Source of the DNA: Streptomyces sp. 846.5
GTDB lineage: Bacteria; Actinomycetota; Actinomycetes; Streptomycetales; Streptomycetaceae
Direction: 5' to 3'
DNA length: 64,000 nt
Assembly (NCBI RefSeq): GCF_004365705.1
Contig: NZ_SOBN01000001.1
Location: 4,574,001-4,638,000 of the forward strand
The notes beneath the pieces are model-generated. The model worked only from the letters and a program-made list of their open reading frames with translations, was not told the DNA's origin and ran no database searches. This document shows positions 1 through 64,000 of this stretch, one piece after another. The translations under genes were made by a program, and so were the position numbers. Positions within the stretch are counted from its first letter, which is position 1. Each line of letters begins with the position of its first letter.

Positions 1-85
1 CCATCAGGCTGGCGGTCATCACCACTGCGAGCGCCAGCCACCTCCTGGGGTCCAACGGAGCTGCTGCCTCGTCCTGAGCGTTCAT
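1..85 (-). CDS. MFS drug-efflux transporter, N-terminus only (partial)
   Basis: Only the first 28 codons are in the window. The peptide opens MNAQDEAAAPLDPRRWLAL and runs straight into a hydrophobic stretch (LALAVVMTASLM). That basic-then-hydrophobic start is typical of DHA2-type 14-helix major facilitator exporters. The ATG at 85 follows GGAAAGGG, a fair ribosome-binding site. The gene diverges from the WYL regulator that starts at 181, and this exporter-regulator arrangement often reflects direct control. The family call rests on about 28 residues, so it is tentative. That a membrane protein starts here is fairly secure. Confidence 0.5.
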   Translation of the reverse strand, partial: MNAQDEAAAPLDPRRWLALAVVMTASLM

Positions 86-180
86 CACATTCCCTTTCCA
101 CGGGTTCGCTGCGGCACGTCTTCGACTCTAGGAGGCATGTAGGTCAGATCCTGTCCGCCTTGTCGGGCATCCTTGAACCC

Positions 181-1167
181 ATGACGGACACACCGGCACG
201 GCTGCTGAACCTGCTGTCACTGCTGCAGACCCCGCGCGAATGGCCCGGCAGCGAACTGGCCGAGCGCCTGGCGGTCAGCCCGCGGACCATCCGCCGCGAC
301 ATCGACCGGCTGCGCGAGCTCGGCTATCCGGTCGAGGCCACCATGGGCGCGGTCGGCGGATACCGGCTGGTGGCCGGAAAGGCGATGCCGCCGCTGCTGC
401 TCGACGACGAGGAGGCGGTGGCCATCGCGGTGGGACTGCGGGCCGCGGCGGGCAGCCCGGTGGACGGCATCGAGGAGGCCTCGATGCGGGCCCTGGCCAA
501 GCTCCAGCAGGTGCTGCCGTCCCGGCTGCGGCACCGGGTGGGGTCGCTGAGCGCGGCCACGGTCTCGCTGGCCGGCTGGAGCGGTGCCACGGTGGACCCG
601 GAGGTGCTGACGGTGCTCGCGTCCGGCACCGCCGGGCACGAGAAGCTGCGCTTCGGCTATCTGGCCGCGGACCGGGCGGAGAGCCGCCGGCTGGTCGAGC
701 CGCACCGGCTGGTCACGGCCGGACGCCGCTGGTACCTGGTCGCCTACGACACCGACCGCGCGGACTGGCGCCTGTTCCGGGTGGACCGGATCAGCGCGCC
801 GCAGCTCACCGGCGCGAGGTTCGCTCCGCGGGCCCTGCCGGGGGCGGGGGGCGACCCGGCGGCCTTCGTCCAGCAGAAGCTCCGGGGCCTGCAGCGGACC
901 GTCGAGGCCGTGGTGACCCTGCAGGCTCCTGCGGAGCAGATCGCGGCGAAGCTCGGCAGCAGCGCGGTTCGGATCGATCCGGTCGACGAGAACAGCTGTG
1001 TGCTGCACACGCGGGCGGACGCGATGGAGTGGCTGGCGATGCGGTTGGCCATGCTGGGCTGCGAGTTCGTTGTGCACGAGCCGGTGGAACTGAGGCAGTA
1101 CCTGGCTGAGCTCGGTGCACGGGTGACCCACGCAGCGGGGTTCTCGCGCAGTTCCCCGCGCCCCTAG
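181..1167 (+). CDS. YafY-type HTH/WYL-domain transcriptional regulator
   Basis: This is a 328-residue DNA-binding regulator. The N-terminus (about residues 1-60) is a winged helix of the HTH_11 type (LAERLAVSPRTIRRDIDRL). The middle carries a WYL ligand-binding domain (GRRWYLVAYDTDR, then WRLFRVDRI), followed by the WCX C-terminal region. WYL proteins sense nucleic-acid or small-molecule ligands, and this one may control the divergent MFS gene. A TTG at 160 would add seven residues, but the ATG at 181 matches the usual family start (MTDTPARLLNLL). There is no clear ribosome-binding site, so the transcript may be leaderless. The last residues (SRSSPRP, stop) are encoded by the left arm of a dispersed palindrome, so the native C-terminus was probably altered when that element arrived. 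Confidence 0.88.
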   Translation: MTDTPARLLNLLSLLQTPREWPGSELAERLAVSPRTIRRDIDRLRELGYPVEATMGAVGGYRLVAGKAMPPLLLDDEEAVAIAVGLRAAAGSPVDGIEEASMRALAKLQQVLPSRLRHRVGSLSAATVSLAGWSGATVDPEVLTVLASGTAGHEKLRFGYLAADRAESRRLVEPHRLVTAGRRWYLVAYDTDRADWRLFRVDRISAPQLTGARFAPRALPGAGGDPAAFVQQKLRGLQRTVEAVVTLQAPAEQIAAKLGSSAVRIDPVDENSCVLHTRADAMEWLAMRLAMLGCEFVVHEPVELRQYLAELGARVTHAAGFSRSSPRP

Positions 1168-1219
1168 GTAGTGCAACCGGGCCAGTTGCAGACGTATAGG
1201 GGCGCGGGGAACTGCGCGA
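1144..1219. repeat. Dispersed palindromic element, copy A
   Basis: Perfect 23-bp inverted arms lie at 1144-1166 and 1197-1219, with core GCGCAGTTCCCCGCGCC. They enclose a nested 6-bp hairpin (TGCAAC/GTTGCA, about 1172-1190). The element lies between the convergent WYL regulator and terpene synthase genes. Its left arm contains the WYL gene's last codons and stop. It probably acts as a bidirectional terminator or 3' stabiliser, and belongs to a family of eight copies in this window. Confidence 0.9.
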
Positions 1220-1244
1220 ACAGCAACCACCCACCGAGCGGCAC

Positions 1245-2285
1245 CTACCACCGTCGACTGAGCAACCGCTCCACGAAGTTGGGCCGGTCCACCGGCAACC
1301 GGCCTTCGGCCCGGTACCGGACGGTGCTCCGTTCCCAGTCGAAGTACCCCCGCATCCACCCGGCCATCCCGTCCCGGTACTCCTCCACCGCCTGCCGCTC
1401 GCTCCGGTCCAGCCCCAGCCGCTTGCAGAGTCTCGGCAGCTCCTCGGACAGCCGGACCCACTCGTCGACCATCCACTGGGCCTGTGCCTGCACCGCCGCC
1501 TGCGCTTCCGCGCGCCCGCACTGCCGCTCGTGCTGCAGGATCACCACCAGGTTGTAGACGTCACCCCGCGGCGCCTCCTTGTCGTAGGACCAGACGTCGT
1601 TGTTGATGGCCGGGGCGTCCCCGGCCAGCAGTCGCATCTGCCGCAACTCCGGGCTGTGGAACGCGATCGCTGGCACCTCGCGGTGGAACCGCTCGACCAT
1701 GTCCAGCACGGTCTCCACCCCGGACGCGCCGCGTCGCAGCAGCATGTAGGCGTCCCTGTTGGGAATCGCCGCCCCGGTGCCGTTGCGCTCGGCCTCCGCT
1801 GCGAGGGTCCGGCCCAGCGCCTCGTTGGGGTGGGCCGCGAAGTACCACTCCCAGTGGTACGAGGCCCGGGCCCGCCACCGCGGCGACATGCCCTTGCTGC
1901 CGCGCCGCCACAGATCGGCGAAGGCGGAGTTCACCGGGGTGTCCGGGATCTCGGTGGCGGGTCGTTCGCCGGGCTCGGTCCGGGCCAGTTCGATCAGCGG
2001 AGCGCAGACCCTGGCGACCTCGGCGGGGTCCAGCCCCAGCTCACTGTCGAACTGGTCGTCGAAGAGGAAGTAGAAGGCACACTGGTCCACGGCCAGGCAG
2101 AGGTCGTCGAGTTCCAGGTCGGGGAAGCTGGCCGCGGCCAGCCCCGCTATGTTCCAGCGCTCGTAGAGCGCGGCGGCTTCCGGACCCCGCAGCATGTCGT
2201 GTGCGCGGAGCCATTCGAGATTGCGCTGTGCGGCAGTGCCCCTGCGGGGGTTGGTCCGCTCGGGGAAGGGGAGCTGCAAGTCCAC
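1245..2285 (-). CDS. Class I terpene synthase (sesquiterpene-type)
   Basis: This 346-residue cyclase ionises a prenyl diphosphate, probably farnesyl diphosphate, and folds it into a cyclic terpene. The aspartate-rich metal motif is FDDQFD at residues 75-80 (D76, D77, D80). The NSE triad is ND-x-x-S-x-x-KE at 229-237, and an Arg pair at 184-185 sits where the pyrophosphate sensor is expected, about 46 residues before the NSE motif. A C-terminal VRY provides the conserved RY pair. The length fits bacterial single-domain enzymes and excludes the two-domain geosmin synthase. No P450 or prenyltransferase gene adjoins it. It diverges from the large LAL regulator at 2467, the obvious candidate controller. 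The product cannot be told from sequence. Confidence 0.92.
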   Translation of the reverse strand: MDLQLPFPERTNPRRGTAAQRNLEWLRAHDMLRGPEAAALYERWNIAGLAAASFPDLELDDLCLAVDQCAFYFLFDDQFDSELGLDPAEVARVCAPLIELARTEPGERPATEIPDTPVNSAFADLWRRGSKGMSPRWRARASYHWEWYFAAHPNEALGRTLAAEAERNGTGAAIPNRDAYMLLRRGASGVETVLDMVERFHREVPAIAFHSPELRQMRLLAGDAPAINNDVWSYDKEAPRGDVYNLVVILQHERQCGRAEAQAAVQAQAQWMVDEWVRLSEELPRLCKRLGLDRSERQAVEEYRDGMAGWMRGYFDWERSTVRYRAEGRLPVDRPNFVERLLSRRW

Positions 2286-2466
2286 GTCCAGTCCCTTCGT
2301 AAGGCGCAGTCGGCTTTGGTGACGCTACCGGATGTGATCTTTTCCAGTGAGGCTTTGATCGGTCATATGTTCAAGTATCAACCGTAGTTGGCCAAGAAGG
2401 CCCGCTCTGTTCTGCCGAGTCCTCGCCTGCCGGTACCTGGCTGGCATAGTTTTGGAGAAGACGGCG
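2286..2466. promoter_or_regulatory. Divergent promoter region, terpene synthase / LAL regulator
   Basis: This 181-bp gap is clearly AT-richer than its surroundings, most of all at 2320-2400. It contains an imperfect inverted repeat, TTGATC ... GTATCAA, around 2356-2382. Both genes must start from here. No consensus -35/-10 pair stands out, so the inverted repeat is only a candidate operator. Confidence 0.4.
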
Positions 2467-5382
2467 ATGGACGGAGCACATGCGGTGACCGATCGGGAAC
2501 TGTACGAGCGCGACGAGGCTACAGCGCTGGCCCAACAGGCCTTGCAGGACCTCTGCGAAGGGGCCCGGTCCGGGCTCACCGGCCTGGGCAGCCTGCTCCT
2601 CTACAGCGGATCGGCCGGTCAGGGGAAGACCAGTCTGCTCGCCCGGCTGCGCCAGGCGGCGGCCCGCGAGCCCGGCTGCGTCGTGCTGTACTCCCGCGGC
2701 GGCGAGCAGCAGCGCAACGTCCCCTTCAACATCGTCCGGCAGTTGCTGCTGCCGGTGCTGGCCAAGCGCACTCCGGAGGGGCGCAGGGAGCTCCTGGACG
2801 GGTCCAACTACGACCTGGCCGCGCCCGCCCTGGGGTTGGCGGCGCCCGCGCCGGGTGCGTCGAACGACCCGCAGGGCGTCCAGGACGCGCTCAACTGGGT
2901 GGTCACCCAACTCGCGGTCCGCGAGGGTCCGTTGCTGCTGATCGTCGACGACCTGCACTGGGCCGACCCCGAGTCGCTGGCCTTGCTCAGCTCCTTCACC
3001 TCGCGCATCCCCGGCCTGCCGCTGCTGGTGGCCGCCGCCTACCGGCCCGAGGAGCTGGAGCCGGAGGGCGCGGCGATCCAGGCGGCCGCGAACCGGGGCA
3101 ACCTGCTGAAGCTGCGCAACCTCACCCCGGGCGCCGTCGAGGAGCTGCTCAGGAGCGAGCTCGGTGCGGAGGACTGCGACGACCTGTTCTGCCGCCAGTG
3201 CTGGGAGCTGACCGGCGGCAATCCCTACGACATCAGCCAGGTCGTCGGGAAGATGAAGGAGCGTCAGCTCGATCCGGTGGAGGAGAGCATCCCACTGCTG
3301 CGCGACCTGGTGGCCGCCGGGCGCGGGCCCGCCATCGTCGAGACGCTGGAGCGGATGCCGGCCGACACCTACCGCTTCGCCCTTGCCGCGGCCGTTCTGG
3401 ACAACGAGATCAACCCCGACGTCGCGGCCAGTGTCGCGGCGGTCTCCCCGGCAGCGGCCCGCAGCGCCGTCGAGACGCTGCGCGAGGAGGGAATCCTGCG
3501 GGAGGACCACCACTCGGTGTCGGGCCACACGGTGCTGGAGTTCTGCCACCCCACCATCGGCACCGCCATCTACCAGTCGATGCGGCTGACCGCCTTCCGC
3601 ACCTCGCTGCACGGCCAGGCCGCGAAGGCGGTGCTGCTGGCCGGCGGCACGGAGGCAGCCGCCTCCCGGCACCTGCTCGAAGTGCTGCCCGAGGACGACC
3701 TGGAGGTCGTCAAGCTGCTGCGCAGGGCCGCCGAGCAGCACCTGGCCGTCGGCGCGCCGGACGCGGCCCGCCGCTGTCTGGAACGCGCGCTGCGCGAGCC
3801 CCCGGCCGACGAGGACCGCGCCGACGTGCTGTACGAACTGGGCTGCTCGACGCTGCTCACCGCGCCGGACGTGACCATCAACCACCTGCGTCAGGCACTG
3901 GAGGCCAACCCCGGTCTCAGCGCCCAGCGCCGCGAGCTGGCCACCCTGCGTCTCAGCTCCGCCCTCGGGCACAGCAACCTGGTCAAGGAGGCCGCAGCGG
4001 CCGCCGCCGAGGAGATCGAGCGCACCGAACCCGGGCTGAGTCGCACCCGGCTGCAGGCCGCGTACTTCATGTGGCGGGCCTTCCTGCGTGAGGAGCCCGA
4101 CGGTGTCGAGCGCTCCCGGCTGCTCGCCGAGCTCTCCGACAGCCTGACCGGGTCGGACTCAGGGGCGCGGGCGGTCCGGGTGCTCCGCGCCTTCGACCTC
4201 ACCCAGCGCGGCGAGGACTCGGCCGTGGCCCTGTCGCTCGCCGATCAGGCGTTCGACCGCGGCAGGCTGGCCCAGGGGATCGACTGGACCAACCAGGTCT
4301 GGGGCTTCGAGATCCCGGTGCTGCTCGGCCTCACCTTCGTCTACAACGACCGACTGGACGTGGCCTCCGAGCTGTTCAACCAGGCGGCCCAGGAGTTCGA
4401 ACTGGCCGGCTGGAGCGGCGGCCACCTCGCCTTCGCCAACTTCATGCGCGGCCTGGTGCTGTTCCGCTGGGGCCGGCTGGAGGAGGCCGAGAAGTTCCTC
4501 CGGGACACCCTGAAGCGCTCCGACCGGCTCGGCCGGGGCACCCCGCTGCAGTGGGACCTGGTGGCGCTGCTCTGCGACACCCTGATGGCGCGCGGCCGGA
4601 TCGACGACGCCGTCGGGCTCGCCGAGGAGTACGCGTTCAAGCCGCCCTTCTCCCCGGTGATGGTGGTCCCGGACGCGGCCTCGCTGTACGGGAGGCTGCT
4701 GGTCGAGCAGAAGCGCTACAAGGAGGCGGCGGAGATCCTGACCGAGTCCGCGCGCGGGCTGCAGGACAAGGAGTGGCACAACGGGCTGTGGGCCCAGTGG
4801 GCCGGTCCGCTGGCCCTCTCCATCGTCGAGGAGGAGCCGGAGCGGGCCAGGGAGATCGCCACCGAGGCGCTCAAGCGGGCGATGCGGATCGGCGTCAACT
4901 CGGCGGTGGGCAGCGCCCTGCGCTGGTGCGCCGCGGTGAACGCCCCGCCGCAGGCGGTGACGCTGCTGCGGCAGGCCGTGGAGCACCTCGAACAGTCCCC
5001 GGCCGCCTATGAGCTGGCGCTCGCGCTGGTCGACTACGGGTCGGCGCTGCGCCGGACCGGCCGTCCGCGCGAGGCCGGCGACGCCCTCGGCCAGGGCGTC
5101 CAGCTGGCGGCGCAGTGCGGGGCGGACGGGCTGGTCATCCGGGCCAGGTCCGAACTGGCGGCTGCCGGTGCCAGCTCGGAGCGGCTGCACGCGATCGCCG
5201 CCCGGGTGCTCAGCGAGCCGGAGCGGGCGGTCGCCGAGCGTGCCGCGCGCGGCGTCCCGCCCCAGCGGATCGCGGCGGACCTGGGCATCACCCAGGCGGT
5301 GGTGGCCCAGCGACTGGCGTCGGTGTACCGGAAGGTGGGCACCGGGCCGGAGGGCCTGGCGGCGGCGATCGGTCTGGAATAG
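2467..5382 (+). CDS. LAL-type AAA/LuxR-family transcriptional regulator
   Basis: This 971-residue protein has the large ATP-binding LuxR (LAL/MalT) layout. An N-terminal STAND-like ATPase has Walker A GSAGQGKT (about 48-55) and Walker B LLLIVDD with LHWAD (about 156-166). A long helical TPR-like middle follows. The C-terminus (about 920-971) resembles a LuxR helix-turn-helix (RIAADLGITQAVVAQRLASV ending near YRKVG), though the usual LTxRE entry is degraded to AVAERAARG. The ATG at 2467 follows GGAGAAG and is preferred over a TTG at 2452. Such proteins often activate natural-product genes, and the divergent terpene synthase is the natural target. The degenerate helix-turn-helix makes the DNA-binding specificity uncertain. 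Confidence 0.9.
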   Translation: MDGAHAVTDRELYERDEATALAQQALQDLCEGARSGLTGLGSLLLYSGSAGQGKTSLLARLRQAAAREPGCVVLYSRGGEQQRNVPFNIVRQLLLPVLAKRTPEGRRELLDGSNYDLAAPALGLAAPAPGASNDPQGVQDALNWVVTQLAVREGPLLLIVDDLHWADPESLALLSSFTSRIPGLPLLVAAAYRPEELEPEGAAIQAAANRGNLLKLRNLTPGAVEELLRSELGAEDCDDLFCRQCWELTGGNPYDISQVVGKMKERQLDPVEESIPLLRDLVAAGRGPAIVETLERMPADTYRFALAAAVLDNEINPDVAASVAAVSPAAARSAVETLREEGILREDHHSVSGHTVLEFCHPTIGTAIYQSMRLTAFRTSLHGQAAKAVLLAGGTEAAASRHLLEVLPEDDLEVVKLLRRAAEQHLAVGAPDAARRCLERALREPPADEDRADVLYELGCSTLLTAPDVTINHLRQALEANPGLSAQRRELATLRLSSALGHSNLVKEAAAAAAEEIERTEPGLSRTRLQAAYFMWRAFLREEPDGVERSRLLAELSDSLTGSDSGARAVRVLRAFDLTQRGEDSAVALSLADQAFDRGRLAQGIDWTNQVWGFEIPVLLGLTFVYNDRLDVASELFNQAAQEFELAGWSGGHLAFANFMRGLVLFRWGRLEEAEKFLRDTLKRSDRLGRGTPLQWDLVALLCDTLMARGRIDDAVGLAEEYAFKPPFSPVMVVPDAASLYGRLLVEQKRYKEAAEILTESARGLQDKEWHNGLWAQWAGPLALSIVEEEPERAREIATEALKRAMRIGVNSAVGSALRWCAAVNAPPQAVTLLRQAVEHLEQSPAAYELALALVDYGSALRRTGRPREAGDALGQGVQLAAQCGADGLVIRARSELAAAGASSERLHAIAARVLSEPERAVAERAARGVPPQRIAADLGITQAVVAQRLASVYRKVGTGPEGLAAAIGLE

Positions 5383-5448
5383 TCGCTGCTCGCCCTCTGT
5401 TGACGGCAGCAGACCGTACTCGTCGAGGCAGGAAGCGGGGCAGCACAC

Positions 5449-5826
5449 ATGGGCACGCGCGAACTCACCAAGGACAACTTCAACGAGATCGTCGAGGAGA
5501 ACCCCTTCGTTCTGGTCGACTTCTGGGCGTCCTGGTGCGGCCCCTGCCGGAGTTTCGCACCGGTGTACGACAAGGCGGCGGAGGCCAACCCCGACCTGGT
5601 CTTCGCCAAGGTCGACACCGAGGCCCAGCAGGAGCTGGCGGCCGCCTTCGAGATCCGCTCGATCCCCACACTGATGATCATCCGTGACCGCACGGTCGTC
5701 TTCTCGCAGCCGGGCGCGCTTCCCGCCCCCGCGCTGGAGGACCTGATCAAGCAGGCCAGGGCGCTCGACATGGACGAGGTCCGCCGCGAGACCGGCCAGG
5801 ACCCGAAGGCCGCCGAGGAGGTCTGA
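5449..5826 (+). CDS. trxA: Thioredoxin
   Basis: This 125-residue cytosolic disulfide reductase has the catalytic motif WCGPC (C30 and C33) after the FWASW strand and the cis-proline region RSIPTL, as in thioredoxin. A C-terminal tail of about 20 charged residues extends past the fold. The start ATG follows GGAAGCGGGG. No thioredoxin reductase gene is adjacent. It lies 66 bp downstream of the LAL regulator on the same strand and could be co-transcribed. It could equally be called a thioredoxin-family protein, because Streptomyces encode several paralogues. Confidence 0.93.
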   Translation: MGTRELTKDNFNEIVEENPFVLVDFWASWCGPCRSFAPVYDKAAEANPDLVFAKVDTEAQQELAAAFEIRSIPTLMIIRDRTVVFSQPGALPAPALEDLIKQARALDMDEVRRETGQDPKAAEEV

Positions 5827-5843
5827 GCCCCCGGGCCTGACGC

Positions 5844-6449
5844 TCAGCCTCGCCCCGCCGACCAGGAGCGCTGCGGGCGGTACTCGACGATCGTCAGCGC
5901 GATCGCCACATGGCGGTCGACCAGCTCGTCCAGGCTGATCGCCCCGTCCGGGCGGAACCACTGGGCGACGGCGTTGCACATCGCGATGACCGCCCGGCGG
6001 GCCTCGTCCGGGTACGGGGTCAGGAAGATCCCCGCCTTCACGCCCGCGTCGATGGCGTGCCGGAACAGATTGGTCGCCTCGGCATGGCGGCTGCTGTAGC
6101 TGGCCAGCCGTTCCGGGTCCAGGCTGCGCTCCTCGGAGAGCAGGATGTTGCTCCGGGTCCGGTTCTCGGCGCGGAACCGGGTGGTCGCGGCCACCACGGC
6201 GGACAGCCGGTCCGCGGGCTCCTCGCCGACCTCGGCCAGGGCGCGGGCGCAGGTGGCGAAGTAGGTGTCCAGGCTCTCTTCCAGGATGGCGTGCAGCAGC
6301 TCCTGCTTGCCCGAGTAGTAGTGGTACATCGCGGAGAGGCTCATCCCGGCGCGCTGCGCGATCGCGCGGATCGAGGCGCTGCCGAAGCCCTGCTCGGAGA
6401 ACTCCTGCCGGGCGGCCTCCAGTAGCGCATCGTGTCCGGAGGGTCGCAT
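5844..6449 (-). CDS. TetR-family transcriptional regulator
   Basis: This is a 201-residue repressor. The N-terminal helix-turn-helix (about residues 22-45: SIRAIAQRAGMSLSAMYHYY) is canonical TetR. The C-terminal helices form a ligand pocket of the kind seen in regulators of acyl-CoA or lipid catabolism. It diverges from the DUF35 gene at 6643. The intervening region carries two copies of TTAACGATCG in opposite orientation, which suggests autoregulation together with control of the DUF35 gene. It converges on the thioredoxin gene with only 17 bp between stops. The ligand is unknown. Confidence 0.92.
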   Translation of the reverse strand: MRPSGHDALLEAARQEFSEQGFGSASIRAIAQRAGMSLSAMYHYYSGKQELLHAILEESLDTYFATCARALAEVGEEPADRLSAVVAATTRFRAENRTRSNILLSEERSLDPERLASYSSRHAEATNLFRHAIDAGVKAGIFLTPYPDEARRAVIAMCNAVAQWFRPDGAISLDELVDRHVAIALTIVEYRPQRSWSAGRG

Positions 6450-6494
6450 CGGCGGTGTCCTTGCTGGGGTGGCTGGGGCGGGGGCGCTACAGAT

Positions 6495-6608
6495 CGATCG
6501 TTAAGATCCTAGCCGGGATTCACTGGAAAGCACCCGGTGGATGGCGTCCGTCACATCACCGCACGGGACTGGACAGTGACCCCCGGCATCCGTAATTTAA
6601 CGATCGTT
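6495..6608. promoter_or_regulatory. Paired candidate TetR operators
   Basis: The 10-mer TTAACGATCG occurs on the minus strand within 6495-6505 and on the plus strand at 6597-6606. The second copy extends into the perfect palindrome AACGATCGTT (6599-6608). One site faces each divergent gene. This is the pattern expected when a TetR protein represses itself and its neighbour. The palindrome resembles operators described for actinobacterial lipid-catabolism TetR proteins. Confidence 0.6.
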
Positions 6609-6642
6609 CGAGTTGCCGACCAGTGCTGGGGAGTGATCCGCC

Positions 6643-7005
6643 ATGCCGACGACCGCCGAGCAGGTCTTCCAGGATGGGCTCGCCCTCGGGGAACTGCGCT
6701 ACCAGTGCTGCCGGTGGTGCGCCGGCCGCTCCGCCCAGCTCCGGCTGCTCTGCGCGACCTGCGGCGGCACCGAGTTCGACTGGGAGCGCAGCAGCGGCCA
6801 GGGCCGGATCTACCGCATGGCGGCGCCGAGCGGCGCGGGCGAGGCCGGCGGCACCGCGGTGGTGGAGCTGGACGAGGGCTTCCGGATGAACGCCCGGCTG
6901 GTGCCGGTCCCGGCGCACCGGCTGTGGCCCGGGGCTCCGGTCCGGCTGGAGGTGACCGAGGACGGCGGGGCGCTGCGCCCGGCGTTTCGCCCGGTGGCGG
7001 CCTGA
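6643..7005 (+). CDS. DUF35 zinc-ribbon/OB-fold protein (acyl-CoA-associated)
   Basis: This is a 120-residue protein with a rubredoxin-like zinc ribbon (C23-x2-C26 and C37-x2-C40) followed by a beta-rich OB-fold (VVELDEGFRMNARLV, then GAPVRLEV). Members of this family usually partner thiolase-like or acyl-CoA-processing enzymes and are thought to bind acyl-CoA. Here no thiolase gene adjoins, which is unusual. The ATG at 6643 follows GGGGAGTG. Divergence from a TetR gene with shared operators points to induction by a lipid- or CoA-derived ligand, which is an inference. Confidence 0.85.
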   Translation: MPTTAEQVFQDGLALGELRYQCCRWCAGRSAQLRLLCATCGGTEFDWERSSGQGRIYRMAAPSGAGEAGGTAVVELDEGFRMNARLVPVPAHRLWPGAPVRLEVTEDGGALRPAFRPVAA

Positions 7006-7099
7006 CTGCGGTCCCGCTCCGCCACAGCTACCCCACAGCTTCGGAAAAATTGGCTACGCTGCGCCTGCTAGACGCCTCGCTTCGTTCAAGGACGGTCCC

Positions 7100-7498
7100 A
7101 TGCAGAGCCTCACCCGCCGCGTCAGCACCCTGGCCGTCGCCACCGCGGTCGCGACCGCGGGTCTCGCCGTCTGCTCGACGGCTGCCTCGGCCAAGTCCGA
7201 CCTGGGCATTTCCGTCGGCAGCCGGACCACGACGGTCGGCGGCCCGGTCCGGGTGCAGGCGAACGGCAACTCCGACGACTTCGGCGGCGCCACCGTCCGG
7301 ATCTGCATCGACGAGCAGGTCGGCCGGGGCGCCTGGAGCCAGCTGGCCTGCGGTCCGCAGGGCCGTCGGCTCCAGGTGAAGGTGAAGGCCGGGCACCGCG
7401 GCACGATCCGCTTCCGCGCCCAGCTCATCGCGCTGACCGGCCCCCACCACCACATCGTCGACCGCACCTCGGCGCCGGTCGCGGTACAGGTGCGCTGA
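7100..7498 (+). CDS. Small secreted protein, function unknown
   Basis: This 132-residue protein has a clear Sec signal peptide: MQSLTRRVSTLAVATAVATA, with a likely cut after AASA near residue 31. The mature part looks like a small beta-sandwich, with alternating hydrophobics (ISVGSRTTTVGG, VRVQANG, ATVRICIDE) and two cysteines that could pair. It ends VAVQVR. AAGGAC about 7 bp before the ATG is a plausible ribosome-binding site. I do not recognise the family beyond small secreted Streptomyces proteins. Confidence 0.75.
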   Translation: MQSLTRRVSTLAVATAVATAGLAVCSTAASAKSDLGISVGSRTTTVGGPVRVQANGNSDDFGGATVRICIDEQVGRGAWSQLACGPQGRRLQVKVKAGHRGTIRFRAQLIALTGPHHHIVDRTSAPVAVQVR

Positions 7499-7695
7499 CG
7501 GCCGACCGTCCTGATGTGCCCTCAGCGACCGCTGTCACCAGGGGTGCTGTTGCTTTGTCAGTGGCTCTGGGTAGTCTGCGGTGGCACGTGACAGGACGGC
7601 CTGTCGACCCTCTTCGGCTATCCGTCCGATTAACGGGCAGGGAACCAGGAGAGGCCGTAGGACCGTCCCGTACGGCACGAGAACGGGAGTACGCC

Positions 7696-7911
7696 ATGAC
7701 CACCATGATCGACACCACGGCCCTAGCGACGGCGACCTGCCACCTCTGCCCGCCGGGCGGCGGCACCGTCGTGGCGACCTACTCGGGGGACGGTCCGGCC
7801 CGCCGGGCGGGGGACCGCGCCTGGTCCGAGACCCGGGCGACCGGTGTGCCGCACCACGACCACTACGACCCGGCGCTGGACGCCTTCGTGGTGGTCCGCC
7901 ACCCGGCGTAG
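7696..7911 (+). CDS. Small hypothetical protein (71 aa)
   Basis: The ATG at 7696 with GGGAG upstream opens a 71-residue protein (MTTMIDTTALATATCHLCPP and on), ending in FVVVRHPA. It has a CHLC pair near residue 15 and a HHDHYD cluster near residue 54, which could together bind metal. There is no signal peptide or membrane segment. The frame stays open upstream to a TTG or GTG near 7516, but coding bias weakens there and the ribosome-binding site favours 7696. The 180-bp leader (7516-7695) contains a TTGCTT-N16-TAGTCT promoter-like pair at about 7550-7577. Confidence 0.6.
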   Translation: MTTMIDTTALATATCHLCPPGGGTVVATYSGDGPARRAGDRAWSETRATGVPHHDHYDPALDAFVVVRHPA

Positions 7912-7933
7912 GACGGATGTCGTAGATACGGGA

Positions 7934-7966
7934 CGAGGCCGACAGCCCCATCTGCTGTCGGCCTCG
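7934..7966. terminator. Bidirectional terminator hairpin
   Basis: A perfect 13-bp stem (CGAGGCCGACAGC / GCTGTCGGCCTCG) with a 7-nt loop lies between the 71-aa gene and the convergent secreted-protein gene. There is no U-tract, which is normal for Streptomyces terminators. Confidence 0.8.
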
Positions 7967-8045
7967 GGAACGACCCTCTCCGGCCCGCTCACCCACCCGC
8001 TCCGGCGCTGGTGGAGCGGGGTGGTGCCGGGCAGGGGCGGTGCGG

Positions 8046-8354
8046 CTAGTAGTAGACGTCCACCGCCGACCAGTTGCCGGTGGACTGCCCTGCGGCCACC
8101 GTGCCGGCGTTGCCCGCCACGCCGCCGGTGTTGGCACTGTTGGAGGCCCCGCCTCCGGTGCCGGTCTGCTGGGACGCGTCGGCGTTGCCCTTGACCGCGC
8201 CGCTGAGGCCGCCAGAGCCGTCATTGCTGACGATGCTGCTGTTGGACTGCTGCGAGGCGCCGGAGGCGTTGCTCGCCGCGGATGCCTGTCCGATGCCGAG
8301 GCACATGAAGGCTGCCAGCGCGGTGAACGCCGCGAAGGTGCGCAAACGGGACAC
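8046..8354 (-). CDS. Small secreted Ser/Asn/Gln/Gly-rich protein
   Basis: This 102-residue protein begins with GTG at 8354 after GGGAG (MSRLRTFAAFTALAAFMCLG). It has a signal peptide cut near ASA. The roughly 75-residue mature chain is low-complexity: NASGASQQSNSSIVSN, GADASQQ- and NTGG-like runs ending in NWSAVDVYY, with no cysteine after the signal. Polar N/Q/S/G content with aromatic residues only at the end recalls amyloid-forming or surface-coat proteins such as chaplins or curlins. It lacks the chaplin motif, however, so that is only a resemblance. The reading frame stays open further upstream, but the hydrophobic signal and ribosome-binding site fix this start. Confidence 0.7.
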   Translation of the reverse strand: MSRLRTFAAFTALAAFMCLGIGQASAASNASGASQQSNSSIVSNDGSGGLSGAVKGNADASQQTGTGGGASNSANTGGVAGNAGTVAAGQSTGNWSAVDVYY

Positions 8355-8469
8355 GCGATCTCCCTGTTCATGGTGTGGATGGTGACGGGGGGCTGGCCGA
8401 CCCCTGCCGTCGGTCCTGACGTCGCGTGCCCAGCATTCACCAACAAGTCGATAAAGTTCCATCCAGATC

Positions 8470-8481
8470 GGGACATGTCCC
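8470..8481. promoter_or_regulatory. Candidate operator palindrome GGGACATGTCCC
   Basis: This perfect 12-bp palindrome lies in the divergent region (8355-8622) between the secreted low-complexity protein and the ThrE-type exporter, about 115 bp upstream of the former's start. The location suits a dimeric regulator. No cognate protein is evident. Confidence 0.35.
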
Positions 8482-8622
8482 CCGAATGGGGTCAGTAACC
8501 GATGGTCGCCCCTTTCGTTGAGCCGGGGCCGCGTCAACCCGCAGGTGTGCGTCACCCTTGCTGATCAGGCACAGTTGACCCCGACTCGCATGATTGAGGA
8601 GCTGAGAGAACAAGGAGCAGAG

Positions 8623-10239
8623 GTGCCCGAGGGCAGCAGGCCTGAGCAGGACGACGACACCAGGGGGACGGTCACCCCCGGGCTGCTCGGACACGCCGAA
8701 CCGGTGGGCACCACCCCCTCGTCCCTGGAGCAGAGCCCGGCGCCGGTGCCGGTGCCGCCGGGCGAGGACTGGGTGGCCCTCGGCTACACCCCTCCTTCCG
8801 GCATCTCCCTCACCAAGCTCAGCGTCGGCGCCCCCGGCGCCGCCCCCTGGCCGGACCGGATGCGCACCCTGCTGCGCACCCCCATGTACGAACGCCCCGC
8901 CTTCGAGCGCAGCGCCGCCCCCGAGCAGGCCGAGGTCGGCCCCAATGTGCCCCGGGTCCTCGACCTGACGCTCCGTATCGGCGAGCTGCTGCTCGCCAGC
9001 GGCGAGAGCGCCGAGGACGTCGAGGCGGCCATGCTGGGCGTCAGCCACGCCTACGGACTGGACCGCTGCGAGCCGCAGGTCACCTTCACCCTGATCTCCA
9101 TCTCCTACCAGCCCTCACTGGTGGAGCCGCCGGTCACCGCCTCCCGGGTGGTCCGCCGCCGGGGCTCGGACTACACCCGGCTCGGGGCGGTCTACCGGCT
9201 GGTCGCCGACATCACCGCGGAGCAGGTCAGCACCGAGGACGCGTACCGCAGGCTCGCCGAGATCCGCCGCAACCGGCACCCCTACCCCGGCTGGGTGCTG
9301 TCGCTGGGCACCGGACTGCTGGCCGGCTCGGCGACGCTGCTAGTCGGCGGCAGGGGCGACGCCCAGGCCTGGCTGGTGTTCGCCGCCGCCTTCGTCGCGG
9401 CGGTCATCGGCGACCGGCTGGCCTGGGGCGTCGCCAGGAAGGGGCTGCCGGAGTTCTACCAGTTCGTGGTCGCGGCCATGCCGGCCGCCGGGATGGGCGT
9501 GGTGCTCACCCTGGGCGACTCAGGGCTGCGCGGCTCGGTGGTGATCACCGGTGGCCTGTTCGCGCTGCTGCCCGGACGCGCCCTGGTCGCCGCCGTCGCC
9601 GACGGCCTCACCGGCTTCTACATCACCGCGGCGGCTCGGCTGCTGGAGGTTGTCTACCTGGTCGTCGGCATCGTTCTGGGCGTCCTGCTGGTGCTCTACG
9701 TCGGCGTCAACGTCAGCGCCTCGCTGCACCCCGAGCAGACCTTCGCCACCCACGCCTTCCCGGCGCTGCAACTGCCCGCCGCGATGGCGCTCACCCTGTT
9801 CTTCGCGGTCCTGCTGCAGACCTCCCGCCGGGTGCTGCCCTTCGTCACCTGCTTCGGCGGCGTCGGCTGGGCGGTGTACGGGGTGCTCACCGTCGAGGGC
9901 AGGCTCTCGCCGATCATCGCCACCGGGCTGGCCTCCGGGACGGTGGGCCTGTTCGGCCAGCTCGCCTCGCGCTACCGTTACGCCTCCTCGCTGCCGTACG
10001 TCACCGCCGCGCTGGGACCGCTGATGCCGGGCTCGGTGATCTACCTGGGCCTGCTCTCCTTCGCCAAGGGCGACCCGATCAACGGCCTGGTCTCGATCAG
10101 CCGGGCTGCGGCCATCGCCCTGGCCCTGGCCGTCGGGGTGAACCTCGGCGGCGAGGTGGCCCGGATGTTCCTGAGGGTTCCCCAGGGCGACGCGCCCGCA
10201 GTGGTGCGCCGCGCCGCCAAGCGCACCCGCGGGTTCTGA
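8623..10239 (+). CDS. ThrE-family threonine/serine exporter
   Basis: This 538-residue polytopic membrane protein fuses the two halves of the ThrE family. An N-terminal DUF1212 domain (about 110-250) precedes several helices (GWVLSLGTGLLAGSATLLV, then AAAFVAAVIG). A C-terminal ThrE_2 half follows (LQLPAAMALTLFFAVLLQTS, then LPYVTAALGPLMPG), giving about ten membrane segments. It probably exports small hydroxy-amino acids across the inner membrane. The GTG at 8623 follows AAGGAG at optimal spacing and is preferred over an ATG at 8590 or a TTG at 8518. A proline-rich cytosolic leader of about 90 residues precedes the conserved part. The gene is followed 28 bp later by a membrane protein in the same operon. 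Confidence 0.88.
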   Translation: MPEGSRPEQDDDTRGTVTPGLLGHAEPVGTTPSSLEQSPAPVPVPPGEDWVALGYTPPSGISLTKLSVGAPGAAPWPDRMRTLLRTPMYERPAFERSAAPEQAEVGPNVPRVLDLTLRIGELLLASGESAEDVEAAMLGVSHAYGLDRCEPQVTFTLISISYQPSLVEPPVTASRVVRRRGSDYTRLGAVYRLVADITAEQVSTEDAYRRLAEIRRNRHPYPGWVLSLGTGLLAGSATLLVGGRGDAQAWLVFAAAFVAAVIGDRLAWGVARKGLPEFYQFVVAAMPAAGMGVVLTLGDSGLRGSVVITGGLFALLPGRALVAAVADGLTGFYITAAARLLEVVYLVVGIVLGVLLVLYVGVNVSASLHPEQTFATHAFPALQLPAAMALTLFFAVLLQTSRRVLPFVTCFGGVGWAVYGVLTVEGRLSPIIATGLASGTVGLFGQLASRYRYASSLPYVTAALGPLMPGSVIYLGLLSFAKGDPINGLVSISRAAAIALALAVGVNLGGEVARMFLRVPQGDAPAVVRRAAKRTRGF

Positions 10240-10267
10240 CGGACCGGGCCGGAAGGGAGCGACGACC

Positions 10268-11185
10268 ATGTGGCAGCACTTCTGGGAGCTCTACGCCCGC
10301 CACATCCAGGACCCGGGCAAGCAGCCGCTGTTCCTGGTCCTGGTCGGCTTCATCGGCTCCTTCCTGTTCATCCGCTTCAGCGTGCGCATGATCCGCCGCG
10401 GGGTGCGCTGGTGGCCGGGCAACGTCACCCCCGGCGGCCTGCACATCCACCATGTCGTCTTCGGCATGTTCTTCCTGCTGCTCGGCGGGATCGGCGCGTT
10501 CGCCACCGCCGGGACCCACCCCTGGCTGGACCTCTTCGGCCTGGTCTTCGGCGTCGGCTGCGGACTGGTGCTGGACGAGTTCGCGCTGCTGCTGCACCTG
10601 GAGGACGTCTACTGGAGCGAGCAGGGCCGCAAGTCCGTGGACGCGGTCATCGTCGGCATCCTCCTCACCGGGCTGCTGCTGGTCGGCTACCTGCCGCTGG
10701 GCGTCACCCCGGACAGCAACGCCCGCTGGGGCCTGATCGGGATCATCTGCGCCAATGCGCTGTTCACCGTGGCCACACTGCTCAAGGGGAAGTTCTGGAG
10801 CGGCATGATCGGCATCATGCTGCCCGGCGTCTCCTGGATCGCCGCGGTCCGGCTGGCCCGGCCCAACAGCCCGTGGGCGCGCTGGCGCTACACCGGCAAC
10901 CCGCGCAAGTTCGCCCGGGCGAGGCGGCGCGAGGGCCGCTGGCACCGCCGCGCCGACATCGCCCGGCAGTGGCTCTTCGACCTGATCGCCGGCAAACCGA
11001 CGCCCCCCGGAGCGCGGCCCACCCGGGCCCACTTGCTCGCCGAACGGATGGCCGCGAGGCTGGAGCGCCCAGCCCGCCACCCGCACGACGACGAACGCAT
11101 CCGCCGCCTCCGGGCCGCGAGGGCCCGTCGCAGCACGGTCACCGCAGGTAGGCCAAGGCGGGGGGCGGCTCGCCGTCGGGGGTGA
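10268..11185 (+). CDS. Integral membrane protein with HxHH motif, unknown function
   Basis: This 305-residue protein has about six membrane segments in its first 200 residues and a very basic cytosolic tail of about 100 residues (RRREGRWHRRADIARQ and on). The signature GGLHIHH (H59, H61, H62) at the start of helix 2, with acidic residues in LDEFALLLHLEDVYW (about 105-120), could form an intramembrane metal site. GGAAGGGAGCG precedes the ATG. Position suggests co-transcription with the ThrE-type exporter. I know this only as a conserved actinobacterial membrane protein without a defined role. Confidence 0.8.
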   Translation: MWQHFWELYARHIQDPGKQPLFLVLVGFIGSFLFIRFSVRMIRRGVRWWPGNVTPGGLHIHHVVFGMFFLLLGGIGAFATAGTHPWLDLFGLVFGVGCGLVLDEFALLLHLEDVYWSEQGRKSVDAVIVGILLTGLLLVGYLPLGVTPDSNARWGLIGIICANALFTVATLLKGKFWSGMIGIMLPGVSWIAAVRLARPNSPWARWRYTGNPRKFARARRREGRWHRRADIARQWLFDLIAGKPTPPGARPTRAHLLAERMAARLERPARHPHDDERIRRLRAARARRSTVTAGRPRRGAARRRG

Positions 11186-11211
11186 GGTGCACGGGGCTGC
11201 ATGGTTTCTGT

Positions 11212-11287
11212 TCGCGCAGTTCCCCGCGCCCCTATGGGTCTGCAACTGGCCCAGTTGCACTTGCTAGGGGCGCGGGGAACTGCGCGA
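11212..11287. repeat. Dispersed palindromic element, copy B
   Basis: Perfect 23-bp arms lie at 11212-11234 and 11265-11287. A perfect nested hairpin, TGCAACTGG-C-CCAGTTGCA, occupies 11241-11259. The element sits 27 bp after the HxHH membrane protein gene and before the NlpC/P60 gene, in tandem orientation. Its left flank reads GGTTTCTGTTCG and its right flank CGACAAGCC, so the two outer ends are of different types. Confidence 0.92.
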
Positions 11288-11388
11288 CAAGCCCCCCACC
11301 TGGCGGCACGTCCGCTGCGAACCTTCCGTACCTGTGACAACACTGGTGACGAGTAGTCAGTTAAGACCCGTTGCCGGAGGTGCCCCGC

Positions 11389-12564
11389 GTGCGCAGCCGA
11401 ACCCTAGCCCTCGCGTTGGTCCTAGGCCTCCTCCCCACTGGTGCGGCCCTCGCAGATGAGCAACCGCCCAGCGCCGCCCAGGTGCAAGCCGCCCAGCAGG
11501 CGGCAGCCCGCCGCGCGGGCCAGGCGGAGGCCGCGACCCGGGCCCTCGCCGCCGCGCAGGCGACCGCGCAGGCCCTGGACGTCCGGGTCGAGCAGGCCGT
11601 GGAACGGCACAACGGCGCGGTGCTGCGCCAGCAGCAGGCGGAGGCGCAGGGCGCCGAGGCCCAGCGCATGGCAGCGACGGCCGCCGCCACCGCCGATTCG
11701 GCCCGCGCTGCCGCCGCGGCACTGGCCGCGGCCCAGTACCGCGGCGATGTACAGCCCGGTCTCGCCGCCTTCGCCGGGCTGCTCTCGGCCCGCGACATGC
11801 ACGCGGCGAGCGTCCGGCGGGAGGCGGTCCGCTCGGTCGTCGACGAGACCCGCAGGGTGGTGGACACCGCGGCCGCCGCCTCCGCGGACGCGACCGCGGC
11901 CTCCGCCGTCGCGGCGCGAGCCGCCGGCGCCGCACAGGCGGCCACCGCCGAGGTGACGCAGGCTCAGCAGCAGATGCAGGCGCAGCTGACGGCCCAGCAG
12001 ACCGAGGTCGCCCGGCTCGTCGCCGAGCGCACCACCCTGCTGGCACAGCTCGCCGCCGCCCAGCAGATCTCCGTGGCCCTGGCCGCCGCCCGCCAGCAGG
12101 CCCTCGCCGAGGCCGCCGCCAGGGCGGCAGCCGACGCCGCCCGCAAGGCCGCTCTGTCGGCCGCCGCCGGCCACTCCGCCGACGCGTCCCCGTACCGCCC
12201 CGGCGACGCCTCGGCGGCCGTCAGCTTCGCCCGCGCCCAGCTCGGCCTCCCGTACGTCTGGGGCGGTGCGGGTCCGCAGACCTACGACTGCTCGGGCCTC
12301 ACCATGCGCTCCTGGCAACGCGCCGGCGTCGAGCTGCCCCACTTCGCCGCCGACCAGTACGCCCGCTCGACCCCGGTCTCCTACAGCAGTCTCCGCCCCG
12401 GTGACCTGGTCTTCTGGTCCCACGACGGCACCCCCCAGGACATCTACCACGTCGCCCTCTACCTCGGCGACGACCGGATGATCGAGGCCCCCCGCACCGG
12501 CGACGTCGTCAAGGTCGCCAGCCTCTGGATCATGGGCACCCCCAACTTCTACGCCCGCCCCTGA
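11389..12564 (+). CDS. Secreted NlpC/P60 peptidoglycan endopeptidase with coiled coil
   Basis: This 391-residue cell-wall hydrolase has a signal peptide (MRSRTLALALVLGLLPTG, cut near ALA). An Ala/Gln-rich coiled coil of about 240 residues follows, as in RipA-type proteins. The C-terminal NlpC/P60 domain has catalytic Cys in YDCSGL and His in YHVALYLG. It should cleave D-Glu-meso/LL-DAP bonds in stem peptides, with the coiled coil acting as an inhibitory or docking segment. GGAGG 8 bp before the GTG at 11389 fixes the start over a TTG at 11371 and a GTG at 11380. No other wall gene adjoins. Confidence 0.92.
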   Translation: MRSRTLALALVLGLLPTGAALADEQPPSAAQVQAAQQAAARRAGQAEAATRALAAAQATAQALDVRVEQAVERHNGAVLRQQQAEAQGAEAQRMAATAAATADSARAAAAALAAAQYRGDVQPGLAAFAGLLSARDMHAASVRREAVRSVVDETRRVVDTAAAASADATAASAVAARAAGAAQAATAEVTQAQQQMQAQLTAQQTEVARLVAERTTLLAQLAAAQQISVALAAARQQALAEAAARAAADAARKAALSAAAGHSADASPYRPGDASAAVSFARAQLGLPYVWGGAGPQTYDCSGLTMRSWQRAGVELPHFAADQYARSTPVSYSSLRPGDLVFWSHDGTPQDIYHVALYLGDDRMIEAPRTGDVVKVASLWIMGTPNFYARP

Positions 12565-12589
12565 CACCGGACCGCTACCCTGTCGTCGC

Positions 12590-13240
12590 ATGAGCCCGGA
12601 CGGCTGGTTGGCCGACACCCGTACCTCCTACGACACAGTCGCGGTCAGCTACGCCGACCAGCTGCGCCATGCGCTCGACGACAAGCCGTACCTCCGGGCC
12701 GCGCTGGCCCTGTTCGCCGAAGCGGTCCATGACGCCGGCGGCGGGCCGGTGGCGGACCTCGGATGCGGACCGGGCCACGTCACCGCCCACCTGCACAGGC
12801 TGGGCGTCGACGCGTTCGGCATCGACGTCTCGCCCGGGATGGTCGACGTGGCCCGAAGGGACCACCCCGAACTCCGGTTCGAGGTGGGCTCGATGACGGA
12901 GCTTCACCTCGCCGACGCCTCGATCGCCGGCGCACTCGCCTTCTGGTCGCTGATCCACATCCCCGACGACGAGATCCCGGCGGTCTTCGACGGCTTCATG
13001 CGGGTCCTGCGCCCCGGCGCACCCCTTCTGATCGGCTTTCACCTGGGCGACGGATCCCGTCTGAAGACCCAGGGCTACGGCGGCCACCCCATGAAGGTCC
13101 ACGTCCACCGCCGACGACCCGCCCACCTGAGCGCCTGGCTCCGCGACGCCGGCTTCACCGTCGAGACCGAGATGCTGCTCGACCCGGAGGGGAGCGCCCC
13201 GGGCGCCATTCTCTTCGCCCGAGCCGAACGCCACGGATAG
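12590..13240 (+). CDS. Class I SAM-dependent methyltransferase
   Basis: This 216-residue enzyme has the SAM-binding motif I VADLGCGPGH (about 54-63), the acidic motif II FGIDVSPGM, and motif IV/V region GALAFWSLIHI followed by LRPGAPLLIGFH. This is the Methyltransf_25/11 type, often acting on small molecules. The substrate is unknown. It starts 25 bp after the NlpC/P60 gene and ends 9 bp before the F420-type oxidoreductase, so the three may be one transcript. Confidence 0.85.
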   Translation: MSPDGWLADTRTSYDTVAVSYADQLRHALDDKPYLRAALALFAEAVHDAGGGPVADLGCGPGHVTAHLHRLGVDAFGIDVSPGMVDVARRDHPELRFEVGSMTELHLADASIAGALAFWSLIHIPDDEIPAVFDGFMRVLRPGAPLLIGFHLGDGSRLKTQGYGGHPMKVHVHRRRPAHLSAWLRDAGFTVETEMLLDPEGSAPGAILFARAERHG

Positions 13241-13249
13241 GGTGACGGT

Positions 13250-13642
13250 GTGTCCCGCTATCACGAGCTCAAGTTCCGCGCTGTGACGACGTTCCAGCGC
13301 AGGATCGCCAACCCGCTCTCCAGGCGGATGCCGAGCCAGGTCCTGCTGGAGACCAAGGGGCGGACGTCCGGGCTGCCCAGGCAGACCCCGGTCGGCGGCC
13401 GCCGGATCGAGGACGCGTTCTGGCTGGTCTCCGAGTACGGCGACAAGTCGCAGTACGTGCGGAACATCCAGGCCGACCCGCAGGTGCGAGTCCGCATCAG
13501 GGGCACCTGGTACACCGGCACCGCCCACCTGCTCCCGCAGGACGACCCCCGCGCCCGGCTCAGGACCCTCCCCCGCTACAACAGCACCGCCGTCCAGGCC
13601 TTCGGCACCAACCTGCTGACGGTCCGCATCGACCTCAGCTAG
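13250..13642 (+). CDS. Deazaflavin (F420)-dependent nitroreductase-family oxidoreductase
   Basis: This 130-residue split beta-barrel protein belongs to the DUF385/Ddn family. It has the typical LLETKGRTSGLPRQTPV strand-loop and SQYVRNIQADPQVRVRIRG, which bind F420H2 phosphate and deazaflavin. Ddn of Mycobacterium reduces quinones and activates nitroimidazoles. Here the substrate is not predictable. A GTG start at 13250 lies 9 bp after the methyltransferase stop, so the pair is likely co-transcribed. It ends just before a strong bidirectional terminator facing ppa. Confidence 0.85.
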   Translation: MSRYHELKFRAVTTFQRRIANPLSRRMPSQVLLETKGRTSGLPRQTPVGGRRIEDAFWLVSEYGDKSQYVRNIQADPQVRVRIRGTWYTGTAHLLPQDDPRARLRTLPRYNSTAVQAFGTNLLTVRIDLS

Positions 13643-13660
13643 GCCCCGCGCCCCTCACGA

Positions 13661-13707
13661 CACCGCCGCCCCGGCTCCCGTCGAACAACGGGGCCGAGGC
13701 GGCGGTG
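13661..13707. terminator. Bidirectional terminator hairpin
   Basis: A near-perfect GC stem of about 20 bp (CACCGCCGCCCCGGC... / ...GCCGAGGCGGCGGTG) lies around a short CGAACA loop, between the convergent F420-type oxidoreductase and ppa genes. Confidence 0.75.
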
Positions 13708-13733
13708 GGGCGGTGCAGCGGGCGGTGCGGCGG

Positions 13734-14228
13734 TCAGTGGGACTGGCCGGAGTCCGCGAGGCGCTTGATGGAGTTGACGATCTCCTCCTCGGCCTCGACG
13801 CGGCCGACCCAGTGGGCGCCCTCGACCGACTTGCCGGGCTCCAGGTCCTTGTAGACCTCGAAGAAGTGCTGGATCTCCAGGCGGTCGAACTCCGACACGT
13901 GGTGGATGTCGCGCAGGTGCTCCCAGCGCGGGTCCGAGGCCGGGACGCAGAGCAGCTTGTCGTCGCCGCCCGCCTCGTCGGTCATGTGGAACATGCCGAT
14001 CGCGCGGCACTTGATCAGGCAGCCGGGGAAGGTGGGCTCCTCCAGGATGACCAGGGCGTCCAGCGGGTCGCCGTCCTCACCGAGGGTGCCCTCGACGAAG
14101 CCGTAGTCGGCCGGGTAGCGCGTCGAGGTGAAGAGCATCCGGTCCAGGAAGATGCGACCAGTCTCGTGGTCGACCTCGTACTTGTTCCGCGAGCCCTTCG
14201 GAATCTCGATCGTGACGTCGAACTCCAC
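13734..14228 (-). CDS. ppa: Inorganic pyrophosphatase
   Basis: This 164-residue soluble family I pyrophosphatase hydrolyses PPi to two phosphates and so drives biosynthesis. The conserved blocks are present: [33 protein letters not shown] (metal-binding acidic cluster) and KDLEPGKSV. The GTG start at 14228 follows GGAGGAG, an ideal ribosome-binding site. It diverges from dacB, with about 97 bp of shared promoter space containing an AT-rich TTCCTATAGATG stretch. The arrangement ppa / dacB / zincin / tilS / hpt / ftsH is typical of streptomycetes. Confidence 0.97.
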
Positions 14229-14325
14229 AGCTCCTCCATTGCTTCCTATAGATGTGCGCAGTCAGTCGTTCGCAGCCAATAGTGTCTCCTACAGCAAGGG
14301 GTGCTCGGGAAAGGGGCAGGTCCGG

Positions 14326-15837
14326 ATGGGTTCTTGGTGGGGGACTGCGGCGCGGAACTACGCGCTGGCGCCGACGCGGACCGTCGCGGCGGTGTCCGGG
14401 GCGTTGGGACTCGCACTGGCCGTGGGTAGTGTCGCCGCCGCCGGCCCCTGGCACGGCGGCCAGCGGACCTCCGAGTGGCAGTGGGCCCGAGGAGCGGTGG
14501 TCTACCACGGGTGGTACGTGCAGGTCCGACCAAGGCCCGCGCCCCAACCGGACTGGGTCGCGCCGCAGGCCGTGCTCAGCGGGGCCGTCGTCGGCGCCAG
14601 CCCCACCGCGGGCCAGAGCGGCAGCGCGGACGCCGCCGCTCCCACCGCGAAGGGCCTCGCCACCGAGCTGGGCTCGGCCCTGGCCGCCCCGGTGCTCGGC
14701 CAGTTCACCGCCTCGGTCGTGGACGCCGCCACCGGCAAGACCCTCTACGCCAAGGGCCAGGACACCCCGCAGGCCCCCGCCTCCACCAACAAGATCGCCA
14801 CCTCGGTCGCCGCCCTCTCCCTGCTCGGCCCCGAGCACCGCTTCACCACCCGGGTGGTCAGCACCGCCCCCGGCCAGATCGTCCTGGTCGGCGGTGGCGA
14901 CCCCACCCTCACCGCCGCCCCGACCGGCGGCGCCGACCCCCGGGCCAGCCTGGCCACGCTCGCCGACCGCACCGCCGCGGCCCTCAAAGCGAGCGGTACC
15001 GGCACGGTACGTCTGGGGTACGACATCTCCCTGTTCAGCGGCCCCGCGCAGACCCCGGCTGCCAACGTCGGCGACAACGTCGCGCTGGTCCAGGCCCTGA
15101 CCGTGGACGAGGGCCGGATCGACCCCAACAGCACCGAGAACGCCCCCCGCTACAGCGACCCCGCCGCGACCGCCGCCGCCCGGTTCGCCGCGCTGCTCGT
15201 CAAGCGCGGCATCGCCGTCCAGCAGAGCTCGCCGTCCAGAACCACCGTGTCCGCCGCGGTGAAGGCCGCCGCGCCGCTGGCCCAGGTCCGGTCGCAGCCG
15301 CTGAGCGAGATCGTCGAGCAGATGCTGACCGCGAGCGACAACGACTACGCCGAGGCCCTCGGCCACCAGGCGGCGCTCGCCTCCGGCCGGCCGGCCACCT
15401 TCGCCGGCGGCGCGGCCGCGGTGACCCAGGCGCTCACCGCGCTCGGCGTTCCGCTGGGGAGCACCCACCTGGTCGACGCCAGCGGGCTCTCCGCCGACGA
15501 CGGCATCCCGGCCGCCGTGCTCACGAGGCTGCTGCTGCTCGCCTCCTCCTCGGCCCACCCGGAACTGCGCGCCGTCGTCACCGGGCTGCCGATCGCCGGC
15601 TACACCGGCACCCTCGCCGACCGCTTCGCCGGCGACAGCAGCGACTCCGGAGTAGGACTGGTCCGGGCCAAGACCGGATCCCTGAGTACCGTCAACACCC
15701 TTGCGGGGCTTGTCATGGACCGCGACGGCAGGCTGCTGGCCTTCTCCTTCATGTCCAACGCGAGCGGCGACGTGACCGCCGCCCGCAACGCCCTGGACCG
15801 TCTCGCCGGGCGCGTCGCAGTATGCGGCTGCCGCTGA
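14326..15837 (+). CDS. dacB: D-alanyl-D-alanine carboxypeptidase/endopeptidase (PBP4 type)
   Basis: This 503-residue penicillin-binding protein of family S13 trims peptidoglycan stem peptides outside the membrane. An N-terminal signal-anchor (about 20-40) and a Pro/Ala linker precede the catalytic domain. Its three motifs are S153-x-x-K156 (PASTNK), S337-D-N339 and K449-T-G451, so the active site is complete. The ATG at 14326 follows AAAGGGGCAGG. An upstream in-frame ATG overlaps ppa on the other strand and is discarded. It lies 27 bp before the zincin gene, with which it is probably co-transcribed. Confidence 0.93.
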   Translation: MGSWWGTAARNYALAPTRTVAAVSGALGLALAVGSVAAAGPWHGGQRTSEWQWARGAVVYHGWYVQVRPRPAPQPDWVAPQAVLSGAVVGASPTAGQSGSADAAAPTAKGLATELGSALAAPVLGQFTASVVDAATGKTLYAKGQDTPQAPASTNKIATSVAALSLLGPEHRFTTRVVSTAPGQIVLVGGGDPTLTAAPTGGADPRASLATLADRTAAALKASGTGTVRLGYDISLFSGPAQTPAANVGDNVALVQALTVDEGRIDPNSTENAPRYSDPAATAAARFAALLVKRGIAVQQSSPSRTTVSAAVKAAAPLAQVRSQPLSEIVEQMLTASDNDYAEALGHQAALASGRPATFAGGAAAVTQALTALGVPLGSTHLVDASGLSADDGIPAAVLTRLLLLASSSAHPELRAVVTGLPIAGYTGTLADRFAGDSSDSGVGLVRAKTGSLSTVNTLAGLVMDRDGRLLAFSFMSNASGDVTAARNALDRLAGRVAVCGCR

Positions 15838-15864
15838 AGGGCAGGAGCACGTACGGTTGCTGAC

Positions 15865-17046
15865 ATGACGAGCCAGAGCGGCGGTGCGGATATGGCAGAC
15901 GCGACAGGCATGGTCGACTGGAATCTCGCGGTGGCGACCGCGACCCGGTTGGCACGTCCGGGACCCGAGGTCACCCGGGAGGAGGCACGCGCCGCGGTCA
16001 AGGAGCTCCGGCTGTACGCGGCCGAGGCCGAGGAGCACGTCCGGGCGTTCACCGGGATGCAGGCGCCGGGTGCCTCGGGCACTCCGGTGCTGGTGGTGGA
16101 CCGTCCCGGCTGGATCAAGGCCAATGTGGCCGGCTTCCGCACGATCATCACCCCGCTCGCGGACCGGATGCAGGCACGCCGGGCGGCGCTGCCGGGCGGG
16201 GCCGTCCTTGGCAGTGGGGCGCTGGGCGCGGTGGGCGGCAAGGTCACCGGCATCGAGCTGGGGATGCTGCTGGCCTTCCTCTCCTCCAAGGTGCTCGGCC
16301 AGTACGAGACCTTCGCCCCGGCGGAGGTCCCCTCCGACCTCTCCTCGCTCGACGACGAGCACCCGGTCCAGCCCGGCCGGCTGCTGCTGGTGGCCCCCAA
16401 CATCGTCGCCGTCGAGCGCGAGCTCGACGTCGACCCGCGCGACTTCCGGCTCTGGGTCTGCCTGCACGAGGAGACCCACCGCACCCAGTTCACCGCGGTG
16501 CCGTGGCTGCGCGACCACATCGAGGGCGAGATCCACGCGTTCCTCGCCGAGACCGACATCGACCCGGCGACGCTGTTGGAGCGGCTGCGGGACGCGGCCG
16601 GCTCGCTGTCCGGGCTCGGCGGGGCGTCGGACGCGGAGGAGAGCGGGGCCGGTGGCGGCACCGGCAGTCTGATCGACATCGTGCAGACGCCCGCGCAGCG
16701 GGAGATCCTGGGGCGGCTCACCGCGGTGATGTCGCTGCTGGAGGGCCACGCCGACGTGGTGATGGACGGGGTCGGCCCGCAGGTGGTGCCGAGTGTCGCG
16801 GAGATCCGCGAGAAGTTCCAGAAGCGCCGGGCGAAGGGCACCGGGCGGCTGGACCAGCTGCTGCGGAAGGCGCTGGGGCTGGACGCGAAGATGCGGCAGT
16901 ACCAGGACGGGGCGGTGTTCGTCCGCGGGGTGGTGGACGCGGTCGGGATGGAGGGGTTCAACCGGGTGTGGACTTCGCCGAACACGTTGCCTACGAAGGA
17001 AGAGATTCACGAGCCGGGTGCGTGGGTTGCTCGGGTGCACAAGTAG
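15865..17046 (+). CDS. Zinc-dependent metalloprotease-like protein (DUF2342)
   Basis: This 393-residue cytosolic protein has an HExxH zinc motif (H201-E-E-T-H205, in LHEETHRTQF) within a mostly helical fold. It belongs to the actinobacterial family often labelled coenzyme F420 biosynthesis associated, but no F420 gene is near. The repeated neighbourhood with dacB, tilS and hpt suggests a housekeeping role. Whether it is proteolytic is not established. The central insertion (GGASDAEESGAGGGTG, about 253-268) is low-complexity. It ends 21 bp before a truncated copy of the dispersed palindrome. Confidence 0.82.
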   Translation: MTSQSGGADMADATGMVDWNLAVATATRLARPGPEVTREEARAAVKELRLYAAEAEEHVRAFTGMQAPGASGTPVLVVDRPGWIKANVAGFRTIITPLADRMQARRAALPGGAVLGSGALGAVGGKVTGIELGMLLAFLSSKVLGQYETFAPAEVPSDLSSLDDEHPVQPGRLLLVAPNIVAVERELDVDPRDFRLWVCLHEETHRTQFTAVPWLRDHIEGEIHAFLAETDIDPATLLERLRDAAGSLSGLGGASDAEESGAGGGTGSLIDIVQTPAQREILGRLTAVMSLLEGHADVVMDGVGPQVVPSVAEIREKFQKRRAKGTGRLDQLLRKALGLDAKMRQYQDGAVFVRGVVDAVGMEGFNRVWTSPNTLPTKEEIHEPGAWVARVHK

Positions 17047-17067
17047 CCCGCCCGGGGTGGTTTCTGT

Positions 17068-17103
17068 TCGCGCAGTTCCTCGCGCCCCTGGGGGACTGCG
17101 CGG
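17068..17103. repeat. Dispersed palindromic element, copy C (internally deleted)
   Basis: A short relic keeps the outer pairs CGCGCAGT / ACTGCGCG (17069-17076 and 17095-17102) and CCCC-T-GGGG at its centre. The right arm lacks the CGCGGGGA part and the nested hairpin is gone. The left arm also has one change (TTCCTCGCG). It sits 3' of the zincin gene and keeps the GGTTTCTGTTCG left flank. Confidence 0.75.
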
Positions 17104-17302
17104 CTGAGGTCCGCTGAGGATATTCACCCTTCCGGGGGGACCATGGGTGTTGCGGGGACGCGGGTGGGGCAAGTCGCGGAAGACTTCTGCGACCATCGGC
17201 GTACGACAGTGCGTTGTCGGTCCGTCACTGTGAGATATCACGGTGTGGGACGATCCGCCGATCAACCCTCCGCTCCGGTCCGCTCATAGGAGTGATCAAC
17301 AC

Positions 17303-18403
17303 ATGGGTCCGCATCCCGCAGTGGCCGCGATACGCCTGGCAGTACGCCGGGTCCTCAACGATGTCGCCGCCCAGGTTCCTGACACCTTCTCAGCCGCCAT
17401 CCCCAACCCCAGCGCGGCGTCGCGCCCCGTGTTCCGTCCGGTCGGCGACGTCGATCCGCGCCATGCCGAGCTGCGTACCCCCCGCCCCCGCCCCGCGCCG
17501 GACGCGCCGCTGGTCCTGGTGGCCTGCAGCGGCGGGGCCGACTCGATGGCGCTGGCCGCCGCCACCGCCTTCGAGGCCGCCAAGCTGGGCCTGCGGGCCG
17601 GTGCGGTCACCGTCGACCACGGCCTGCAGGACGGCTCCACCGGCCGCGCCGTCGAGGTCGCCGCGCGGCTGCGCGCGCTCGGGCTCGACCCGGTGGACGC
17701 CCTCGGCGTGCGCGTCGGCCGGGCCGGAGGCCCCGAGGCCGCCGCCCGGGACGCCCGCTACGCCGCCCTGGACAGCGCCGCCGAACGGCACGGCGCCAGC
17801 GTCGTCCTGCTCGGCCACACCCGCGACGACCAGGCCGAGACCGTGCTGCTGGGGCTGGCCCGCGGCTCAGGACCGCGCTCGCTCTCCGGGATGGCCGCCG
17901 CCACCGGGCGCTACCGCCGGCCCTTCCTGGAGCTCGACCGCAGCATCACCCGGCAGGCCTGCGCCGTGCTGGACCTGCCGGTCTGGGACGACCCGCACAA
18001 CGTCGACCCCGCCTACACCCGCTCCCGGGTCCGCCACGAGGTGCTGCCGGTGCTGGAGAAGCACCTCGGCGGCGGCGTGGTCGAGGCCCTGGCCCGCACT
18101 GCGCGGCTGTTCCGCGACGACGCCGACGCCCTGGACGCCTGGGCCGCGCAGGCCGAGGCCGAGGCCATGACCGACGAGGGCCTGGACGCCGCGGCTCTCG
18201 CCGTCCTGCCGCCCGCCGTCCGCCGCCGGGTGCTGCGCCGGGGCGCGATCCAGGCCGGCAGCCCGGCCGGGGACCTGTTCGCCCGCCATGTCGAGGCCAT
18301 GGACCAGCTGGTCACCGGCTGGCACGGCCAGGGCCCGCTGCACCTCCCCGGCGCCGTCGAACTCCGCCGCCGCTCCGGCCGCCTGGCCTTCCGCCGCATG
18401 TAA
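17303..18403 (+). CDS. tilS: tRNA(Ile)-lysidine synthetase
   Basis: This 366-residue PP-loop ATPase attaches lysine to C34 of the tRNA-Ile CAU anticodon, making it read AUA. The PP-loop SGGADS is at 76-81, followed by TVDHGLQ and [15 protein letters not shown]. The ATG at 17303 with AGGAG upstream is clear. The N-terminal 65 residues before the PP-loop are longer than in E. coli TilS but usual in Streptomyces. The C-terminal substrate domain is short. It is followed by hpt and ftsH, a conserved bacterial trio. Confidence 0.95.
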
Positions 18404-18486
18404 GGCTGCCCTGGTGTGGCAAGGTTGGAGCGGTAGACACCGGATCTCCAGCACTTGAGACTCCAGATTTTAAGGACGTACCGCGG

Positions 18487-19041
18487 GTGGACGAGAAGGA
18501 CATGGGCACCGACCTGGCGAAGGTGCTCATCAGCAAGGACGAGATCGAAGCCAAGCTGGCCGAACTGGCGGAGCTCATCGACCGCGACTACGAGGGCAAG
18601 GACCTGCTGATCGTCGGCGTGCTCAAGGGCGCGGTGATGGTCATGGCCGATCTGGCCCGGACCCTGCACAGCCCGCTGACCATGGACTGGATGGCCGTCT
18701 CCTCGTACGGGATGGGCACCAAGTCCTCCGGGGTGGTCCGCATCCTCAAGGACCTGGACACCGACATCAACGGCCGGGACGTGCTCATCGTCGAGGACAT
18801 CATCGACTCCGGGCTGACCCTGTCCTGGCTGCTCAGCAATCTGCAGTCGCGCGGCCCCGCCTCGCTGGAGGTCTGCACGCTGCTGCGCAAGCCCGACGCG
18901 GCCAAGGTCTCCATCGACGTGAAGTACGTCGGCTTCGACATTCCCAATGAGTTCGTCGTGGGATACGGGCTGGACTACGCCGAGAAGTACCGCAACCTGC
19001 CGTTCGTCGGCACCCTCGCCCCGCACGTCTACGGCGGCTGA
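18487..19041 (+). CDS. hpt: Hypoxanthine phosphoribosyltransferase
   Basis: This 184-residue purine-salvage enzyme converts hypoxanthine or guanine with PRPP to IMP or GMP. The PRPP loop [14 protein letters not shown] is at 99-112, and the flexible-loop SSYG motif (about 77-80) is present. The GTG at 18487 follows AAGGACG. It sits 83 bp after tilS and before ftsH. The first few residues (MDEKDMGTD) could be shortened to an internal ATG, but the upstream site has the better ribosome-binding site. Confidence 0.96.
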
Positions 19042-19302
19042 CGGTTCGCCGTTAACAGCGGCTGGGGAACAGTGGAGCGTTTCCCTCCGTTGGACCCGGG
19101 GAAGGGCCGTTTGACACCGGTGCGCAGTCGCTTCATGGCTTTCATGGAGAATGGCTGCGGTACCGTCCAATAATCCACTGTCTTCGGTTGACGGTGGATG
19201 ACCAACCGGTCGAGGTCATACATAGGACGCGTCCCACGGCTGACCGCCTGGGACGCCGCACAGTGGCAGGAGGGACGGGGCGGCATATGTCGCCCCGCAT
19301 GG

Positions 19303-21312
19303 ATGGACGTGAAGCGATACTTCCGTGCGCCGGTGATGTGGATCGTGCTGGCCGTCCTCGCCGTCGTCGTGCTGATGCAGGTGGTGTCCTCCTCGGCCGG
19401 TTACAAGACCGAGGACACCAGCACCGTCGTCGCCGCGATCAACGACGGCAAGGCCCAGTCGGTCCAGGTGACCACCGGCGACAGTTCAATGATCAAGGTT
19501 CAGCTGAAGAGCGGCCAGCAGATCGACGGCACCAACCAGATCCAGGCCCCCTACACCTCGGACCAGTTCGCGGCGACGCTGCAGACCAACATGCAGCAGG
19601 CCGTCACCGACAACAAGCTGGGCAGCTACACGGTCAAGGTCGACAAGCAGAACGCCTTCGTCGGCCTGCTGCTGTCGTTCCTGCCGTTCGTGCTGATCAT
19701 CCTGGTGTTCCTGTTCCTGATGAACCAGATGCAGGGCGGCGGCTCGCGCGTCATGCAGTTCGGCAAGTCCAAGGCCAAGCTGATCACCAAGGACACGCCC
19801 AAGACGACCTTCTCGGACGTCGCGGGCGCCGACGAGGCGGTCGAGGAGCTCCACGAGATCAAGGAGTTCCTGCAGGAGCCGGCCAAGTTCCAGGCCGTCG
19901 GTGCCAAGATCCCCAAGGGTGTGCTGCTCTACGGCCCGCCCGGAACCGGTAAGACCCTGCTGGCCCGTGCGGTCGCGGGTGAGGCCGGGGTGCCGTTCTA
20001 CTCGATCTCGGGTTCCGACTTCGTCGAGATGTTCGTGGGTGTCGGCGCCAGCCGGGTCCGCGACCTCTTCGAGCAGGCCAAGGCGAACGCCCCGGCGATT
20101 GTCTTCGTCGACGAGATCGACGCGGTCGGCCGCCACCGCGGCGCCGGCCTCGGCGGCGGGCACGACGAGCGCGAGCAGACCCTCAACCAGCTGCTGGTCG
20201 AGATGGACGGCTTCGACGTCAAGGGCGGCGTGATCCTGATCGCGGCGACCAACCGTCCGGACATCCTGGACCCGGCGCTGCTGCGTCCGGGCCGCTTCGA
20301 CCGCCAGATCGCCGTGGACCGTCCCGACCTCACCGGTCGGCACGACATCCTCAAGGTGCACCAGAAGGGCAAGCCGGTCGCTCCGGACGTCGACCTCATG
20401 GTCGTCGCCCGCCGCACCCCCGGCTTCACCGGCGCCGACCTGGCCAACGTCCTGAACGAGGCAGCCCTGCTGACCGCGCGCAGCGACAAGAAGCTGATCG
20501 ACAACGGCACCCTGGACGAGGCGATCGACCGGGTGGTGGCGGGTCCGCAGAAGCGCACCCGGATCATGTCGGAGAAGGAGAAGAAGATCACCGCGTACCA
20601 CGAGGGCGGACACGCCCTGGTCGCGGCGGCCTCTCCGAACAGCGACCCGGTGCACAAGGTCACCATCCTCTCCCGCGGCCGGGCCCTGGGCTACACCATG
20701 GTCCTGCCGGACGAGGACAAGTACTCGACCACCCGCAACGAGATGCTCGACCAGCTCGCCTACATGATGGGCGGCCGTGCGGCGGAGGAGCTGGTCTTCC
20801 ACGACCCGACCACCGGCGCGTCCAACGACATCGAGAAGGCGACCACCACGGCGCGGGCCATGGTCACCCAGTACGGCATGACCGAGCGCCTGGGTGCGAT
20901 CAAGTTCGGGACCGACGGCTCCGAGCCCTTCCTGGGACGTGAGATGGGTCACCAGCGCGACTACTCGGAAGAGGTCGCCGGGCTGGTGGACGAGGAGGTC
21001 AAGAAGCTGATCGAGAACGCCCACAACGAGGCGTGGGAGATCCTCGTCGAGAACCGGGACGTGCTGGACAACCTGGTGCTCGAACTCCTTGAGAAGGAGA
21101 CCCTGAACAAGGAGCAGATCGCGGAGATCTTCCGACCGATCGTCAAGCGCCCGGCCCGCCCGGCCTGGACCGGTTCCGCGCGGCGGACCCCGTCCACCCG
21201 TCCGCCGGTCCAGTCCCCCCGGGAGCTGGCCCTCACCAACGGCGTCGCCCAGCTCGACGGCCCGGCGCCGGTGGACATCCTGAAGCTCCCGCAGGAGCCC
21301 ACGGAGAGCTGA
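19303..21312 (+). CDS. ftsH: ATP-dependent zinc metalloprotease FtsH
   Basis: This 669-residue membrane-bound AAA protease degrades misassembled membrane and regulatory proteins. It has two N-terminal membrane helices (about 10-30 and 119-140) flanking a periplasmic-type domain. The AAA module has Walker A GPPGTGKT (211-218) and Walker B VFVDEID (267-273). The peptidase motif is H433-E-G-G-H437. The ATG at 19303 gives MDVKRYF, the usual streptomycete start. An upstream ATG at 19198 would add 35 atypical residues. The 261-bp gap before it contains TTGACA at 19111-19116 as a possible -35. A Pro/Arg-rich C-terminal tail follows residue 620. Confidence 0.97.
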
Positions 21313-21348
21313 TTTCCGCAGCTTCGGCGCGGAATAGGACGGAATGTG

Positions 21349-21386
21349 TGCCGCTGCCCCAAGGTTCTAGCCTTGGGGCAGCGGCA
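21349..21386. terminator. Terminator hairpin after ftsH
   Basis: A perfect 16-bp stem (TGCCGCTGCCCCAAGG / CCTTGGGGCAGCGGCA) with a TTCTAG loop lies between ftsH and folE. It separates the two, so folE (ribosome-binding site GGAGGG at about 21395) is either read through or has a promoter within this short gap. Confidence 0.88.
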
Positions 21387-21409
21387 TTCCTACTGGAGGG
21401 AAACGATCC

Positions 21410-22018
21410 ATGACCGACCCGGTGACCATCGAGGGTGCCACTGGCGCCGTCCGTGAGTTCGACCAGAAGCGAGCCGAGGACGCCGTCCGGGAGCTGCTCA
21501 TCGCCGTCGGGGAGGACCCGGACCGCGAGGGGCTGCGGGACACCCCGGGCCGGGTGGCCCGTGCCTACCAGGAGATATTCGCCGGCCTCTGGCAGGAGCC
21601 GGAGGACGTGCTGACCACCACGTTCGACCTGGGCCACGACGAGATGGTGCTGGTCAAGGACATCGAGGTGACCAGTGTCTGCGAGCACCACCTGGTCCCC
21701 TTCCGCGGCGTTGCCCATGTCGGCTACATCCCCTCGCACAGCGGGAAGATCACCGGGCTGTCCAAGCTGGCCCGGCTGGTGGACGTCTACGCCCGCCGCC
21801 CCCAGGTGCAGGAGCGGCTGACCACCCAGGTCGCCGACTCGCTGATGCGGATACTGGAGCCGCGCGGGGTCATCGTGGTCATCGAGTGCGAGCACATGTG
21901 CATGTCGATGCGCGGCATCCGCAAGCCCGGCGCCAAGACCATCACCTCGGCGGTGCGCGGCCAGCTCCGCGACGCGGCCACCCGCGCCGAGGCGATGAGC
22001 CTGATCATCGCCCGGTAG
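21410..22018 (+). CDS. folE: GTP cyclohydrolase I
   Basis: This 202-residue enzyme makes 7,8-dihydroneopterin triphosphate from GTP, the first step of folate synthesis. The zinc ligands lie in CEHHLVPF (C91, H94) and EHMCMSMRG (about C164). The substrate motifs GLSKLARLV and QVQERLT are present. The ATG follows GGAGGGAAAC. It ends 4 bp before the stop of the convergent esterase. The other folate genes folP, folB and folK come 4.8 kb downstream on the same strand. Confidence 0.97.
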
Positions 22019-22022
22019 AGCC

Positions 22023-23273
22023 TCAACCGGGCACGGCGATCAGGCTGGGGACGTTGGCGACGGTCCTCGGGGTCGGCGCCGGGACGACCGGGGCTGCCAT
22101 GGGCGGGTTGAGTTGCTGGCCCAGCCAGGCCAGGGCGGGTTCCAGCTCCAGGCTCCAGGTGCTGTAGTTGTGGCCGCCGCTGGAGAGCACCAGCGGGGTG
22201 ATCTGCAGCGGCTCCTTCGCCGCCTGGACGAACAGCTGGGTCCCCTTGTAGTCGTGCTCGCCGTGGGCCGTGGTGGCGACCAGCACCCGGACGTCGGGCA
22301 CCGGCAGGTGCTGCAGCCGCCAGACCAGGTTGTAGCTGTTCAGCAGCGCGTCCCTGGCCGGGCCCCTGGGCCCGAAGAGGACGCCGGTGGTCGAGGTCTC
22401 GTACTCCCAGTACTCGCCGCCGAGCGACGCGGCGACGCCGAAGACGCCCGGGTGCCGCAGGGTGTTCTCCAGCGCGCAGGTGGCGCCCTCGGAGACGCCG
22501 GTCAGGCCCCAGCCGCGCGGATCGCGCTCGACCCGGTAGGCCGAGCGGAGCGCGTCCGGCACGTCCTGGCTGAGATAGGTCTCTGCCTGGGGGCCGCCGT
22601 CGGGGGCGTTGATGCAGTCGGTGTCCCGGGGCGGGGCCACCGTCTGCGAGATGATCACCAGGATCGTAGGCTGCATCTGCCCGTCCTGCATCATCCTGGC
22701 GGCGATCTGAGGCATCCTCAGCCGGTCCACCATGGTCTGGATGCTGCCCGGGTAGCCCACGTAGGAGGTGAGCACCGGGAAGTCGACGTGCTGGTAGGCG
22801 GACTGGAAGTACTGCGGCGGCAGGTAGACGTAGGCCGGCTGCCGATAACCGGTGCGCTCGCCGACCACCGTCACCGCGCTGAAGCGGCCGTTGCGCTGGG
22901 GCGGCCCGCTCGGCAGCTCGGCACGCCGCTGGAGCGCGCCGACCGGGGCCGGCAGCACCAGCCTGCTGCCGAGGTCGGAGACCTGCTCCTCACTGCCGCC
23001 GGAGCCGCCGCCGCTGACCCGGCCCAGGGTGACCGTGGCATTGCCGCCCCCGACCAGGTCGGTCCAGGTGGGGTAGAAGTCGCCGTAGGCGTTCAGCAGC
23101 AGCGCGGCCAGCAGCACCAGCGACAGCTGGGAGGCCACGATCAGCACCAGCCGCGCGGCCACCCGGCGCAGCCCGGGGCGGGCCAGCCGCGGCCAGAGCC
23201 ACAGGGTGGCGCCCACGCTGAGGATGGTCAGCAGCCCTGCGCCGTACTCCAGCGTGCTGCTGGTCAGATCCAT
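22023..23273 (-). CDS. Membrane-anchored esterase (PF00756 type), paralogue 1
   Basis: This is a 416-residue alpha/beta hydrolase of the esterase D / antigen 85 fold. Three N-terminal membrane helices (LLTILSVGATLWLW and the next two) anchor an extracytoplasmic catalytic domain. The nucleophile motif is GVSEGA, the catalytic His is in GGHNYS, and FDxxTDxxS-like acidic residues lie between. The ATG at 23273 with GCAGGAG upstream is preferred over a start at 23303. It is a tandem paralogue of the gene starting at 24576, which diverges from an MprF-like gene. The trio suggests a role in envelope lipid or mycolate-like acyl ester processing, which is an inference. Confidence 0.85.
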   Translation of the reverse strand: MDLTSSTLEYGAGLLTILSVGATLWLWPRLARPGLRRVAARLVLIVASQLSLVLLAALLLNAYGDFYPTWTDLVGGGNATVTLGRVSGGGSGGSEEQVSDLGSRLVLPAPVGALQRRAELPSGPPQRNGRFSAVTVVGERTGYRQPAYVYLPPQYFQSAYQHVDFPVLTSYVGYPGSIQTMVDRLRMPQIAARMMQDGQMQPTILVIISQTVAPPRDTDCINAPDGGPQAETYLSQDVPDALRSAYRVERDPRGWGLTGVSEGATCALENTLRHPGVFGVAASLGGEYWEYETSTTGVLFGPRGPARDALLNSYNLVWRLQHLPVPDVRVLVATTAHGEHDYKGTQLFVQAAKEPLQITPLVLSSGGHNYSTWSLELEPALAWLGQQLNPPMAAPVVPAPTPRTVANVPSLIAVPG

Positions 23274-23397
23274 CGACTGTCGCTCCTGCTCCCTGCCCGC
23301 CACTCCCTTTCGAGGCGGCTCGGTCCATCCTGCTGCCTGGACCGTGCACGCACCGAGCTGGAAGGCCCTCTGGCCCCCGATCGAGTGACAGGACGGG

Positions 23398-24576
23398 TCA
23401 GGACGGCAGGCTGCCGGCCGGCAGGCCCGGTGTGGAGGGGGCGGCGAGCTTGCTGGAGAGCCAGCGCAGGGCGGACGGCGTCTCCTTGTTCCAGGTGCCG
23501 AAGTTGTGGCCGCCCTCGGGCAGGAACAGCGTGGACACCTGCAGCGGGGGCTTGGCCGCGTTGGCGAACGCCACCGTGGCCTTGTAGTCGCCCTCGCCCT
23601 TCAGGCTGCTGGCGACCAGCAGCGAGACCTTGGGCATCGGCAGGTTCTTCAGCCGCCACATCAGGTCGTTCTCGTTGCGGAGCTGCTGGCTGCCGCCGAA
23701 CAGGTCGCCGGTGGTGCTGTCCACGGCGGACGCGTAGTACCCGGAGAGCGAGGCGGCGGCGCCGAACGCCTCGGGGTGGCGCATGCTCAGCTTGAGCGCG
23801 CAGTAGCCCCCGGTGGAGTCGCCTATGGCGGCCCAGTGCGCGCCGCCGGCCTCGGCGCGGTAGTCGGCGGCGACGGCGTTCTGCAGGTCCCTGGTGAAGA
23901 AGGTCTCAGCCTGCGGTCCGTTGGGGACGTCCTGGCACTCGGTGTCCCTGGGCAGGTTCACGGCCGGTCGCATCATCACCAGGATGGTCGGCTGCATCTG
24001 CTTCTCGTGTATGGCCTGGGCGGCGACGGTGGGGTACTGCATCCGGGTGACCAGATTGGTCGGCGAGCCGGGGTAGCCGGTGAACACCAGCATCACCGGG
24101 AACTTGGTACGGGCGTATGCCGCCTCGCGGTACTCCGGCGGGAGGTAGATGTAGCCGTCCTCGGAGAATCCGGTGTTGCCGCCCTTGACGGTGACCTTCT
24201 CAAGGGTGCCGCCGGAGGCGTTCTGGCCGGGGAGCTCCAGCGCCACCGGCTTGCTGTTCAGCACCTGCACGGAGTTCCCCTGGCTGTCCTGGGTCGCCGA
24301 ACTGGGGTGCACCCCGTTGCTGATGGTCACCGGTGCGCCGTTGCCGGCGGTGCCCAGCAGGTCGTTCCAGGAACTGTAGAAAGCGCCCCAGTTGTTGGCA
24401 GCCAGACCGATCGCTGCCAGAGTGAAAAGCTGGCTGGCGGCCAGCATTCCCACCCGGCCGAGCAGTGCGCGCCAGCTGCGGCGGCCGAGACGGGGCCAGA
24501 TCCAGACCGTCGCCGCAAAAAAGCCCACCGCAATCAGCGCGATGAGTATCTGCAGTTTCTGGCTGGTGAGTCCCAT
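23398..24576 (-). CDS. Membrane-anchored esterase (PF00756 type), paralogue 2
   Basis: This 392-residue paralogue of the neighbouring esterase has the same layout: three membrane helices in residues 1-70 and then an alpha/beta hydrolase domain. It has GDSTGGY (a cleaner GxSxG than its partner), HWAAIGDS and GGHNFGTW with the catalytic His. YIYLPPEYR and TGYPGSP are family signatures near the oxyanion hole. The 124-bp gap between the two genes may hold a second promoter. Both likely act outside the membrane on acyl esters. The divergent partner at 24795 makes aminoacylated lipids in its family. Confidence 0.87.
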   Translation of the reverse strand: MGLTSQKLQILIALIAVGFFAATVWIWPRLGRRSWRALLGRVGMLAASQLFTLAAIGLAANNWGAFYSSWNDLLGTAGNGAPVTISNGVHPSSATQDSQGNSVQVLNSKPVALELPGQNASGGTLEKVTVKGGNTGFSEDGYIYLPPEYREAAYARTKFPVMLVFTGYPGSPTNLVTRMQYPTVAAQAIHEKQMQPTILVMMRPAVNLPRDTECQDVPNGPQAETFFTRDLQNAVAADYRAEAGGAHWAAIGDSTGGYCALKLSMRHPEAFGAAASLSGYYASAVDSTTGDLFGGSQQLRNENDLMWRLKNLPMPKVSLLVASSLKGEGDYKATVAFANAAKPPLQVSTLFLPEGGHNFGTWNKETPSALRWLSSKLAAPSTPGLPAGSLPS

Positions 24577-24794
24577 GTTTCACATCCTGTTGCCCGGCCC
24601 GGATCGGCGCTCTGCCCGTACCCGCTCCCCCTGACGGAGCGCGGGCTGCGGAGTGCCAGACGCACCAGCATGCCTGGGAAGTTGCTGTGCATTGCCGGAA
24701 AGTCGCCTGTCGACCGGAAACTCATGCCTGGGACGGATGCTCTCCTACTTGGGTCTGACCGAAGTCCTTACCTGAGCCTCTACTCTGGACCACC

Positions 24795-26636
24795 ATGAGC
24801 GATCCCCAGGCCGCCACCCCGGCCGACCAGCAGGCCGCAGAGGGCCGTACCCGCAAGGGCATCCAGCTGCCGAAGGTGTCGCGTCCATGGATTCCGGCGG
24901 TCGTCGGCTACGCCACGGCGCTGGTCGGACTGGGTGACATCGTCGGCGCGGTGGCACCGCACTTCAAGGGGTCCAGGGTCCACGAACTTGCCAGCTTCCT
25001 ACCGGGAACCGTGACCACGCTGGCCACCGCCGCCTCGCTGGTCGTCGGCATTCTGCTGATCATGCTGGCGCACGCGCTGCGGCGCAGGAAGCAGCGGGCC
25101 TGGAAGGCCGTGGCGGTGCTGCTGCCGGTCGGCGCGCTGCTGGAGGCGTTGCGCTGGCACCACACCGGAACCGCGGTGGTGACCGTGGTGGTGTTCGTCG
25201 TCGTACTGGTGAATCGGCGCGAGTTCTACGCGCTGTCGGACCCGCGCAGCCGCTGGCGTGCGCTGGGGAACTTCATCGCGATGTACGTACTGAGTTTTGG
25301 GCTCGGTCTGATCATCGTCAGTTCGCACGCCAAGACCACGCTCGGGGCCCCCAGTTTTGGCGACCGTTTCTGGCAGGTGGTCTGGGGTCTGATCGGGATC
25401 GGCGGCCCGATCCACTACACCGCGGACCGCACCAATGACGTGGTCTACTACTCGCTCGCCGGGCTCGGCCTGCTGACCGCGGTCAGCACGGTGTGGCTGG
25501 CGACCAAGCCGTCCAAGCCGGTCGCCGAGCTCAGCACGGTGGAGGAGGGGCAGGTCCGGGAGCTGCTGGTGAAGCACGGGTCCCGTGACTCGCTGGGCTA
25601 CTTCGCGCTGCGCCGGGACAAGAGCGTCATCTTCTCGCCCAGCGGCAAGGCCGCCATCGCCTACCGGGTGGTGTCCGGGGTGATGCTCGCCTCCGGCGAC
25701 CCGATCGGCGACGTCGAGGCCTGGCCCGGCGCGATCAAGCTGTTCATGGAGGAGGCGCACCGGCACGCCTGGGTGCCCGCGGTGATGGGCTGCAGCGAGA
25801 CCGGCGGCGAGGTGTGGACCCGCGAGGCGGGTCTGGACGCCCTGGAGATCGGCGACGAAGCCATCGTGGAGGTCGACGACTTCACACTGGAGGGCCGGGC
25901 CATGCGCAACGTCCGGCAGATGGTGAAGCGGATCGAGCGGGCCGGGTACGTCTGCAAGGTGCGCCGGGTCGACGAGCTCACCGAGACGGAGCTGGAGCAG
26001 ATCCGCTACGCGGCCGACGCCTGGCGCGGCACCGAGACCGAGCGGGGCTTCTCGATGGCGCTGGGCCGCTTCGGCGACCCGGCGGACACCGGCTGCGTGG
26101 TGGTCACCGCGCACAAGCTCCCCGAGGGGGCGGCCGAGGGGGCGTCGGACATCCGCGCGGTGCTGCACTTCGTGCCCTGGGGCAAGGAGGGGATCTCGCT
26201 GGAGCTGATGCGCCGGGACCGGGACGCCGACCCGGGGCTGAACGAGCTGCTCATCGTCAAGGCGCTGCAGGCGTCGGGCGAGCTGGGGATCAGCCGGGTC
26301 TCGCTGAACTTCGCGATGTTCCGCTCGGCGCTGGCGCGGGGTGAGCGGATCGGCGCGGGGCCGGTGCTGCGCGCTTGGCGCGGGCTGCTGGTGTTCCTGT
26401 CGCGGTGGTTCCAGATCGAGTCGCTCTACAAGTTCAACGCCAAGTTCCGTCCGATCTGGGAGCCCCGGTTCCTGGTCTACCCGACCGCGCGGGACCTGCC
26501 GAGGATCGGCATCTCGGCGCTCCAGGCCGAGGCGTTCATCGTGATGGAGCTGCCGAAGTTCCTCCGCAGGCGGCCGAAGCGTGTGGCTGCGGTGCAGGCA
26601 CGGACCGAGCTGAACGGGGCTCCGGTGCGGACGTAG
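24795..26636 (+). CDS. MprF/LysX-like phosphatidylglycerol aminoacyltransferase (DUF2156)
   Basis: This 613-residue membrane protein has an N-terminal region of about six helices (residues 35-240). It is followed by a cytosolic DUF2156/GNAT-like domain (YFALRRDKSVIFSPSGKAAI, then ASGDPIGD), as in the aminoacyl-transfer half of MprF. It would transfer an amino acid, typically lysine, from tRNA to phosphatidylglycerol and so reduce surface charge. It lacks the fused LysRS domain of mycobacterial LysX, and the housekeeping lysS is 20 kb away. The ATG follows a TACTCT -10-like box by only 8 bp, so the leader is very short. It diverges from the paired esterases. Confidence 0.85.
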   Translation: MSDPQAATPADQQAAEGRTRKGIQLPKVSRPWIPAVVGYATALVGLGDIVGAVAPHFKGSRVHELASFLPGTVTTLATAASLVVGILLIMLAHALRRRKQRAWKAVAVLLPVGALLEALRWHHTGTAVVTVVVFVVVLVNRREFYALSDPRSRWRALGNFIAMYVLSFGLGLIIVSSHAKTTLGAPSFGDRFWQVVWGLIGIGGPIHYTADRTNDVVYYSLAGLGLLTAVSTVWLATKPSKPVAELSTVEEGQVRELLVKHGSRDSLGYFALRRDKSVIFSPSGKAAIAYRVVSGVMLASGDPIGDVEAWPGAIKLFMEEAHRHAWVPAVMGCSETGGEVWTREAGLDALEIGDEAIVEVDDFTLEGRAMRNVRQMVKRIERAGYVCKVRRVDELTETELEQIRYAADAWRGTETERGFSMALGRFGDPADTGCVVVTAHKLPEGAAEGASDIRAVLHFVPWGKEGISLELMRRDRDADPGLNELLIVKALQASGELGISRVSLNFAMFRSALARGERIGAGPVLRAWRGLLVFLSRWFQIESLYKFNAKFRPIWEPRFLVYPTARDLPRIGISALQAEAFIVMELPKFLRRRPKRVAAVQARTELNGAPVRT

Positions 26637-26659
26637 GTTTCCGGGTGCGGCGCCTGCAT

Positions 26660-26752
26660 GGTTGGTCGCGCGCGCAGTTAATTCAGCAGAGTCCCGCGCC
26701 CCTATGGGTCTGCAACTGGCGCAGTTGCACATGCTCAGGGGCGCGACCAGCC
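26660..26752. repeat. Dispersed palindromic element, copy D (long arm type)
   Basis: The left arm (26660-26704) is a second arm type: GGTTGGTCGCGC, then an AT-containing insert GCAGTTAATTCAGCAGAG, then TCCCGCGCCCCT. The right arm (26737-26752) is short, AGGGGCGCGACCAGCC, so the insert is unpaired. The nested TGCAACTGG.CAGTTGCA hairpin (26711-26729) is kept. It lies 23 bp after the MprF-like gene, before folP. Confidence 0.85.
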
Positions 26753-26795
26753 GGGCAAGCGCCGCACCCGGCAGCGTCTGCTTCACAATGGCCGC

Positions 26796-27665
26796 ATGAG
26801 CACGTACAAGTCCCCGCTCCCCGGTCTGCCCGAGTGGCAGCGCAGCGCGGTGATGGGCATCGTCAACGTCACGCCTGACTCCTTCTCGGACGGCGGGCTC
26901 TGGCTCGACCCGGGCCGGGCGGTGGCCCACGGTCTGGAGCTGGTGCGCCAGGGCGCGGACCTGATCGACGTGGGCGGCGAGTCAACCCGCCCGGGGGCGG
27001 TGCGGGTCACCCGTGAGGAGGAACTGCGGCGGGTGCTGCCGGTGGTCCGGGGGCTGGTCGAGGGCGGGGCGCTGGTCAGCGTGGACACCATGCGCGCCGC
27101 CGTGGCCGAGGCCGCGGTGGACGCCGGCGCGCTGATCATCAACGACGTCAGCGGCGGCCGTTCGGACCCGGAGATGGTGGGCGTCGCCGCTCGTACGGGC
27201 GTTCCCTTCGTGGTGATGCACTGGCGCGGCCAGTCCGCGGACATGGATGAGCTGGCCTCCTACGGGGATGTAGTGGGCGAGGTCATCGAGGAAGTGGAGC
27301 GCCAGATGGACGCTGTGGTGTCGGGCGGGGTCGACCCCGCCCAGGTGATCGTCGATCCCGGGCTCGGCTTCGCCAAGACCAGGGCGGACGACTGGGCCCT
27401 GCTGGCCCGGCTGGACGCCTGGTCGGGCCTGGGCCGGCCGGTGCTGGTCGCGGCCTCGCGCAAGCGGTTCCTGGGGACGCTGCTGGCCGACCCGGTCACC
27501 GGCGAGCCCCGCCCGGCCCGGGCCCGCGACGCCGCCACGGCCGCGGTGTCCGCGCTGGCGGCGGCCCAGGGCGCCTGGGCGGTCCGGGTGCACGAGGTGC
27601 CCGCGACGGTCGACGCGGTACGGGTGGAGGCCGCGCTGCGGGCCGCCAGGGGCGGCGGCCGGTGA
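26796..27665 (+). CDS. folP: Dihydropteroate synthase
   Basis: This 289-residue TIM-barrel enzyme joins dihydropterin pyrophosphate with p-aminobenzoate and is the sulfonamide target. It has the pterin-PP loop NVTPDSFSDGG, DVGGESTRPG, and VDPGLGFAK with SRKRFLG. The ATG start gives MSTYKSPLPGLP. It overlaps the following NTF2-like gene by 4 bp (GTGA). Streptomycetes often carry two folP-like genes, and this one, beside folB and folK, is the biosynthetic copy. Confidence 0.96.
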   Translation: MSTYKSPLPGLPEWQRSAVMGIVNVTPDSFSDGGLWLDPGRAVAHGLELVRQGADLIDVGGESTRPGAVRVTREEELRRVLPVVRGLVEGGALVSVDTMRAAVAEAAVDAGALIINDVSGGRSDPEMVGVAARTGVPFVVMHWRGQSADMDELASYGDVVGEVIEEVERQMDAVVSGGVDPAQVIVDPGLGFAKTRADDWALLARLDAWSGLGRPVLVAASRKRFLGTLLADPVTGEPRPARARDAATAAVSALAAAQGAWAVRVHEVPATVDAVRVEAALRAARGGGR

Positions 27666-28132
27666 CCGGCCCGGTCGCTCCGGGGCGGACCCCCGACCAG
27701 CAGGCCGTCGAGGCCGTGAACGCCGCCCTGTACGCCGCGCTGGAGGCCGGCGACCTGGACGGGCTCACCGACGTCTGGGTGTCCGGGGCGGACGCCGACG
27801 ACGTCCGCGGCGCGGTCTGCGTGCACCCCGGCTGGCCGGTGCTGCGCGGACGGGCCTCGGTGCTGCGCTCCTATGCGCTGATCATGGCGCACACCGAGTA
27901 CATCCAGTTCTTCCTCACCGACGTGGAGGTGGAGGTCGTCGGCGATGTGGCACTTGTCACCTGCACCGAGAACATCCTCTCCGGCGGCGAGGCCGAGACC
28001 GAGGGCGAGCTCGGGCCGCTGGTCGGCGGCCGGGTGGTGGCCAGCAACCTGTTCCGGCGCACCGCGGAGGGCTGGCGGCTCTGGTCGCACCACGGATCTC
28101 CCGTGCTGACCAGCGGGCCTGACGAGGAGTAG
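27662..28132 (+). CDS. NTF2-like (SnoaL/DUF4440) protein
   Basis: This 156-residue cone-shaped alpha+beta fold has an N-terminal helix pair (AVNAALYAALEAGDLDGLTDVW), VHPGWPVLRG, and strands ending FRRTAEGWRLWSHHGSPV. The fold either binds a small ligand or catalyses isomerase-type chemistry. It is translationally coupled to folP through GTGA and precedes folB, so it is likely part of the folate operon. It has no demonstrated folate role that I know of. Confidence 0.8.
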   Translation: MTGPVAPGRTPDQQAVEAVNAALYAALEAGDLDGLTDVWVSGADADDVRGAVCVHPGWPVLRGRASVLRSYALIMAHTEYIQFFLTDVEVEVVGDVALVTCTENILSGGEAETEGELGPLVGGRVVASNLFRRTAEGWRLWSHHGSPVLTSGPDEE

Positions 28133-28318
28133 GCCGGGCGGACCGGACGCCGTCCGGGGAATGCGATCACGTCCCGCGGGTGTTCTCCCGACTGCCGAAG
28201 GGGCAGCGGTGCTGCTGGGACGGCCCGCGGCGAAGCGGTGCGTGCACGGCCGGACGGCCCTGTGGATCGTCTTCGCTGTCAGTGCCCGGAGGTAGTTTGG
28301 CTGAGACAGTTTTCGACT

Positions 28319-28355
28319 GGGCAGGCAACGTCGCCTGCATCGTTCCCGCCTGCCC
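28319..28355 (+). promoter_or_regulatory. Alternative hairpins in the folB leader
   Basis: In the 275-bp gap before folB, GGGCAGGC (28319-28326) can pair with GCCTGCCC (28348-28355), or its GCAGGC core can pair with GCCTGC (28333-28338). The two hairpins are mutually exclusive. The preceding GTAGTTTGG...GACAGTTTTCGA stretch is AT-rich and may be a promoter. No known riboswitch motif is recognised. Confidence 0.25.
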
Positions 28356-28407
28356 GGCCACCCGTCGGCAGCCGGACGGGGGCGTTCGACCTGTGGGAGT
28401 GATTCCT

Positions 28408-28788
28408 TTGTTCGATCGGGAGCACAGTCTGGACCGTGTCGCGGTGCGTGGCCTCCGGGCCCGCGGCCACCACGGGGTCTTTCCGCGGGAGCGGGAGCAG
28501 GGCCAGACCTTCGTGGTCGACATCGTCCTCGGCATGGATACCCGTCCCGCCGCCTCGGGCGACGACCTCAGCCGGACCGCCCACTACGGCATCGTGTCCG
28601 AGGAGGTCGTGGCGATCGTCCAGGGCGAGCCCGTCGACCTGATCGAGACCCTGGCCCAGCGCATCGCCGACCAGTGCCTGAAGCACGAGGCGGTACAGGA
28701 GGTCGAGGTGACCGTGCACAAGCCGGACGCCCCGATCACCGTGCCGTTCGACGACGTGTCCATCACCATCGTTCGGAGCCGCGGATGA
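28408..28788 (+). CDS. folB: Dihydroneopterin aldolase
   Basis: This 126-residue enzyme cleaves dihydroneopterin to 6-hydroxymethyl-dihydropterin. It has RGLRARGHHGVFPREREQGQ, HYGIVSEEV and the catalytic lysine region VTVHKPDAPI. Homologues begin at about LDRVAVRG, so the start is close to 28408, where a TTG follows GGGAG with 8-bp spacing. A GTG at 28393 is the alternative. Its stop overlaps folK's start as ATGA, and the two are translationally coupled. Confidence 0.9.
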   Translation: MFDREHSLDRVAVRGLRARGHHGVFPREREQGQTFVVDIVLGMDTRPAASGDDLSRTAHYGIVSEEVVAIVQGEPVDLIETLAQRIADQCLKHEAVQEVEVTVHKPDAPITVPFDDVSITIVRSRG

Positions 28789-29372
28789 GCAGCGATCCCA
28801 CCACCAGCCCCGTCGCCCCCCATGTCGAGCGGCAGGTCGACGAGGCCGACTTCACCCTGCACAACCCGGTCCTCGCCGTGGTGGCGCTGGGCAGCAACCT
28901 CGGCAACCGGCTGGAGACCCTGCAGGGCGCCGTGGACGCCCTGGAGGACACCCCGGGCGTGCGGATCCGCGCGGTCTCCCCGGTCTACGAGACCGAGGGC
29001 GTAGGCGGCCCCGAGGGCCAGCCGACGTATCTGAACGCGGTGCTGGTGCTGCGCACCACCCTGCCGCCGCACTCGCTGCTGGAGCGGGCGAACGCGGTCG
29101 AGGACGCCTTCGGACGGATCCGCGAGGTCCGCTGGGGCGCGCGCACCCTGGATGTCGACATCCTGGCCTACGAGGGCGTCGTCGAGGACTCGCCGTCGCT
29201 GACGCTGCCGCATCCGCGCGCCCATGAGCGGGCCTTCGTGCTGGCTCCCTGGCTGGATGTGGACCCGGCCGCGGAGATCCCCGGCGCCGGCTCGGTCGCG
29301 CACCTCCTCGACGCGGTCGGCGTGGCCGGCGTCAGGCGGCGCGACGACCTCTCGCTGCACCTGCCCGAGTAA
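28785..29372 (+). CDS. folK: Hydroxymethyldihydropterin pyrophosphokinase
   Basis: This 195-residue kinase activates 6-hydroxymethyl-dihydropterin with ATP to supply folP. It has ALGSNLGNR, SPVYETEGVGG, WGARTLDVDIL and LPHPRAHERAFVL, all HPPK hallmarks. The ATG at 28785 overlaps the folB stop. About 28 extra N-terminal residues precede the conserved start, as is common in streptomycetes. Confidence 0.95.
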   Translation: MSSDPTTSPVAPHVERQVDEADFTLHNPVLAVVALGSNLGNRLETLQGAVDALEDTPGVRIRAVSPVYETEGVGGPEGQPTYLNAVLVLRTTLPPHSLLERANAVEDAFGRIREVRWGARTLDVDILAYEGVVEDSPSLTLPHPRAHERAFVLAPWLDVDPAAEIPGAGSVAHLLDAVGVAGVRRRDDLSLHLPE

Positions 29373-29428
29373 CAGACGGCGGCGGGTAGGCTCTGAGGTT
29401 GAGCCTGTGCTGACCTGAAGGGGAGATC

Positions 29429-29923
29429 TTGAAGGCGCTACGCGCTGTCGTGCTGGTCGCGATCACCCTGGTGGCCGGGGTGCTGTCCTGGGCCGGGTCG
29501 CAGCTGTGGAACTCGGTGGGGTCGCTGCCGGGCGTCCCCACGGCGGCGCCGGTCGTGCTGGCGATCATCGCCGTGGTGCTGGCCGCCACCGCGATCTCGC
29601 TGCGGGGCAGGCTGAAGGCGCAGCGGGAGCGGGTGCCGGGGGCCAAGGGCGTGGATCCGTTGTCGGCCGCGAGGGCGGTGGTCCTGGGCCAGGCGAGCGC
29701 GCTGGTCTCGGCGCTGGTCACCGGGGTGTACGGCGGTATGGGGGTGTTCCTGCTGAGCAGCAGCGACGCCTCGGCCCGCCGGGGCCAGTCGCTGACGGCG
29801 CTGTTCGCGGTGCTGGCGGGGATCGCGGTGATGGCGGCGGGGCTGTGGATCCAGTACATCTGCCGACTGCCGGAGGACCAGGACCCGTCGACGCCGGTGC
29901 ACAGCTCGGCGGAGCGGCCCTGA
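29429..29923 (+). CDS. DUF3180 membrane protein
   Basis: This 164-residue protein has four predicted membrane helices: residues 3-25, 40-57, 85-110 and 125-145. It is an actinobacterial DUF3180 protein, commonly the last gene after folK. The TTG start follows AGGGGAGATC. Its function is unknown, and position alone links it to folate genes, which is weak evidence. Confidence 0.82.
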   Translation: MKALRAVVLVAITLVAGVLSWAGSQLWNSVGSLPGVPTAAPVVLAIIAVVLAATAISLRGRLKAQRERVPGAKGVDPLSAARAVVLGQASALVSALVTGVYGGMGVFLLSSSDASARRGQSLTALFAVLAGIAVMAAGLWIQYICRLPEDQDPSTPVHSSAERP

Positions 29924-29936
29924 GGCCTGGGTGAAG

Positions 29937-29949
29937 TGACGTAACGTCA
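29937..29949. promoter_or_regulatory. Operator-like palindrome TGACGT-A-ACGTCA
   Basis: A perfect palindrome with 6-bp arms and one central base lies about 60 bp before the -35 of the next gene. It has the form of a dimeric regulator site. It could instead belong to the 3' end of the DUF3180 gene. Confidence 0.3.
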
Positions 29950-30008
29950 TGGTTGGTACACCCAGATGCCATGAACCGGTCCTGTCAAGAGCACTTTTGG
30001 GCCCTGGC

Positions 30009-30038
30009 CTGACATGGGCAGCGCGGTCGCGCTAGATT
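30009..30038 (+). promoter_or_regulatory. Sigma-70-type promoter giving a leaderless transcript
   Basis: CTGACA (30009-30014), an 18-bp spacer and TAGATT (30033-30038) form a good housekeeping promoter. The ATG at 30045 comes 6 bp after the -10 box, so transcription probably starts at or next to the A of the ATG. No ribosome-binding site exists, which agrees. Confidence 0.6.
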
Positions 30039-30044
30039 CTGGCC

Positions 30045-31136
30045 ATGCCACGTGGTCGCCATCGCCAGTCCTCGCCTCTGAGCAGGCTCCTCCCTCCGAC
30101 CGCCTGCGGAGTGCTGGCCATCGCCTCACTCATATCGGCGGTCTTCGCGACCGATCCGGCGATGCTTCGCGTCCTGGTGGTGGCCGCGTCGGTCGGGGCC
30201 TTCGCCGGTGCGGTGCTGCTGCGGCTGCGCGAGCACGCGGGGCAGATCGAGCTCGATGCGGAGATGGCCGCGAGGAGTCGCGACGAGGCCCGCTTCGAGG
30301 ACCGGGTGGCCGAGCTGGAGTACGCCGCTGAGGCGGCCGAGGAGCAGGTCAAGCGGATGGAGCGGCGGCTGCTCGCGCAGCGCAGCCAGATCGCCAGGGC
30401 CGAGGCCGAGAACGCCAGGCTGCAGCGGGAGCGCGCCAGGGTCGCGGCGGAGCAGGCCCTGCGGGAGGCGGAGGAGACCCAGCGCAGGGAGGCCGCGCTG
30501 CGGGGCACCCGTCCCACCCCGACCGCCTACCTGAAGGCCGCGGCGGCGCTGCGCGGTCTGGAGCGGAGGGCGGCCGTGGGCCAGGCCCAGCGGATCGCCT
30601 CGGCCGGCGGGGCCGGTGGGTCGGTGCCGGTGCGGGAGGCGGAGCCGGTGGCACCGGCGGTGGAGCCGGCGGCCGAGCCGGTTCTGGAGCCGGTGGCTGC
30701 GAAGGCTGCCGAGCCGAAGCAGGAACGGGAGCGGGTGCAGGAGCGGTCGGCGTTCCGGCCGAAGCCGAAGGCGAAGCCCAAGAAGGCGGTTGCCACGGCC
30801 GAGAAGCCGTCGGGGCCGGCCTGGGCGAGGGCGGCGTTGCCGCCGCTGCGGCCGGCGAGTGCGGTGATGCCGCGGCAGTCGCGTGATGTGCTGCGTCAGG
30901 ATGCGGGCACCAGCGGGACGTTCAACTTCTTCAGCCGGCAGGAGACGGCGATCTCCACGGAGCTCGGTGACCTGGCGGACGTGGTCGGCACGGAGGCCGC
31001 GGCGGCCCAGCGGTTGTACGCGGATGCGACGGGTACGGCGGAGGGCGCGGCGGGGACTGCGGAGGACGTGGTGCACGACCTCACCGCGGAGGACGAGACG
31101 GAACCCATCGACGTCCGCTCCCTCCGGGCCCTGTAG
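30045..31136 (+). CDS. Coiled-coil membrane protein, unknown function
   Basis: This 363-residue protein has two membrane helices (about 15-35 and 42-60), a coiled coil rich in Glu, Arg and Ala (about 65-150, ELEYAAEAAEEQVKRMERRL), a Pro/Ala/Glu linker (190-260) and an acidic tail. The layout suggests a membrane-tethered scaffold. It is conserved among streptomycetes in this neighbourhood, but I know of no assigned role. It is expressed from a probable leaderless promoter. It ends 10 bp before dispersed-repeat copy E and converges on nuoD. Confidence 0.72.
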   Translation: MPRGRHRQSSPLSRLLPPTACGVLAIASLISAVFATDPAMLRVLVVAASVGAFAGAVLLRLREHAGQIELDAEMAARSRDEARFEDRVAELEYAAEAAEEQVKRMERRLLAQRSQIARAEAENARLQRERARVAAEQALREAEETQRREAALRGTRPTPTAYLKAAAALRGLERRAAVGQAQRIASAGGAGGSVPVREAEPVAPAVEPAAEPVLEPVAAKAAEPKQERERVQERSAFRPKPKAKPKKAVATAEKPSGPAWARAALPPLRPASAVMPRQSRDVLRQDAGTSGTFNFFSRQETAISTELGDLADVVGTEAAAAQRLYADATGTAEGAAGTAEDVVHDLTAEDETEPIDVRSLRAL

Positions 31137-31146
31137 TTGGTTTTTA

Positions 31147-31235
31147 AGGGGCGCGGGGCTCTGCTTGATTAACTGCGCGCGCGACCAGCCCTCTACGGAG
31201 GTGCATGGTTGGCAGCGCAGTTCCCCGCGCCCCTA
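31147..31235. repeat. Dispersed palindromic element, copy E (two half-elements)
   Basis: Segment 31147-31190 is the long arm type in reverse (AGGGGCGCGGGGCTCTGC, then TTGATTAACTGCGCGCGCGA). It matches the reverse complement of copy D's left arm at about 40 of 44 positions. Segment 31205-31235 is a short-type left arm (GCGCAGTTCCCCGCGCCCCT). The arms are in swapped order with no nested hairpin between them, which looks like the junction of two elements. It lies between convergent genes. Confidence 0.8.
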
Positions 31236-31260
31236 GGTGGTTGCAGGGCTGGCCTCTGGC

Positions 31261-32442
31261 TTATTTGTCGATGTCGCCGACGACGAAGAAGAGGGAGCCC
31301 AGGATCGCCACCATGTCGGCGACCAACGTGCCGGGCAGGAGCTCGCCTAGGGCCTGGATGTTGTTGTAGGAGGCCGAGCGGAGTTTCAGGCGCCATGGCG
31401 TCTTGTCGCCGCGGGAGACCAGGTAGTAGCCGTTCACGCCGAGGGGGTTCTCGGTCCAGGTGTAGGTGTGGCCCTCGGGGGCCTTCAGTACCTTGGGCAG
31501 GCGGGTGTTGATCGGTCCGGGCGCCGTCTCGGCCAGCCGGTCCAGGCACGCCTCGGCCAGGTCCAGCGAGTTGTGCACCTGGTCCAGCAGGCACTCGAAC
31601 CGGGCCAGGCAGTCGCCCTCCTGACGGGTCACCACCCGCAGCACCCCGGCCAGTTCCGGGTAGGCCAGGTAGGGCTCGTCCCGGCGCAGGTCGAAGTCCA
31701 CGCCGGAGGCCCTGGCGATCGGCCCGCTCACGCCGTAGGCGTGGACCAGCTCCGGCGCCAGCACGCCGACGCCCCGGGTGCGGGCCCGGAAGATGTCGTT
31801 GCCGAGGACCAGGTCGTCGAAGACGCCCATCCGGCCCCGGACCGCGGCGACCGTGGCGCGCACCCGTCCGTACCACCCGGCCGGCAGGTCCTCCTTGAGG
31901 CCGCCGACCCGGTTGAACATGAAGTGCATCCGGCCGCCCGAGGCCTCCTCCATCACCGACTGGAGCTGCTCGCGCTCGTGGAAGGCGTGGAAGACCGGGG
32001 TGATCCCGCCCAGCTCCAGCGGGTAGGAGCCGAGGAACATCAGGTGGTTGAGCACCCGGTTCAGCTCGGCCAGCAGGGTGCGGGTCCAGGTGGCCCGCTC
32101 GGGGACCTCCATGCCGAGCATCCGCTCCACGCCGAGGACCACGCCCAGCTCGTTGGCGAAGGCCGAGAGCCAGTCGTGGCGGTTGGCCAGCATGATGATC
32201 TGCCGGTAGTCCCTGGCCTCGAACAGCTTCTCGGCACCCCGGTGCATATAGCCGATCACCGGCTCGGCGGCGGTGATCAGCTCCCCGTCCAGCCGCAGCT
32301 TGATCCGCAGCACGCCGTGGGTGGAGGGGTGCTGCGGGCCGATGTTGAGCACCATGTCGCTGGTGCCCAGCTCGGTGGCGGCCCCGGCGCCGATCCCGAC
32401 CGTGGTCTCACGGGTGCCGCGCCCCGGCGTGCTAATCGTCAT
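31261..32442 (-). CDS. nuoD2: Stand-alone NuoD-like (49 kDa) complex I subunit
   Basis: This 393-residue homologue of the NADH-quinone oxidoreductase 49-kDa subunit, which helps form the quinone pocket, includes [14 protein letters not shown] (about 33-46), YMHRGAEKL, and the C-terminal VVGDIDK. It lies outside any nuo operon, as a second NuoD does in streptomycetes. The ATG at 32442 is preferred over a GTG at 32460. Its start overlaps the end of the MidA-like methyltransferase gene by 11 bp, so the two are translationally coupled. It may serve an alternative complex I or a hydrogenase-like module. Confidence 0.88.
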
Positions 32443-33517
32443 GAGGCAAGAGTGTGCCACCCCCGGCCCCGGCGAGATCCAGCCAGCGTCGGGGGAGCGG
32501 CATGCCGACCGACTGCAGGCCCCAGGCGAAGGAGCCGAGCCCGCCCAGGGCGGTGAGTTCGGCGGCCTCGCCCGCCGCGGCCAGGGCGCGCAGATAGCCG
32601 GCGGGGTCGCTGGACGCCTGTGCGAGCGGGGGGCGGGCGCCGGTCACGCCGAGCGCGGCCAGGGCTTCGCGCTGGGTCGCCCACAGGCTGTGGACGGTGT
32701 TCGCGGCGGCGTCCAGACAGGCGTCCAGGGCCACATGGCAGGTCAGATCGCAGGTGCCGTCCGGCACTGGGCGTACCTCGCGGCCCTCGCGGAAGGCGGC
32801 GAGGCTGCCGAAGGCCGGACGGGCAGCGGCGGTGTGGGCGTAGTCGACCGCGACCGCGAGCCCCCGGCCCAGCGAACCGACGGCCGCTGCCCAGGCCCGG
32901 TCGCGCGGGAGTCCGAGCTCGGCACGCTCGCCCGGCTCCGCGCCGTCCAGCGGCCACCAGCGGGCCAGCCAGGCCGCGTCCGCGCCGGTGACCGGGGCGC
33001 TCAGCCGCTCCTCACCGCTGCCGCGCTCCACCTCGACCAGGCGCGCGGTGCCCCCGGGGTCGACCTCGACGATGTCCACCGGCACGTTGTCCAGCCACTC
33101 GTTGGCGAACAGCACCCCGTGCGCGGCCGGCTCGATCCGGTCGCCCCAGCTGATCCAGCCCGGCAGGCCGTCCGGGCACGGAGCCCGCTCCACGGCGCGC
33201 AGCACCAGCCGGTCCGCCAGCGCGGGGCGCTCCGCGCGGGCGCGCATCCCCAGCGCGCGCAACAACTCCGCGCGCCCCGCGCCGACATCGGTCACCACCA
33301 GTTCCGCCGGACGGCCCAACGCCTCGTCGACCTCGGCCACCAGTTCCAGGACCGCTCCGGCGAACAGGTCCGCGCCGCCGGCCGAGGCATGCACGGACGT
33401 CCGGAAGTGCCCGGCGGGACCGGTCCCCGTCCGGGTGAAGAAACCGTCCGGTCCGTACAGCGCCCGTTCGGCCGCCGCACGCCACCCGCTCCACTCCGCC
33501 GCCTGCCCGCTCTCCAT
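32432..33517 (-). CDS. MidA/NDUFAF7-type SAM-dependent methyltransferase (DUF185)
   Basis: This 361-residue protein has the DUF185 Rossmann SAM-binding fold: [29 protein letters not shown] and VAVDYAHT. It belongs to the same superfamily as mitochondrial MidA/NDUFAF7, which dimethylates an arginine of NDUFS2, the NuoD homologue. Its gene overlaps the start of nuoD2 by 11 bp. That makes a modifying-enzyme and substrate relation here attractive, though it is an inference. The ATG start is at 33517. A shift of the SAM glycines (DVGAGRAEL rather than GxGxG) is typical of the family. Confidence 0.82.
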
Positions 33518-33652
33518 CGCTGCACCCTACGGGTTGGGGAGGGAAGGAGTCCGGTCGCCGTACACCCGCCGGTCGTCTCCGACCTGCGGAGGACGGCCGA
33601 CTCCGCCCGGCGGGGGACCCCGGGCCTGTTTCAGCTGCCTAGGCTGGTGACT

Positions 33653-34945
33653 GTGCAACTCCTCTACAGCTGGTTCCGCAGGCACCCCACGGTGTCCGAC
33701 GCCATCTGGGCGTCACTGCTGTTCCTGCTGTGCCTGGTGGAGCTGGCGTCCGACTGGCACAGCGACACGGCCGGGACCACGCTCCTGGGGGTCGCCTTCA
33801 TCTCGGTGACGCTGTGCACCCTGCTGGTGCTGCGCCGGCGCTGGCCGGATCTCACGGTCTGGCTGGGCACCCTGGTCGGTCTGGGCCAGATCGCCGTCCG
33901 CCAGAACCCCGGCACCGCCGACACCGCGCTGCTGATCCTCACCTACACCGCGGCGGCCTTCGCCCATGTGTGGACCTCCAGGGCCGCCCTGCTGCTGAGC
34001 TGCCTGGCCGGGCCGCTGACGTTCCTCCGGTTCGATCCCGGCGCCACCGACACCTCGCACCCGTCGATGACGGCGAACATCCTCCTCAGCCTGTTCGCCT
34101 CCACCCCCTTCCTGCTGTGCTGGGTGCTCGGCCGGTTCACCCGGATCCGCCGCGCCTACTACGTCGAGCTGGAGGACCGCGCCGCCCGGCTGGAACGCGA
34201 GCGCGACGCCCAGTCGAAGATCGCGGTGGCCGCCGAGCGGGCCCGGATCGCCCGGGAGCTGCACGATGTGGTGGCCCACAATGTCTCGGTGATGATCGTT
34301 CAGGCCGACGGCGCCTCCTACGTCATGGACTCCTCGCCCGAACAGGCGAAGCAGGCGCTGGCGACCATCGCCGGCACCGGCCGCCAGGCGCTGGAGGAGA
34401 TGCGCCGACTGCTGGGGCTGCTGCGCTCGGCCGACACCGTCGGCGAGTACGTTCCGCAGCCGGGCGTGGAGCAGCTCCCGGACCTGCTGGAGCAGGTCCG
34501 CAACGCCGGACTGCCGGTCGCGTTCACCGTGGAGGGGGAACCCCGGGAGCTGCCGCGGGGTGTCGAGCTGACGGCCTATCGGATCGTCCAGGAGGCGCTC
34601 ACCAACGCCCGCAAGCACGGCGGGCCGACGGCCAGTGCCTCGGTGCGGATCCGCTTCGACGGCCGCGGTCTGGACATGCTGATCGAGGACAACGGCCGCG
34701 GCGCCTCCGCCGAGCTGGCCCGCGACGGCGGCGAGGACGGCTTCGGGCACGGACTGATCGGGATGCGCGAGCGGGTCGGCATGGTGGGCGGCACGCTGGA
34801 CGCCGGGCCCCGCCCCGGCGGCGGCTTCCGGATCAACGCGGTGCTGCCGCTGAAGCCCGCCCGGGGCGGCCGGGACGCCCCCGCCGCGCCGCCCCCGCCG
34901 GCGGACCCCGCCCCGGCCGACTCCGCCGTCCACCTCAGCAAGTAA
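33653..34945 (+). CDS. NarL-type sensor histidine kinase
   Basis: This is a 430-residue membrane sensor. Four to five helices (residues 15-160) with short loops form an intramembrane-sensing input. They are followed by HisKA_3 (ARIARELHDVVAHNVSVM, phospho-His near H204) and an HATPase_c domain (NARKHGG, EDNGRGA, GHGLIGMRERV). A TAGGCT box (33641-33646) lies only 6 bp before the GTG at 33653, so the mRNA may be leaderless. A GTG at 33647 is the alternative. It is coupled to the response regulator 8 bp downstream. The C-terminal 35 residues are Pro/Ala-rich. Confidence 0.92.
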   Translation: MQLLYSWFRRHPTVSDAIWASLLFLLCLVELASDWHSDTAGTTLLGVAFISVTLCTLLVLRRRWPDLTVWLGTLVGLGQIAVRQNPGTADTALLILTYTAAAFAHVWTSRAALLLSCLAGPLTFLRFDPGATDTSHPSMTANILLSLFASTPFLLCWVLGRFTRIRRAYYVELEDRAARLERERDAQSKIAVAAERARIARELHDVVAHNVSVMIVQADGASYVMDSSPEQAKQALATIAGTGRQALEEMRRLLGLLRSADTVGEYVPQPGVEQLPDLLEQVRNAGLPVAFTVEGEPRELPRGVELTAYRIVQEALTNARKHGGPTASASVRIRFDGRGLDMLIEDNGRGASAELARDGGEDGFGHGLIGMRERVGMVGGTLDAGPRPGGGFRINAVLPLKPARGGRDAPAAPPPPADPAPADSAVHLSK

Positions 34946-34953
34946 GGACCCCG

Positions 34954-35637
34954 ATGCCGATCCGCGTGATGCTCGTCGACGACCAGGAGCTGCTGCGCAC
35001 CGGGTTCAGGATGGTGCTCCAGTCGCAGCAGGACATCGAGATCGTCGCCGAGGCCGGGGACGGGGTCCAGGCCCTGGAGGTCCTGGCCACGACCGAGGTC
35101 GACGTGATCCTCATGGACGTGCGGATGCCCCGCATGGACGGCGTCGAGGCCACTCGGCGCATCTGCGCCCAACAGGACCCCGTGGTGGACGCCAGTGGCC
35201 CCAGGGTGCTCATCCTCACCACCTTCGACCTGGACGAGTACGCCTTCGCCGCGCTCAAGGCCGGGGCCAGCGGCTTCCTGCTCAAGGACGTCCCGCCGAC
35301 CGAGCTGGTCGCCGCGATTCGCGCGGTCCACGGAGGCGATGCGGTGGTGGCGCCCACCACCACCCGCCGCATGATCGACCGCTTCGCCACCGTGCTGCCC
35401 AGCTCGCTGCCGCCGGCCGAGACCCCCGAGCTCGCTCGGCTCACCGAGCGCGAGCGCGAGGTGCTGCTGCTGATCGCCCAGGGGCTCTCCAACGGCGAGA
35501 TCGCCGCGCGGCTCTCGCTCTCCGAGGCGACGGTGAAGACCCATGTGGGCCGGATCCTCACCAAGCTCCAGCTCCGCGACCGGGTGCAGGCTGTAGTCCT
35601 GGCCTACGAGACGGGCTTGGTCCGAGCTCAACACTGA
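34954..35637 (+). CDS. NarL/FixJ-type response regulator
   Basis: This is a 227-residue regulator. It has a receiver domain with phospho-acceptor D55 (VILMDVRMPRMDG), the acidic pair D9-D10, and K in FLLKD. The LuxR-type helix-turn-helix at the C-terminus reads LTEREREVLLLIAQGLSNGE, with the recognition helix SEATVKTHVGRIL. It is the partner of the upstream sensor kinase and its target genes are unknown. It ends 7 bp before the longest dispersed palindrome (copy F). Confidence 0.95.
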   Translation: MPIRVMLVDDQELLRTGFRMVLQSQQDIEIVAEAGDGVQALEVLATTEVDVILMDVRMPRMDGVEATRRICAQQDPVVDASGPRVLILTTFDLDEYAFAALKAGASGFLLKDVPPTELVAAIRAVHGGDAVVAPTTTRRMIDRFATVLPSSLPPAETPELARLTEREREVLLLIAQGLSNGEIAARLSLSEATVKTHVGRILTKLQLRDRVQAVVLAYETGLVRAQH

Positions 35638-35643
35638 CCGTGT

Positions 35644-35752
35644 GTAGGTGGCTTGTCGCGCAGTTCCCCGCGCCCCTGATAGTGCAACTTGCTCCCGGCG
35701 GTTCAGTTGCGGCCCCCTAGGGGCGCGGGGAACTGCGCGACAAGCCACCTAC
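35644..35752. repeat. Dispersed palindromic element, copy F (34-bp perfect arms)
   Basis: The arms at 35644-35677 and 35719-35752 are perfect inverted repeats of 34 bp, starting GTAGGTGGCTTGTCGCGC and ending in the CCCCGCGCCCCT core. The loop retains GCAACT...AGTTGC. It lies between the convergent response regulator and threonine aldolase genes and reads as a symmetrical two-way terminator. It is the longest and best-paired copy in the window. Confidence 0.93.
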
Positions 35753-35769
35753 GGTCCGCACCCGAAGTC

Positions 35770-36891
35770 CTACTTCACCCGCTCCAACAGCGCTGCCACC
35801 CCCGCCCGAACCTCCTGCGCCGACCACTCCAACGCCGGAGCCTGCACGGTGACCTCGGTGCACGAGACCCCCGGCAGCCCCGGCTCCCGCCAGCCGCCGA
35901 ACAGCGCAAGCCCGCTCTCCTCCGCCAGCCGCAGCCCGGCCTCGGTGAGCAGCTCCGCAGGGTACGGCAGCCACAGCTGGAACTGATGAGTGAGCGGCGG
36001 TTCCGGAAAGACCCGGGCACCGGGCACTTCGGCGACGGCATGCGCCAGCGCCGCGGCCACCACCTTGGCGTGTGCGACGTACTCGCCCAGCCGGGGCAGC
36101 TCCCGCTCGATCCCCGCCAGCGCGCTCAACGCCGCCGGCCACTGCTGGTAGAGCTGGCCCCCGTAGCGGTGCCGCCAGGCCCGTGCCTCGGCGACGAACT
36201 CCGCCGGACCGGCCAGAGCCGCACCGCTGATCCCGCCGAGGGTCTTGTAGAACGACACATAGACGGAGTCGGCCAGCCCGGCGATCTCCGGCAGCGAGCG
36301 ACCGAAGTGCGGCGCCGTCTCCCAGATCCTGGCGCCGTCCAGATGCACCACCGCGTCCCTGGCCCGGGCCGCCTCGACCGTGGCCTCCAGCTCCTCCCAG
36401 GTCGGCAGCAGGAAACCGGCGTCACGCATCGGCAGCTCCAGCATCAGGGTGCCGAACGGTTCAGGGAAGTCGGCCACCTCCTCCGCGCTCGCCATCCGCC
36501 GCTCGGTCGTCGGCCAGACGCTGCGCAAGCCGCTGAGCTGCGCATACGCAAAGCGCTCATGAACCTCGGGGTGGGCCAGCGGATGCATCGCCACGGTGCG
36601 GTCGCCGGTGCGCCCGGCCCAGCAGCGCAGCGCGACCTGCTGCGCCATCGTCCCGGTCGGGAAGAACGCCGCGGCCTCGGTGCCGAGCAGTCGGGCGACC
36701 TGCTCCTCCAGGGCCTCGACCACGCCGTCCCCGTACACATCGGTACGGCCGCCCAGGTCGTGGGAGCCGTCGGCGAGGGCGTCGATGCTCTCCCGGAGGC
36801 TTCTGGGCCGGGTACCGGAGAGTAGCCTTCCGGAGCCGCGGAGCGCCTCGAAGCGGCGCTGAAGCGGGTCTATTTCCATCTCGTCAGCCAT
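35770..36891 (-). CDS. Threonine aldolase / beta-eliminating lyase family PLP enzyme
   Basis: This 373-residue fold-type I PLP enzyme cleaves threonine or allo-threonine to glycine and acetaldehyde in its best-known members. It has TDVYGDGVVEALEEQVARLL, AAFFPTGTMAQQVAL, VHLDGARIWE and the PLP lysine in SFYKTLGG. The ATG at 36891 (MADEMEIDPLQ) is used, and one at 36909 is possible. It converges on the response regulator across palindrome F and diverges from plsC. Confidence 0.88.
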   Translation of the reverse strand: MADEMEIDPLQRRFEALRGSGRLLSGTRPRSLRESIDALADGSHDLGGRTDVYGDGVVEALEEQVARLLGTEAAAFFPTGTMAQQVALRCWAGRTGDRTVAMHPLAHPEVHERFAYAQLSGLRSVWPTTERRMASAEEVADFPEPFGTLMLELPMRDAGFLLPTWEELEATVEAARARDAVVHLDGARIWETAPHFGRSLPEIAGLADSVYVSFYKTLGGISGAALAGPAEFVAEARAWRHRYGGQLYQQWPAALSALAGIERELPRLGEYVAHAKVVAAALAHAVAEVPGARVFPEPPLTHQFQLWLPYPAELLTEAGLRLAEESGLALFGGWREPGLPGVSCTEVTVQAPALEWSAQEVRAGVAALLERVK

Positions 36892-37004
36892 GGACCGATC
36901 ATCTCCCATGGCGCGGCGCCGGACCGGCGGGGGCTGACGGAGGCTCCGGGATGTCATACGATCCGGCGGCAGCCACCCCTCATCAGAAGGTCCCCGGAGG
37001 ATCC

Positions 37005-37679
37005 GTGTTCGCTCTAGTCCTCAGGTTGATCCTCATCCCGTTGACGCGGGTGATCTACCGGCCGGTCATCGAAGGGCGCGACAACGTACCCCGGCGCGGG
37101 CCGGTGATCCTCGCCAGCAACCACCTGTCCTTCATCGACAGCATGGTCATCCCGCTGGTGGCGCCCCGGCCGGTGGCCTTCCTGGCCAAGTCGGAGTACT
37201 GGAGCGGGACCGGCCTCAAGGGGCGGATCATGCGCTCCTTCTTCACCGCGATCAGCGCGGTCCCGGTGGAGCGCGGCACCCACCGTTCGGCGCAAGCGTC
37301 GCTGGACGCCTCGCTGGCCGTCCTCAACGAGGGCATGGCCTTCGGCATCTACCCGGAGGGGACCCGCTCCCTCGACGGCCGCCTCTACCGTGGCCGGACG
37401 GGGGTGGCCTGGCTGGCGCTGACCTCGGGCGCCCCCGTGGTGCCCGTCGCGCTGGCGGGCACCCAGGACATCCAGCCGGTGGGGAAGCGGCTGCCCCGCG
37501 TGCGAAGGGTCACCGTCCGGTTCGGGGAGCCGATGGATTTCAGTGACCGCCGCGAGATGAAGCCGGTGGGGCCGGTTCGGCGGGGGGTCACTGACGAGAT
37601 CATGGACGCGATTCACAAGTTGTCCGGGCAGACGCGGGTGGCTACGTATAACGAGCGTCCGACGGAGGATGCGGCGTAG
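37005..37679 (+). CDS. plsC: 1-acyl-sn-glycerol-3-phosphate acyltransferase
   Basis: This 224-residue membrane-associated acyltransferase makes phosphatidic acid from lysophosphatidic acid. It has NHLSFID (HX4D catalytic motif), FGIYPEGTRS (EGTR) and a following GAPVVPVAL. GGAGG just before the GTG at 37005 sets the start. An ATG at 36951 would add 18 non-conserved residues. It diverges from the threonine aldolase gene and is followed by palindrome copy G. Confidence 0.9.
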   Translation: MFALVLRLILIPLTRVIYRPVIEGRDNVPRRGPVILASNHLSFIDSMVIPLVAPRPVAFLAKSEYWSGTGLKGRIMRSFFTAISAVPVERGTHRSAQASLDASLAVLNEGMAFGIYPEGTRSLDGRLYRGRTGVAWLALTSGAPVVPVALAGTQDIQPVGKRLPRVRRVTVRFGEPMDFSDRREMKPVGPVRRGVTDEIMDAIHKLSGQTRVATYNERPTEDAA

Positions 37680-37711
37680 GTGCGGCGGTGCGGGTCGTGC
37701 ATGGTTTCTGT

Positions 37712-37761
37712 TCGCGCAGTTCCCCGCGCCCCTACCCCCAGGGGCGCGGGGAACTTCGCGA
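37712..37761. repeat. Dispersed palindromic element, copy G (compact)
   Basis: Arms at 37712-37733 and 37740-37761 are 22 bp with one mismatch (AACTTCGCGA in place of AACTGCGCGA). They are separated by only ACCCCC, so the nested hairpin is missing. The left flank GTGCATGGTTTCTGTTCG and right flank CGACAAGCC match other copies. It sits between plsC and the DUF2520 gene. Confidence 0.9.
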
Positions 37762-37858
37762 CAAGCCACCCACCGAGGTGCACTTGTGAGCCCGCCGTAC
37801 CATGGTGCGGTACGTCCGGTACCCCTAGAGGACTGGAACGGAAGAAGGTACGCAGAGC

Positions 37859-38788
37859 ATGAGCACGGACCTGCCCGTGGACCCTTTCGGCGACCCCACC
37901 GACCCCGCGAACCGCCCCGCCCGCCTCGCCGTGGGCGTCGTCGGTACGGGACGCGTAGGCCCCGCCCTGGCCGCCGCGCTGCAACTCGCGGGCCACCGCG
38001 TCGTCGCCGCCTCCGGCGTCTCCCGGGAGTCGCGCCGAAGGGCGGAAACCCTGATGCCGGGCGTACGCCTGGTCACGCCCCCGCAGGTGATGGCCGCGTC
38101 CGACCTGGTGCTGCTGACCGTCCCCGACGACGTCCTCGCCGAGCTGGTTGCGGGGCTGGCGGCGACGGGCGCGGTGCGGCCGGGTCAGATACTCGTGCAC
38201 ACCTCCGGCTCGCACGGCGTCGCCGTGCTGGAGCCCGCGGCCCGCGCCGGCGCGCTCCCGCTGGCCCTGCACCCGGCGATGACCTTCACCGGCACCGCCG
38301 TCGACGTGGCCCGGCTCTCCGGCTGCCCCTTCGGGGTGACCTCTCCGGAGGAGCTCCGCCCGGTCGCCGAGGCGCTGGTGGTGGAGATGGGCGGCGAGCC
38401 CGAATGGGTGCCCGAGGCGGTCCGCCCGCTCTACCACACCGCCCTCGCGCACGGCTCGAACCACCTGGTCACCCTGGTGGCCCAGGCCATGGAGATCCTC
38501 AGTGACGCCGGCGTCGCCGAGCCCGGGCGGATGCTCGGCCCGCTGCTGGGCGCCGCCCTCGACAACGCGCTGCGCAGCGGCGACGCCGCGCTGACCGGCC
38601 CGGTCGCCCGCGGCGACGCCGGGACGGTGCGCAAGCACGTCCAGCAGCTGCGGGCGACCTCGCCCCAGGTGCTGGAGAGCTACCGGGCGATGGCCCGCGC
38701 CACCGCGGACCGCGCGCTGGCCAACGGAATGCTGAAGGCGGAGGCGGCCGAGGCGCTGCTGGACGTCCTCGCGGAGGAGGAGACGTGA
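37859..38788 (+). CDS. Rossmann-fold/DUF2520 dehydrogenase-like protein
   Basis: This 309-residue protein has an N-terminal NAD(P)-binding Rossmann domain ([10 protein letters not shown] with G29-x-G31-x-x-G34; LVLLTVPDD). Its helical C-terminal domain ([12 protein letters not shown], then [13 protein letters not shown]) matches DUF2520. The fold is that of a 2-hydroxyacid- or ketopantoate-reductase-like enzyme. The gene overlaps panC by 4 bp (GTGA), and no recognisable panE lies nearby, so ketopantoate reduction is a reasonable guess but unproven. The ATG start follows GAAGAAGG. Confidence 0.85.
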
Positions 38789-39633
38789 CCGAGCTGGTGC
38801 GGACGGCCAAGGAGCTGCGCGAGGCCGCCCCGGGCGCCCGGCGGGCCGTCGTGATGACCATGGGCGCGCTGCACGAGGGCCATGCGGCGCTGATCAGGGC
38901 GGCGCGGAAGCGGGTGGGGGCGGACGGCGCGGTGATCGTGACGGTGTTCGTCAACCCGCTCCAGTTCGGTCCCGCCGAGGATCTGGACCGCTATCCGCGG
39001 ACCCTGGACGCCGACGTCGAGCTCGCCGCGGAGGCCGGGGCGAGCGTGGTGTTCGCGCCGTCGGTGGACGAGGTCTACCCCGGCGGCGCGCCGCAGCTGC
39101 GGCTGGCCGCCGGGCCGATGGGGGAGGGCTTCGAGGGGGCCTCGCGCCCCGGTCACTTCGACGGCATGCTCACCGTGGTGGCCAAGATGCTCCATCTCAC
39201 CGCCCCCGACGTGACCTTCTTCGGCGAGAAGGACGGGCAGCAGCTCGCCCTGGTCCGGCGGATGGTCAAGGACCTCAACTTCCCGGTCGAGGTCGTCGGC
39301 GTCCCCACCGTCCGGGAGCCGGACGGACTGGCGATGTCCAGCCGCAACCGCTTCCTGTCGGCGGAGGACCGGGTCCAGGCGCTGGCGCTGTCCCGGAGCC
39401 TCTTCGCCGGGCACGCGGCCCGTAAGAGCGGTCCGGCGGCGGTCAGGGCGGCGGCGGAGGCCGTGCTCGCCGAGTACCCGGGTCTGTCCGTCGACTACCT
39501 GGCCCTGATCGACCCCTCCGACTTCACCGAGGTCGACCGGGAGGACTACCGCGGCGAGACGCTGCTCGCCGTCGCCGCGAAGGTCGGCGCCACCCGTCTG
39601 ATCGACAACGTACGGATCTTCTTCCAGCCCTGA
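38785..39633 (+). CDS. panC: Pantothenate synthetase
   Basis: This 282-residue ligase joins pantoate and beta-alanine using ATP. The HIGH-like nucleotide motif is MGALHEGH (about residues 31-38), with [28 protein letters not shown] and MSSRNRFL. The GTG start lies in the stop of the upstream DUF2520 gene. It is followed after 38 bp by panD, which makes its beta-alanine substrate. Confidence 0.97.
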
Positions 39634-39671
39634 ACCGCCCCGGCATGTACTCACCACCAGGAGACGTGACC

Positions 39672-40163
39672 ATGTACCGCACCATGCTGAAGTCCAAGAT
39701 CCACCGAGCCACCGTCACCCAGGCCGACCTGCACTACGTCGGCTCGGTGACGGTGGATCAGGACCTGCTGGACGCCGCCGGCCTGCTCCCCGGCGAGCTG
39801 GTCCACATCGTCGACATCGACAACGGCAACCGGCTGGAGACCTACACCATCGCGGGGGAGCGCGGCACCGGCATCATCGGCATCAACGGCGCCGCGGCCC
39901 GGCTGGTCCACCCCGGCGACCTGGTGATCCTGATCGCCTACGCCCAGCTGGAGGACGCCGAGGCGCGCACCTACCGGCCGCGCGTCGTCTTCGTCGACGG
40001 CGACAACCGGGTCACCCACCTGGGCTCGGACGCCGCGCACGCCCCGGCGGGCAGCGGGCTGGTCGCCGGGTATACGGATTCCCGTGCGATCAGTGCACAG
40101 GCGTACCGTGACGTCGACGGTGCTGCCCACAGCACCCCTGTGCACGCGCGGAGCGAAGCATGA
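39672..40163 (+). CDS. panD: Aspartate 1-decarboxylase
   Basis: This 163-residue pyruvoyl enzyme makes beta-alanine for panC. Self-cleavage occurs at G24-S25 (HYVGSVTVD), as in the family, and Y58-type and T57-type residues lie in [12 protein letters not shown]. The ATG at 39672 follows AGGAGACGTG. The C-terminal 25 residues (after the conserved end near residue 135) are longer than in E. coli. The stop overlaps nadB's ATG as ATGA. Confidence 0.96.
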
Positions 40164-41854
40164 CCCCAGCACTCAAGACCCCGGTCCCCAAGGACTCCAG
40201 GACGCGACTGGCCGCCCCGGCCCCCGGCTGGACCACCGCCACCGACGTGGTCGTGGTCGGCTCCGGGGTCGCCGGGCTCACCACGGCGCTGCGGCTGCGG
40301 TCCGCGGGGCTGAAGGTGCTGGTGGTCACCAAGGCGGTGCTGGACGACGGCTCCACCCGCTGGGCCCAGGGCGGCATCGCGGCCGCGATGGGCGAGGGCG
40401 ACACCCCCGAGCAGCACCTGGCCGACACCCTGGTCGCCGGGGCCGGCCTCTGCGACGAGGAGGCGGTCCGGGTCCTGGTCACCGAGGGCCCGGCCGCGGT
40501 GCGGCGGCTGATCGCCACCGGTGCGGCGTTCGACAAGGACGCCGAGGGCCGGATCCTGCTCACCCGCGAGGGCGGCCACCACCGCCGCCGGATCGCCCAC
40601 GCCGGCGGCGACGCCACCGGCGCCGAGATCTCCCGCGCCCTGGTCGAGGCCGTCCAGGCGGATCCGCAGATCGAGGTCATCGAGCACGCCCTGGTGCTGG
40701 ACCTGCTCACAGACGTGGAGGGCCGCACCGCCGGGCTGACCCTGCACGTGATGGGCGAGGGTCAGCGGGACGGCGTCGGCGCGCTGCACGCCCGTGCGGT
40801 GGTGCTGGCCACCGGCGGTATGGGCCAGGTCTACTCGGCCACCACCAACCCCGCCGTCTCCACCGGCGACGGCGTCGCGCTGGCGCTGCGGGCCGGGGCC
40901 GAGGTCACCGACCTGGAGTTCGTGCAGTTCCACCCGACCGTGCTGTGGCTGGGTCCCGACGCCGAGGGTCAGCAGCCGCTGATCTCCGAGGCGGTCCGCG
41001 GCGAGGGCGCCCACCTGGTCGACGCCGACGAGGTGCGGTTCATGGTGGGGCAGCACGAGCTGGCCGAGCTGGCGCCGCGCGACATCGTCGCCAAGGGCAT
41101 CATGCGCCGGATGCGCGAGACCGGCGCCGAGCACATGTACCTGGACGGACGGCACTTCGGCGAGCGGATGTGGGAGGAGCGCTTCCCCACCATCCTGGCC
41201 TCCTGCCGTTCGCACGGCATCGACCCGGTGACCGAGCTGATCCCGGTCGCCCCCGCCGCCCACCACGCCTCCGGCGGGGTCCGCACCGACCTGCGCGGCC
41301 ACACCACCGTCTCCGGCCTCTACGCCTGCGGCGAGGTCGCCTGCACCGGGGTGCACGGCGCCAACCGGCTGGCGTCCAACTCGCTGCTGGAGGGCCTGGT
41401 CTTCGCCGAGCGCATCGCCGCCGACATCCTGGAGCGGGACACGGCCGGCAAGCTGACCCCCCGTCACGAGGACACCACCCGCGACGTGCAGCGGGTGCCC
41501 CTGCTCGCCTCCGAGGCACGGGCCGACATCCAGCGGCTGATGACCAGGGGCGTGGGCGTGCTGCGCAACGCCGCCGGCATGGCCGAGGCCGCCGAGGGGC
41601 TGGCGGCGCTGGCCGCCGACCCGCACAGCGGCGCGGTCACCGGCAAGGGCGAGGCCCCGCAGGTCGAGACCTGGGAGGCGACCAACCTGCACCTGGTCGC
41701 CACCGCGCTCACCGCCGCCGCCCGGCTGCGCGAGGAGACCCGCGGCTGCCACTGGCGCGAGGACTTCCCCGACCGCGACGACGCGGCCTGGCAGATCCAT
41801 CTCACGACCCGTCAGCAGGACGGCATTCTGACCACCACCGAGGAGCAGCTGTGA
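40160..41854 (+). CDS. nadB: L-aspartate oxidase
   Basis: This 564-residue FAD enzyme oxidises aspartate to iminoaspartate, the first step of de novo NAD synthesis. It has the FAD-binding [14 protein letters not shown] near residue 35, [12 protein letters not shown], and EFVQFHPT, as in the family. It is coupled to panD upstream (ATGA) and nadC downstream (GTGA). nadA, expected next in the pathway, is not in this window. Confidence 0.95.
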
Positions 41855-42828
41855 CCGCGCACGACCACGAGCACGACCATCCGGAGCTCCAGCTCGTCGA
41901 CGGCGGCGGCTGCGGGGACGGCTGCGCCTGCGGGGAGGAGTACGTCACCGGCCTGGACCCGGCGCTGGCCGCCCTGCTGGAGGAGGCCGGCCTGGACCCG
42001 GTCGAGGTCGAGGACATCGCCACCCTGGCGCTGGCCGAGGACCTGGCCGGCGGCGAGGACGTGACCTCCGTCGCGACCGTCCCCGAGGACGCCGTCGCCA
42101 CCGCCGACTTCACCGCCCGCCAGGCCGGCGTCGTCGCCGGGCTGAGGGTCGCCGAGGCGGTGCTCTCGCTGGTCGCCGAGGAGGAGTTCAGCGTCGAGCG
42201 GCACGCCGAGGACGGCGACCGGGTCGAGGCCGGGCAGGTGCTGCTCAGCGTGACCACCCGCACCCGCGACCTGCTCACCGCCGAGCGCAGCGCGCTCAAC
42301 CTGCTGTGCCACCTCTCCGGCATCGCCACCGCCACCCGGGCCTGGGCCGACGCCCTGGAGGGCACTGGCGCGGTGGTCCGCGACACCCGGAAGACCACCC
42401 CCGGGCTGCGCGCGCTGGAGAAGTACGCGGTGCGGGCCGGCGGCGGCGCCAACCACCGGATGGCGCTGTCGGACGCCGCCCTGGTCAAGGACAACCACGT
42501 GGTCGCCGCCGGCGGAGTCGCCGAGGCGTTCAAGGCCGTCCGCGACGCCTACCCGGACCTGGCCGTGGAGGTCGAGGTGGACCGCCTGGACCAGATCCAG
42601 CCGGTGCTGGACGCCGGGGCGGACCTGATCCTGCTCGACAACTTCACCGTCCCCGAACTGCGCGAGGCGGTCGCGCTGGTGGCCGGGCGGGCCAGGCTGG
42701 AGTCCTCCGGCGGCCTGACCTTCGACGACGCCCGTGCGGTCGGCGAGACCGGCGTGGACTACCTGGCGGTGGGCGCCCTCACCCACTCCTCGCCCATCCT
42801 TGACATCGGCCTGGACCTGCGCGGATAG
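41851..42828 (+). CDS. nadC: Nicotinate-nucleotide pyrophosphorylase (quinolinate PRTase)
   Basis: This 325-residue type II phosphoribosyltransferase converts quinolinate with PRPP to nicotinate mononucleotide. It has DTRKTTPGLRALEKYAV, KDNHVVAAGG and ESSGGLTFDDAR. The GTG at 41851 follows GAGGAG. Before the catalytic part is a 40-residue leader containing HDHEHDH (H4, H6, H8, H10) and CGDGCACG (C21, C25, C27). This is a metal-binding-looking tail absent from E. coli NadC, but I recall similar Cys-rich starts in streptomycetes. Confidence 0.95.
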   Translation: MTAHDHEHDHPELQLVDGGGCGDGCACGEEYVTGLDPALAALLEEAGLDPVEVEDIATLALAEDLAGGEDVTSVATVPEDAVATADFTARQAGVVAGLRVAEAVLSLVAEEEFSVERHAEDGDRVEAGQVLLSVTTRTRDLLTAERSALNLLCHLSGIATATRAWADALEGTGAVVRDTRKTTPGLRALEKYAVRAGGGANHRMALSDAALVKDNHVVAAGGVAEAFKAVRDAYPDLAVEVEVDRLDQIQPVLDAGADLILLDNFTVPELREAVALVAGRARLESSGGLTFDDARAVGETGVDYLAVGALTHSSPILDIGLDLRG

Positions 42829-42866
42829 TCCCCCGACTGCCTCTTAACCCTAGGAACGGCGCCAGC

Positions 42867-43652
42867 ATGCTGCTCACGATCGACGTCGGTAACACCCACA
42901 CCGTCCTCGGCCTGTTCGACGGCGAGGAGATCGTGGAGCACTGGCGGGTGTCCACCGACCCCCGCCGGACCGCCGACGAGACGGCCGTGCTGATGCAGGG
43001 GCTGATGGGCTCGCACCCCGCGCTGGGCGAGGACACCGTGGACGGTCTGGCGATCTGCTCCACGGTGCCCTCGGTACTGCACGAGCTGCGCGAGGTGACC
43101 CGCCGCTACTACGGGGACGTTCCGGCGGTGCTGGTGGAGCCGGGTGTCAAGACCGGGGTGCACGTCCTCACCGACAACCCCAAGGAGGTGGGCGCGGACC
43201 GGATCGTGAACACCCTCGCGGCCAAACACCTCTACGGCGGCCCCTGCATCGTGGTGGACTTCGGGACGGCGACCACGTTCGACGCCGTCAACGAGCGCGG
43301 CGACTACGTCGGCGGGGCGATCGCGCCCGGCATCGAGATCTCGGTGGAGGCGCTGGGGCTGCGCGGGGCGAAGCTGCCGAAGATCGAGATCATCCGTCCG
43401 CGCAATGTGATCGGCAAGAACACCGTGGAGTGCATGCAGTCCGGCATCCTCTACGGTTTCGCCGGGCAGGTGGACGGCGTGGTGAACCGCATGGCAGCGG
43501 AGCTGGCCACCGACCCTGACGACGTGCAGGTGATCGCCACGGGGGGGCTCGCGCCGCTGGTTCTGGGGGAGGCGAGCTCGATCGATGTGCACGAGCCCTG
43601 GCTGACCCTGATCGGGCTTCGGCTGGTCTATGAGCGGAACACTGCGGGTTAG
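42867..43652 (+). CDS. coaX: Type III pantothenate kinase
   Basis: This 261-residue ASKHA-fold kinase phosphorylates pantothenate in coenzyme A synthesis. It has the phosphate loop MLLTIDVGNTHTVLG (D6), GADRIVN and DFGTATTFD. It completes the pathway begun by panC and panD in the same run. AGGAACGGC precedes the ATG. It ends 3 bp before palindrome copy H. Confidence 0.95.
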   Translation: MLLTIDVGNTHTVLGLFDGEEIVEHWRVSTDPRRTADETAVLMQGLMGSHPALGEDTVDGLAICSTVPSVLHELREVTRRYYGDVPAVLVEPGVKTGVHVLTDNPKEVGADRIVNTLAAKHLYGGPCIVVDFGTATTFDAVNERGDYVGGAIAPGIEISVEALGLRGAKLPKIEIIRPRNVIGKNTVECMQSGILYGFAGQVDGVVNRMAAELATDPDDVQVIATGGLAPLVLGEASSIDVHEPWLTLIGLRLVYERNTAG

Positions 43653-43655
43653 CGG

Positions 43656-43747
43656 ATGGCTTGTCGCGCAGTTCCCCGCGCCCCTAGCTTGTGCAACTGG
43701 CCCAGTTGCAGACCCCTAGGGGCGCGGGGACCTGCGCGACAAGCCAT
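43656..43747. repeat. Dispersed palindromic element, copy H
   Basis: The 31-bp arms at 43656-43686 and 43717-43747 have a single mismatch (GGGGACCTGC against GGGGAACTGC). They enclose the perfect nested hairpin TGCAACTGG-C-CCAGTTGCA (43692-43710). The element lies 3 bp after the coaX stop, before a same-strand gene. The outer ends are of the GGCTTGTCGCGC type. Confidence 0.93.
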
Positions 43748-43830
43748 GCACCTGCCGCACCCGACGATCCGTCAGAACTCCCTGCGCGTCGATAATCACA
43801 AATAGGTCATGCCGGGCATAGTGTCAACTC

Positions 43831-44694
43831 ATGCCTACGCCTCACGGGTCTCGCGGCGGTATGGCCTTCAGCGCGGACGAGCTGCGGGTGCTGCGGCGCG
43901 CCCTCGCCCAGGTCTTGAATCCACCGGTTCCGAACCCGACGAATCAGCTCCTGACGCCCGCCCTGGTCCCGGCCCGCGCCCCGCACCCGCTGGGCTGGGC
44001 CTCGGACGTCCAGGACGTCCTGCGCCTCACCGAGGCCATCGAGGAGGCCGTCCACGAGGCGGGCCGGATGCGCGCCTTCGCCCTCGCCGACCTGGCCCGC
44101 TACCGGCAGGCCCTCCCCGGCAGCGCCGGCGGCTACCTGGAGCGGTTGGACGAGGCCGTCGCCGACGGCTACCTCCCCGAGGCCGACGACCTCGCCGCGC
44201 TGCGCTCGCTGACCGCGCAGCCCTGCGCGCCGGCCGAGCGCGCCCGCAGGCTCGCCCTGCGAGCCCGCTGCGGCGAGCTCGCCGAAGCCGCGGTGCGCCG
44301 CCGCCTGGAGTCCGCGACGAGGCCGCCCCAGCTGGTCGGCGGCACGGTGACCGAGTTCGCCCGTCCGGCGCGCACGCCGCGTCCGCGCGGGGGTACGGGG
44401 GGTCGCACCCCGGAAATCCGGAACAGCCCGGGGGGAGCCCCCCTCTCCCTGCCGAACCGACGTGGAGGTCCCATTCCCATGGCTTCGTCCGACACCCCCA
44501 CCCCCAGCAGCAAGGCCGCTCCGGCCGACGCCGACGCCGACGAGACCGAGGTCGAGCAGGAGGAGGAGCAGGAGCAGACCCGCCCCGCCGTCCGTCCGGT
44601 GCCGACCCCCGCCGACCTGTTCCCGCGCGGGGTCCGCAAGCCGCAGGCACATGCGCCGGGCGGCGGCTCGCAGCTGGCCACCGGCACCGGCTGA
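43831..44694 (+). CDS. Conserved streptomycete protein, unknown function
   Basis: This 287-residue protein has a helical N-terminal half (residues 10-170; SADELRVLRRALAQVL, VLRLTEAIEEAVHEAGRM). The C-terminal half is disordered, with Gly/Pro-rich and then acidic runs (ETEVEQEEEQEQ, about 240-252). There is no signal peptide or membrane segment. The start MPTPHGSRGG is the one I recall for streptomycete homologues, though an internal ATG at 43861 (MAFSADEL) is possible. No catalytic motif is seen. Confidence 0.72.
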   Translation: MPTPHGSRGGMAFSADELRVLRRALAQVLNPPVPNPTNQLLTPALVPARAPHPLGWASDVQDVLRLTEAIEEAVHEAGRMRAFALADLARYRQALPGSAGGYLERLDEAVADGYLPEADDLAALRSLTAQPCAPAERARRLALRARCGELAEAAVRRRLESATRPPQLVGGTVTEFARPARTPRPRGGTGGRTPEIRNSPGGAPLSLPNRRGGPIPMASSDTPTPSSKAAPADADADETEVEQEEEQEQTRPAVRPVPTPADLFPRGVRKPQAHAPGGGSQLATGTG

Positions 44695-44769
44695 GACCCG
44701 TCATGATCACAAGTTGATGTCGGACGGGTTCCGGTTGCCGCACTCCGGCACCCGGGTGCCCGGACCCGT

Positions 44770-44828
44770 CCCCTGGGGTGATTTGATCTGCGACACCGCA
44801 GTCCAGCACCTCGCCCCAGGGGGAAAAG
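44770..44828 (+). promoter_or_regulatory. Hairpin that can hide the ribosome-binding site
   Basis: CCCCTGGGG (44770-44778) can pair with CCCCAGGGG (44814-44822). The second includes the start of the ribosome-binding site AGGGGGAAAAG, ahead of the sortase-substrate ATG at 44832. The fold would reduce translation until opened. A separate GGCACCCGGGTGCC palindrome (44747-44760) lies just upstream and may end the previous transcript. Confidence 0.35.
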
Positions 44829-44831
44829 TCC

Positions 44832-46610
44832 ATGTCAGACGCGCTTTTGCGCCGGTTCGCCCGGATCGGTGCCGCAATCGTCGCGGCCTCGGCCATATCC
44901 GTCGGCCTCACCGTCCTCCCGGCCCAGGCGGACTCCGTTTCCGGGTCCGCGTCCGGCAGCAAGGCGCTGATCACAGTGATCGCCCCGTCGGCGGTGACGC
45001 TGGTGCCGCAGCCCGCGAGCGGCGGCCCGACCGCCCTGACGACGCTCACCCCGGTGGTGCTGAACGAGGGTGACATCGCCCAGGCGAAGGACGTCGTGCT
45101 CAGCATCGACGCGAGCGGGCTCACCGGGGTCGCCGAGCTCACGCTGCCCGCCAAGGAGGACTGCGCCTTCACCGACGCGGCGCACACCAAGGCCGACTGC
45201 CACCTGGGCTCGGTCGAGACCTTCGGCACGGTGGACCTGGGCGTCCGCACCCTTGCCGGAGCCGCGGTCGGCAGCACCGGCAAGCTGTCCTTCAAGGCCA
45301 CCGCCTCCAACGCGGTCGAGGACCCGTCGGACACCGCCGCGGACCTCACCACCGTCATCACCGTCGGCGACGGTCCCGACCTGGCGACCGGCGAGGTCGG
45401 CGGCCTGACCGTGAAGCCGGGCGGGAGCACCTCCTACACCCCGAAGCTGCGCAACGTGGGCGACCGGGACTCCGCCAAGGGCGTGGTGATGCTGATCGAC
45501 GCGGCCGACGCTCTCGGCGGAAGCGCCTTCACCGTCGGCGGCAACTACAGCAACTGCCAGTACGGCGTCGGCGACACCAGCCTGCCGGCCGCCGAGCGCA
45601 CCGGCGTGCTGTGCCACTTCGACGACGTCGTGGTGCACCCGGGCGACGTGCTGCAGCCCTCCGCGCCGATCACCGTCAAGGCCACCTCGGACGCCACCAT
45701 CGGCTACACCGCGTACGGCTTCGACACCGTCGGCGGCGATCTGACCCAGGGCCTCAGCAAGGGCCACAGCGGCACCGGCGCCGCGCTCGGCCTGGTGTCG
45801 GTGCCCGCAGGCTCCAGCCGGGCCCTGGTCGGCGACCTGAACTACGGCAACAACGTCGGCATCGCCCAGCTGACCACCGGTCAGACGCTGGACGTCATGG
45901 CCACGACCGGGAACGTCAGCGGCACCGTCGGCAGCGGCGTCGAGCTGGGCGCCGGGGTCGCCAACGTCGGCACCCTGCCCACCAGGAGCCTGGACGGCGC
46001 CCCGTCCGCCAAGGACACCGCCGCGCTGCTGGTCGCCCTGCCGGTCGGCGTCAAGGTCACCAAGGTCCCCGCGGGATGCTTCGACGACCAGACCGCCTCG
46101 GCCCAGTCCGCTCGGAGCCGCCTCGGCAGCCGGCTGAGCAGCAGGATGGCCACCGCGGTCGGCACCCTGCCCACCGACATCGGCGCCGTGTACGCCTGTA
46201 TCGTCGACTCGGTGATCCAGCCGGGGGGCACCAACCTCTTCACCTTCACCGTGGAGCCGACCAAGGTGCTGCACGCCGCCCAGGGCGCGGTGGTGGCCTT
46301 CACCGGTTCGGGCATCGACGACGACATGACCAACAACATCGCCGACTTCACCGTCGACGCGGTCAAGGCGACCACCGCCCCGGTCACCGCCACGGCCTCG
46401 GCCACGGCGAGCGCCTCGGCCACGGCTTCGGCCGCCTCCTCGGCCTCGGTGACCGCCTCCGCCTCGGCGACGTCCACCGGCGGCGCCCTGGCCCAGACCG
46501 GTGGCGGTGACGACACCACCCCGATGCTCTTCTACGGCATCGGCGCCATCGCCCTGGGCGTGGCCGGCGTCCTGCTCGCCCGCCGCCGCAGGACCGGCAG
46601 CCACGGCTGA
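44832..46610 (+). CDS. Cell-wall-anchored surface protein (class E sortase substrate)
   Basis: This 592-residue exported protein has a signal peptide (ARIGAAIVAASAISVGLTVL, cut near AQA, residue 34). Two or more beta-sandwich domains resembling DUF11/CARDB-type repeats follow (TVKPGGSTSYTPKLRNVGD, residues 190-330), then a Thr/Ala/Ser linker (TATASATASASATAS, about 515-545). The sorting signal LAQTG (553-557), a membrane helix and RRRRTG form the C-terminus. LAxTG is the class E sortase motif of streptomycetes. Paired cysteines (for example in ED-C-AF and AD-C-HL) may form extracellular disulfides. No sortase gene is in the window. Confidence 0.88.
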   Translation: MSDALLRRFARIGAAIVAASAISVGLTVLPAQADSVSGSASGSKALITVIAPSAVTLVPQPASGGPTALTTLTPVVLNEGDIAQAKDVVLSIDASGLTGVAELTLPAKEDCAFTDAAHTKADCHLGSVETFGTVDLGVRTLAGAAVGSTGKLSFKATASNAVEDPSDTAADLTTVITVGDGPDLATGEVGGLTVKPGGSTSYTPKLRNVGDRDSAKGVVMLIDAADALGGSAFTVGGNYSNCQYGVGDTSLPAAERTGVLCHFDDVVVHPGDVLQPSAPITVKATSDATIGYTAYGFDTVGGDLTQGLSKGHSGTGAALGLVSVPAGSSRALVGDLNYGNNVGIAQLTTGQTLDVMATTGNVSGTVGSGVELGAGVANVGTLPTRSLDGAPSAKDTAALLVALPVGVKVTKVPAGCFDDQTASAQSARSRLGSRLSSRMATAVGTLPTDIGAVYACIVDSVIQPGGTNLFTFTVEPTKVLHAAQGAVVAFTGSGIDDDMTNNIADFTVDAVKATTAPVTATASATASASATASAASSASVTASASATSTGGALAQTGGGDDTTPMLFYGIGAIALGVAGVLLARRRRTGSHG

Positions 46611-46632
46611 CCCGTCCGTACCAGTGCTGTCC

Positions 46633-46671
46633 CAGTGCCCCGCCGCCCGGTAATCGGGTGGCGGGGCACTG
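46633..46671. terminator. Terminator hairpin after the surface-protein gene
   Basis: A 17-bp, nearly perfect stem (CAGTGCCCCGCCGCCCG / CGGGTGGCGGGGCACTG) around GTAAT separates the surface-protein gene from lysS. A promoter for lysS must lie in the short remainder (GGTCGATACCCTTGGACG). Confidence 0.85.
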
Positions 46672-46695
46672 CTGTGCGGTCGATACCCTTGGACG

Positions 46696-48228
<1,533 letters not shown>

Positions 48229-48249
48229 GACTGCCGCGCCTCAGCGGCG

Positions 48250-48290
48250 ACCCCGGTCCCCGGTTCCTCCGGGGGCCGGGGTTAGCCTTT
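48250..48290 (+). terminator. Terminator after lysS
   Basis: ACCCCGGTCCCCGG / CCGGGGGCCGGGGT (14 bp with one wobble) and a TTCCT loop are followed by TTAGCCTTTT, a short U-run rare in this genome. Confidence 0.85.
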
Positions 48291-48341
48291 TGCCGCGACG
48301 TTTTCTCCAGTTTCTCCAGTTCCCAGAGGCGGTCCGGATCC

Positions 48342-48512
48342 ATGCAGTACATCGAGGCACTGACGCCCCCCGTTGTGATGTGCATCGCCTTCAGCCTGAT
48401 GATCCGCACGCTCTTCCGTAACCAGGGCGGGGCCAATGCCGCCAAGGAGGACGCCGTGGCCGAGGCGATCACCGTCGCCGCGACCCCGGCACAGCGTCTC
48501 GCCAAGGACTAA
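48342..48512 (+). CDS. Small membrane protein (56 aa)
   Basis: This 56-residue protein has one membrane helix (PPVVMCIAFSLMIRTLF, residues 9-25) and a polar tail (NAAKEDAVAEAITVAATPAQ). The ATG at 48342 lies after the lysS terminator, with GAGGCGG upstream. Its codon bias agrees with translation. Small proteins of this kind recur between lysS and lsr2 in streptomycetes. The function is unknown. Confidence 0.65.
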   Translation: MQYIEALTPPVVMCIAFSLMIRTLFRNQGGANAAKEDAVAEAITVAATPAQRLAKD

Positions 48513-48605
48513 ACGCCCCCTTTCACAGCCGGAACCTGCACAATGCTTATGTCCGGCAAAGGCGATATATGCGCCGCTTAGTCTGCCCAGGGGGAGAGAA
48601 CGGCG

Positions 48606-49058
48606 ATGGTGCGCCAACTCGGTGAACTCGAGAACGAGGTGATGACCCGGGTATGGCAGTGGAACCGCCCGGTGACGGTTCGCGAGGTTCTCGAGGATCT
48701 GCTGCGGGAACGCGAGCTCGCCTACACGACCGTGATGACCGTGATGGACAAGTTGTTCCAGAAGGGCTGGCTCCGCAGGGAACAGGAGGGCCGGGCGTTC
48801 CGATATGAGCCGGTGTCCTCGCGCGAGGCCTATACCGCGGCGCTGATGAACGACGCATGGGCGACCAGTGACAACCCGGCCGCGGCCCTGGTCCACTTCT
48901 TCGGCATGATGTCTCCCGAACAACAGGACGCCTTGCGCGACGCATTGCGGGTCGCCGCACCGCCGCCGGTCGAACAGTCCGCCGAAGAAGCGCCGGCAGA
49001 AGCCCCTGCGGAAGCCCCCTCCGAAATCGGTGCGCCCGAGGACCCCGAGGCACGATAG
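48606..49058 (+). CDS. BlaI/MecI-family transcriptional regulator
   Basis: This 150-residue winged-helix protein has LGELENEVMTRVWQWNRPVT, VREVLEDLLRERELAYTTVM and MDKLFQKGWLRREQEGRAF, the BlaI DNA-binding signature. The C-terminus is Pro/Glu/Ala-rich rather than the usual dimer helices alone. No BlaR-type sensor protease or beta-lactamase gene is nearby, so the trigger is unknown. The ATG follows GGGGGAGAACGGCG. It ends 9 bp before the GNAT gene, forming a likely operon. Confidence 0.87.
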   Translation: MVRQLGELENEVMTRVWQWNRPVTVREVLEDLLRERELAYTTVMTVMDKLFQKGWLRREQEGRAFRYEPVSSREAYTAALMNDAWATSDNPAAALVHFFGMMSPEQQDALRDALRVAAPPPVEQSAEEAPAEAPAEAPSEIGAPEDPEAR

Positions 49059-49067
49059 CGTCCTTCC

Positions 49068-49571
49068 ATGGAGCTCACGATCCGCCGCGCGCGGACCAGC
49101 GATGTACGGGCCATCCGCAGGCTGGTTGACGGCTATGCGCGCGAACGGATCCTGTTGAACAAGCCCACCGTCACCCTGTTCGAGTCGGTGCAGGAGTTCT
49201 GGGTCGCCGAGCGGGACGACAACGCCGAGGTGGTCGCCTGCGGCGCACTGCATGTGATGTGGGAGGATCTCGCCGAGGTGCGCACTCTGGCGGTGGATCC
49301 CGCCTGTCGCGGCACCGGCATCGGGCACCGTCTTCTGGAGAAGTTGACGCAGACCGCGCGCTGGATCGGGGTCCGTCGCATTTTCTGTCTGACGTTCGAA
49401 GTGGACTTCTTCGCCAAACACGGCTTCGTCGAGATCGGGGCGACTCCGGTCGACGCCGATGTGTACGAGGAGCTCCTGCGAAGCTACGACGAAGGTGTTG
49501 CGGAGTTCCTGGATCTGGAACGCGTCAAACCCAACACCTTGGGCAACACACGGATGCTCTTGCACCTCTGA
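49068..49571 (+). CDS. GNAT N-acetyltransferase (ArgA-like)
   Basis: This 167-residue acetyl-CoA-dependent transferase has the acetyl-CoA loop VDPACRGTGIGHRLLEKL (motif A) and FFAKHGFVEIG (motif B). The layout, with VDGYARERILLNKPTVTLFE at the start, is that of the short N-acetylglutamate synthase type (ArgA) of actinobacteria, which feeds arginine synthesis. No other arg genes adjoin, so the symbol is left open. It is likely co-transcribed with the BlaI-like gene. Confidence 0.85.
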   Translation: MELTIRRARTSDVRAIRRLVDGYARERILLNKPTVTLFESVQEFWVAERDDNAEVVACGALHVMWEDLAEVRTLAVDPACRGTGIGHRLLEKLTQTARWIGVRRIFCLTFEVDFFAKHGFVEIGATPVDADVYEELLRSYDEGVAEFLDLERVKPNTLGNTRMLLHL

Positions 49572-49698
49572 CCCGGGTCCGTCAAGCGGGCTTCGGAAGC
49601 ATGCCGGGACAGCACTTCGGGCAGAGGGTTTGAATTTTCGCCGGAAAGAGGGTTTCCTTTCCTACAAGTAATCCATGCTTTTGAGGAAAGGGAAGCCC
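49572..49698 (+). promoter_or_regulatory. AT-rich lsr2 promoter region
   Basis: This 127-bp gap includes an AT-rich stretch at 49627-49690 (GGTTTGAATTTTCGCC, then TTTCCTTTCCTACAAGTAATCC). It also has a small GGAAA...TTTCC hairpin (about 49642-49656). Lsr2 binds AT-rich DNA in its family, so feedback control of its own gene is likely. Confidence 0.5.
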
Positions 49699-50046
49699 GT
49701 GGCGCAGAAGGTCCAGGTCCTTCTTGTCGATGATCTCGAGGGCGGCGAGGCGGACGAGACGGTGACGTTTGCTCTCGACGGGGTTGCCTACGAGATCGAT
49801 CTCACGCACACGAACGCCGGGAAGCTCCGCGAGCTCCTGGCTCCGTACACCGACAAGGGCCGCAAGCAGAGCGGTCGCGGTGCCGTCAGCGGCGGTCGCG
49901 GCCGTGGTCGCTCGCCGCGGCCGGTGGGCGGAAACCCCGACACGGCCAAGATCCGTGCCTGGGCCAAGGAGAACGGCCACGAGGTCAACGACCGCGGCCG
50001 GGTGCCGAGCACGGTCCGCGAGGCGTACGAGAAGGCCAACGGCTGA
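49699..50046 (+). CDS. lsr2: Lsr2 nucleoid-associated protein
   Basis: This is a 115-residue H-NS-like xenogeneic silencer. The N-terminal dimer domain (AQKVQVLLVDDLEGGEADET, then FALDGVAYEIDLT) is followed by a Gly/Arg/Ser linker (GGRGRGRSPRPVGG). The C-terminal DNA-binding domain KIRAWAKENGHEVNDRGRVP has the minor-groove RGR motif. The GTG at 49699 with GGAAAGGGAAG upstream is preferred over an ATG at 49675. Lsr2 typically silences accessory, AT-rich genes, which is relevant to the terpene and conflict loci nearby. Confidence 0.97.
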   Translation: MAQKVQVLLVDDLEGGEADETVTFALDGVAYEIDLTHTNAGKLRELLAPYTDKGRKQSGRGAVSGGRGRGRSPRPVGGNPDTAKIRAWAKENGHEVNDRGRVPSTVREAYEKANG

Positions 50047-50062
50047 CGGGTCCTACAGAGCC

Positions 50063-50461
50063 TTAAAGGGCGCTGCTCTGCTCCATGAGGGCGCGGGCGC
50101 AGGCATCCGCGAGGGTGTCCAGGGCCTGCGGCAGATGGTGCTCCGCGAGGGCTCCGGAGCGGGCCTGGTGGGGCACTGTAGGCATGGGGACCGGCATGGG
50201 GACCGGCATCGGGCGGGTGCGCAGCACCCCGTCCAGGTGCCCCCAGCCGAGCCAGCGCAGCAACTCGGGGACGTCCCCGGCGCTGCCGGGGGCGAGCCGC
50301 AGCAGCAGCCGGTCGCCCTCCACGGCGACCTGGCCGCAGGGCCGTCCACGCCTGCGCATCTGCGCGAGCGCGGCCAGCCCTGCGTCCAGCGGCGCCTCGA
50401 CGGCGTCATCGGTGTTCAGGCTGCCGGTGTTCAGGCCGGCGTCCTGCTGATGGGTGGTCAC
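50063..50461 (-). CDS. Small protein resembling the SCO3374 family
   Basis: This is a 132-residue product if the GTG at 50461 is used. The middle (GSAGDVPELLRWLGWGHLD) resembles a segment I recall from the streptomycete protein between lsr2 and clpC. A Met-Pro repeat (PMPVPMPVPMPTVP, residues 80-95) follows, then a helix ending ALMEQSSAL. The ribosome-binding site is weak (GGGCAGGAT) and the frame remains open to 50626, so the start is uncertain. The stop lies 16 bp from the convergent lsr2 stop. Confidence 0.5.
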   Translation of the reverse strand: MTTHQQDAGLNTGSLNTDDAVEAPLDAGLAALAQMRRRGRPCGQVAVEGDRLLLRLAPGSAGDVPELLRWLGWGHLDGVLRTRPMPVPMPVPMPTVPHQARSGALAEHHLPQALDTLADACARALMEQSSAL

Positions 50462-50889
50462 ATCCTGCCCAACTCGCGACACCCGGCCCCGGTTACGCAG
50501 GGAGTCGCTTCCGCTGCGTCCTGTCACGGACCCGGCCCGCGCCGATCGTCCGACTTCTCGGTAGGCGAACACCTGGTGCGGGAAAGTCGGTATGGACCTG
50601 GGTGCACTGCGGGTATGAATGCCCATGTGAGGGCTTCACGGCCGAATCCTCGCGGCGTGTCGGGGGAAGCGTTCGCCGTCGGCGTAGCGTTTCCAGGTGG
50701 ATCTGCCTGGCCTGCGGGAACACCATCCCGCAGCATTCGGTTGGAGTCATTGTCCGCCGTCGCGAGCATTGCGGGACGGTGGGGTGTCGGCGGTTGAAGT
50801 GAGCTGTTCCGGCCTCCGGGACTAGCATGCGGAAGGACAGGGAGGGGACCGACCCCTCACTGCCCGACCGCTCTGAGGAGCGATTAACG
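50462..50889 (+). promoter_or_regulatory. clpC upstream region with candidate ClgR box
   Basis: No convincing gene fills this 428-bp gap. At 50671-50687 GTTCGCCGTCGGCGTAG lies close to the ClgR consensus (CGCYNANRGCG read on the minus strand). ClgR activates clp genes in Streptomyces and Corynebacterium. GAGGAG at 50874-50879 is the clpC ribosome-binding site, 10 bp before the ATG. The box lies about 200 bp before clpC, rather far if the promoter is near the gene. Confidence 0.45.
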
Positions 50890-53406
<2,517 letters not shown>

Positions 53407-53429
53407 CCCGACCGGTCGGTAGTGCCTAC

Positions 53430-53467
53430 GCAGGGCCCGGTTCCCCGAAAGGGGGGCCGGGCCCTGC
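53430..53467. terminator. Terminator after clpC
   Basis: A 17-bp stem (GCAGGGCCCGGTTCCCC / GGGGGGCCGGGCCCTGC, two wobble pairs) with a GAAA tetraloop lies between the convergent clpC and DUF1906 genes. Confidence 0.9.
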
Positions 53468-53493
53468 GGCATGCGGTGGGGTGGGGTCGGTGG

Positions 53494-54306
53494 TCAGCCG
53501 ACGACGGCGACCGGGGCGTTCCAGTAGCTGGTGTCGATGCTGAGGGTGACGCTGCTGAGGGTCACGGTGTGGCCGCCCAAGTACTGCCGGGCGCGGGTCC
53601 GGCCGGGCCACAGGGGGTCCGGGAGGGCGGGGTCCGCGGTCGAGGTGATGACCGTGGAGGTGTCGCTGACCCAGCGGGCAATCCACAGGTCGTCCGGCAG
53701 GGCGGGCGCTCCGGCCTGTGCGGCTGCGCTCAGCTGGGTGATGCCGGAGTCGGCGCTGCTGTAGAAGCCGGCCCGGTAGCCCCTGGCGTGCACGGCGGTG
53801 TCCCAGGCCTGGGTGTAGGCGAGTACGGAGGCGGCGACGGTCGGGTCTGCCGCGTCGTAGGCCTCCATGTCCAGGTAGATCGGACTGCCGGGGTCGATGC
53901 CGAGCGCGGACGCGTCCGCCGCGGCGTCCAGGCCGTCGGTCCGGCCCTGTGCCGCGGCCGTGGTGGTGTCGGCGCTGATCAGGGCGGAGGAGGTCTTCCG
54001 GGGGGCTTGCGCCCCGACGTAGATCGGGACGATCTGCCAGCCGGAGGAGCTCACACTGCTGACCCAGGCGCTGGTGAGCTGGGGCTGGCTGCAGGCCCGG
54101 TTGCTGCCGCCGATGTAGACGCCGACGCCGCCGAAGGTGTTGCCGCCGTCGGCCCTCCAGGCGTTCATCGTGGTGAGGGCGGGGGCGGCGCAGGCGTCGA
54201 AGACCTGACCGGTGAAGGTCCTCGCGGTCGTGCCGGAAGGGGTGGGCGCGGCGCCGAGGGCGCCGAGGGCGGCCAGCACGGCGGCGAGGCGGAGTGCGGT
54301 GGGCAC
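53494..54306 (-). CDS. Secreted DUF1906 (Rv2525c-like) glycoside-hydrolase-like protein
   Basis: This 270-residue exported protein has a signal peptide in residues 1-20. Its TIM-barrel domain has FDACAAPALTTMNAW, GVYIGG, IVPIYVG and IYLDMEAYD (D146, E148, D151), the putative catalytic acids. Rv2525c is a Tat-exported wall protein of Mycobacterium with GH25-like topology. A wall-glycan role is plausible but unproven. The GTG start is at 54306. It follows the trypsin-NACHT gene on the same strand with a 99-bp gap that has its own AT-rich TACAAC box. Confidence 0.8.
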   Translation of the reverse strand: MPTALRLAAVLAALGALGAAPTPSGTTARTFTGQVFDACAAPALTTMNAWRADGGNTFGGVGVYIGGSNRACSQPQLTSAWVSSVSSSGWQIVPIYVGAQAPRKTSSALISADTTTAAAQGRTDGLDAAADASALGIDPGSPIYLDMEAYDAADPTVAASVLAYTQAWDTAVHARGYRAGFYSSADSGITQLSAAAQAGAPALPDDLWIARWVSDTSTVITSTADPALPDPLWPGRTRARQYLGGHTVTLSSVTLSIDTSYWNAPVAVVG

Positions 54307-54405
54307 AGGGGTTCCTTGAGCTGCGGAGCTGGATACCGGTCGGCCAGTTGTAGCATCCGGGGCCGTCCGGTACGTATGCGTCGCTGCTCCGTTGGAGGGA
54401 CCCTC

Positions 54406-57400
54406 CTAGGGAATGGTGAAGCGGGTGACGGAGAGGGGTGGGTGGGCCTGGCCCACGCCGAAGATGGACAACTCGACGGTGGGGTCGTGGTGGTGGAGCT
54501 CGACCTCGCAGCCGTGGAGGTCGGCGAGGGCTGCCTGCAGGCGGGGCCGGTCTACGGAGAGGTCGGCGGTCGCGATGACGAGTCTGCGCAGTTCGGGGTA
54601 GCAGCGCGGGAGTTCGTCCAGCAGGTCGAAGGCCAGCGGCAGGGCCAGTTCGAGTTCGGTGATCTGCGGCAGCGGGGGTTGTTTCCGCAGCAGCCGCAGG
54701 TCCTGGTGGGCGACCCTGAGCCAGTGCAGCCGGGGGAGGCGGCCGAGCTGCCCGGCCACACCGGCGAGGTGACTGCCCGCCAGGTAGAGGCGCTCCAGTC
54801 CGGTGGCGGTGAACAGCTGCTCCTCCAGGACGGCCTCGGGGACGTCGTACCGGCCGATGAAGAGGTGGGTGAGGCCGGGAGGCAGCCGCAGCCCTGGGAG
54901 TTCCTGGGAGGAGACGATGCCGAGCACATGGAGTGTCTCCACCTCGGCCAGGGTGTCCAGGCCGGTCAGGAAGGAGCAGGTGTGCAGGTACAGGTCCTCG
55001 ATCCGGCTGTCCTTGACCGGTGACAGATCGATGGGGGCGGTGCAGTCGCTCAGCCAGAAGTTGCGGGGGTGCGCCCGGCGCAGGACCGGGGCCAGGTCGA
55101 GCGGGTACGGGTTGTCGTGGAGGCGGAGCTGGTCGACTTCGGGGGGCAGCTGTTCCAGGTCGGTCGGAGTGAGGTCGCCCGAGCACTCGATCCGTGGGCG
55201 GCCGCCCAGCTCGGCGATGAACTCCAGGTGCTCGCGGGACTTGGCGATGAAGCGCAGGTTGTTGATGGTGTGGTCGAGGTGGGCGACCACCTCCTCGCCG
55301 TATTCGCGGGTGTCGAAACGGTCCCAGGAGGAGGCGAGATGGCCGCGGACGGAGATGGACGGGTGGTCGGCGTACCGCCGCAGCAGCGGGACGGCCTGGC
55401 TGGTGGCGATGGCGGTGGCGGTGACCACGACGGCGTGGGCGGTGGCGTCGTCCAGGCCCTCGGGGCCGGGGAGCAGGTCGAGGACGAGCGGGCCGACCGC
55501 GGCCAGGTTCTTCGCGGCCTCCTCGTCGCGGGGCGGGATCACGGCGGCGGTGCCGTCGAGGACGGACTGACGGACCGCGGGGTCGAGTTCGGTGGCGTGC
55601 TCCAGGCAGGTGGCGGCGAGCAGCCGCTGCCGGTCGCTGTCCAGGGCCAGCAGGCCGCGCAGCAGCCGGGCGCGTTCCCGGGGGCGGCCGTGGCCCACGG
55701 CCATCCGGATCACGTCGTGCCACTGGTCGTCGTGGGCGTTGGCGACCAGCAGGCCGAAGTCCTCGTCCTCGACGGCGGCCTTGGCGGCCAGGTAGTCCTG
55801 GAAGGTGCGGTGCACGAAGCAGACGGTCTCGGCGGTGGGCAGCTGCAGCAGCCCGCTGCGGACCAGGAGATGGTGCAGCACCTGCTCGGCGTCGGCGGTG
55901 ATGGCCGGCATGGCCGGCAGCACCTCCTCCAGCTTGCGGACGGCCAGGTCGCGTTCGATCTCCACCGCGCCGTTCCTGGCCAGCCAGTACGCGAGCCGCT
56001 GGAGCAGCTGGATCTGCTGGTCGACCGTCAGCCGGAGCCCGTCCTGGCCGAGGATGCCGCGCTCGCGGTCGCGGCGGACCAGCAGCATCTCCAGGGCGGC
56101 GGCGTAGAGCTCCATCCGGCCCTCGGGGAGGTAGCCGTTGCGGTCCCGGTTGAGGGCGCAGATCAGGGCGCACATCAGCGGGCTGGTGGCGAGGCGGCCC
56201 AGGTCCTGTTTGGCGACCACGGCGGTGTGCAGCTTCTCGTGCCACACCGGCAGCCGGGGGTCGTCCCCGGCGGCGGTGTGCCATTTGCCGATGAAGGCGG
56301 AGACGTCGTTGCGGCTCATCGGCAGCAGTTCCAGCTCGGTGAAGCCCGCCGGGGTCAGCCAGCCCTCGCGGACGGCGGTGGGGCGGGTGGTGACGACGTA
56401 GCGGCAGTCGGGGTAGGCGTCCAGCAGGTCCAGCAGCCAGCGGCGGGTCCGGGCCCGGTCGGCCTCCGGGACCTCGTCCACTCCGTCGACCAGCAGCAGG
56501 ACGCGGCCCGCCGCCATCTGCGCGGTGACCCAGCCGGCCGCCCCCGGGCTGCCGGTGAGCGGCTTGGCGACGGTGGCCAGGAACTCCTCCGGGCTGGGGA
56601 GTTCGGCCCGCTGGGCCACCGAGCGCAGCCGGATCAGCAGCGGGACGCTGTCGCCCAGCTCGGAGAGGGCGGGCGGCAGGTCGCGGCGGGCGGTGGCGGT
56701 GGCGAGCCACTGCAGCAGGGTGGTCTTCCCCGAGCCGGCCGATCCCCGTACCAGCACCCGGCGGTGGCCGGCGAGGGCCTGTTCGGCGCGCTGGGCGACC
56801 GGCCCCTGCTCGTCGGTCTCGCGGGCAGGGGAGCCGCCGAGCAGTTCCAGGCTGAGGTAGCTGGTGTCCAGCGGCCAGAACTCCTCCTCGTCGCCGCCCC
56901 GGCTCAGGCCGATGATGTGCAGGGTGCTGGACTGCTTGACGACGAAAGCGCGCAGCCGCTCCTCGAAGTCGTCGACCGGGGTGCGGATGTCCTTCCAGGC
57001 GAGGACCAGGTTGTGCTGGTCGCAGGTGGCCTTGAACGAGGGGGACTCCAGGATGGACGCGGCCGGGGTGAGCTCCAGGCGGCCGTGCTGCCACTGGGTG
57101 GGGTCGGCGCGGACGACGCCGACCAGGCGGTTCTCCGCGAACACGGCCGCTCCGGAGAACCCGGACCAGGGTGAGCCGCCGTCAGGTCGCGCGGCGGGCG
57201 CTCCGTGCAGGCTGTCCAGGACGTGCCGGTGCCGCAGCAGGCCCGATCCCGGCTTGAGCGTGCCGACGAGCTGCTCCCCGTCCAGCTCGCCGTCGGCGTC
57301 GCGCTGCATGTGCGGGTAGCCGACGGCGTGCGCCCCGGGGCGCGGGGTCAGGTCCTTGACCCGGCCCCAGACCAGGGTGCTGAACTCGCGGAAGCCCTCC

Positions 57401-57639
57401 GGCAGGACCAGCTCGTGCGCGGCGACCAGCAGGGCGGCGTCGCACTCCTCGTCGTACCGGTTCCACACGACGGTGCAGCGCTGTGGACCGGTGCCGTCGG
57501 GGACGACCACCGTGGCCGGGGCCTTCTCGTCGACCAGGTGAGCCGCCGTCAGGACCAGCCAGGGGGTGAGCAGATACCCGCTTCCCTGGCTCGTCCCCTG
57601 GACCGCCGCTATGCGTTGCCGCTGGGGGTGTGCCGACAT
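54406..57639 (-). CDS. Trypsin-NACHT-LRR STAND NTPase (candidate conflict/immune effector)
   Basis: This is a 1077-residue multidomain protein. Residues 1-200 form a trypsin-like serine protease with H34 (LTAAH), D67 (ECDAALL) and S162 (GFSGAAVF), so the triad is intact. Residues 290-600 are a NACHT/STAND NTPase: Walker A RGSAGSGKTTL (G299-T307, K305), Walker B LLLVDGVDE (D385, D388, E389), VVTTRP sensor and FVHRTFQDYLAA. A helical part to about 750 leads to leucine-rich-like repeats (about 780-1000; LEQLPPEVDQLRL, then PPGLTHLFIG, TGLERLYLAG). Such architectures are known from NTPase-driven conflict systems. It is coupled to a Trypco2-like gene with 1 bp between stop and start. It could also be a developmental regulator. 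Confidence 0.85.
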   Translation of the reverse strand: MSAHPQRQRIAAVQGTSQGSGYLLTPWLVLTAAHLVDEKAPATVVVPDGTGPQRCTVVWNRYDEECDAALLVAAHELVLPEGFREFSTLVWGRVKDLTPRPGAHAVGYPHMQRDADGELDGEQLVGTLKPGSGLLRHRHVLDSLHGAPAARPDGGSPWSGFSGAAVFAENRLVGVVRADPTQWQHGRLELTPAASILESPSFKATCDQHNLVLAWKDIRTPVDDFEERLRAFVVKQSSTLHIIGLSRGGDEEEFWPLDTSYLSLELLGGSPARETDEQGPVAQRAEQALAGHRRVLVRGSAGSGKTTLLQWLATATARRDLPPALSELGDSVPLLIRLRSVAQRAELPSPEEFLATVAKPLTGSPGAAGWVTAQMAAGRVLLLVDGVDEVPEADRARTRRWLLDLLDAYPDCRYVVTTRPTAVREGWLTPAGFTELELLPMSRNDVSAFIGKWHTAAGDDPRLPVWHEKLHTAVVAKQDLGRLATSPLMCALICALNRDRNGYLPEGRMELYAAALEMLLVRRDRERGILGQDGLRLTVDQQIQLLQRLAYWLARNGAVEIERDLAVRKLEEVLPAMPAITADAEQVLHHLLVRSGLLQLPTAETVCFVHRTFQDYLAAKAAVEDEDFGLLVANAHDDQWHDVIRMAVGHGRPRERARLLRGLLALDSDRQRLLAATCLEHATELDPAVRQSVLDGTAAVIPPRDEEAAKNLAAVGPLVLDLLPGPEGLDDATAHAVVVTATAIATSQAVPLLRRYADHPSISVRGHLASSWDRFDTREYGEEVVAHLDHTINNLRFIAKSREHLEFIAELGGRPRIECSGDLTPTDLEQLPPEVDQLRLHDNPYPLDLAPVLRRAHPRNFWLSDCTAPIDLSPVKDSRIEDLYLHTCSFLTGLDTLAEVETLHVLGIVSSQELPGLRLPPGLTHLFIGRYDVPEAVLEEQLFTATGLERLYLAGSHLAGVAGQLGRLPRLHWLRVAHQDLRLLRKQPPLPQITELELALPLAFDLLDELPRCYPELRRLVIATADLSVDRPRLQAALADLHGCEVELHHHDPTVELSIFGVGQAHPPLSVTRFTIP

Positions 57640-57640
57640 C

Positions 57641-57973
57641 TCAGGCGCCGGCCCCGAAGCGCGAGGTGCCGGCCGGGCGGTCGTCGCCGACCTCGACCGG
57701 GGCGCCGGTCGCGGCGTCCTTGGGCGTCAGGGTGAAGGACACCCGGTGCGTGGTCGCCCGCGAGGCCTTGGCCTCGGCCTCGGCGCTGAGCACCCAGGCC
57801 TTCACCCCGCCCTTGGCGCCGGCCTCCCGGCGGAGCTCCACGGCGAAGTCCATCTGGATCGGGCCGACCTCGAAGCGGATCGGGGCGCCGGCCGCGTCCG
57901 CGGCGGCCCGGACCAGTTGTTCGCGGACGGCTCGGACTGCGGTGGAGAGTTCGATCTCGCTGAAGTCGGACAC
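57641..57973 (-). CDS. Trypco2-like small protein, partner of trypsin-NACHT
   Basis: This 110-residue protein fits the trypsin-co-occurring domain 2 type: IELSTAVRAVREQLVRAAAD helix, FEVGPIQMDFAVELRREAG strand pair, GVKAWVLSAEAEAKAS, then THRVSFTLTPK. Its stop TGA is followed by one base and the ATG of the protease-NTPase, so the two are almost certainly co-translated. By comparison with its family it may be the protease substrate, inhibitor or sensor adaptor. GTG start at 57973. The tail (ATGAPVEVGDDRPAG) looks flexible and could be a cleavage site. Confidence 0.8.
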   Translation of the reverse strand: MSDFSEIELSTAVRAVREQLVRAAADAAGAPIRFEVGPIQMDFAVELRREAGAKGGVKAWVLSAEAEAKASRATTHRVSFTLTPKDAATGAPVEVGDDRPAGTSRFGAGA

Positions 57974-58033
57974 GGATCCCCCGGATGCGGCGTGAGCTGG
58001 AGATCCGACGGTACGACAGGTCCGCGCCCCCCG

Positions 58034-60895
58034 TCAGCGGTTCCGGCTGCTCACCGGTTCCGGCAGGCTCAGCGGCTGCGTCTCCGCCACGGGGCTGCGG
58101 CGGCGCAGCCACCAGGTCTCGGCGCCGACGGCCAGTAGCAGCAGGATCGCGGTGGCGATGCTGACGGCCGCGCCGAGGGTGGCGTGCGGCGGGGCCAGCC
58201 GCAGCGTGACGGTGTGCTGCCCGGTCGGCACGGCCACGGTGACCAGGCCCTGGTCGGCGGAGAGCAGCGGCGTGGACTTGCCGTCGACGGTGGCGACCCA
58301 GCCGGACTGGTCGGCGTCGGCGACCACCAGGTAGCCGGCGCCCTTGGCGTCGACCCGGGTGGTGACGGTGTCGGTGCCGTCGTCGGTGACGTCCACGCTC
58401 GCGGACTGCCCGGAGGCGGCCGGGCCGGGGGAGTTGAGCACGACCTGGTCGGCGCCGACCTTGCCGGAGGAGAGCAGCGCGAGCCGGGCCGCCTGGTCGG
58501 GCACGACCGTGGCGGTGGAGGCCCAGCGGATCCTGGGCTGGGCGTTGAGCCGCAGGTAGATCGCGGAGCTGTCGACATGGACCAGCCGCAGCCCGTCGTC
58601 CTCGCCCTCGACGGTGGAGAGCGCGAGTGCCCCCTGGTCGGCGGCGAGGGTGAGCGCGGCGGGCCCGTGCAGGGTGAGGCTCGCGGTCAGCTTTGTTCCG
58701 GCGGCCACGGTGTCGGCGGTGACCGGGACGGTGAACTCGGCGCCCCTGGCCATGGTGTTGGTGCGCCGGCTAGTGGTGGAGACCACCTTGCCGGAGGCGT
58801 CCTTGATCACCACGTCGAGGGTGGAGCCGGAGTCGGTCTTCGGCCTCGTGGTCGCGGTCACGCCCACCGCGCGCAGCGGACCGGTCTGCGGGACCGGGAC
58901 GGTGACCGTGACGCCGGGCTGCAGCGTGGTGGTGGTCGCGTCCTTGGCCGCCGTCACCGTGGTGCCGAACACCGGGTCGGTCGGGGACATCACGAAGTAC
59001 TTGGTGCCGAGCAGGTCCAGCACCGGGCTGACGGCCTCGTCGTGGTCGGGGTTGAAGTCGATGTAGGTCTCGAAGTAGATGGGGTTGCCCGGGATCTGCT
59101 GGACCAGCGGGGCGAAGGCGGCGTTGATGAAGGTGTGTCCGTTCACCGAACGCAGGTCGTAGGCGACGCTGGTGCCGAACACCATGCCGGTGTAGGAGGA
59201 GGCGAAGCGCTCGCCGCCGAGATTGGCGGCCAGGTAGGTGTGGGTGTCCGTCTTCGGGTAGAAGGCGCTGGTGCTGGACTTCGCGTAGTACGCCGACATG
59301 TAGGCCCCGCCCTGGACGGCCACCAGCAGCGGCAGCGCGGCCGCGGCGGCGAAGCGCAGGGCGCGCAGCGCCCGGTTGTCGCCGCCGGAGGCCGGGTCGG
59401 GGCGGCGCACCAGGCGCAGGACCAGGGCGCAGGCGCCGGCGGCGGCCAGCAGCAGCGCGCCGATCAGCAGATGGTGCCTGAACGCCTGGATCGACGCCTT
59501 CTTGCCGGTGGCGACCACGGCGTGGTGGCCGTCCACGACCAGTACGGCGCCCAGCGCGAGCACACCGGCGCCCAGCACGACGGGCCAGAACCGCAGCAGC
59601 GCCAGACGGCCCGTCAGCCGGCCGAGCTCGGCACGGCGGCGCAGCAGCAGGTCGAAGCCGACTGCGGCGAGGACGGCGAGCAGGAAGTCGAGGATGCTGC
59701 GGCTGCGGCCGATGTAGTTGGCGGCGAACAGGGCCCGCGCCACCGGCAGTTTCTGCAGCAGCTCCAGCGGTGCGCCGCCGACATAGATCAGCAGGGTCCA
59801 GCCCGCGGCGAGGGCGAACAGCACGATCCACGCGCTCCGCGGCAGCAGCGCTCGGCCCCGGCGCGGCATCGCCAGCGCGACCAGCACCAGCACCACGGCG
59901 GCGGCGCTGATGTACGACATGGCTTCGACGAGGTTGGGCCCGAGGATGAACAGCGGCAGCTGGGTGACGTTGGCGGTGCCGAACACCCAGGGACTGAACG
60001 ACTCCAGCAGGTTGATCGCGGCCAGGTGCATCTGCGGGGTCTGCGCGCGCCCCTCGACCAGCCAGGTCGGGTAGAAGTAGAGGAAGCCCACCAGCTGGAA
60101 CATCGCGAGCCCGGCGCCCGCCGCCGTCCCGCCGAGCGCGCCCAGCGCGACCAGGGCCAGCCGCTTTGGAGTCCCCCGGTACTCGGCGAGCAGCCGGACC
60201 ACGGTGTAGATGCCGGCCGTCAGCATGGTGTAGGCCGTCACCGAGGGGAAGCCGCCCAGCAGCAGCGAGGCGACGGGTACCGCGACCAGGGCCGCGTCAC
60301 GCACCCGGCGTTCCTGGATCAGCCGCTCCAGGGTCCAGAACAGCACCGGGATGAAGGCCGCGACCCGGGTCTGCGGGAAGCCCACCCAGGACACCATGAA
60401 GGCACTGCCGGCGAAGATCAGGCCGCCGGTGACCGCGGCGGCGGGGGAGATCCGGAGCCTGCGCAGGAAGAGGAAGCTGCCCGCGACGGCGCAGACGATC
60501 TCCAGCAGCCGCCCGTAGGCGGGGGCGATCCAGGTCGGCAGCAGGTAGTACGGGATGCTCAGCGGCGACAGCAGGGCCTGGTTGGGGACGTTGCCGAGGT
60601 TGGTGCCGCCGGCCTCGTAGGGGTTCCAGCCGGTCCCCTCGCCCTTCTGCAGCTCCTGCTTGAACAGGATGGTCGAGGGCAGTTCGGAGGTGTAGGTGTC
60701 GTCCAGCAGCCAGTTGTGGGTGGGCGGCCCGCTGAGACCGGCGTCCGACCAGGGACTCTGACTGACCATCTCGTCGGTGGCGGTCAGGGTCGAGTTGCCG
60801 ACCAGTTGGCCGCCGATGCCCCAGAGCGCGAACAGCACGGCAGCGAGGACTGCCAGCACGCTCAGCGGGCGTGGCATGGTGCGGCGTCGGAGCAT
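58034..60895 (-). CDS. YfhO-family membrane protein
   Basis: This 953-residue polytopic protein belongs to the YfhO family. Residues 10-480 contain about 11 helices (LSVLAVLAAVLFALWGIGG, then AFMVSWVGFPQTRVAAFIP). The C-terminal 450 residues form an extracytoplasmic domain, followed by a last helix (LGAAVSIATAILLLLAVGA, residues 910-930). YfhO proteins are GT-C-fold-like and act in glycosylation of wall or lipoteichoic polymers in Gram-positives. The ATG is at 60895, and an ATG at 60877 (MPRPLS) is also possible. It diverges from a GT2 glycosyltransferase, likely a donor-lipid maker. Confidence 0.85.
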   Translation of the reverse strand: MLRRRTMPRPLSVLAVLAAVLFALWGIGGQLVGNSTLTATDEMVSQSPWSDAGLSGPPTHNWLLDDTYTSELPSTILFKQELQKGEGTGWNPYEAGGTNLGNVPNQALLSPLSIPYYLLPTWIAPAYGRLLEIVCAVAGSFLFLRRLRISPAAAVTGGLIFAGSAFMVSWVGFPQTRVAAFIPVLFWTLERLIQERRVRDAALVAVPVASLLLGGFPSVTAYTMLTAGIYTVVRLLAEYRGTPKRLALVALGALGGTAAGAGLAMFQLVGFLYFYPTWLVEGRAQTPQMHLAAINLLESFSPWVFGTANVTQLPLFILGPNLVEAMSYISAAAVVLVLVALAMPRRGRALLPRSAWIVLFALAAGWTLLIYVGGAPLELLQKLPVARALFAANYIGRSRSILDFLLAVLAAVGFDLLLRRRAELGRLTGRLALLRFWPVVLGAGVLALGAVLVVDGHHAVVATGKKASIQAFRHHLLIGALLLAAAGACALVLRLVRRPDPASGGDNRALRALRFAAAAALPLLVAVQGGAYMSAYYAKSSTSAFYPKTDTHTYLAANLGGERFASSYTGMVFGTSVAYDLRSVNGHTFINAAFAPLVQQIPGNPIYFETYIDFNPDHDEAVSPVLDLLGTKYFVMSPTDPVFGTTVTAAKDATTTTLQPGVTVTVPVPQTGPLRAVGVTATTRPKTDSGSTLDVVIKDASGKVVSTTSRRTNTMARGAEFTVPVTADTVAAGTKLTASLTLHGPAALTLAADQGALALSTVEGEDDGLRLVHVDSSAIYLRLNAQPRIRWASTATVVPDQAARLALLSSGKVGADQVVLNSPGPAASGQSASVDVTDDGTDTVTTRVDAKGAGYLVVADADQSGWVATVDGKSTPLLSADQGLVTVAVPTGQHTVTLRLAPPHATLGAAVSIATAILLLLAVGAETWWLRRRSPVAETQPLSLPEPVSSRNR

Positions 60896-61234
60896 CGTTG
60901 TTGTCCCAGGCAGGTGCGTCGCGGACAGGAGGAGGCCGGCGGCGCCGGCTCCGGACAGTCAGTGTGAGCGTAGGGGAGGTGCGTGCGGGTCGCCCGGGAG
61001 GGGTGCTGTTCGGCGAATCCGCATGGATTGCGGCTCCGAGGTTCCTGTGAACATCCTGGGAGCCCCGGCTCCGTCCCCGGACCCCCCGGGGCCGATCATC
61101 CCGCGAAAATGAGAGGATAGCCAAAACCCTGTGCCCCTGGATAACGTATGGGCTGCTGTGCGGGGGGATGACAGCACTTCAAGATTCGCCTCCGAGCGTT
61201 ACCCGGCCGGGGGCTCCCGAGAGGAATACCCAGC
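60896..61234. promoter_or_regulatory. Divergent region, yfhO / GT2 glycosyltransferase
   Basis: No gene is seen in these 339 bp. Strong GC hairpins occupy 61059-61098 (GGAGCCCCGGCTCC, then CCCCGGACCCCCCGGGG). An AT-richer stretch (61104-61150, GCGAAAATGAGAGGATAGCC and GGATAACGTATGGG) precedes the GT2 gene and is the likely promoter. GAGAGGAA at 61220 is its ribosome-binding site. Confidence 0.5.
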
Positions 61235-62191
61235 GTGATGCTCACCGATCCCGCCCGGCCGCTCAAGGAAGCCGACGCCGCGGCGGCCGCGGCCGATCAG
61301 GCCGACACACCGCATGTCTCGATCGTCCTCCCCTGCTACAACGAGGAGGACCATCTGCTTCTCGAGCTGCAGCGGATCACCAAGGCCATGGACGAGTCCG
61401 GCTACAGCTACGAGCTGCTGGCCGTCGACGACGCCTCCACGGACGGCACCCTCAAGGTCATCCAGGAAGCTGAGCTGGAGTTTCCGCATCTGCGGGCGAT
61501 CGCCTTCCGCCGCAACGGCGGGGCCGGCACCGTGCGCAGGATCGGCTCGCAGATGGCCCGGGGCGAGATCGTGGTCTGGACCGACGCGGACATGACCTAC
61601 CCCAACGAGCGGATCCCTGAGCTGGTCCGACTGCTCGACGAGGACCGCAGCATCGACCAGGTCGTCGGCGCCCGCACCACCGAGGAGGGCTCGCACAAAA
61701 TCCTCCGGGTCCCCGCCAAATGGGTTGTCAGGAAGATCGCAGAAAAACTGGCGGGCCAACGTATCCCGGACCTGAACTCCGGGTTGCGGGCAATGCGACG
61801 GGACATTGCGCTTCCGTATCTTCGGCTGCTTCCGCCGGGATTCTCCTGCGTCACGACGATCACCCTGGCATTCCTGTCGAATCAGCACGACATCAGCTAC
61901 CTGCCGATCGACTACGCCAAAAGGGCGGGTAAGTCCAAGTTTCGGTTCGTCAAGGATGCCTACCGGTACATCCTTCAGGTCCTCCGCATGGTCATGTACT
62001 TCAACCCGCTCAAGGTGCTCATGCCGCTCGCCCTGTGGCTGATCGGCATCGGCATCGCCAAGGGCGTCTTCGACATGGTGACGCACCCGGTGCGGTTCGC
62101 CGTGAACACCGTGCTGATCTTCATCACGGGCCTGCTGATCGCCTCGCTGGCGCTGCTGGCCGACCTGATCGTGCGGTCCCGGCAGGACTGA
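61235..62191 (+). CDS. GT2 glycosyltransferase (polyprenyl-phosphate type)
   Basis: This 318-residue enzyme is of the DPM1/GtrB-like GT2 type. It has SIVLPCYNEEDHLLLEL, VDDASTDGT, and TDADMTYPN (DxD). Two C-terminal membrane helices (about 250-275 and 290-310) place its active site on the inner leaflet. It would load a sugar onto polyprenyl phosphate for use outside, for example by YfhO. The start is GTG at 61235 or ATG at 61238. Base use is uneven: about 59% GC in the 300 bp from 61681, by hand count, against 67-70% elsewhere in the gene. Confidence 0.88.
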   Translation: MMLTDPARPLKEADAAAAAADQADTPHVSIVLPCYNEEDHLLLELQRITKAMDESGYSYELLAVDDASTDGTLKVIQEAELEFPHLRAIAFRRNGGAGTVRRIGSQMARGEIVVWTDADMTYPNERIPELVRLLDEDRSIDQVVGARTTEEGSHKILRVPAKWVVRKIAEKLAGQRIPDLNSGLRAMRRDIALPYLRLLPPGFSCVTTITLAFLSNQHDISYLPIDYAKRAGKSKFRFVKDAYRYILQVLRMVMYFNPLKVLMPLALWLIGIGIAKGVFDMVTHPVRFAVNTVLIFITGLLIASLALLADLIVRSRQD

Positions 62192-62214
62192 CCGACCGGC
62201 CGAACGCTTCCCCC

Positions 62215-63327
62215 TCAGCCCCTGGTGAGCAGGCTCACCAGGGGCTGAACCACTTCCGCAGGGCCGAAGCGGTCCTCGGCCGCCGCTCGGGCCGCCTGCT
62301 TCATCCGGTCGAGCTCGCCCCGGTCCTCGGCGAGTTTCCGCAGCGCCGCGGCCAGCGCCTCCGGGTCGCCGGGCGGTACCAGCACCGCCGCGTCGCCCAG
62401 CTCGCGCCGCTGCGGCTCGGTGTCGGAGGTGATCAGGGCGCAGCCCGCGGCAGCCCCCTGGAAGACCTTGTTGGGGACCACCCGCAGCGCCTTGGGCCCG
62501 GTGCCGAAGATGCCCAGGCAGACGTCGTGACCGGCCACCACGGCGGGGAGCTCGGCCGCGGGCACCCAGTCCAGCCAGCGGACGGAGCCGTCGGTCGGGG
62601 CCGCGCTCCTGGCGGCCTCCGAATCCTGGCCGCGTCCGATCATCGTCAGCTCGACCGGCACACCCTCCAGGGCGGCCATCGCCGCGGTGATGACCGGCGC
62701 GCCCTGCAGCGGGGTGAACAGACCGTAGAAGACCACGCTCAGCGGGGCCGGATCGGCGCCTGCGGAGGTGCGGGCCGCCGCGGCCGCGGCGCCGGCCTCG
62801 AACCAGTAGTCGGGTGCGCCGACCGGGACCACGACCGCACGCTCCCTGGCCGACTCCGGCAGCGCCGCGCGGTGCTCCTCGGTGTCCACCACGACCACCG
62901 AGGCGGCCCGCAGCGCGCCCGCGTCGATGGCCCGCAGCAGCATCTGCTTGACGCCGCCGCTGGACAGCCTGCGGTCCCTGGCCGTGTCGCTGGCGCTGAT
63001 CAGGTGGTCCAGCACGATCGGGGTCCGCCGGAACAGCAGCCGGGCCAGCCGTACGTCGAAGTGGCCCAGGTAGCCGACCAGGACCACATCGGGCCGCGGC
63101 ATCCGCCGGGCCGACCGGGCCAGCTGCCACCAGCGCGAGGCCAGGCGCAGCAGCAGCAGCGGCACCCGCCACGGCTGGGCCAGCATGGCCACCCGCCCCG
63201 CGGTGTCCAGCCCCAGCGGGACGTTGCATTCCTGGACGTCCATCCCGTGGGCGCGCAGCCCGTCGGCGATGATGCCGACCCGGGGGTGAGCGGACGTGTC
63301 GTAGGTGCCGAAGACCAGAACGCGCAT
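62215..63327 (-). CDS. GT4-type glycosyltransferase (GT-B fold)
   Basis: This 370-residue transferase has two Rossmann lobes: MRVLVFGTYDTSAHPRVG at the start, and VVFYGLFTPLQGAPVITAAM with the nucleotide-sugar-binding GPKALRVVPNKVFQGAAAG and SDTEPQRREL near the end. It lacks a signal or membrane helix, so it acts at the cytosolic face. The neighbours suggest a cell-envelope glycan or glycolipid. The ATG start at 63327 diverges from the next membrane-protein gene. The last residues QPLVSLLTRG are the terminator hairpin read as codons. Confidence 0.85.
   Translation of the reverse strand: MRVLVFGTYDTSAHPRVGIIADGLRAHGMDVQECNVPLGLDTAGRVAMLAQPWRVPLLLLRLASRWWQLARSARRMPRPDVVLVGYLGHFDVRLARLLFRRTPIVLDHLISASDTARDRRLSSGGVKQMLLRAIDAGALRAASVVVVDTEEHRAALPESARERAVVVPVGAPDYWFEAGAAAAAARTSAGADPAPLSVVFYGLFTPLQGAPVITAAMAALEGVPVELTMIGRGQDSEAARSAAPTDGSVRWLDWVPAAELPAVVAGHDVCLGIFGTGPKALRVVPNKVFQGAAAGCALITSDTEPQRRELGDAAVLVPPGDPEALAAALRKLAEDRGELDRMKQAARAAAEDRFGPAEVVQPLVSLLTRG
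62216..62247. terminator. Hairpin built into a coding 3' end
   Basis: A perfect 15-bp stem, CAGCCCCTGGTGAGC / GCTCACCAGGGGCTG, with a 2-nt loop lies inside the last ten codons of the minus-strand GT4 gene. It includes part of its stop, and lies 25 bp after the GT2 stop. It can end both convergent transcripts. Confidence 0.8.
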
Positions 63328-63378
63328 GGGACGAACAGTAGGGCAACGCGCCGCGCGGCCCGCAGCGGGCCTGGCGGC

Positions 63379-63409
63379 TTGCCCGGTTTCCGCCTACGGG
63401 GCTTATGCT
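63379..63409 (+). promoter_or_regulatory. Promoter of the membrane-protein gene, probably leaderless
   Basis: TTGCCC (63379-63384), a 19-bp spacer and TATGCT (63404-63409) precede the ATG at 63416 by 6 bp. The spacer is slightly long. No ribosome-binding site is present, which fits leaderless translation. Confidence 0.45.
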
Positions 63410-63415
63410 CCCCGC

Positions 63416-64000
63416 ATGCCCGACCCCGCAGTCAACGAAGCTGAACAGGATGTCTCCCGGCACCCCCAGGCACCGGCGTCACCGGCCGGGGCGACCCGGA
63501 CGGCCCGCCTGCGCGGCCTGATGAACAAGGGTCCGCTGGGCCGGGTCGTGCGGCTGGTCTTCGTGCTGGCCGCGGTCGGGCTCGGCGGCTATGCGCTGGC
63601 CTCCCAGTGGAGCCAGGTCAGGTCCGGGCTGGCGGATCTGGGCTGGGCGGCCGTGGCCGGCGCGCTGGTCGCCGTGCTGCTGGCAGCGCTGACCTCCATG
63701 CAGTCCTGGCGGGTGCTGCTGGGGGCCTTCGGCTCCAGGCCCCCGCTGCGCGGAGCCGCGCAGGTGTTCTTCGTCGGTCAGCTCGGCAAGTACCTCCCGG
63801 GTTCGGTGTGGTCCGTGGTGGCGCAGATGGACCTGGGCCGGGCCTACCGGATCCCGCCGCGCCGCTCGGCCAGCGCCGCCGCGCTCACGATGCTGGTCTC
63901 GCTGGTCAGCGGGCTGCTCTGCACGGTCTGTGCGCTCCCCTTCCTGCAGGGCGGTGCCATCGGCCGCTACGGCTGGGCGTTCCTCGCGGTCCCGGTGATC
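63416..64000 (+). CDS. LPG-synthase-TM-type flippase-like membrane protein (partial)
   Basis: The first 195 residues are present and the gene continues off the window. A 45-residue polar leader (MPDPAVNEAEQDVSRHPQAP and on) precedes helices at about 45-60, 72-95 and 150-175. It contains LGKYLPGSVWSVVAQMDLGR, the signature of the UPF0104/lysylphosphatidylglycerol synthase TM region (AglD/MprF flippase half). Such proteins move or sense lipid-linked molecules and sit beside glycosyltransferases. This suits the neighbouring GT2, GT4 and YfhO genes. Confidence 0.82.
   Translation, partial: MPDPAVNEAEQDVSRHPQAPASPAGATRTARLRGLMNKGPLGRVVRLVFVLAAVGLGGYALASQWSQVRSGLADLGWAAVAGALVAVLLAALTSMQSWRVLLGAFGSRPPLRGAAQVFFVGQLGKYLPGSVWSVVAQMDLGRAYRIPPRRSASAAALTMLVSLVSGLLCTVCALPFLQGGAIGRYGWAFLAVPVI

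Follow-up and report, generated by a model that had tools for sequence, protein, structure and literature searches.

A midA–nuoD2 gene pair in Streptomyces as a probable fragment of a second complex I operon

We propose that the overlapping midA and nuoD2 genes of Streptomyces sp. 846.5 are a piece of an operon for a second complex I, one without linked nuoE, nuoF and nuoG, and that MidA is probably the dedicated assembly methyltransferase of this isozyme, with arginine 68 (R68) of NuoD2 as its target. Gene content, homology, residue states, co-occurrence and linkage lead us to this reading, to which we give a probability of about three in four. The canonical isozyme carries the arginine near N2 in NuoB1, as in Thermus, and a threonine in NuoD1; hence it offers nothing to methylate. 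The second (nuo2) isozyme carries the arginine in NuoD2, as R68, and a threonine in NuoB2, as in mitochondria. MidA would then symmetrically dimethylate R68 of NuoD2 only, before NuoD2 docks on NuoB2, and this modification might both help the N2 site to form and prevent mixing of the two isozymes.

Results

Both genes lie on the minus strand of the window, i.e. the whole stretch of 64,000 nucleotides that was analysed. The nuoD2 gene (31261..32442, ATG start, 393 aa) encodes a 49-kDa subunit, which we propose as the D subunit of the complex I lacking linked E, F and G. An alternative GTG start at 32460 gives a 399-aa frame, whose product scores 226 bits with PF00346. NuoD2 aligns to 2fug_4 over nearly its whole length (two stretches that span residues 27-399, E 3e-79) and is 39% identical to NuoD1, the gene of which lies about 155 kb away, near C1:4761121. 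The midA gene (32432..33517, minus strand) encodes a DUF185 / Methyltransf_28 methyltransferase of the MidA/NDUFAF7 family (361 aa). Its product scores 53.7 bits with PF02636, for a curated cut-off of 23.3, and it is the sole PF02636 gene found in a search of the 9.0-Mb genome. The first-pass annotation had described two genes overlapping by 11 bp. Both are indeed real and on the same strand, and midA ends inside the start of nuoD2 (32432..32442, minus strand, ATGACGATTAG); with the GTG start the overlap becomes 29 bp. On its other side a gene for a HisKA_3 sensor kinase points away from midA across a short intergenic region (window 33517-33657 and flanks). The genes flanking the pair, their names recognised by eye, are presumably of folate type on one side and panC/nadB/nadC-like on the other.

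A search by sequence with the single MidA protein of the window found no solved relative, and a profile of its relatives (A3) matches PDB 5ztz, a solved NDUFAF7 homologue, with E 6e-32. The AlphaFold model of MidA has a mean pLDDT of 92.5 and its top Foldseek matches are 4f3n, 4g67, 5ztz, 1zkd and 5zu0 (E 3e-19 to 4e-18); as modelled, the protein shares the fold of solved MidA/DUF185 proteins. We take the glycine-rich SAM-binding motif I as the reference for the stretch DVGAGRAEL, which has an alanine at the position of the third glycine, a residue conserved in at least 90% of 25 sequences (alignment A4). The NExLDNxP stretch is retained. These two features point in opposite directions when one asks whether MidA might act elsewhere, or serve NuoD2 as a non-catalytic chaperone, the arginine staying unmethylated: the altered motif I favours such a role, whereas the retained NExLDNxP speaks against it.

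NuoD2 contains the HRGXE motif, as GYMHRGAEK. Its arginine, R68 (codon 32239..32241, minus strand), is the homologue of human NDUFS2 Arg-85 and the proposed methylation site. The His-Arg of the motif is invariant across the 16 sequences of alignment A2, and NuoD1 of the same genome reads GYLHTGIEK, with threonine at the R68 position (alignment A1). The papers cited here and below by PMC number are represented by excerpts. Human NDUFAF7 performs the dimethylation of NDUFS2 Arg-85, which directly precedes Gly-86 (PMC3829151), and in Yarrowia the dimethylated R121 is part of HRGXE and sits at a distance of 3.7 A from N2 (PMC8042128). Methylation of NDUFS2 by a characterised family member (PMC3829151, PMC9006661) argues against a purely non-catalytic MidA, and a review ascribes this function to homologues in alpha-proteobacteria as well (PMC9006661). 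Bovine Arg-85 and its Paracoccus equivalent are dimethylated, and the E. coli equivalent, in NuoCD, is unmethylated (PMC3750175); the latter lends weight to the non-methylation reading. The first-pass annotation had quoted a 14-residue NuoD2 stretch, which is present, and had named R46 within it as the modified residue (GVLR; codon 32305..32307, minus strand). This assignment was wrong. The human and Yarrowia site maps to the HRGXE motif, that is to R68. R46 is not the switch residue because it is conserved in NuoD1 as well; its equivalent is found both there and in Thermus, two proteins with threonine at the switch position.

The missing arginine of Thr-type NuoD has a counterpart in NuoB. 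Thermus has a threonine at the R121 position, and R83 of Nqo6, the NuoB homologue, fills the same space (PMC8042128). NuoB1 of our strain carries this arginine (VAGRVS, for VAGRLS in Thermus chain 2fug_6) and NuoB2 carries a threonine (VSGTVT). Hence one genome encodes two isozymes with opposite switch states near N2, NuoD1-Thr with NuoB1-Arg and NuoD2-Arg with NuoB2-Thr. NuoD and NuoB pairs from single operons are complementary in 154 cases out of 154: 79 combine Arg-D with Thr-B, 75 combine Thr-D with Arg-B, and no other combination occurs. These loci are mostly from Actinomycetota, with named Bacillales, Chloroflexi, Acidobacteria, Proteobacteria and others. Rows were kept only if a histidine precedes the switch residue, and merging duplicates left 155. 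One NuoC piece (G189) was then left out, which brought the pairs to 154 and the NuoD set from 246 to 245 distinct proteins, from up to 210 genomes (the genome sets may overlap further). Thirty-two odd rows had been dropped from the pair table; they were NuoC pieces arising from a NuoCD fusion used as seed. In the tree of the 245 proteins, the 78 with threonine form one clade (support 0.96). The 154 pairs are thus not independent, and the switch represents few events, because the Thr type forms a single clade. Judging from these sequences, the exchange of the arginine between NuoB and NuoD is old and rare.

The second nuo cluster of the genome lies at about C1:4929000-4939000, besides the canonical one. 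By their own Pfam families its operon (L015) encodes A2, B2, C2, H2, J2 and K2. A Fer4 protein is assigned by order to I2, and three antiporter-type proteins likewise to L2, M2 and N2. No D, E, F or G was found among the ten genes scanned with Pfam from nuoA2 to nuoN2. The D gene is missing exactly between nuoC2 and nuoH2, since these overlap there as ATGA. Lists in the excerpts on the Streptomyces nuo2 cluster give nuoA2, B2, D2 and H2-N2, with nuoD2 apart (PMC3765725, PMC8388888). The lack of a nuoC2 that these lists would imply does not hold here, as nuoC2 is inside the operon (L015:6101-7078; PF00329, 112 bits). Adding D2 from the window yields a complete 11-subunit set, A, B, C, D and H-N, without linked E, F and G, in which D alone sits apart, together with midA. 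We therefore find the earlier label of a lone nuoD misleading: nuoD2 is no stray copy, it is the subunit absent from the nuo2 operon. We propose that it encodes the missing D of the nuo2 isozyme, with the other subunits of which its product would assemble. A third complex I-like set occurs on contig C2 of the same genome (G000, 184000-202000; L008, L011, L014, L268), where matches resembling NuoB, C, D and H were found. The one resembling NuoB has the sequence VTGPVTRN, with proline at the switch, and the one resembling D is weak (60 bits). We assume that it may be a group-4 hydrogenase-like complex.

The separate location of nuoD2 and its coding for a full-length 49-kDa subunit would also suit an alternative D that, in certain conditions, takes the place of NuoD1 in the canonical complex I of 14 subunits. 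Yet, such a swap would bring the arginines of D2 and B1 together at one site, a combination found in none of the 154 pairs, and would leave nuo2 without a D of its own. It is also at odds with other classes of the phylum, in which a NuoD of the same clade is encoded inside a nuo2-type operon beside a Thr-NuoB. We regard the swap as quite improbable.

Two loci outside the class of our strain contain midA within an operon of this type. The order in L257 is nuoA-B-C-D-H-I-J-K-L-M-N-midA, the first possible midA start being 7 bp past nuoN. Pfam families identify A, B, C, H, J, K, L, M, N and midA, D was read separately, and nuoI is an open frame identified by ferredoxin-like cysteines only. The gene order of L262 is identical; there Pfam families identify A, B, C, H, I, J, K, L, N and midA, and nuoM is an open frame only. 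Neither locus has E, F or G between nuoA and midA, and both combine a NuoD with HRG and a NuoB with threonine. Eight more genomes from other classes (G016, G069, G091, G102, G123, G156, G188, G199) have MidA and the second NuoD 7.5-8.2 kb apart, a spacing equal to that of these operons; the distance is about 20 kb in G113 and about 14 kb in G045. From this spacing and the gene order of L257 and L262 we see the window pair as a fragment of such an operon. It looks like a remnant in which the enzyme was kept beside its substrate. In L257 an additional NuoN-like frame (12080-13795, by eye) also stops shortly before the nuo2-type operon begins, and nuoD1 is about 15 kb away on the same contig, so that the two nuo operons may be in tandem.

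The first-pass annotation had proposed the phylogenetic co-occurrence of the two genes as a check. We ran it in 246 genomes of the class, with score thresholds of 400 bits for NuoD2 (A2 profile) and 56 bits for MidA (A3 profile). MidA is present in 81 of 82 genomes with NuoD2 and in 8 of 152 without it (Fisher p 3e-52, related genomes being treated as independent), which excludes that the pair never co-occurs. This table excludes twelve genomes that score in between (297-368 bits). The sequences of 11 were read (the twelfth, G445, was excluded): all have Arg and Trp, and 7 have MidA. Three loci of the eight genomes with MidA only were read. One (G436) actually has a NuoD2 with Arg and Trp, and the others (G303, G391) show no NuoD2 in the stretch read. 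With the 11 intermediates and G436, MidA is found in 89 of the 94 NuoD2 genomes of the class.

The two genes are also linked. All 83 pairs on a same contig lie within 10.9 kb; in 6 further genomes they are on different contigs. The midA gene is upstream on the same strand in 65 pairs, the matched parts being separated by 51 bp to 10.9 kb, whereas 15 pairs are convergent and 3 divergent; it is downstream of nuoD2 on the same strand in none of the 83. Among the first 32 named loci (L126-L157), MidA is within the examined flank in 28. A genome-wide search found it outside the flank in three of the other four, and the last (L141) is a 3.1-kb contig, for which the statement concerns the flank only. 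The overlap itself is not conserved: among eight named same-strand loci inspected, three (L136, L153, L154) allow an overlap of 1 to 22 bp, in four the earliest candidate nuoD2 start comes 25 to 49 bp past the midA stop and one has no candidate start near it. The translational coupling that the first-pass annotation regarded as still in place thus fits some genomes, but not those in which the genes are convergent.

One might argue that such linkage and co-occurrence are merely co-inherited and functionally meaningless, since relatedness among the genomes does not enter the counts, NuoD2 forms one clade and the surrounding genes also seem to be conserved in part. But the pair persists through the changes of orientation, and both genes vary together within families f77, f5 and f78. 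In f77 all 21 genomes are concordant, 9 with both genes and 12 with neither (two A3 matches of 20-23 bits being uncounted). Mere co-inheritance is therefore the least credible of the alternatives, with very little probability. An enzyme paired with its substrate in a variant complex I, which had been put forward from the window, would account for co-occurrence and linkage in the class and for a target arginine that NuoD2 has and NuoD1 lacks. It would also account for midA terminating operons without E, F and G in two genomes of other classes.

The association is looser across the phylum, where 107 of 246 sampled genomes have an Arg-type NuoD by score. MidA accompanies it in 70 and is lacking in 37, which is a point in favour of an unmethylated arginine. 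Among the 37, 27 score at least 460 bits with the NuoD2 profile (out of 92 genomes of the phylum at this level) and 10 score 400-451 bits. Families f16, f20, f31, f39 and f47 belong to this group: the A3 search yielded no MidA there that scores over 24 bits, and the nuoD2 operons read from them (L226-L238) encode Arg-D with Thr-B. In these families the arginine either stays unmodified or is the substrate of a different methyltransferase. In the reverse direction, 71 of the 76 MidA genomes of the phylum have an Arg-type NuoD (70 by score and G186 by reading). The five with none by score or reading are G043, G092, G178, G208 and G242; the NuoD read in G092 and G208 has threonine. MidA thus implies an Arg-NuoD far better than the reverse, as an enzyme-substrate relation allows. 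A broken MidA-like frame in G022 was found by A3 alone. About 20 genomes seemed to combine MidA with a Thr-only NuoD. We rejected this counter-example since, except for G092 and G208, they have a second NuoD that scores at least 400 bits with the NuoD2 profile, and the second copies whose sequence was read have arginine. On balance, a MidA that acts elsewhere or without catalysis seems unlikely to us, although less so than the other alternatives.

The residue after the arginine was compared with the presence of MidA at 50 of the 80 named loci. MidA is present for 40 of 43 with Arg-Gly and for none of 6 with Arg-Cys, Arg-Ala or Arg-Met; the single row with threonine has it (1/1). Yet, a rule that glycine must follow the arginine reduces to a tendency, as 12 genomes of families f15, f17, f50 and f54 combine Arg-Ala with MidA. 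Six loci have a cysteine right after the HRGXE arginine (L187, L190, L194, L202, L243, L245), and MidA was found in none of their six genomes.

NuoD2 has a further peculiarity. The quinone-binding pair is not intact: the histidine is kept (H42; Thermus H38), and tryptophan 91 (codon 32170..32172, minus strand) occupies the site of the tyrosine (Thermus Y87), by alignment with 2fug_4. We initially defined the NuoD2 type by this Trp, and the clade was then obtained from the tree of 245 NuoD proteins, in which the Trp proteins form exactly one clade (122/122, support 1.0). The tyrosine is retained in all the remaining proteins read, 78 of the Thr type and 45 of the Arg type. An excerpt of PMC8119997 describes the tyrosine with which NDUFS2 binds the head group of quinone as strictly conserved, a statement that the fixed Trp of the NuoD2 clade contradicts. 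By its sequence NuoD2 is plainly a homologue of the 49-kDa subunit, but the chemistry of the tyrosine cannot be assumed.

Discussion

If our reading is correct, a single bacterium provides a built-in control, an isozyme with the arginine and MidA against an isozyme with threonine. The NuoB/NuoD switch, without exception in the 154 pairs, would further predict which bacterial complexes I could be methylated. This matters since the effect of NDUFS2 Arg-85 dimethylation is described as unconfirmed in PMC8042128, partly because removal of NDUFAF7 also impairs assembly. The replacement of the tyrosine suggests that the function of NuoD2 is not simply that of textbook complex I. One might tentatively go further and picture two actinobacterial isozymes with opposite arginine keys, of which the methylated one would be an NADH-independent proton pump. 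Its final electron step would proceed without the tyrosine otherwise regarded as essential for reducing quinone, since Trp is fixed across the NuoD2 clade. We hold this larger picture to be possible rather than probable. If true, the Trp-bearing isozyme would either react with quinone by another chemistry or pass its electrons to another acceptor.

Among the titles and abstract starts that we searched, from a literature with few subscription journals, none joins MidA to actinobacterial NuoD or to the NuoB/NuoD switch. The closest known system is MidA/NDUFAF7 acting on NDUFS2 Arg-85 in human and Dictyostelium, which shares with ours the methyltransferase family, the fold, the HRGXE motif and the subunit. 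In these two organisms the protein is an assembly factor, whereas for Paracoccus only the modification is reported. Unlike in human and Dictyostelium, the gene of the enzyme is here linked to that of its proposed substrate, and MidA would serve only one of two isozymes, the one without a linked NADH module. The Streptomyces nuo2 cluster is the same kind of second cluster, also with nuoD2 apart. The passages available from PMC3765725 and PMC8388888 name neither nuoC2 nor a methyltransferase, whereas here nuoC2 is present and midA is beside nuoD2. Finally, the exchange between Nqo6-R83 of Thermus and R121 of Yarrowia (PMC8042128, in excerpt) is the identical NuoB-NuoD residue exchange. There it separates two species, whereas here both states are found in one genome and recur across 154 operon pairs.
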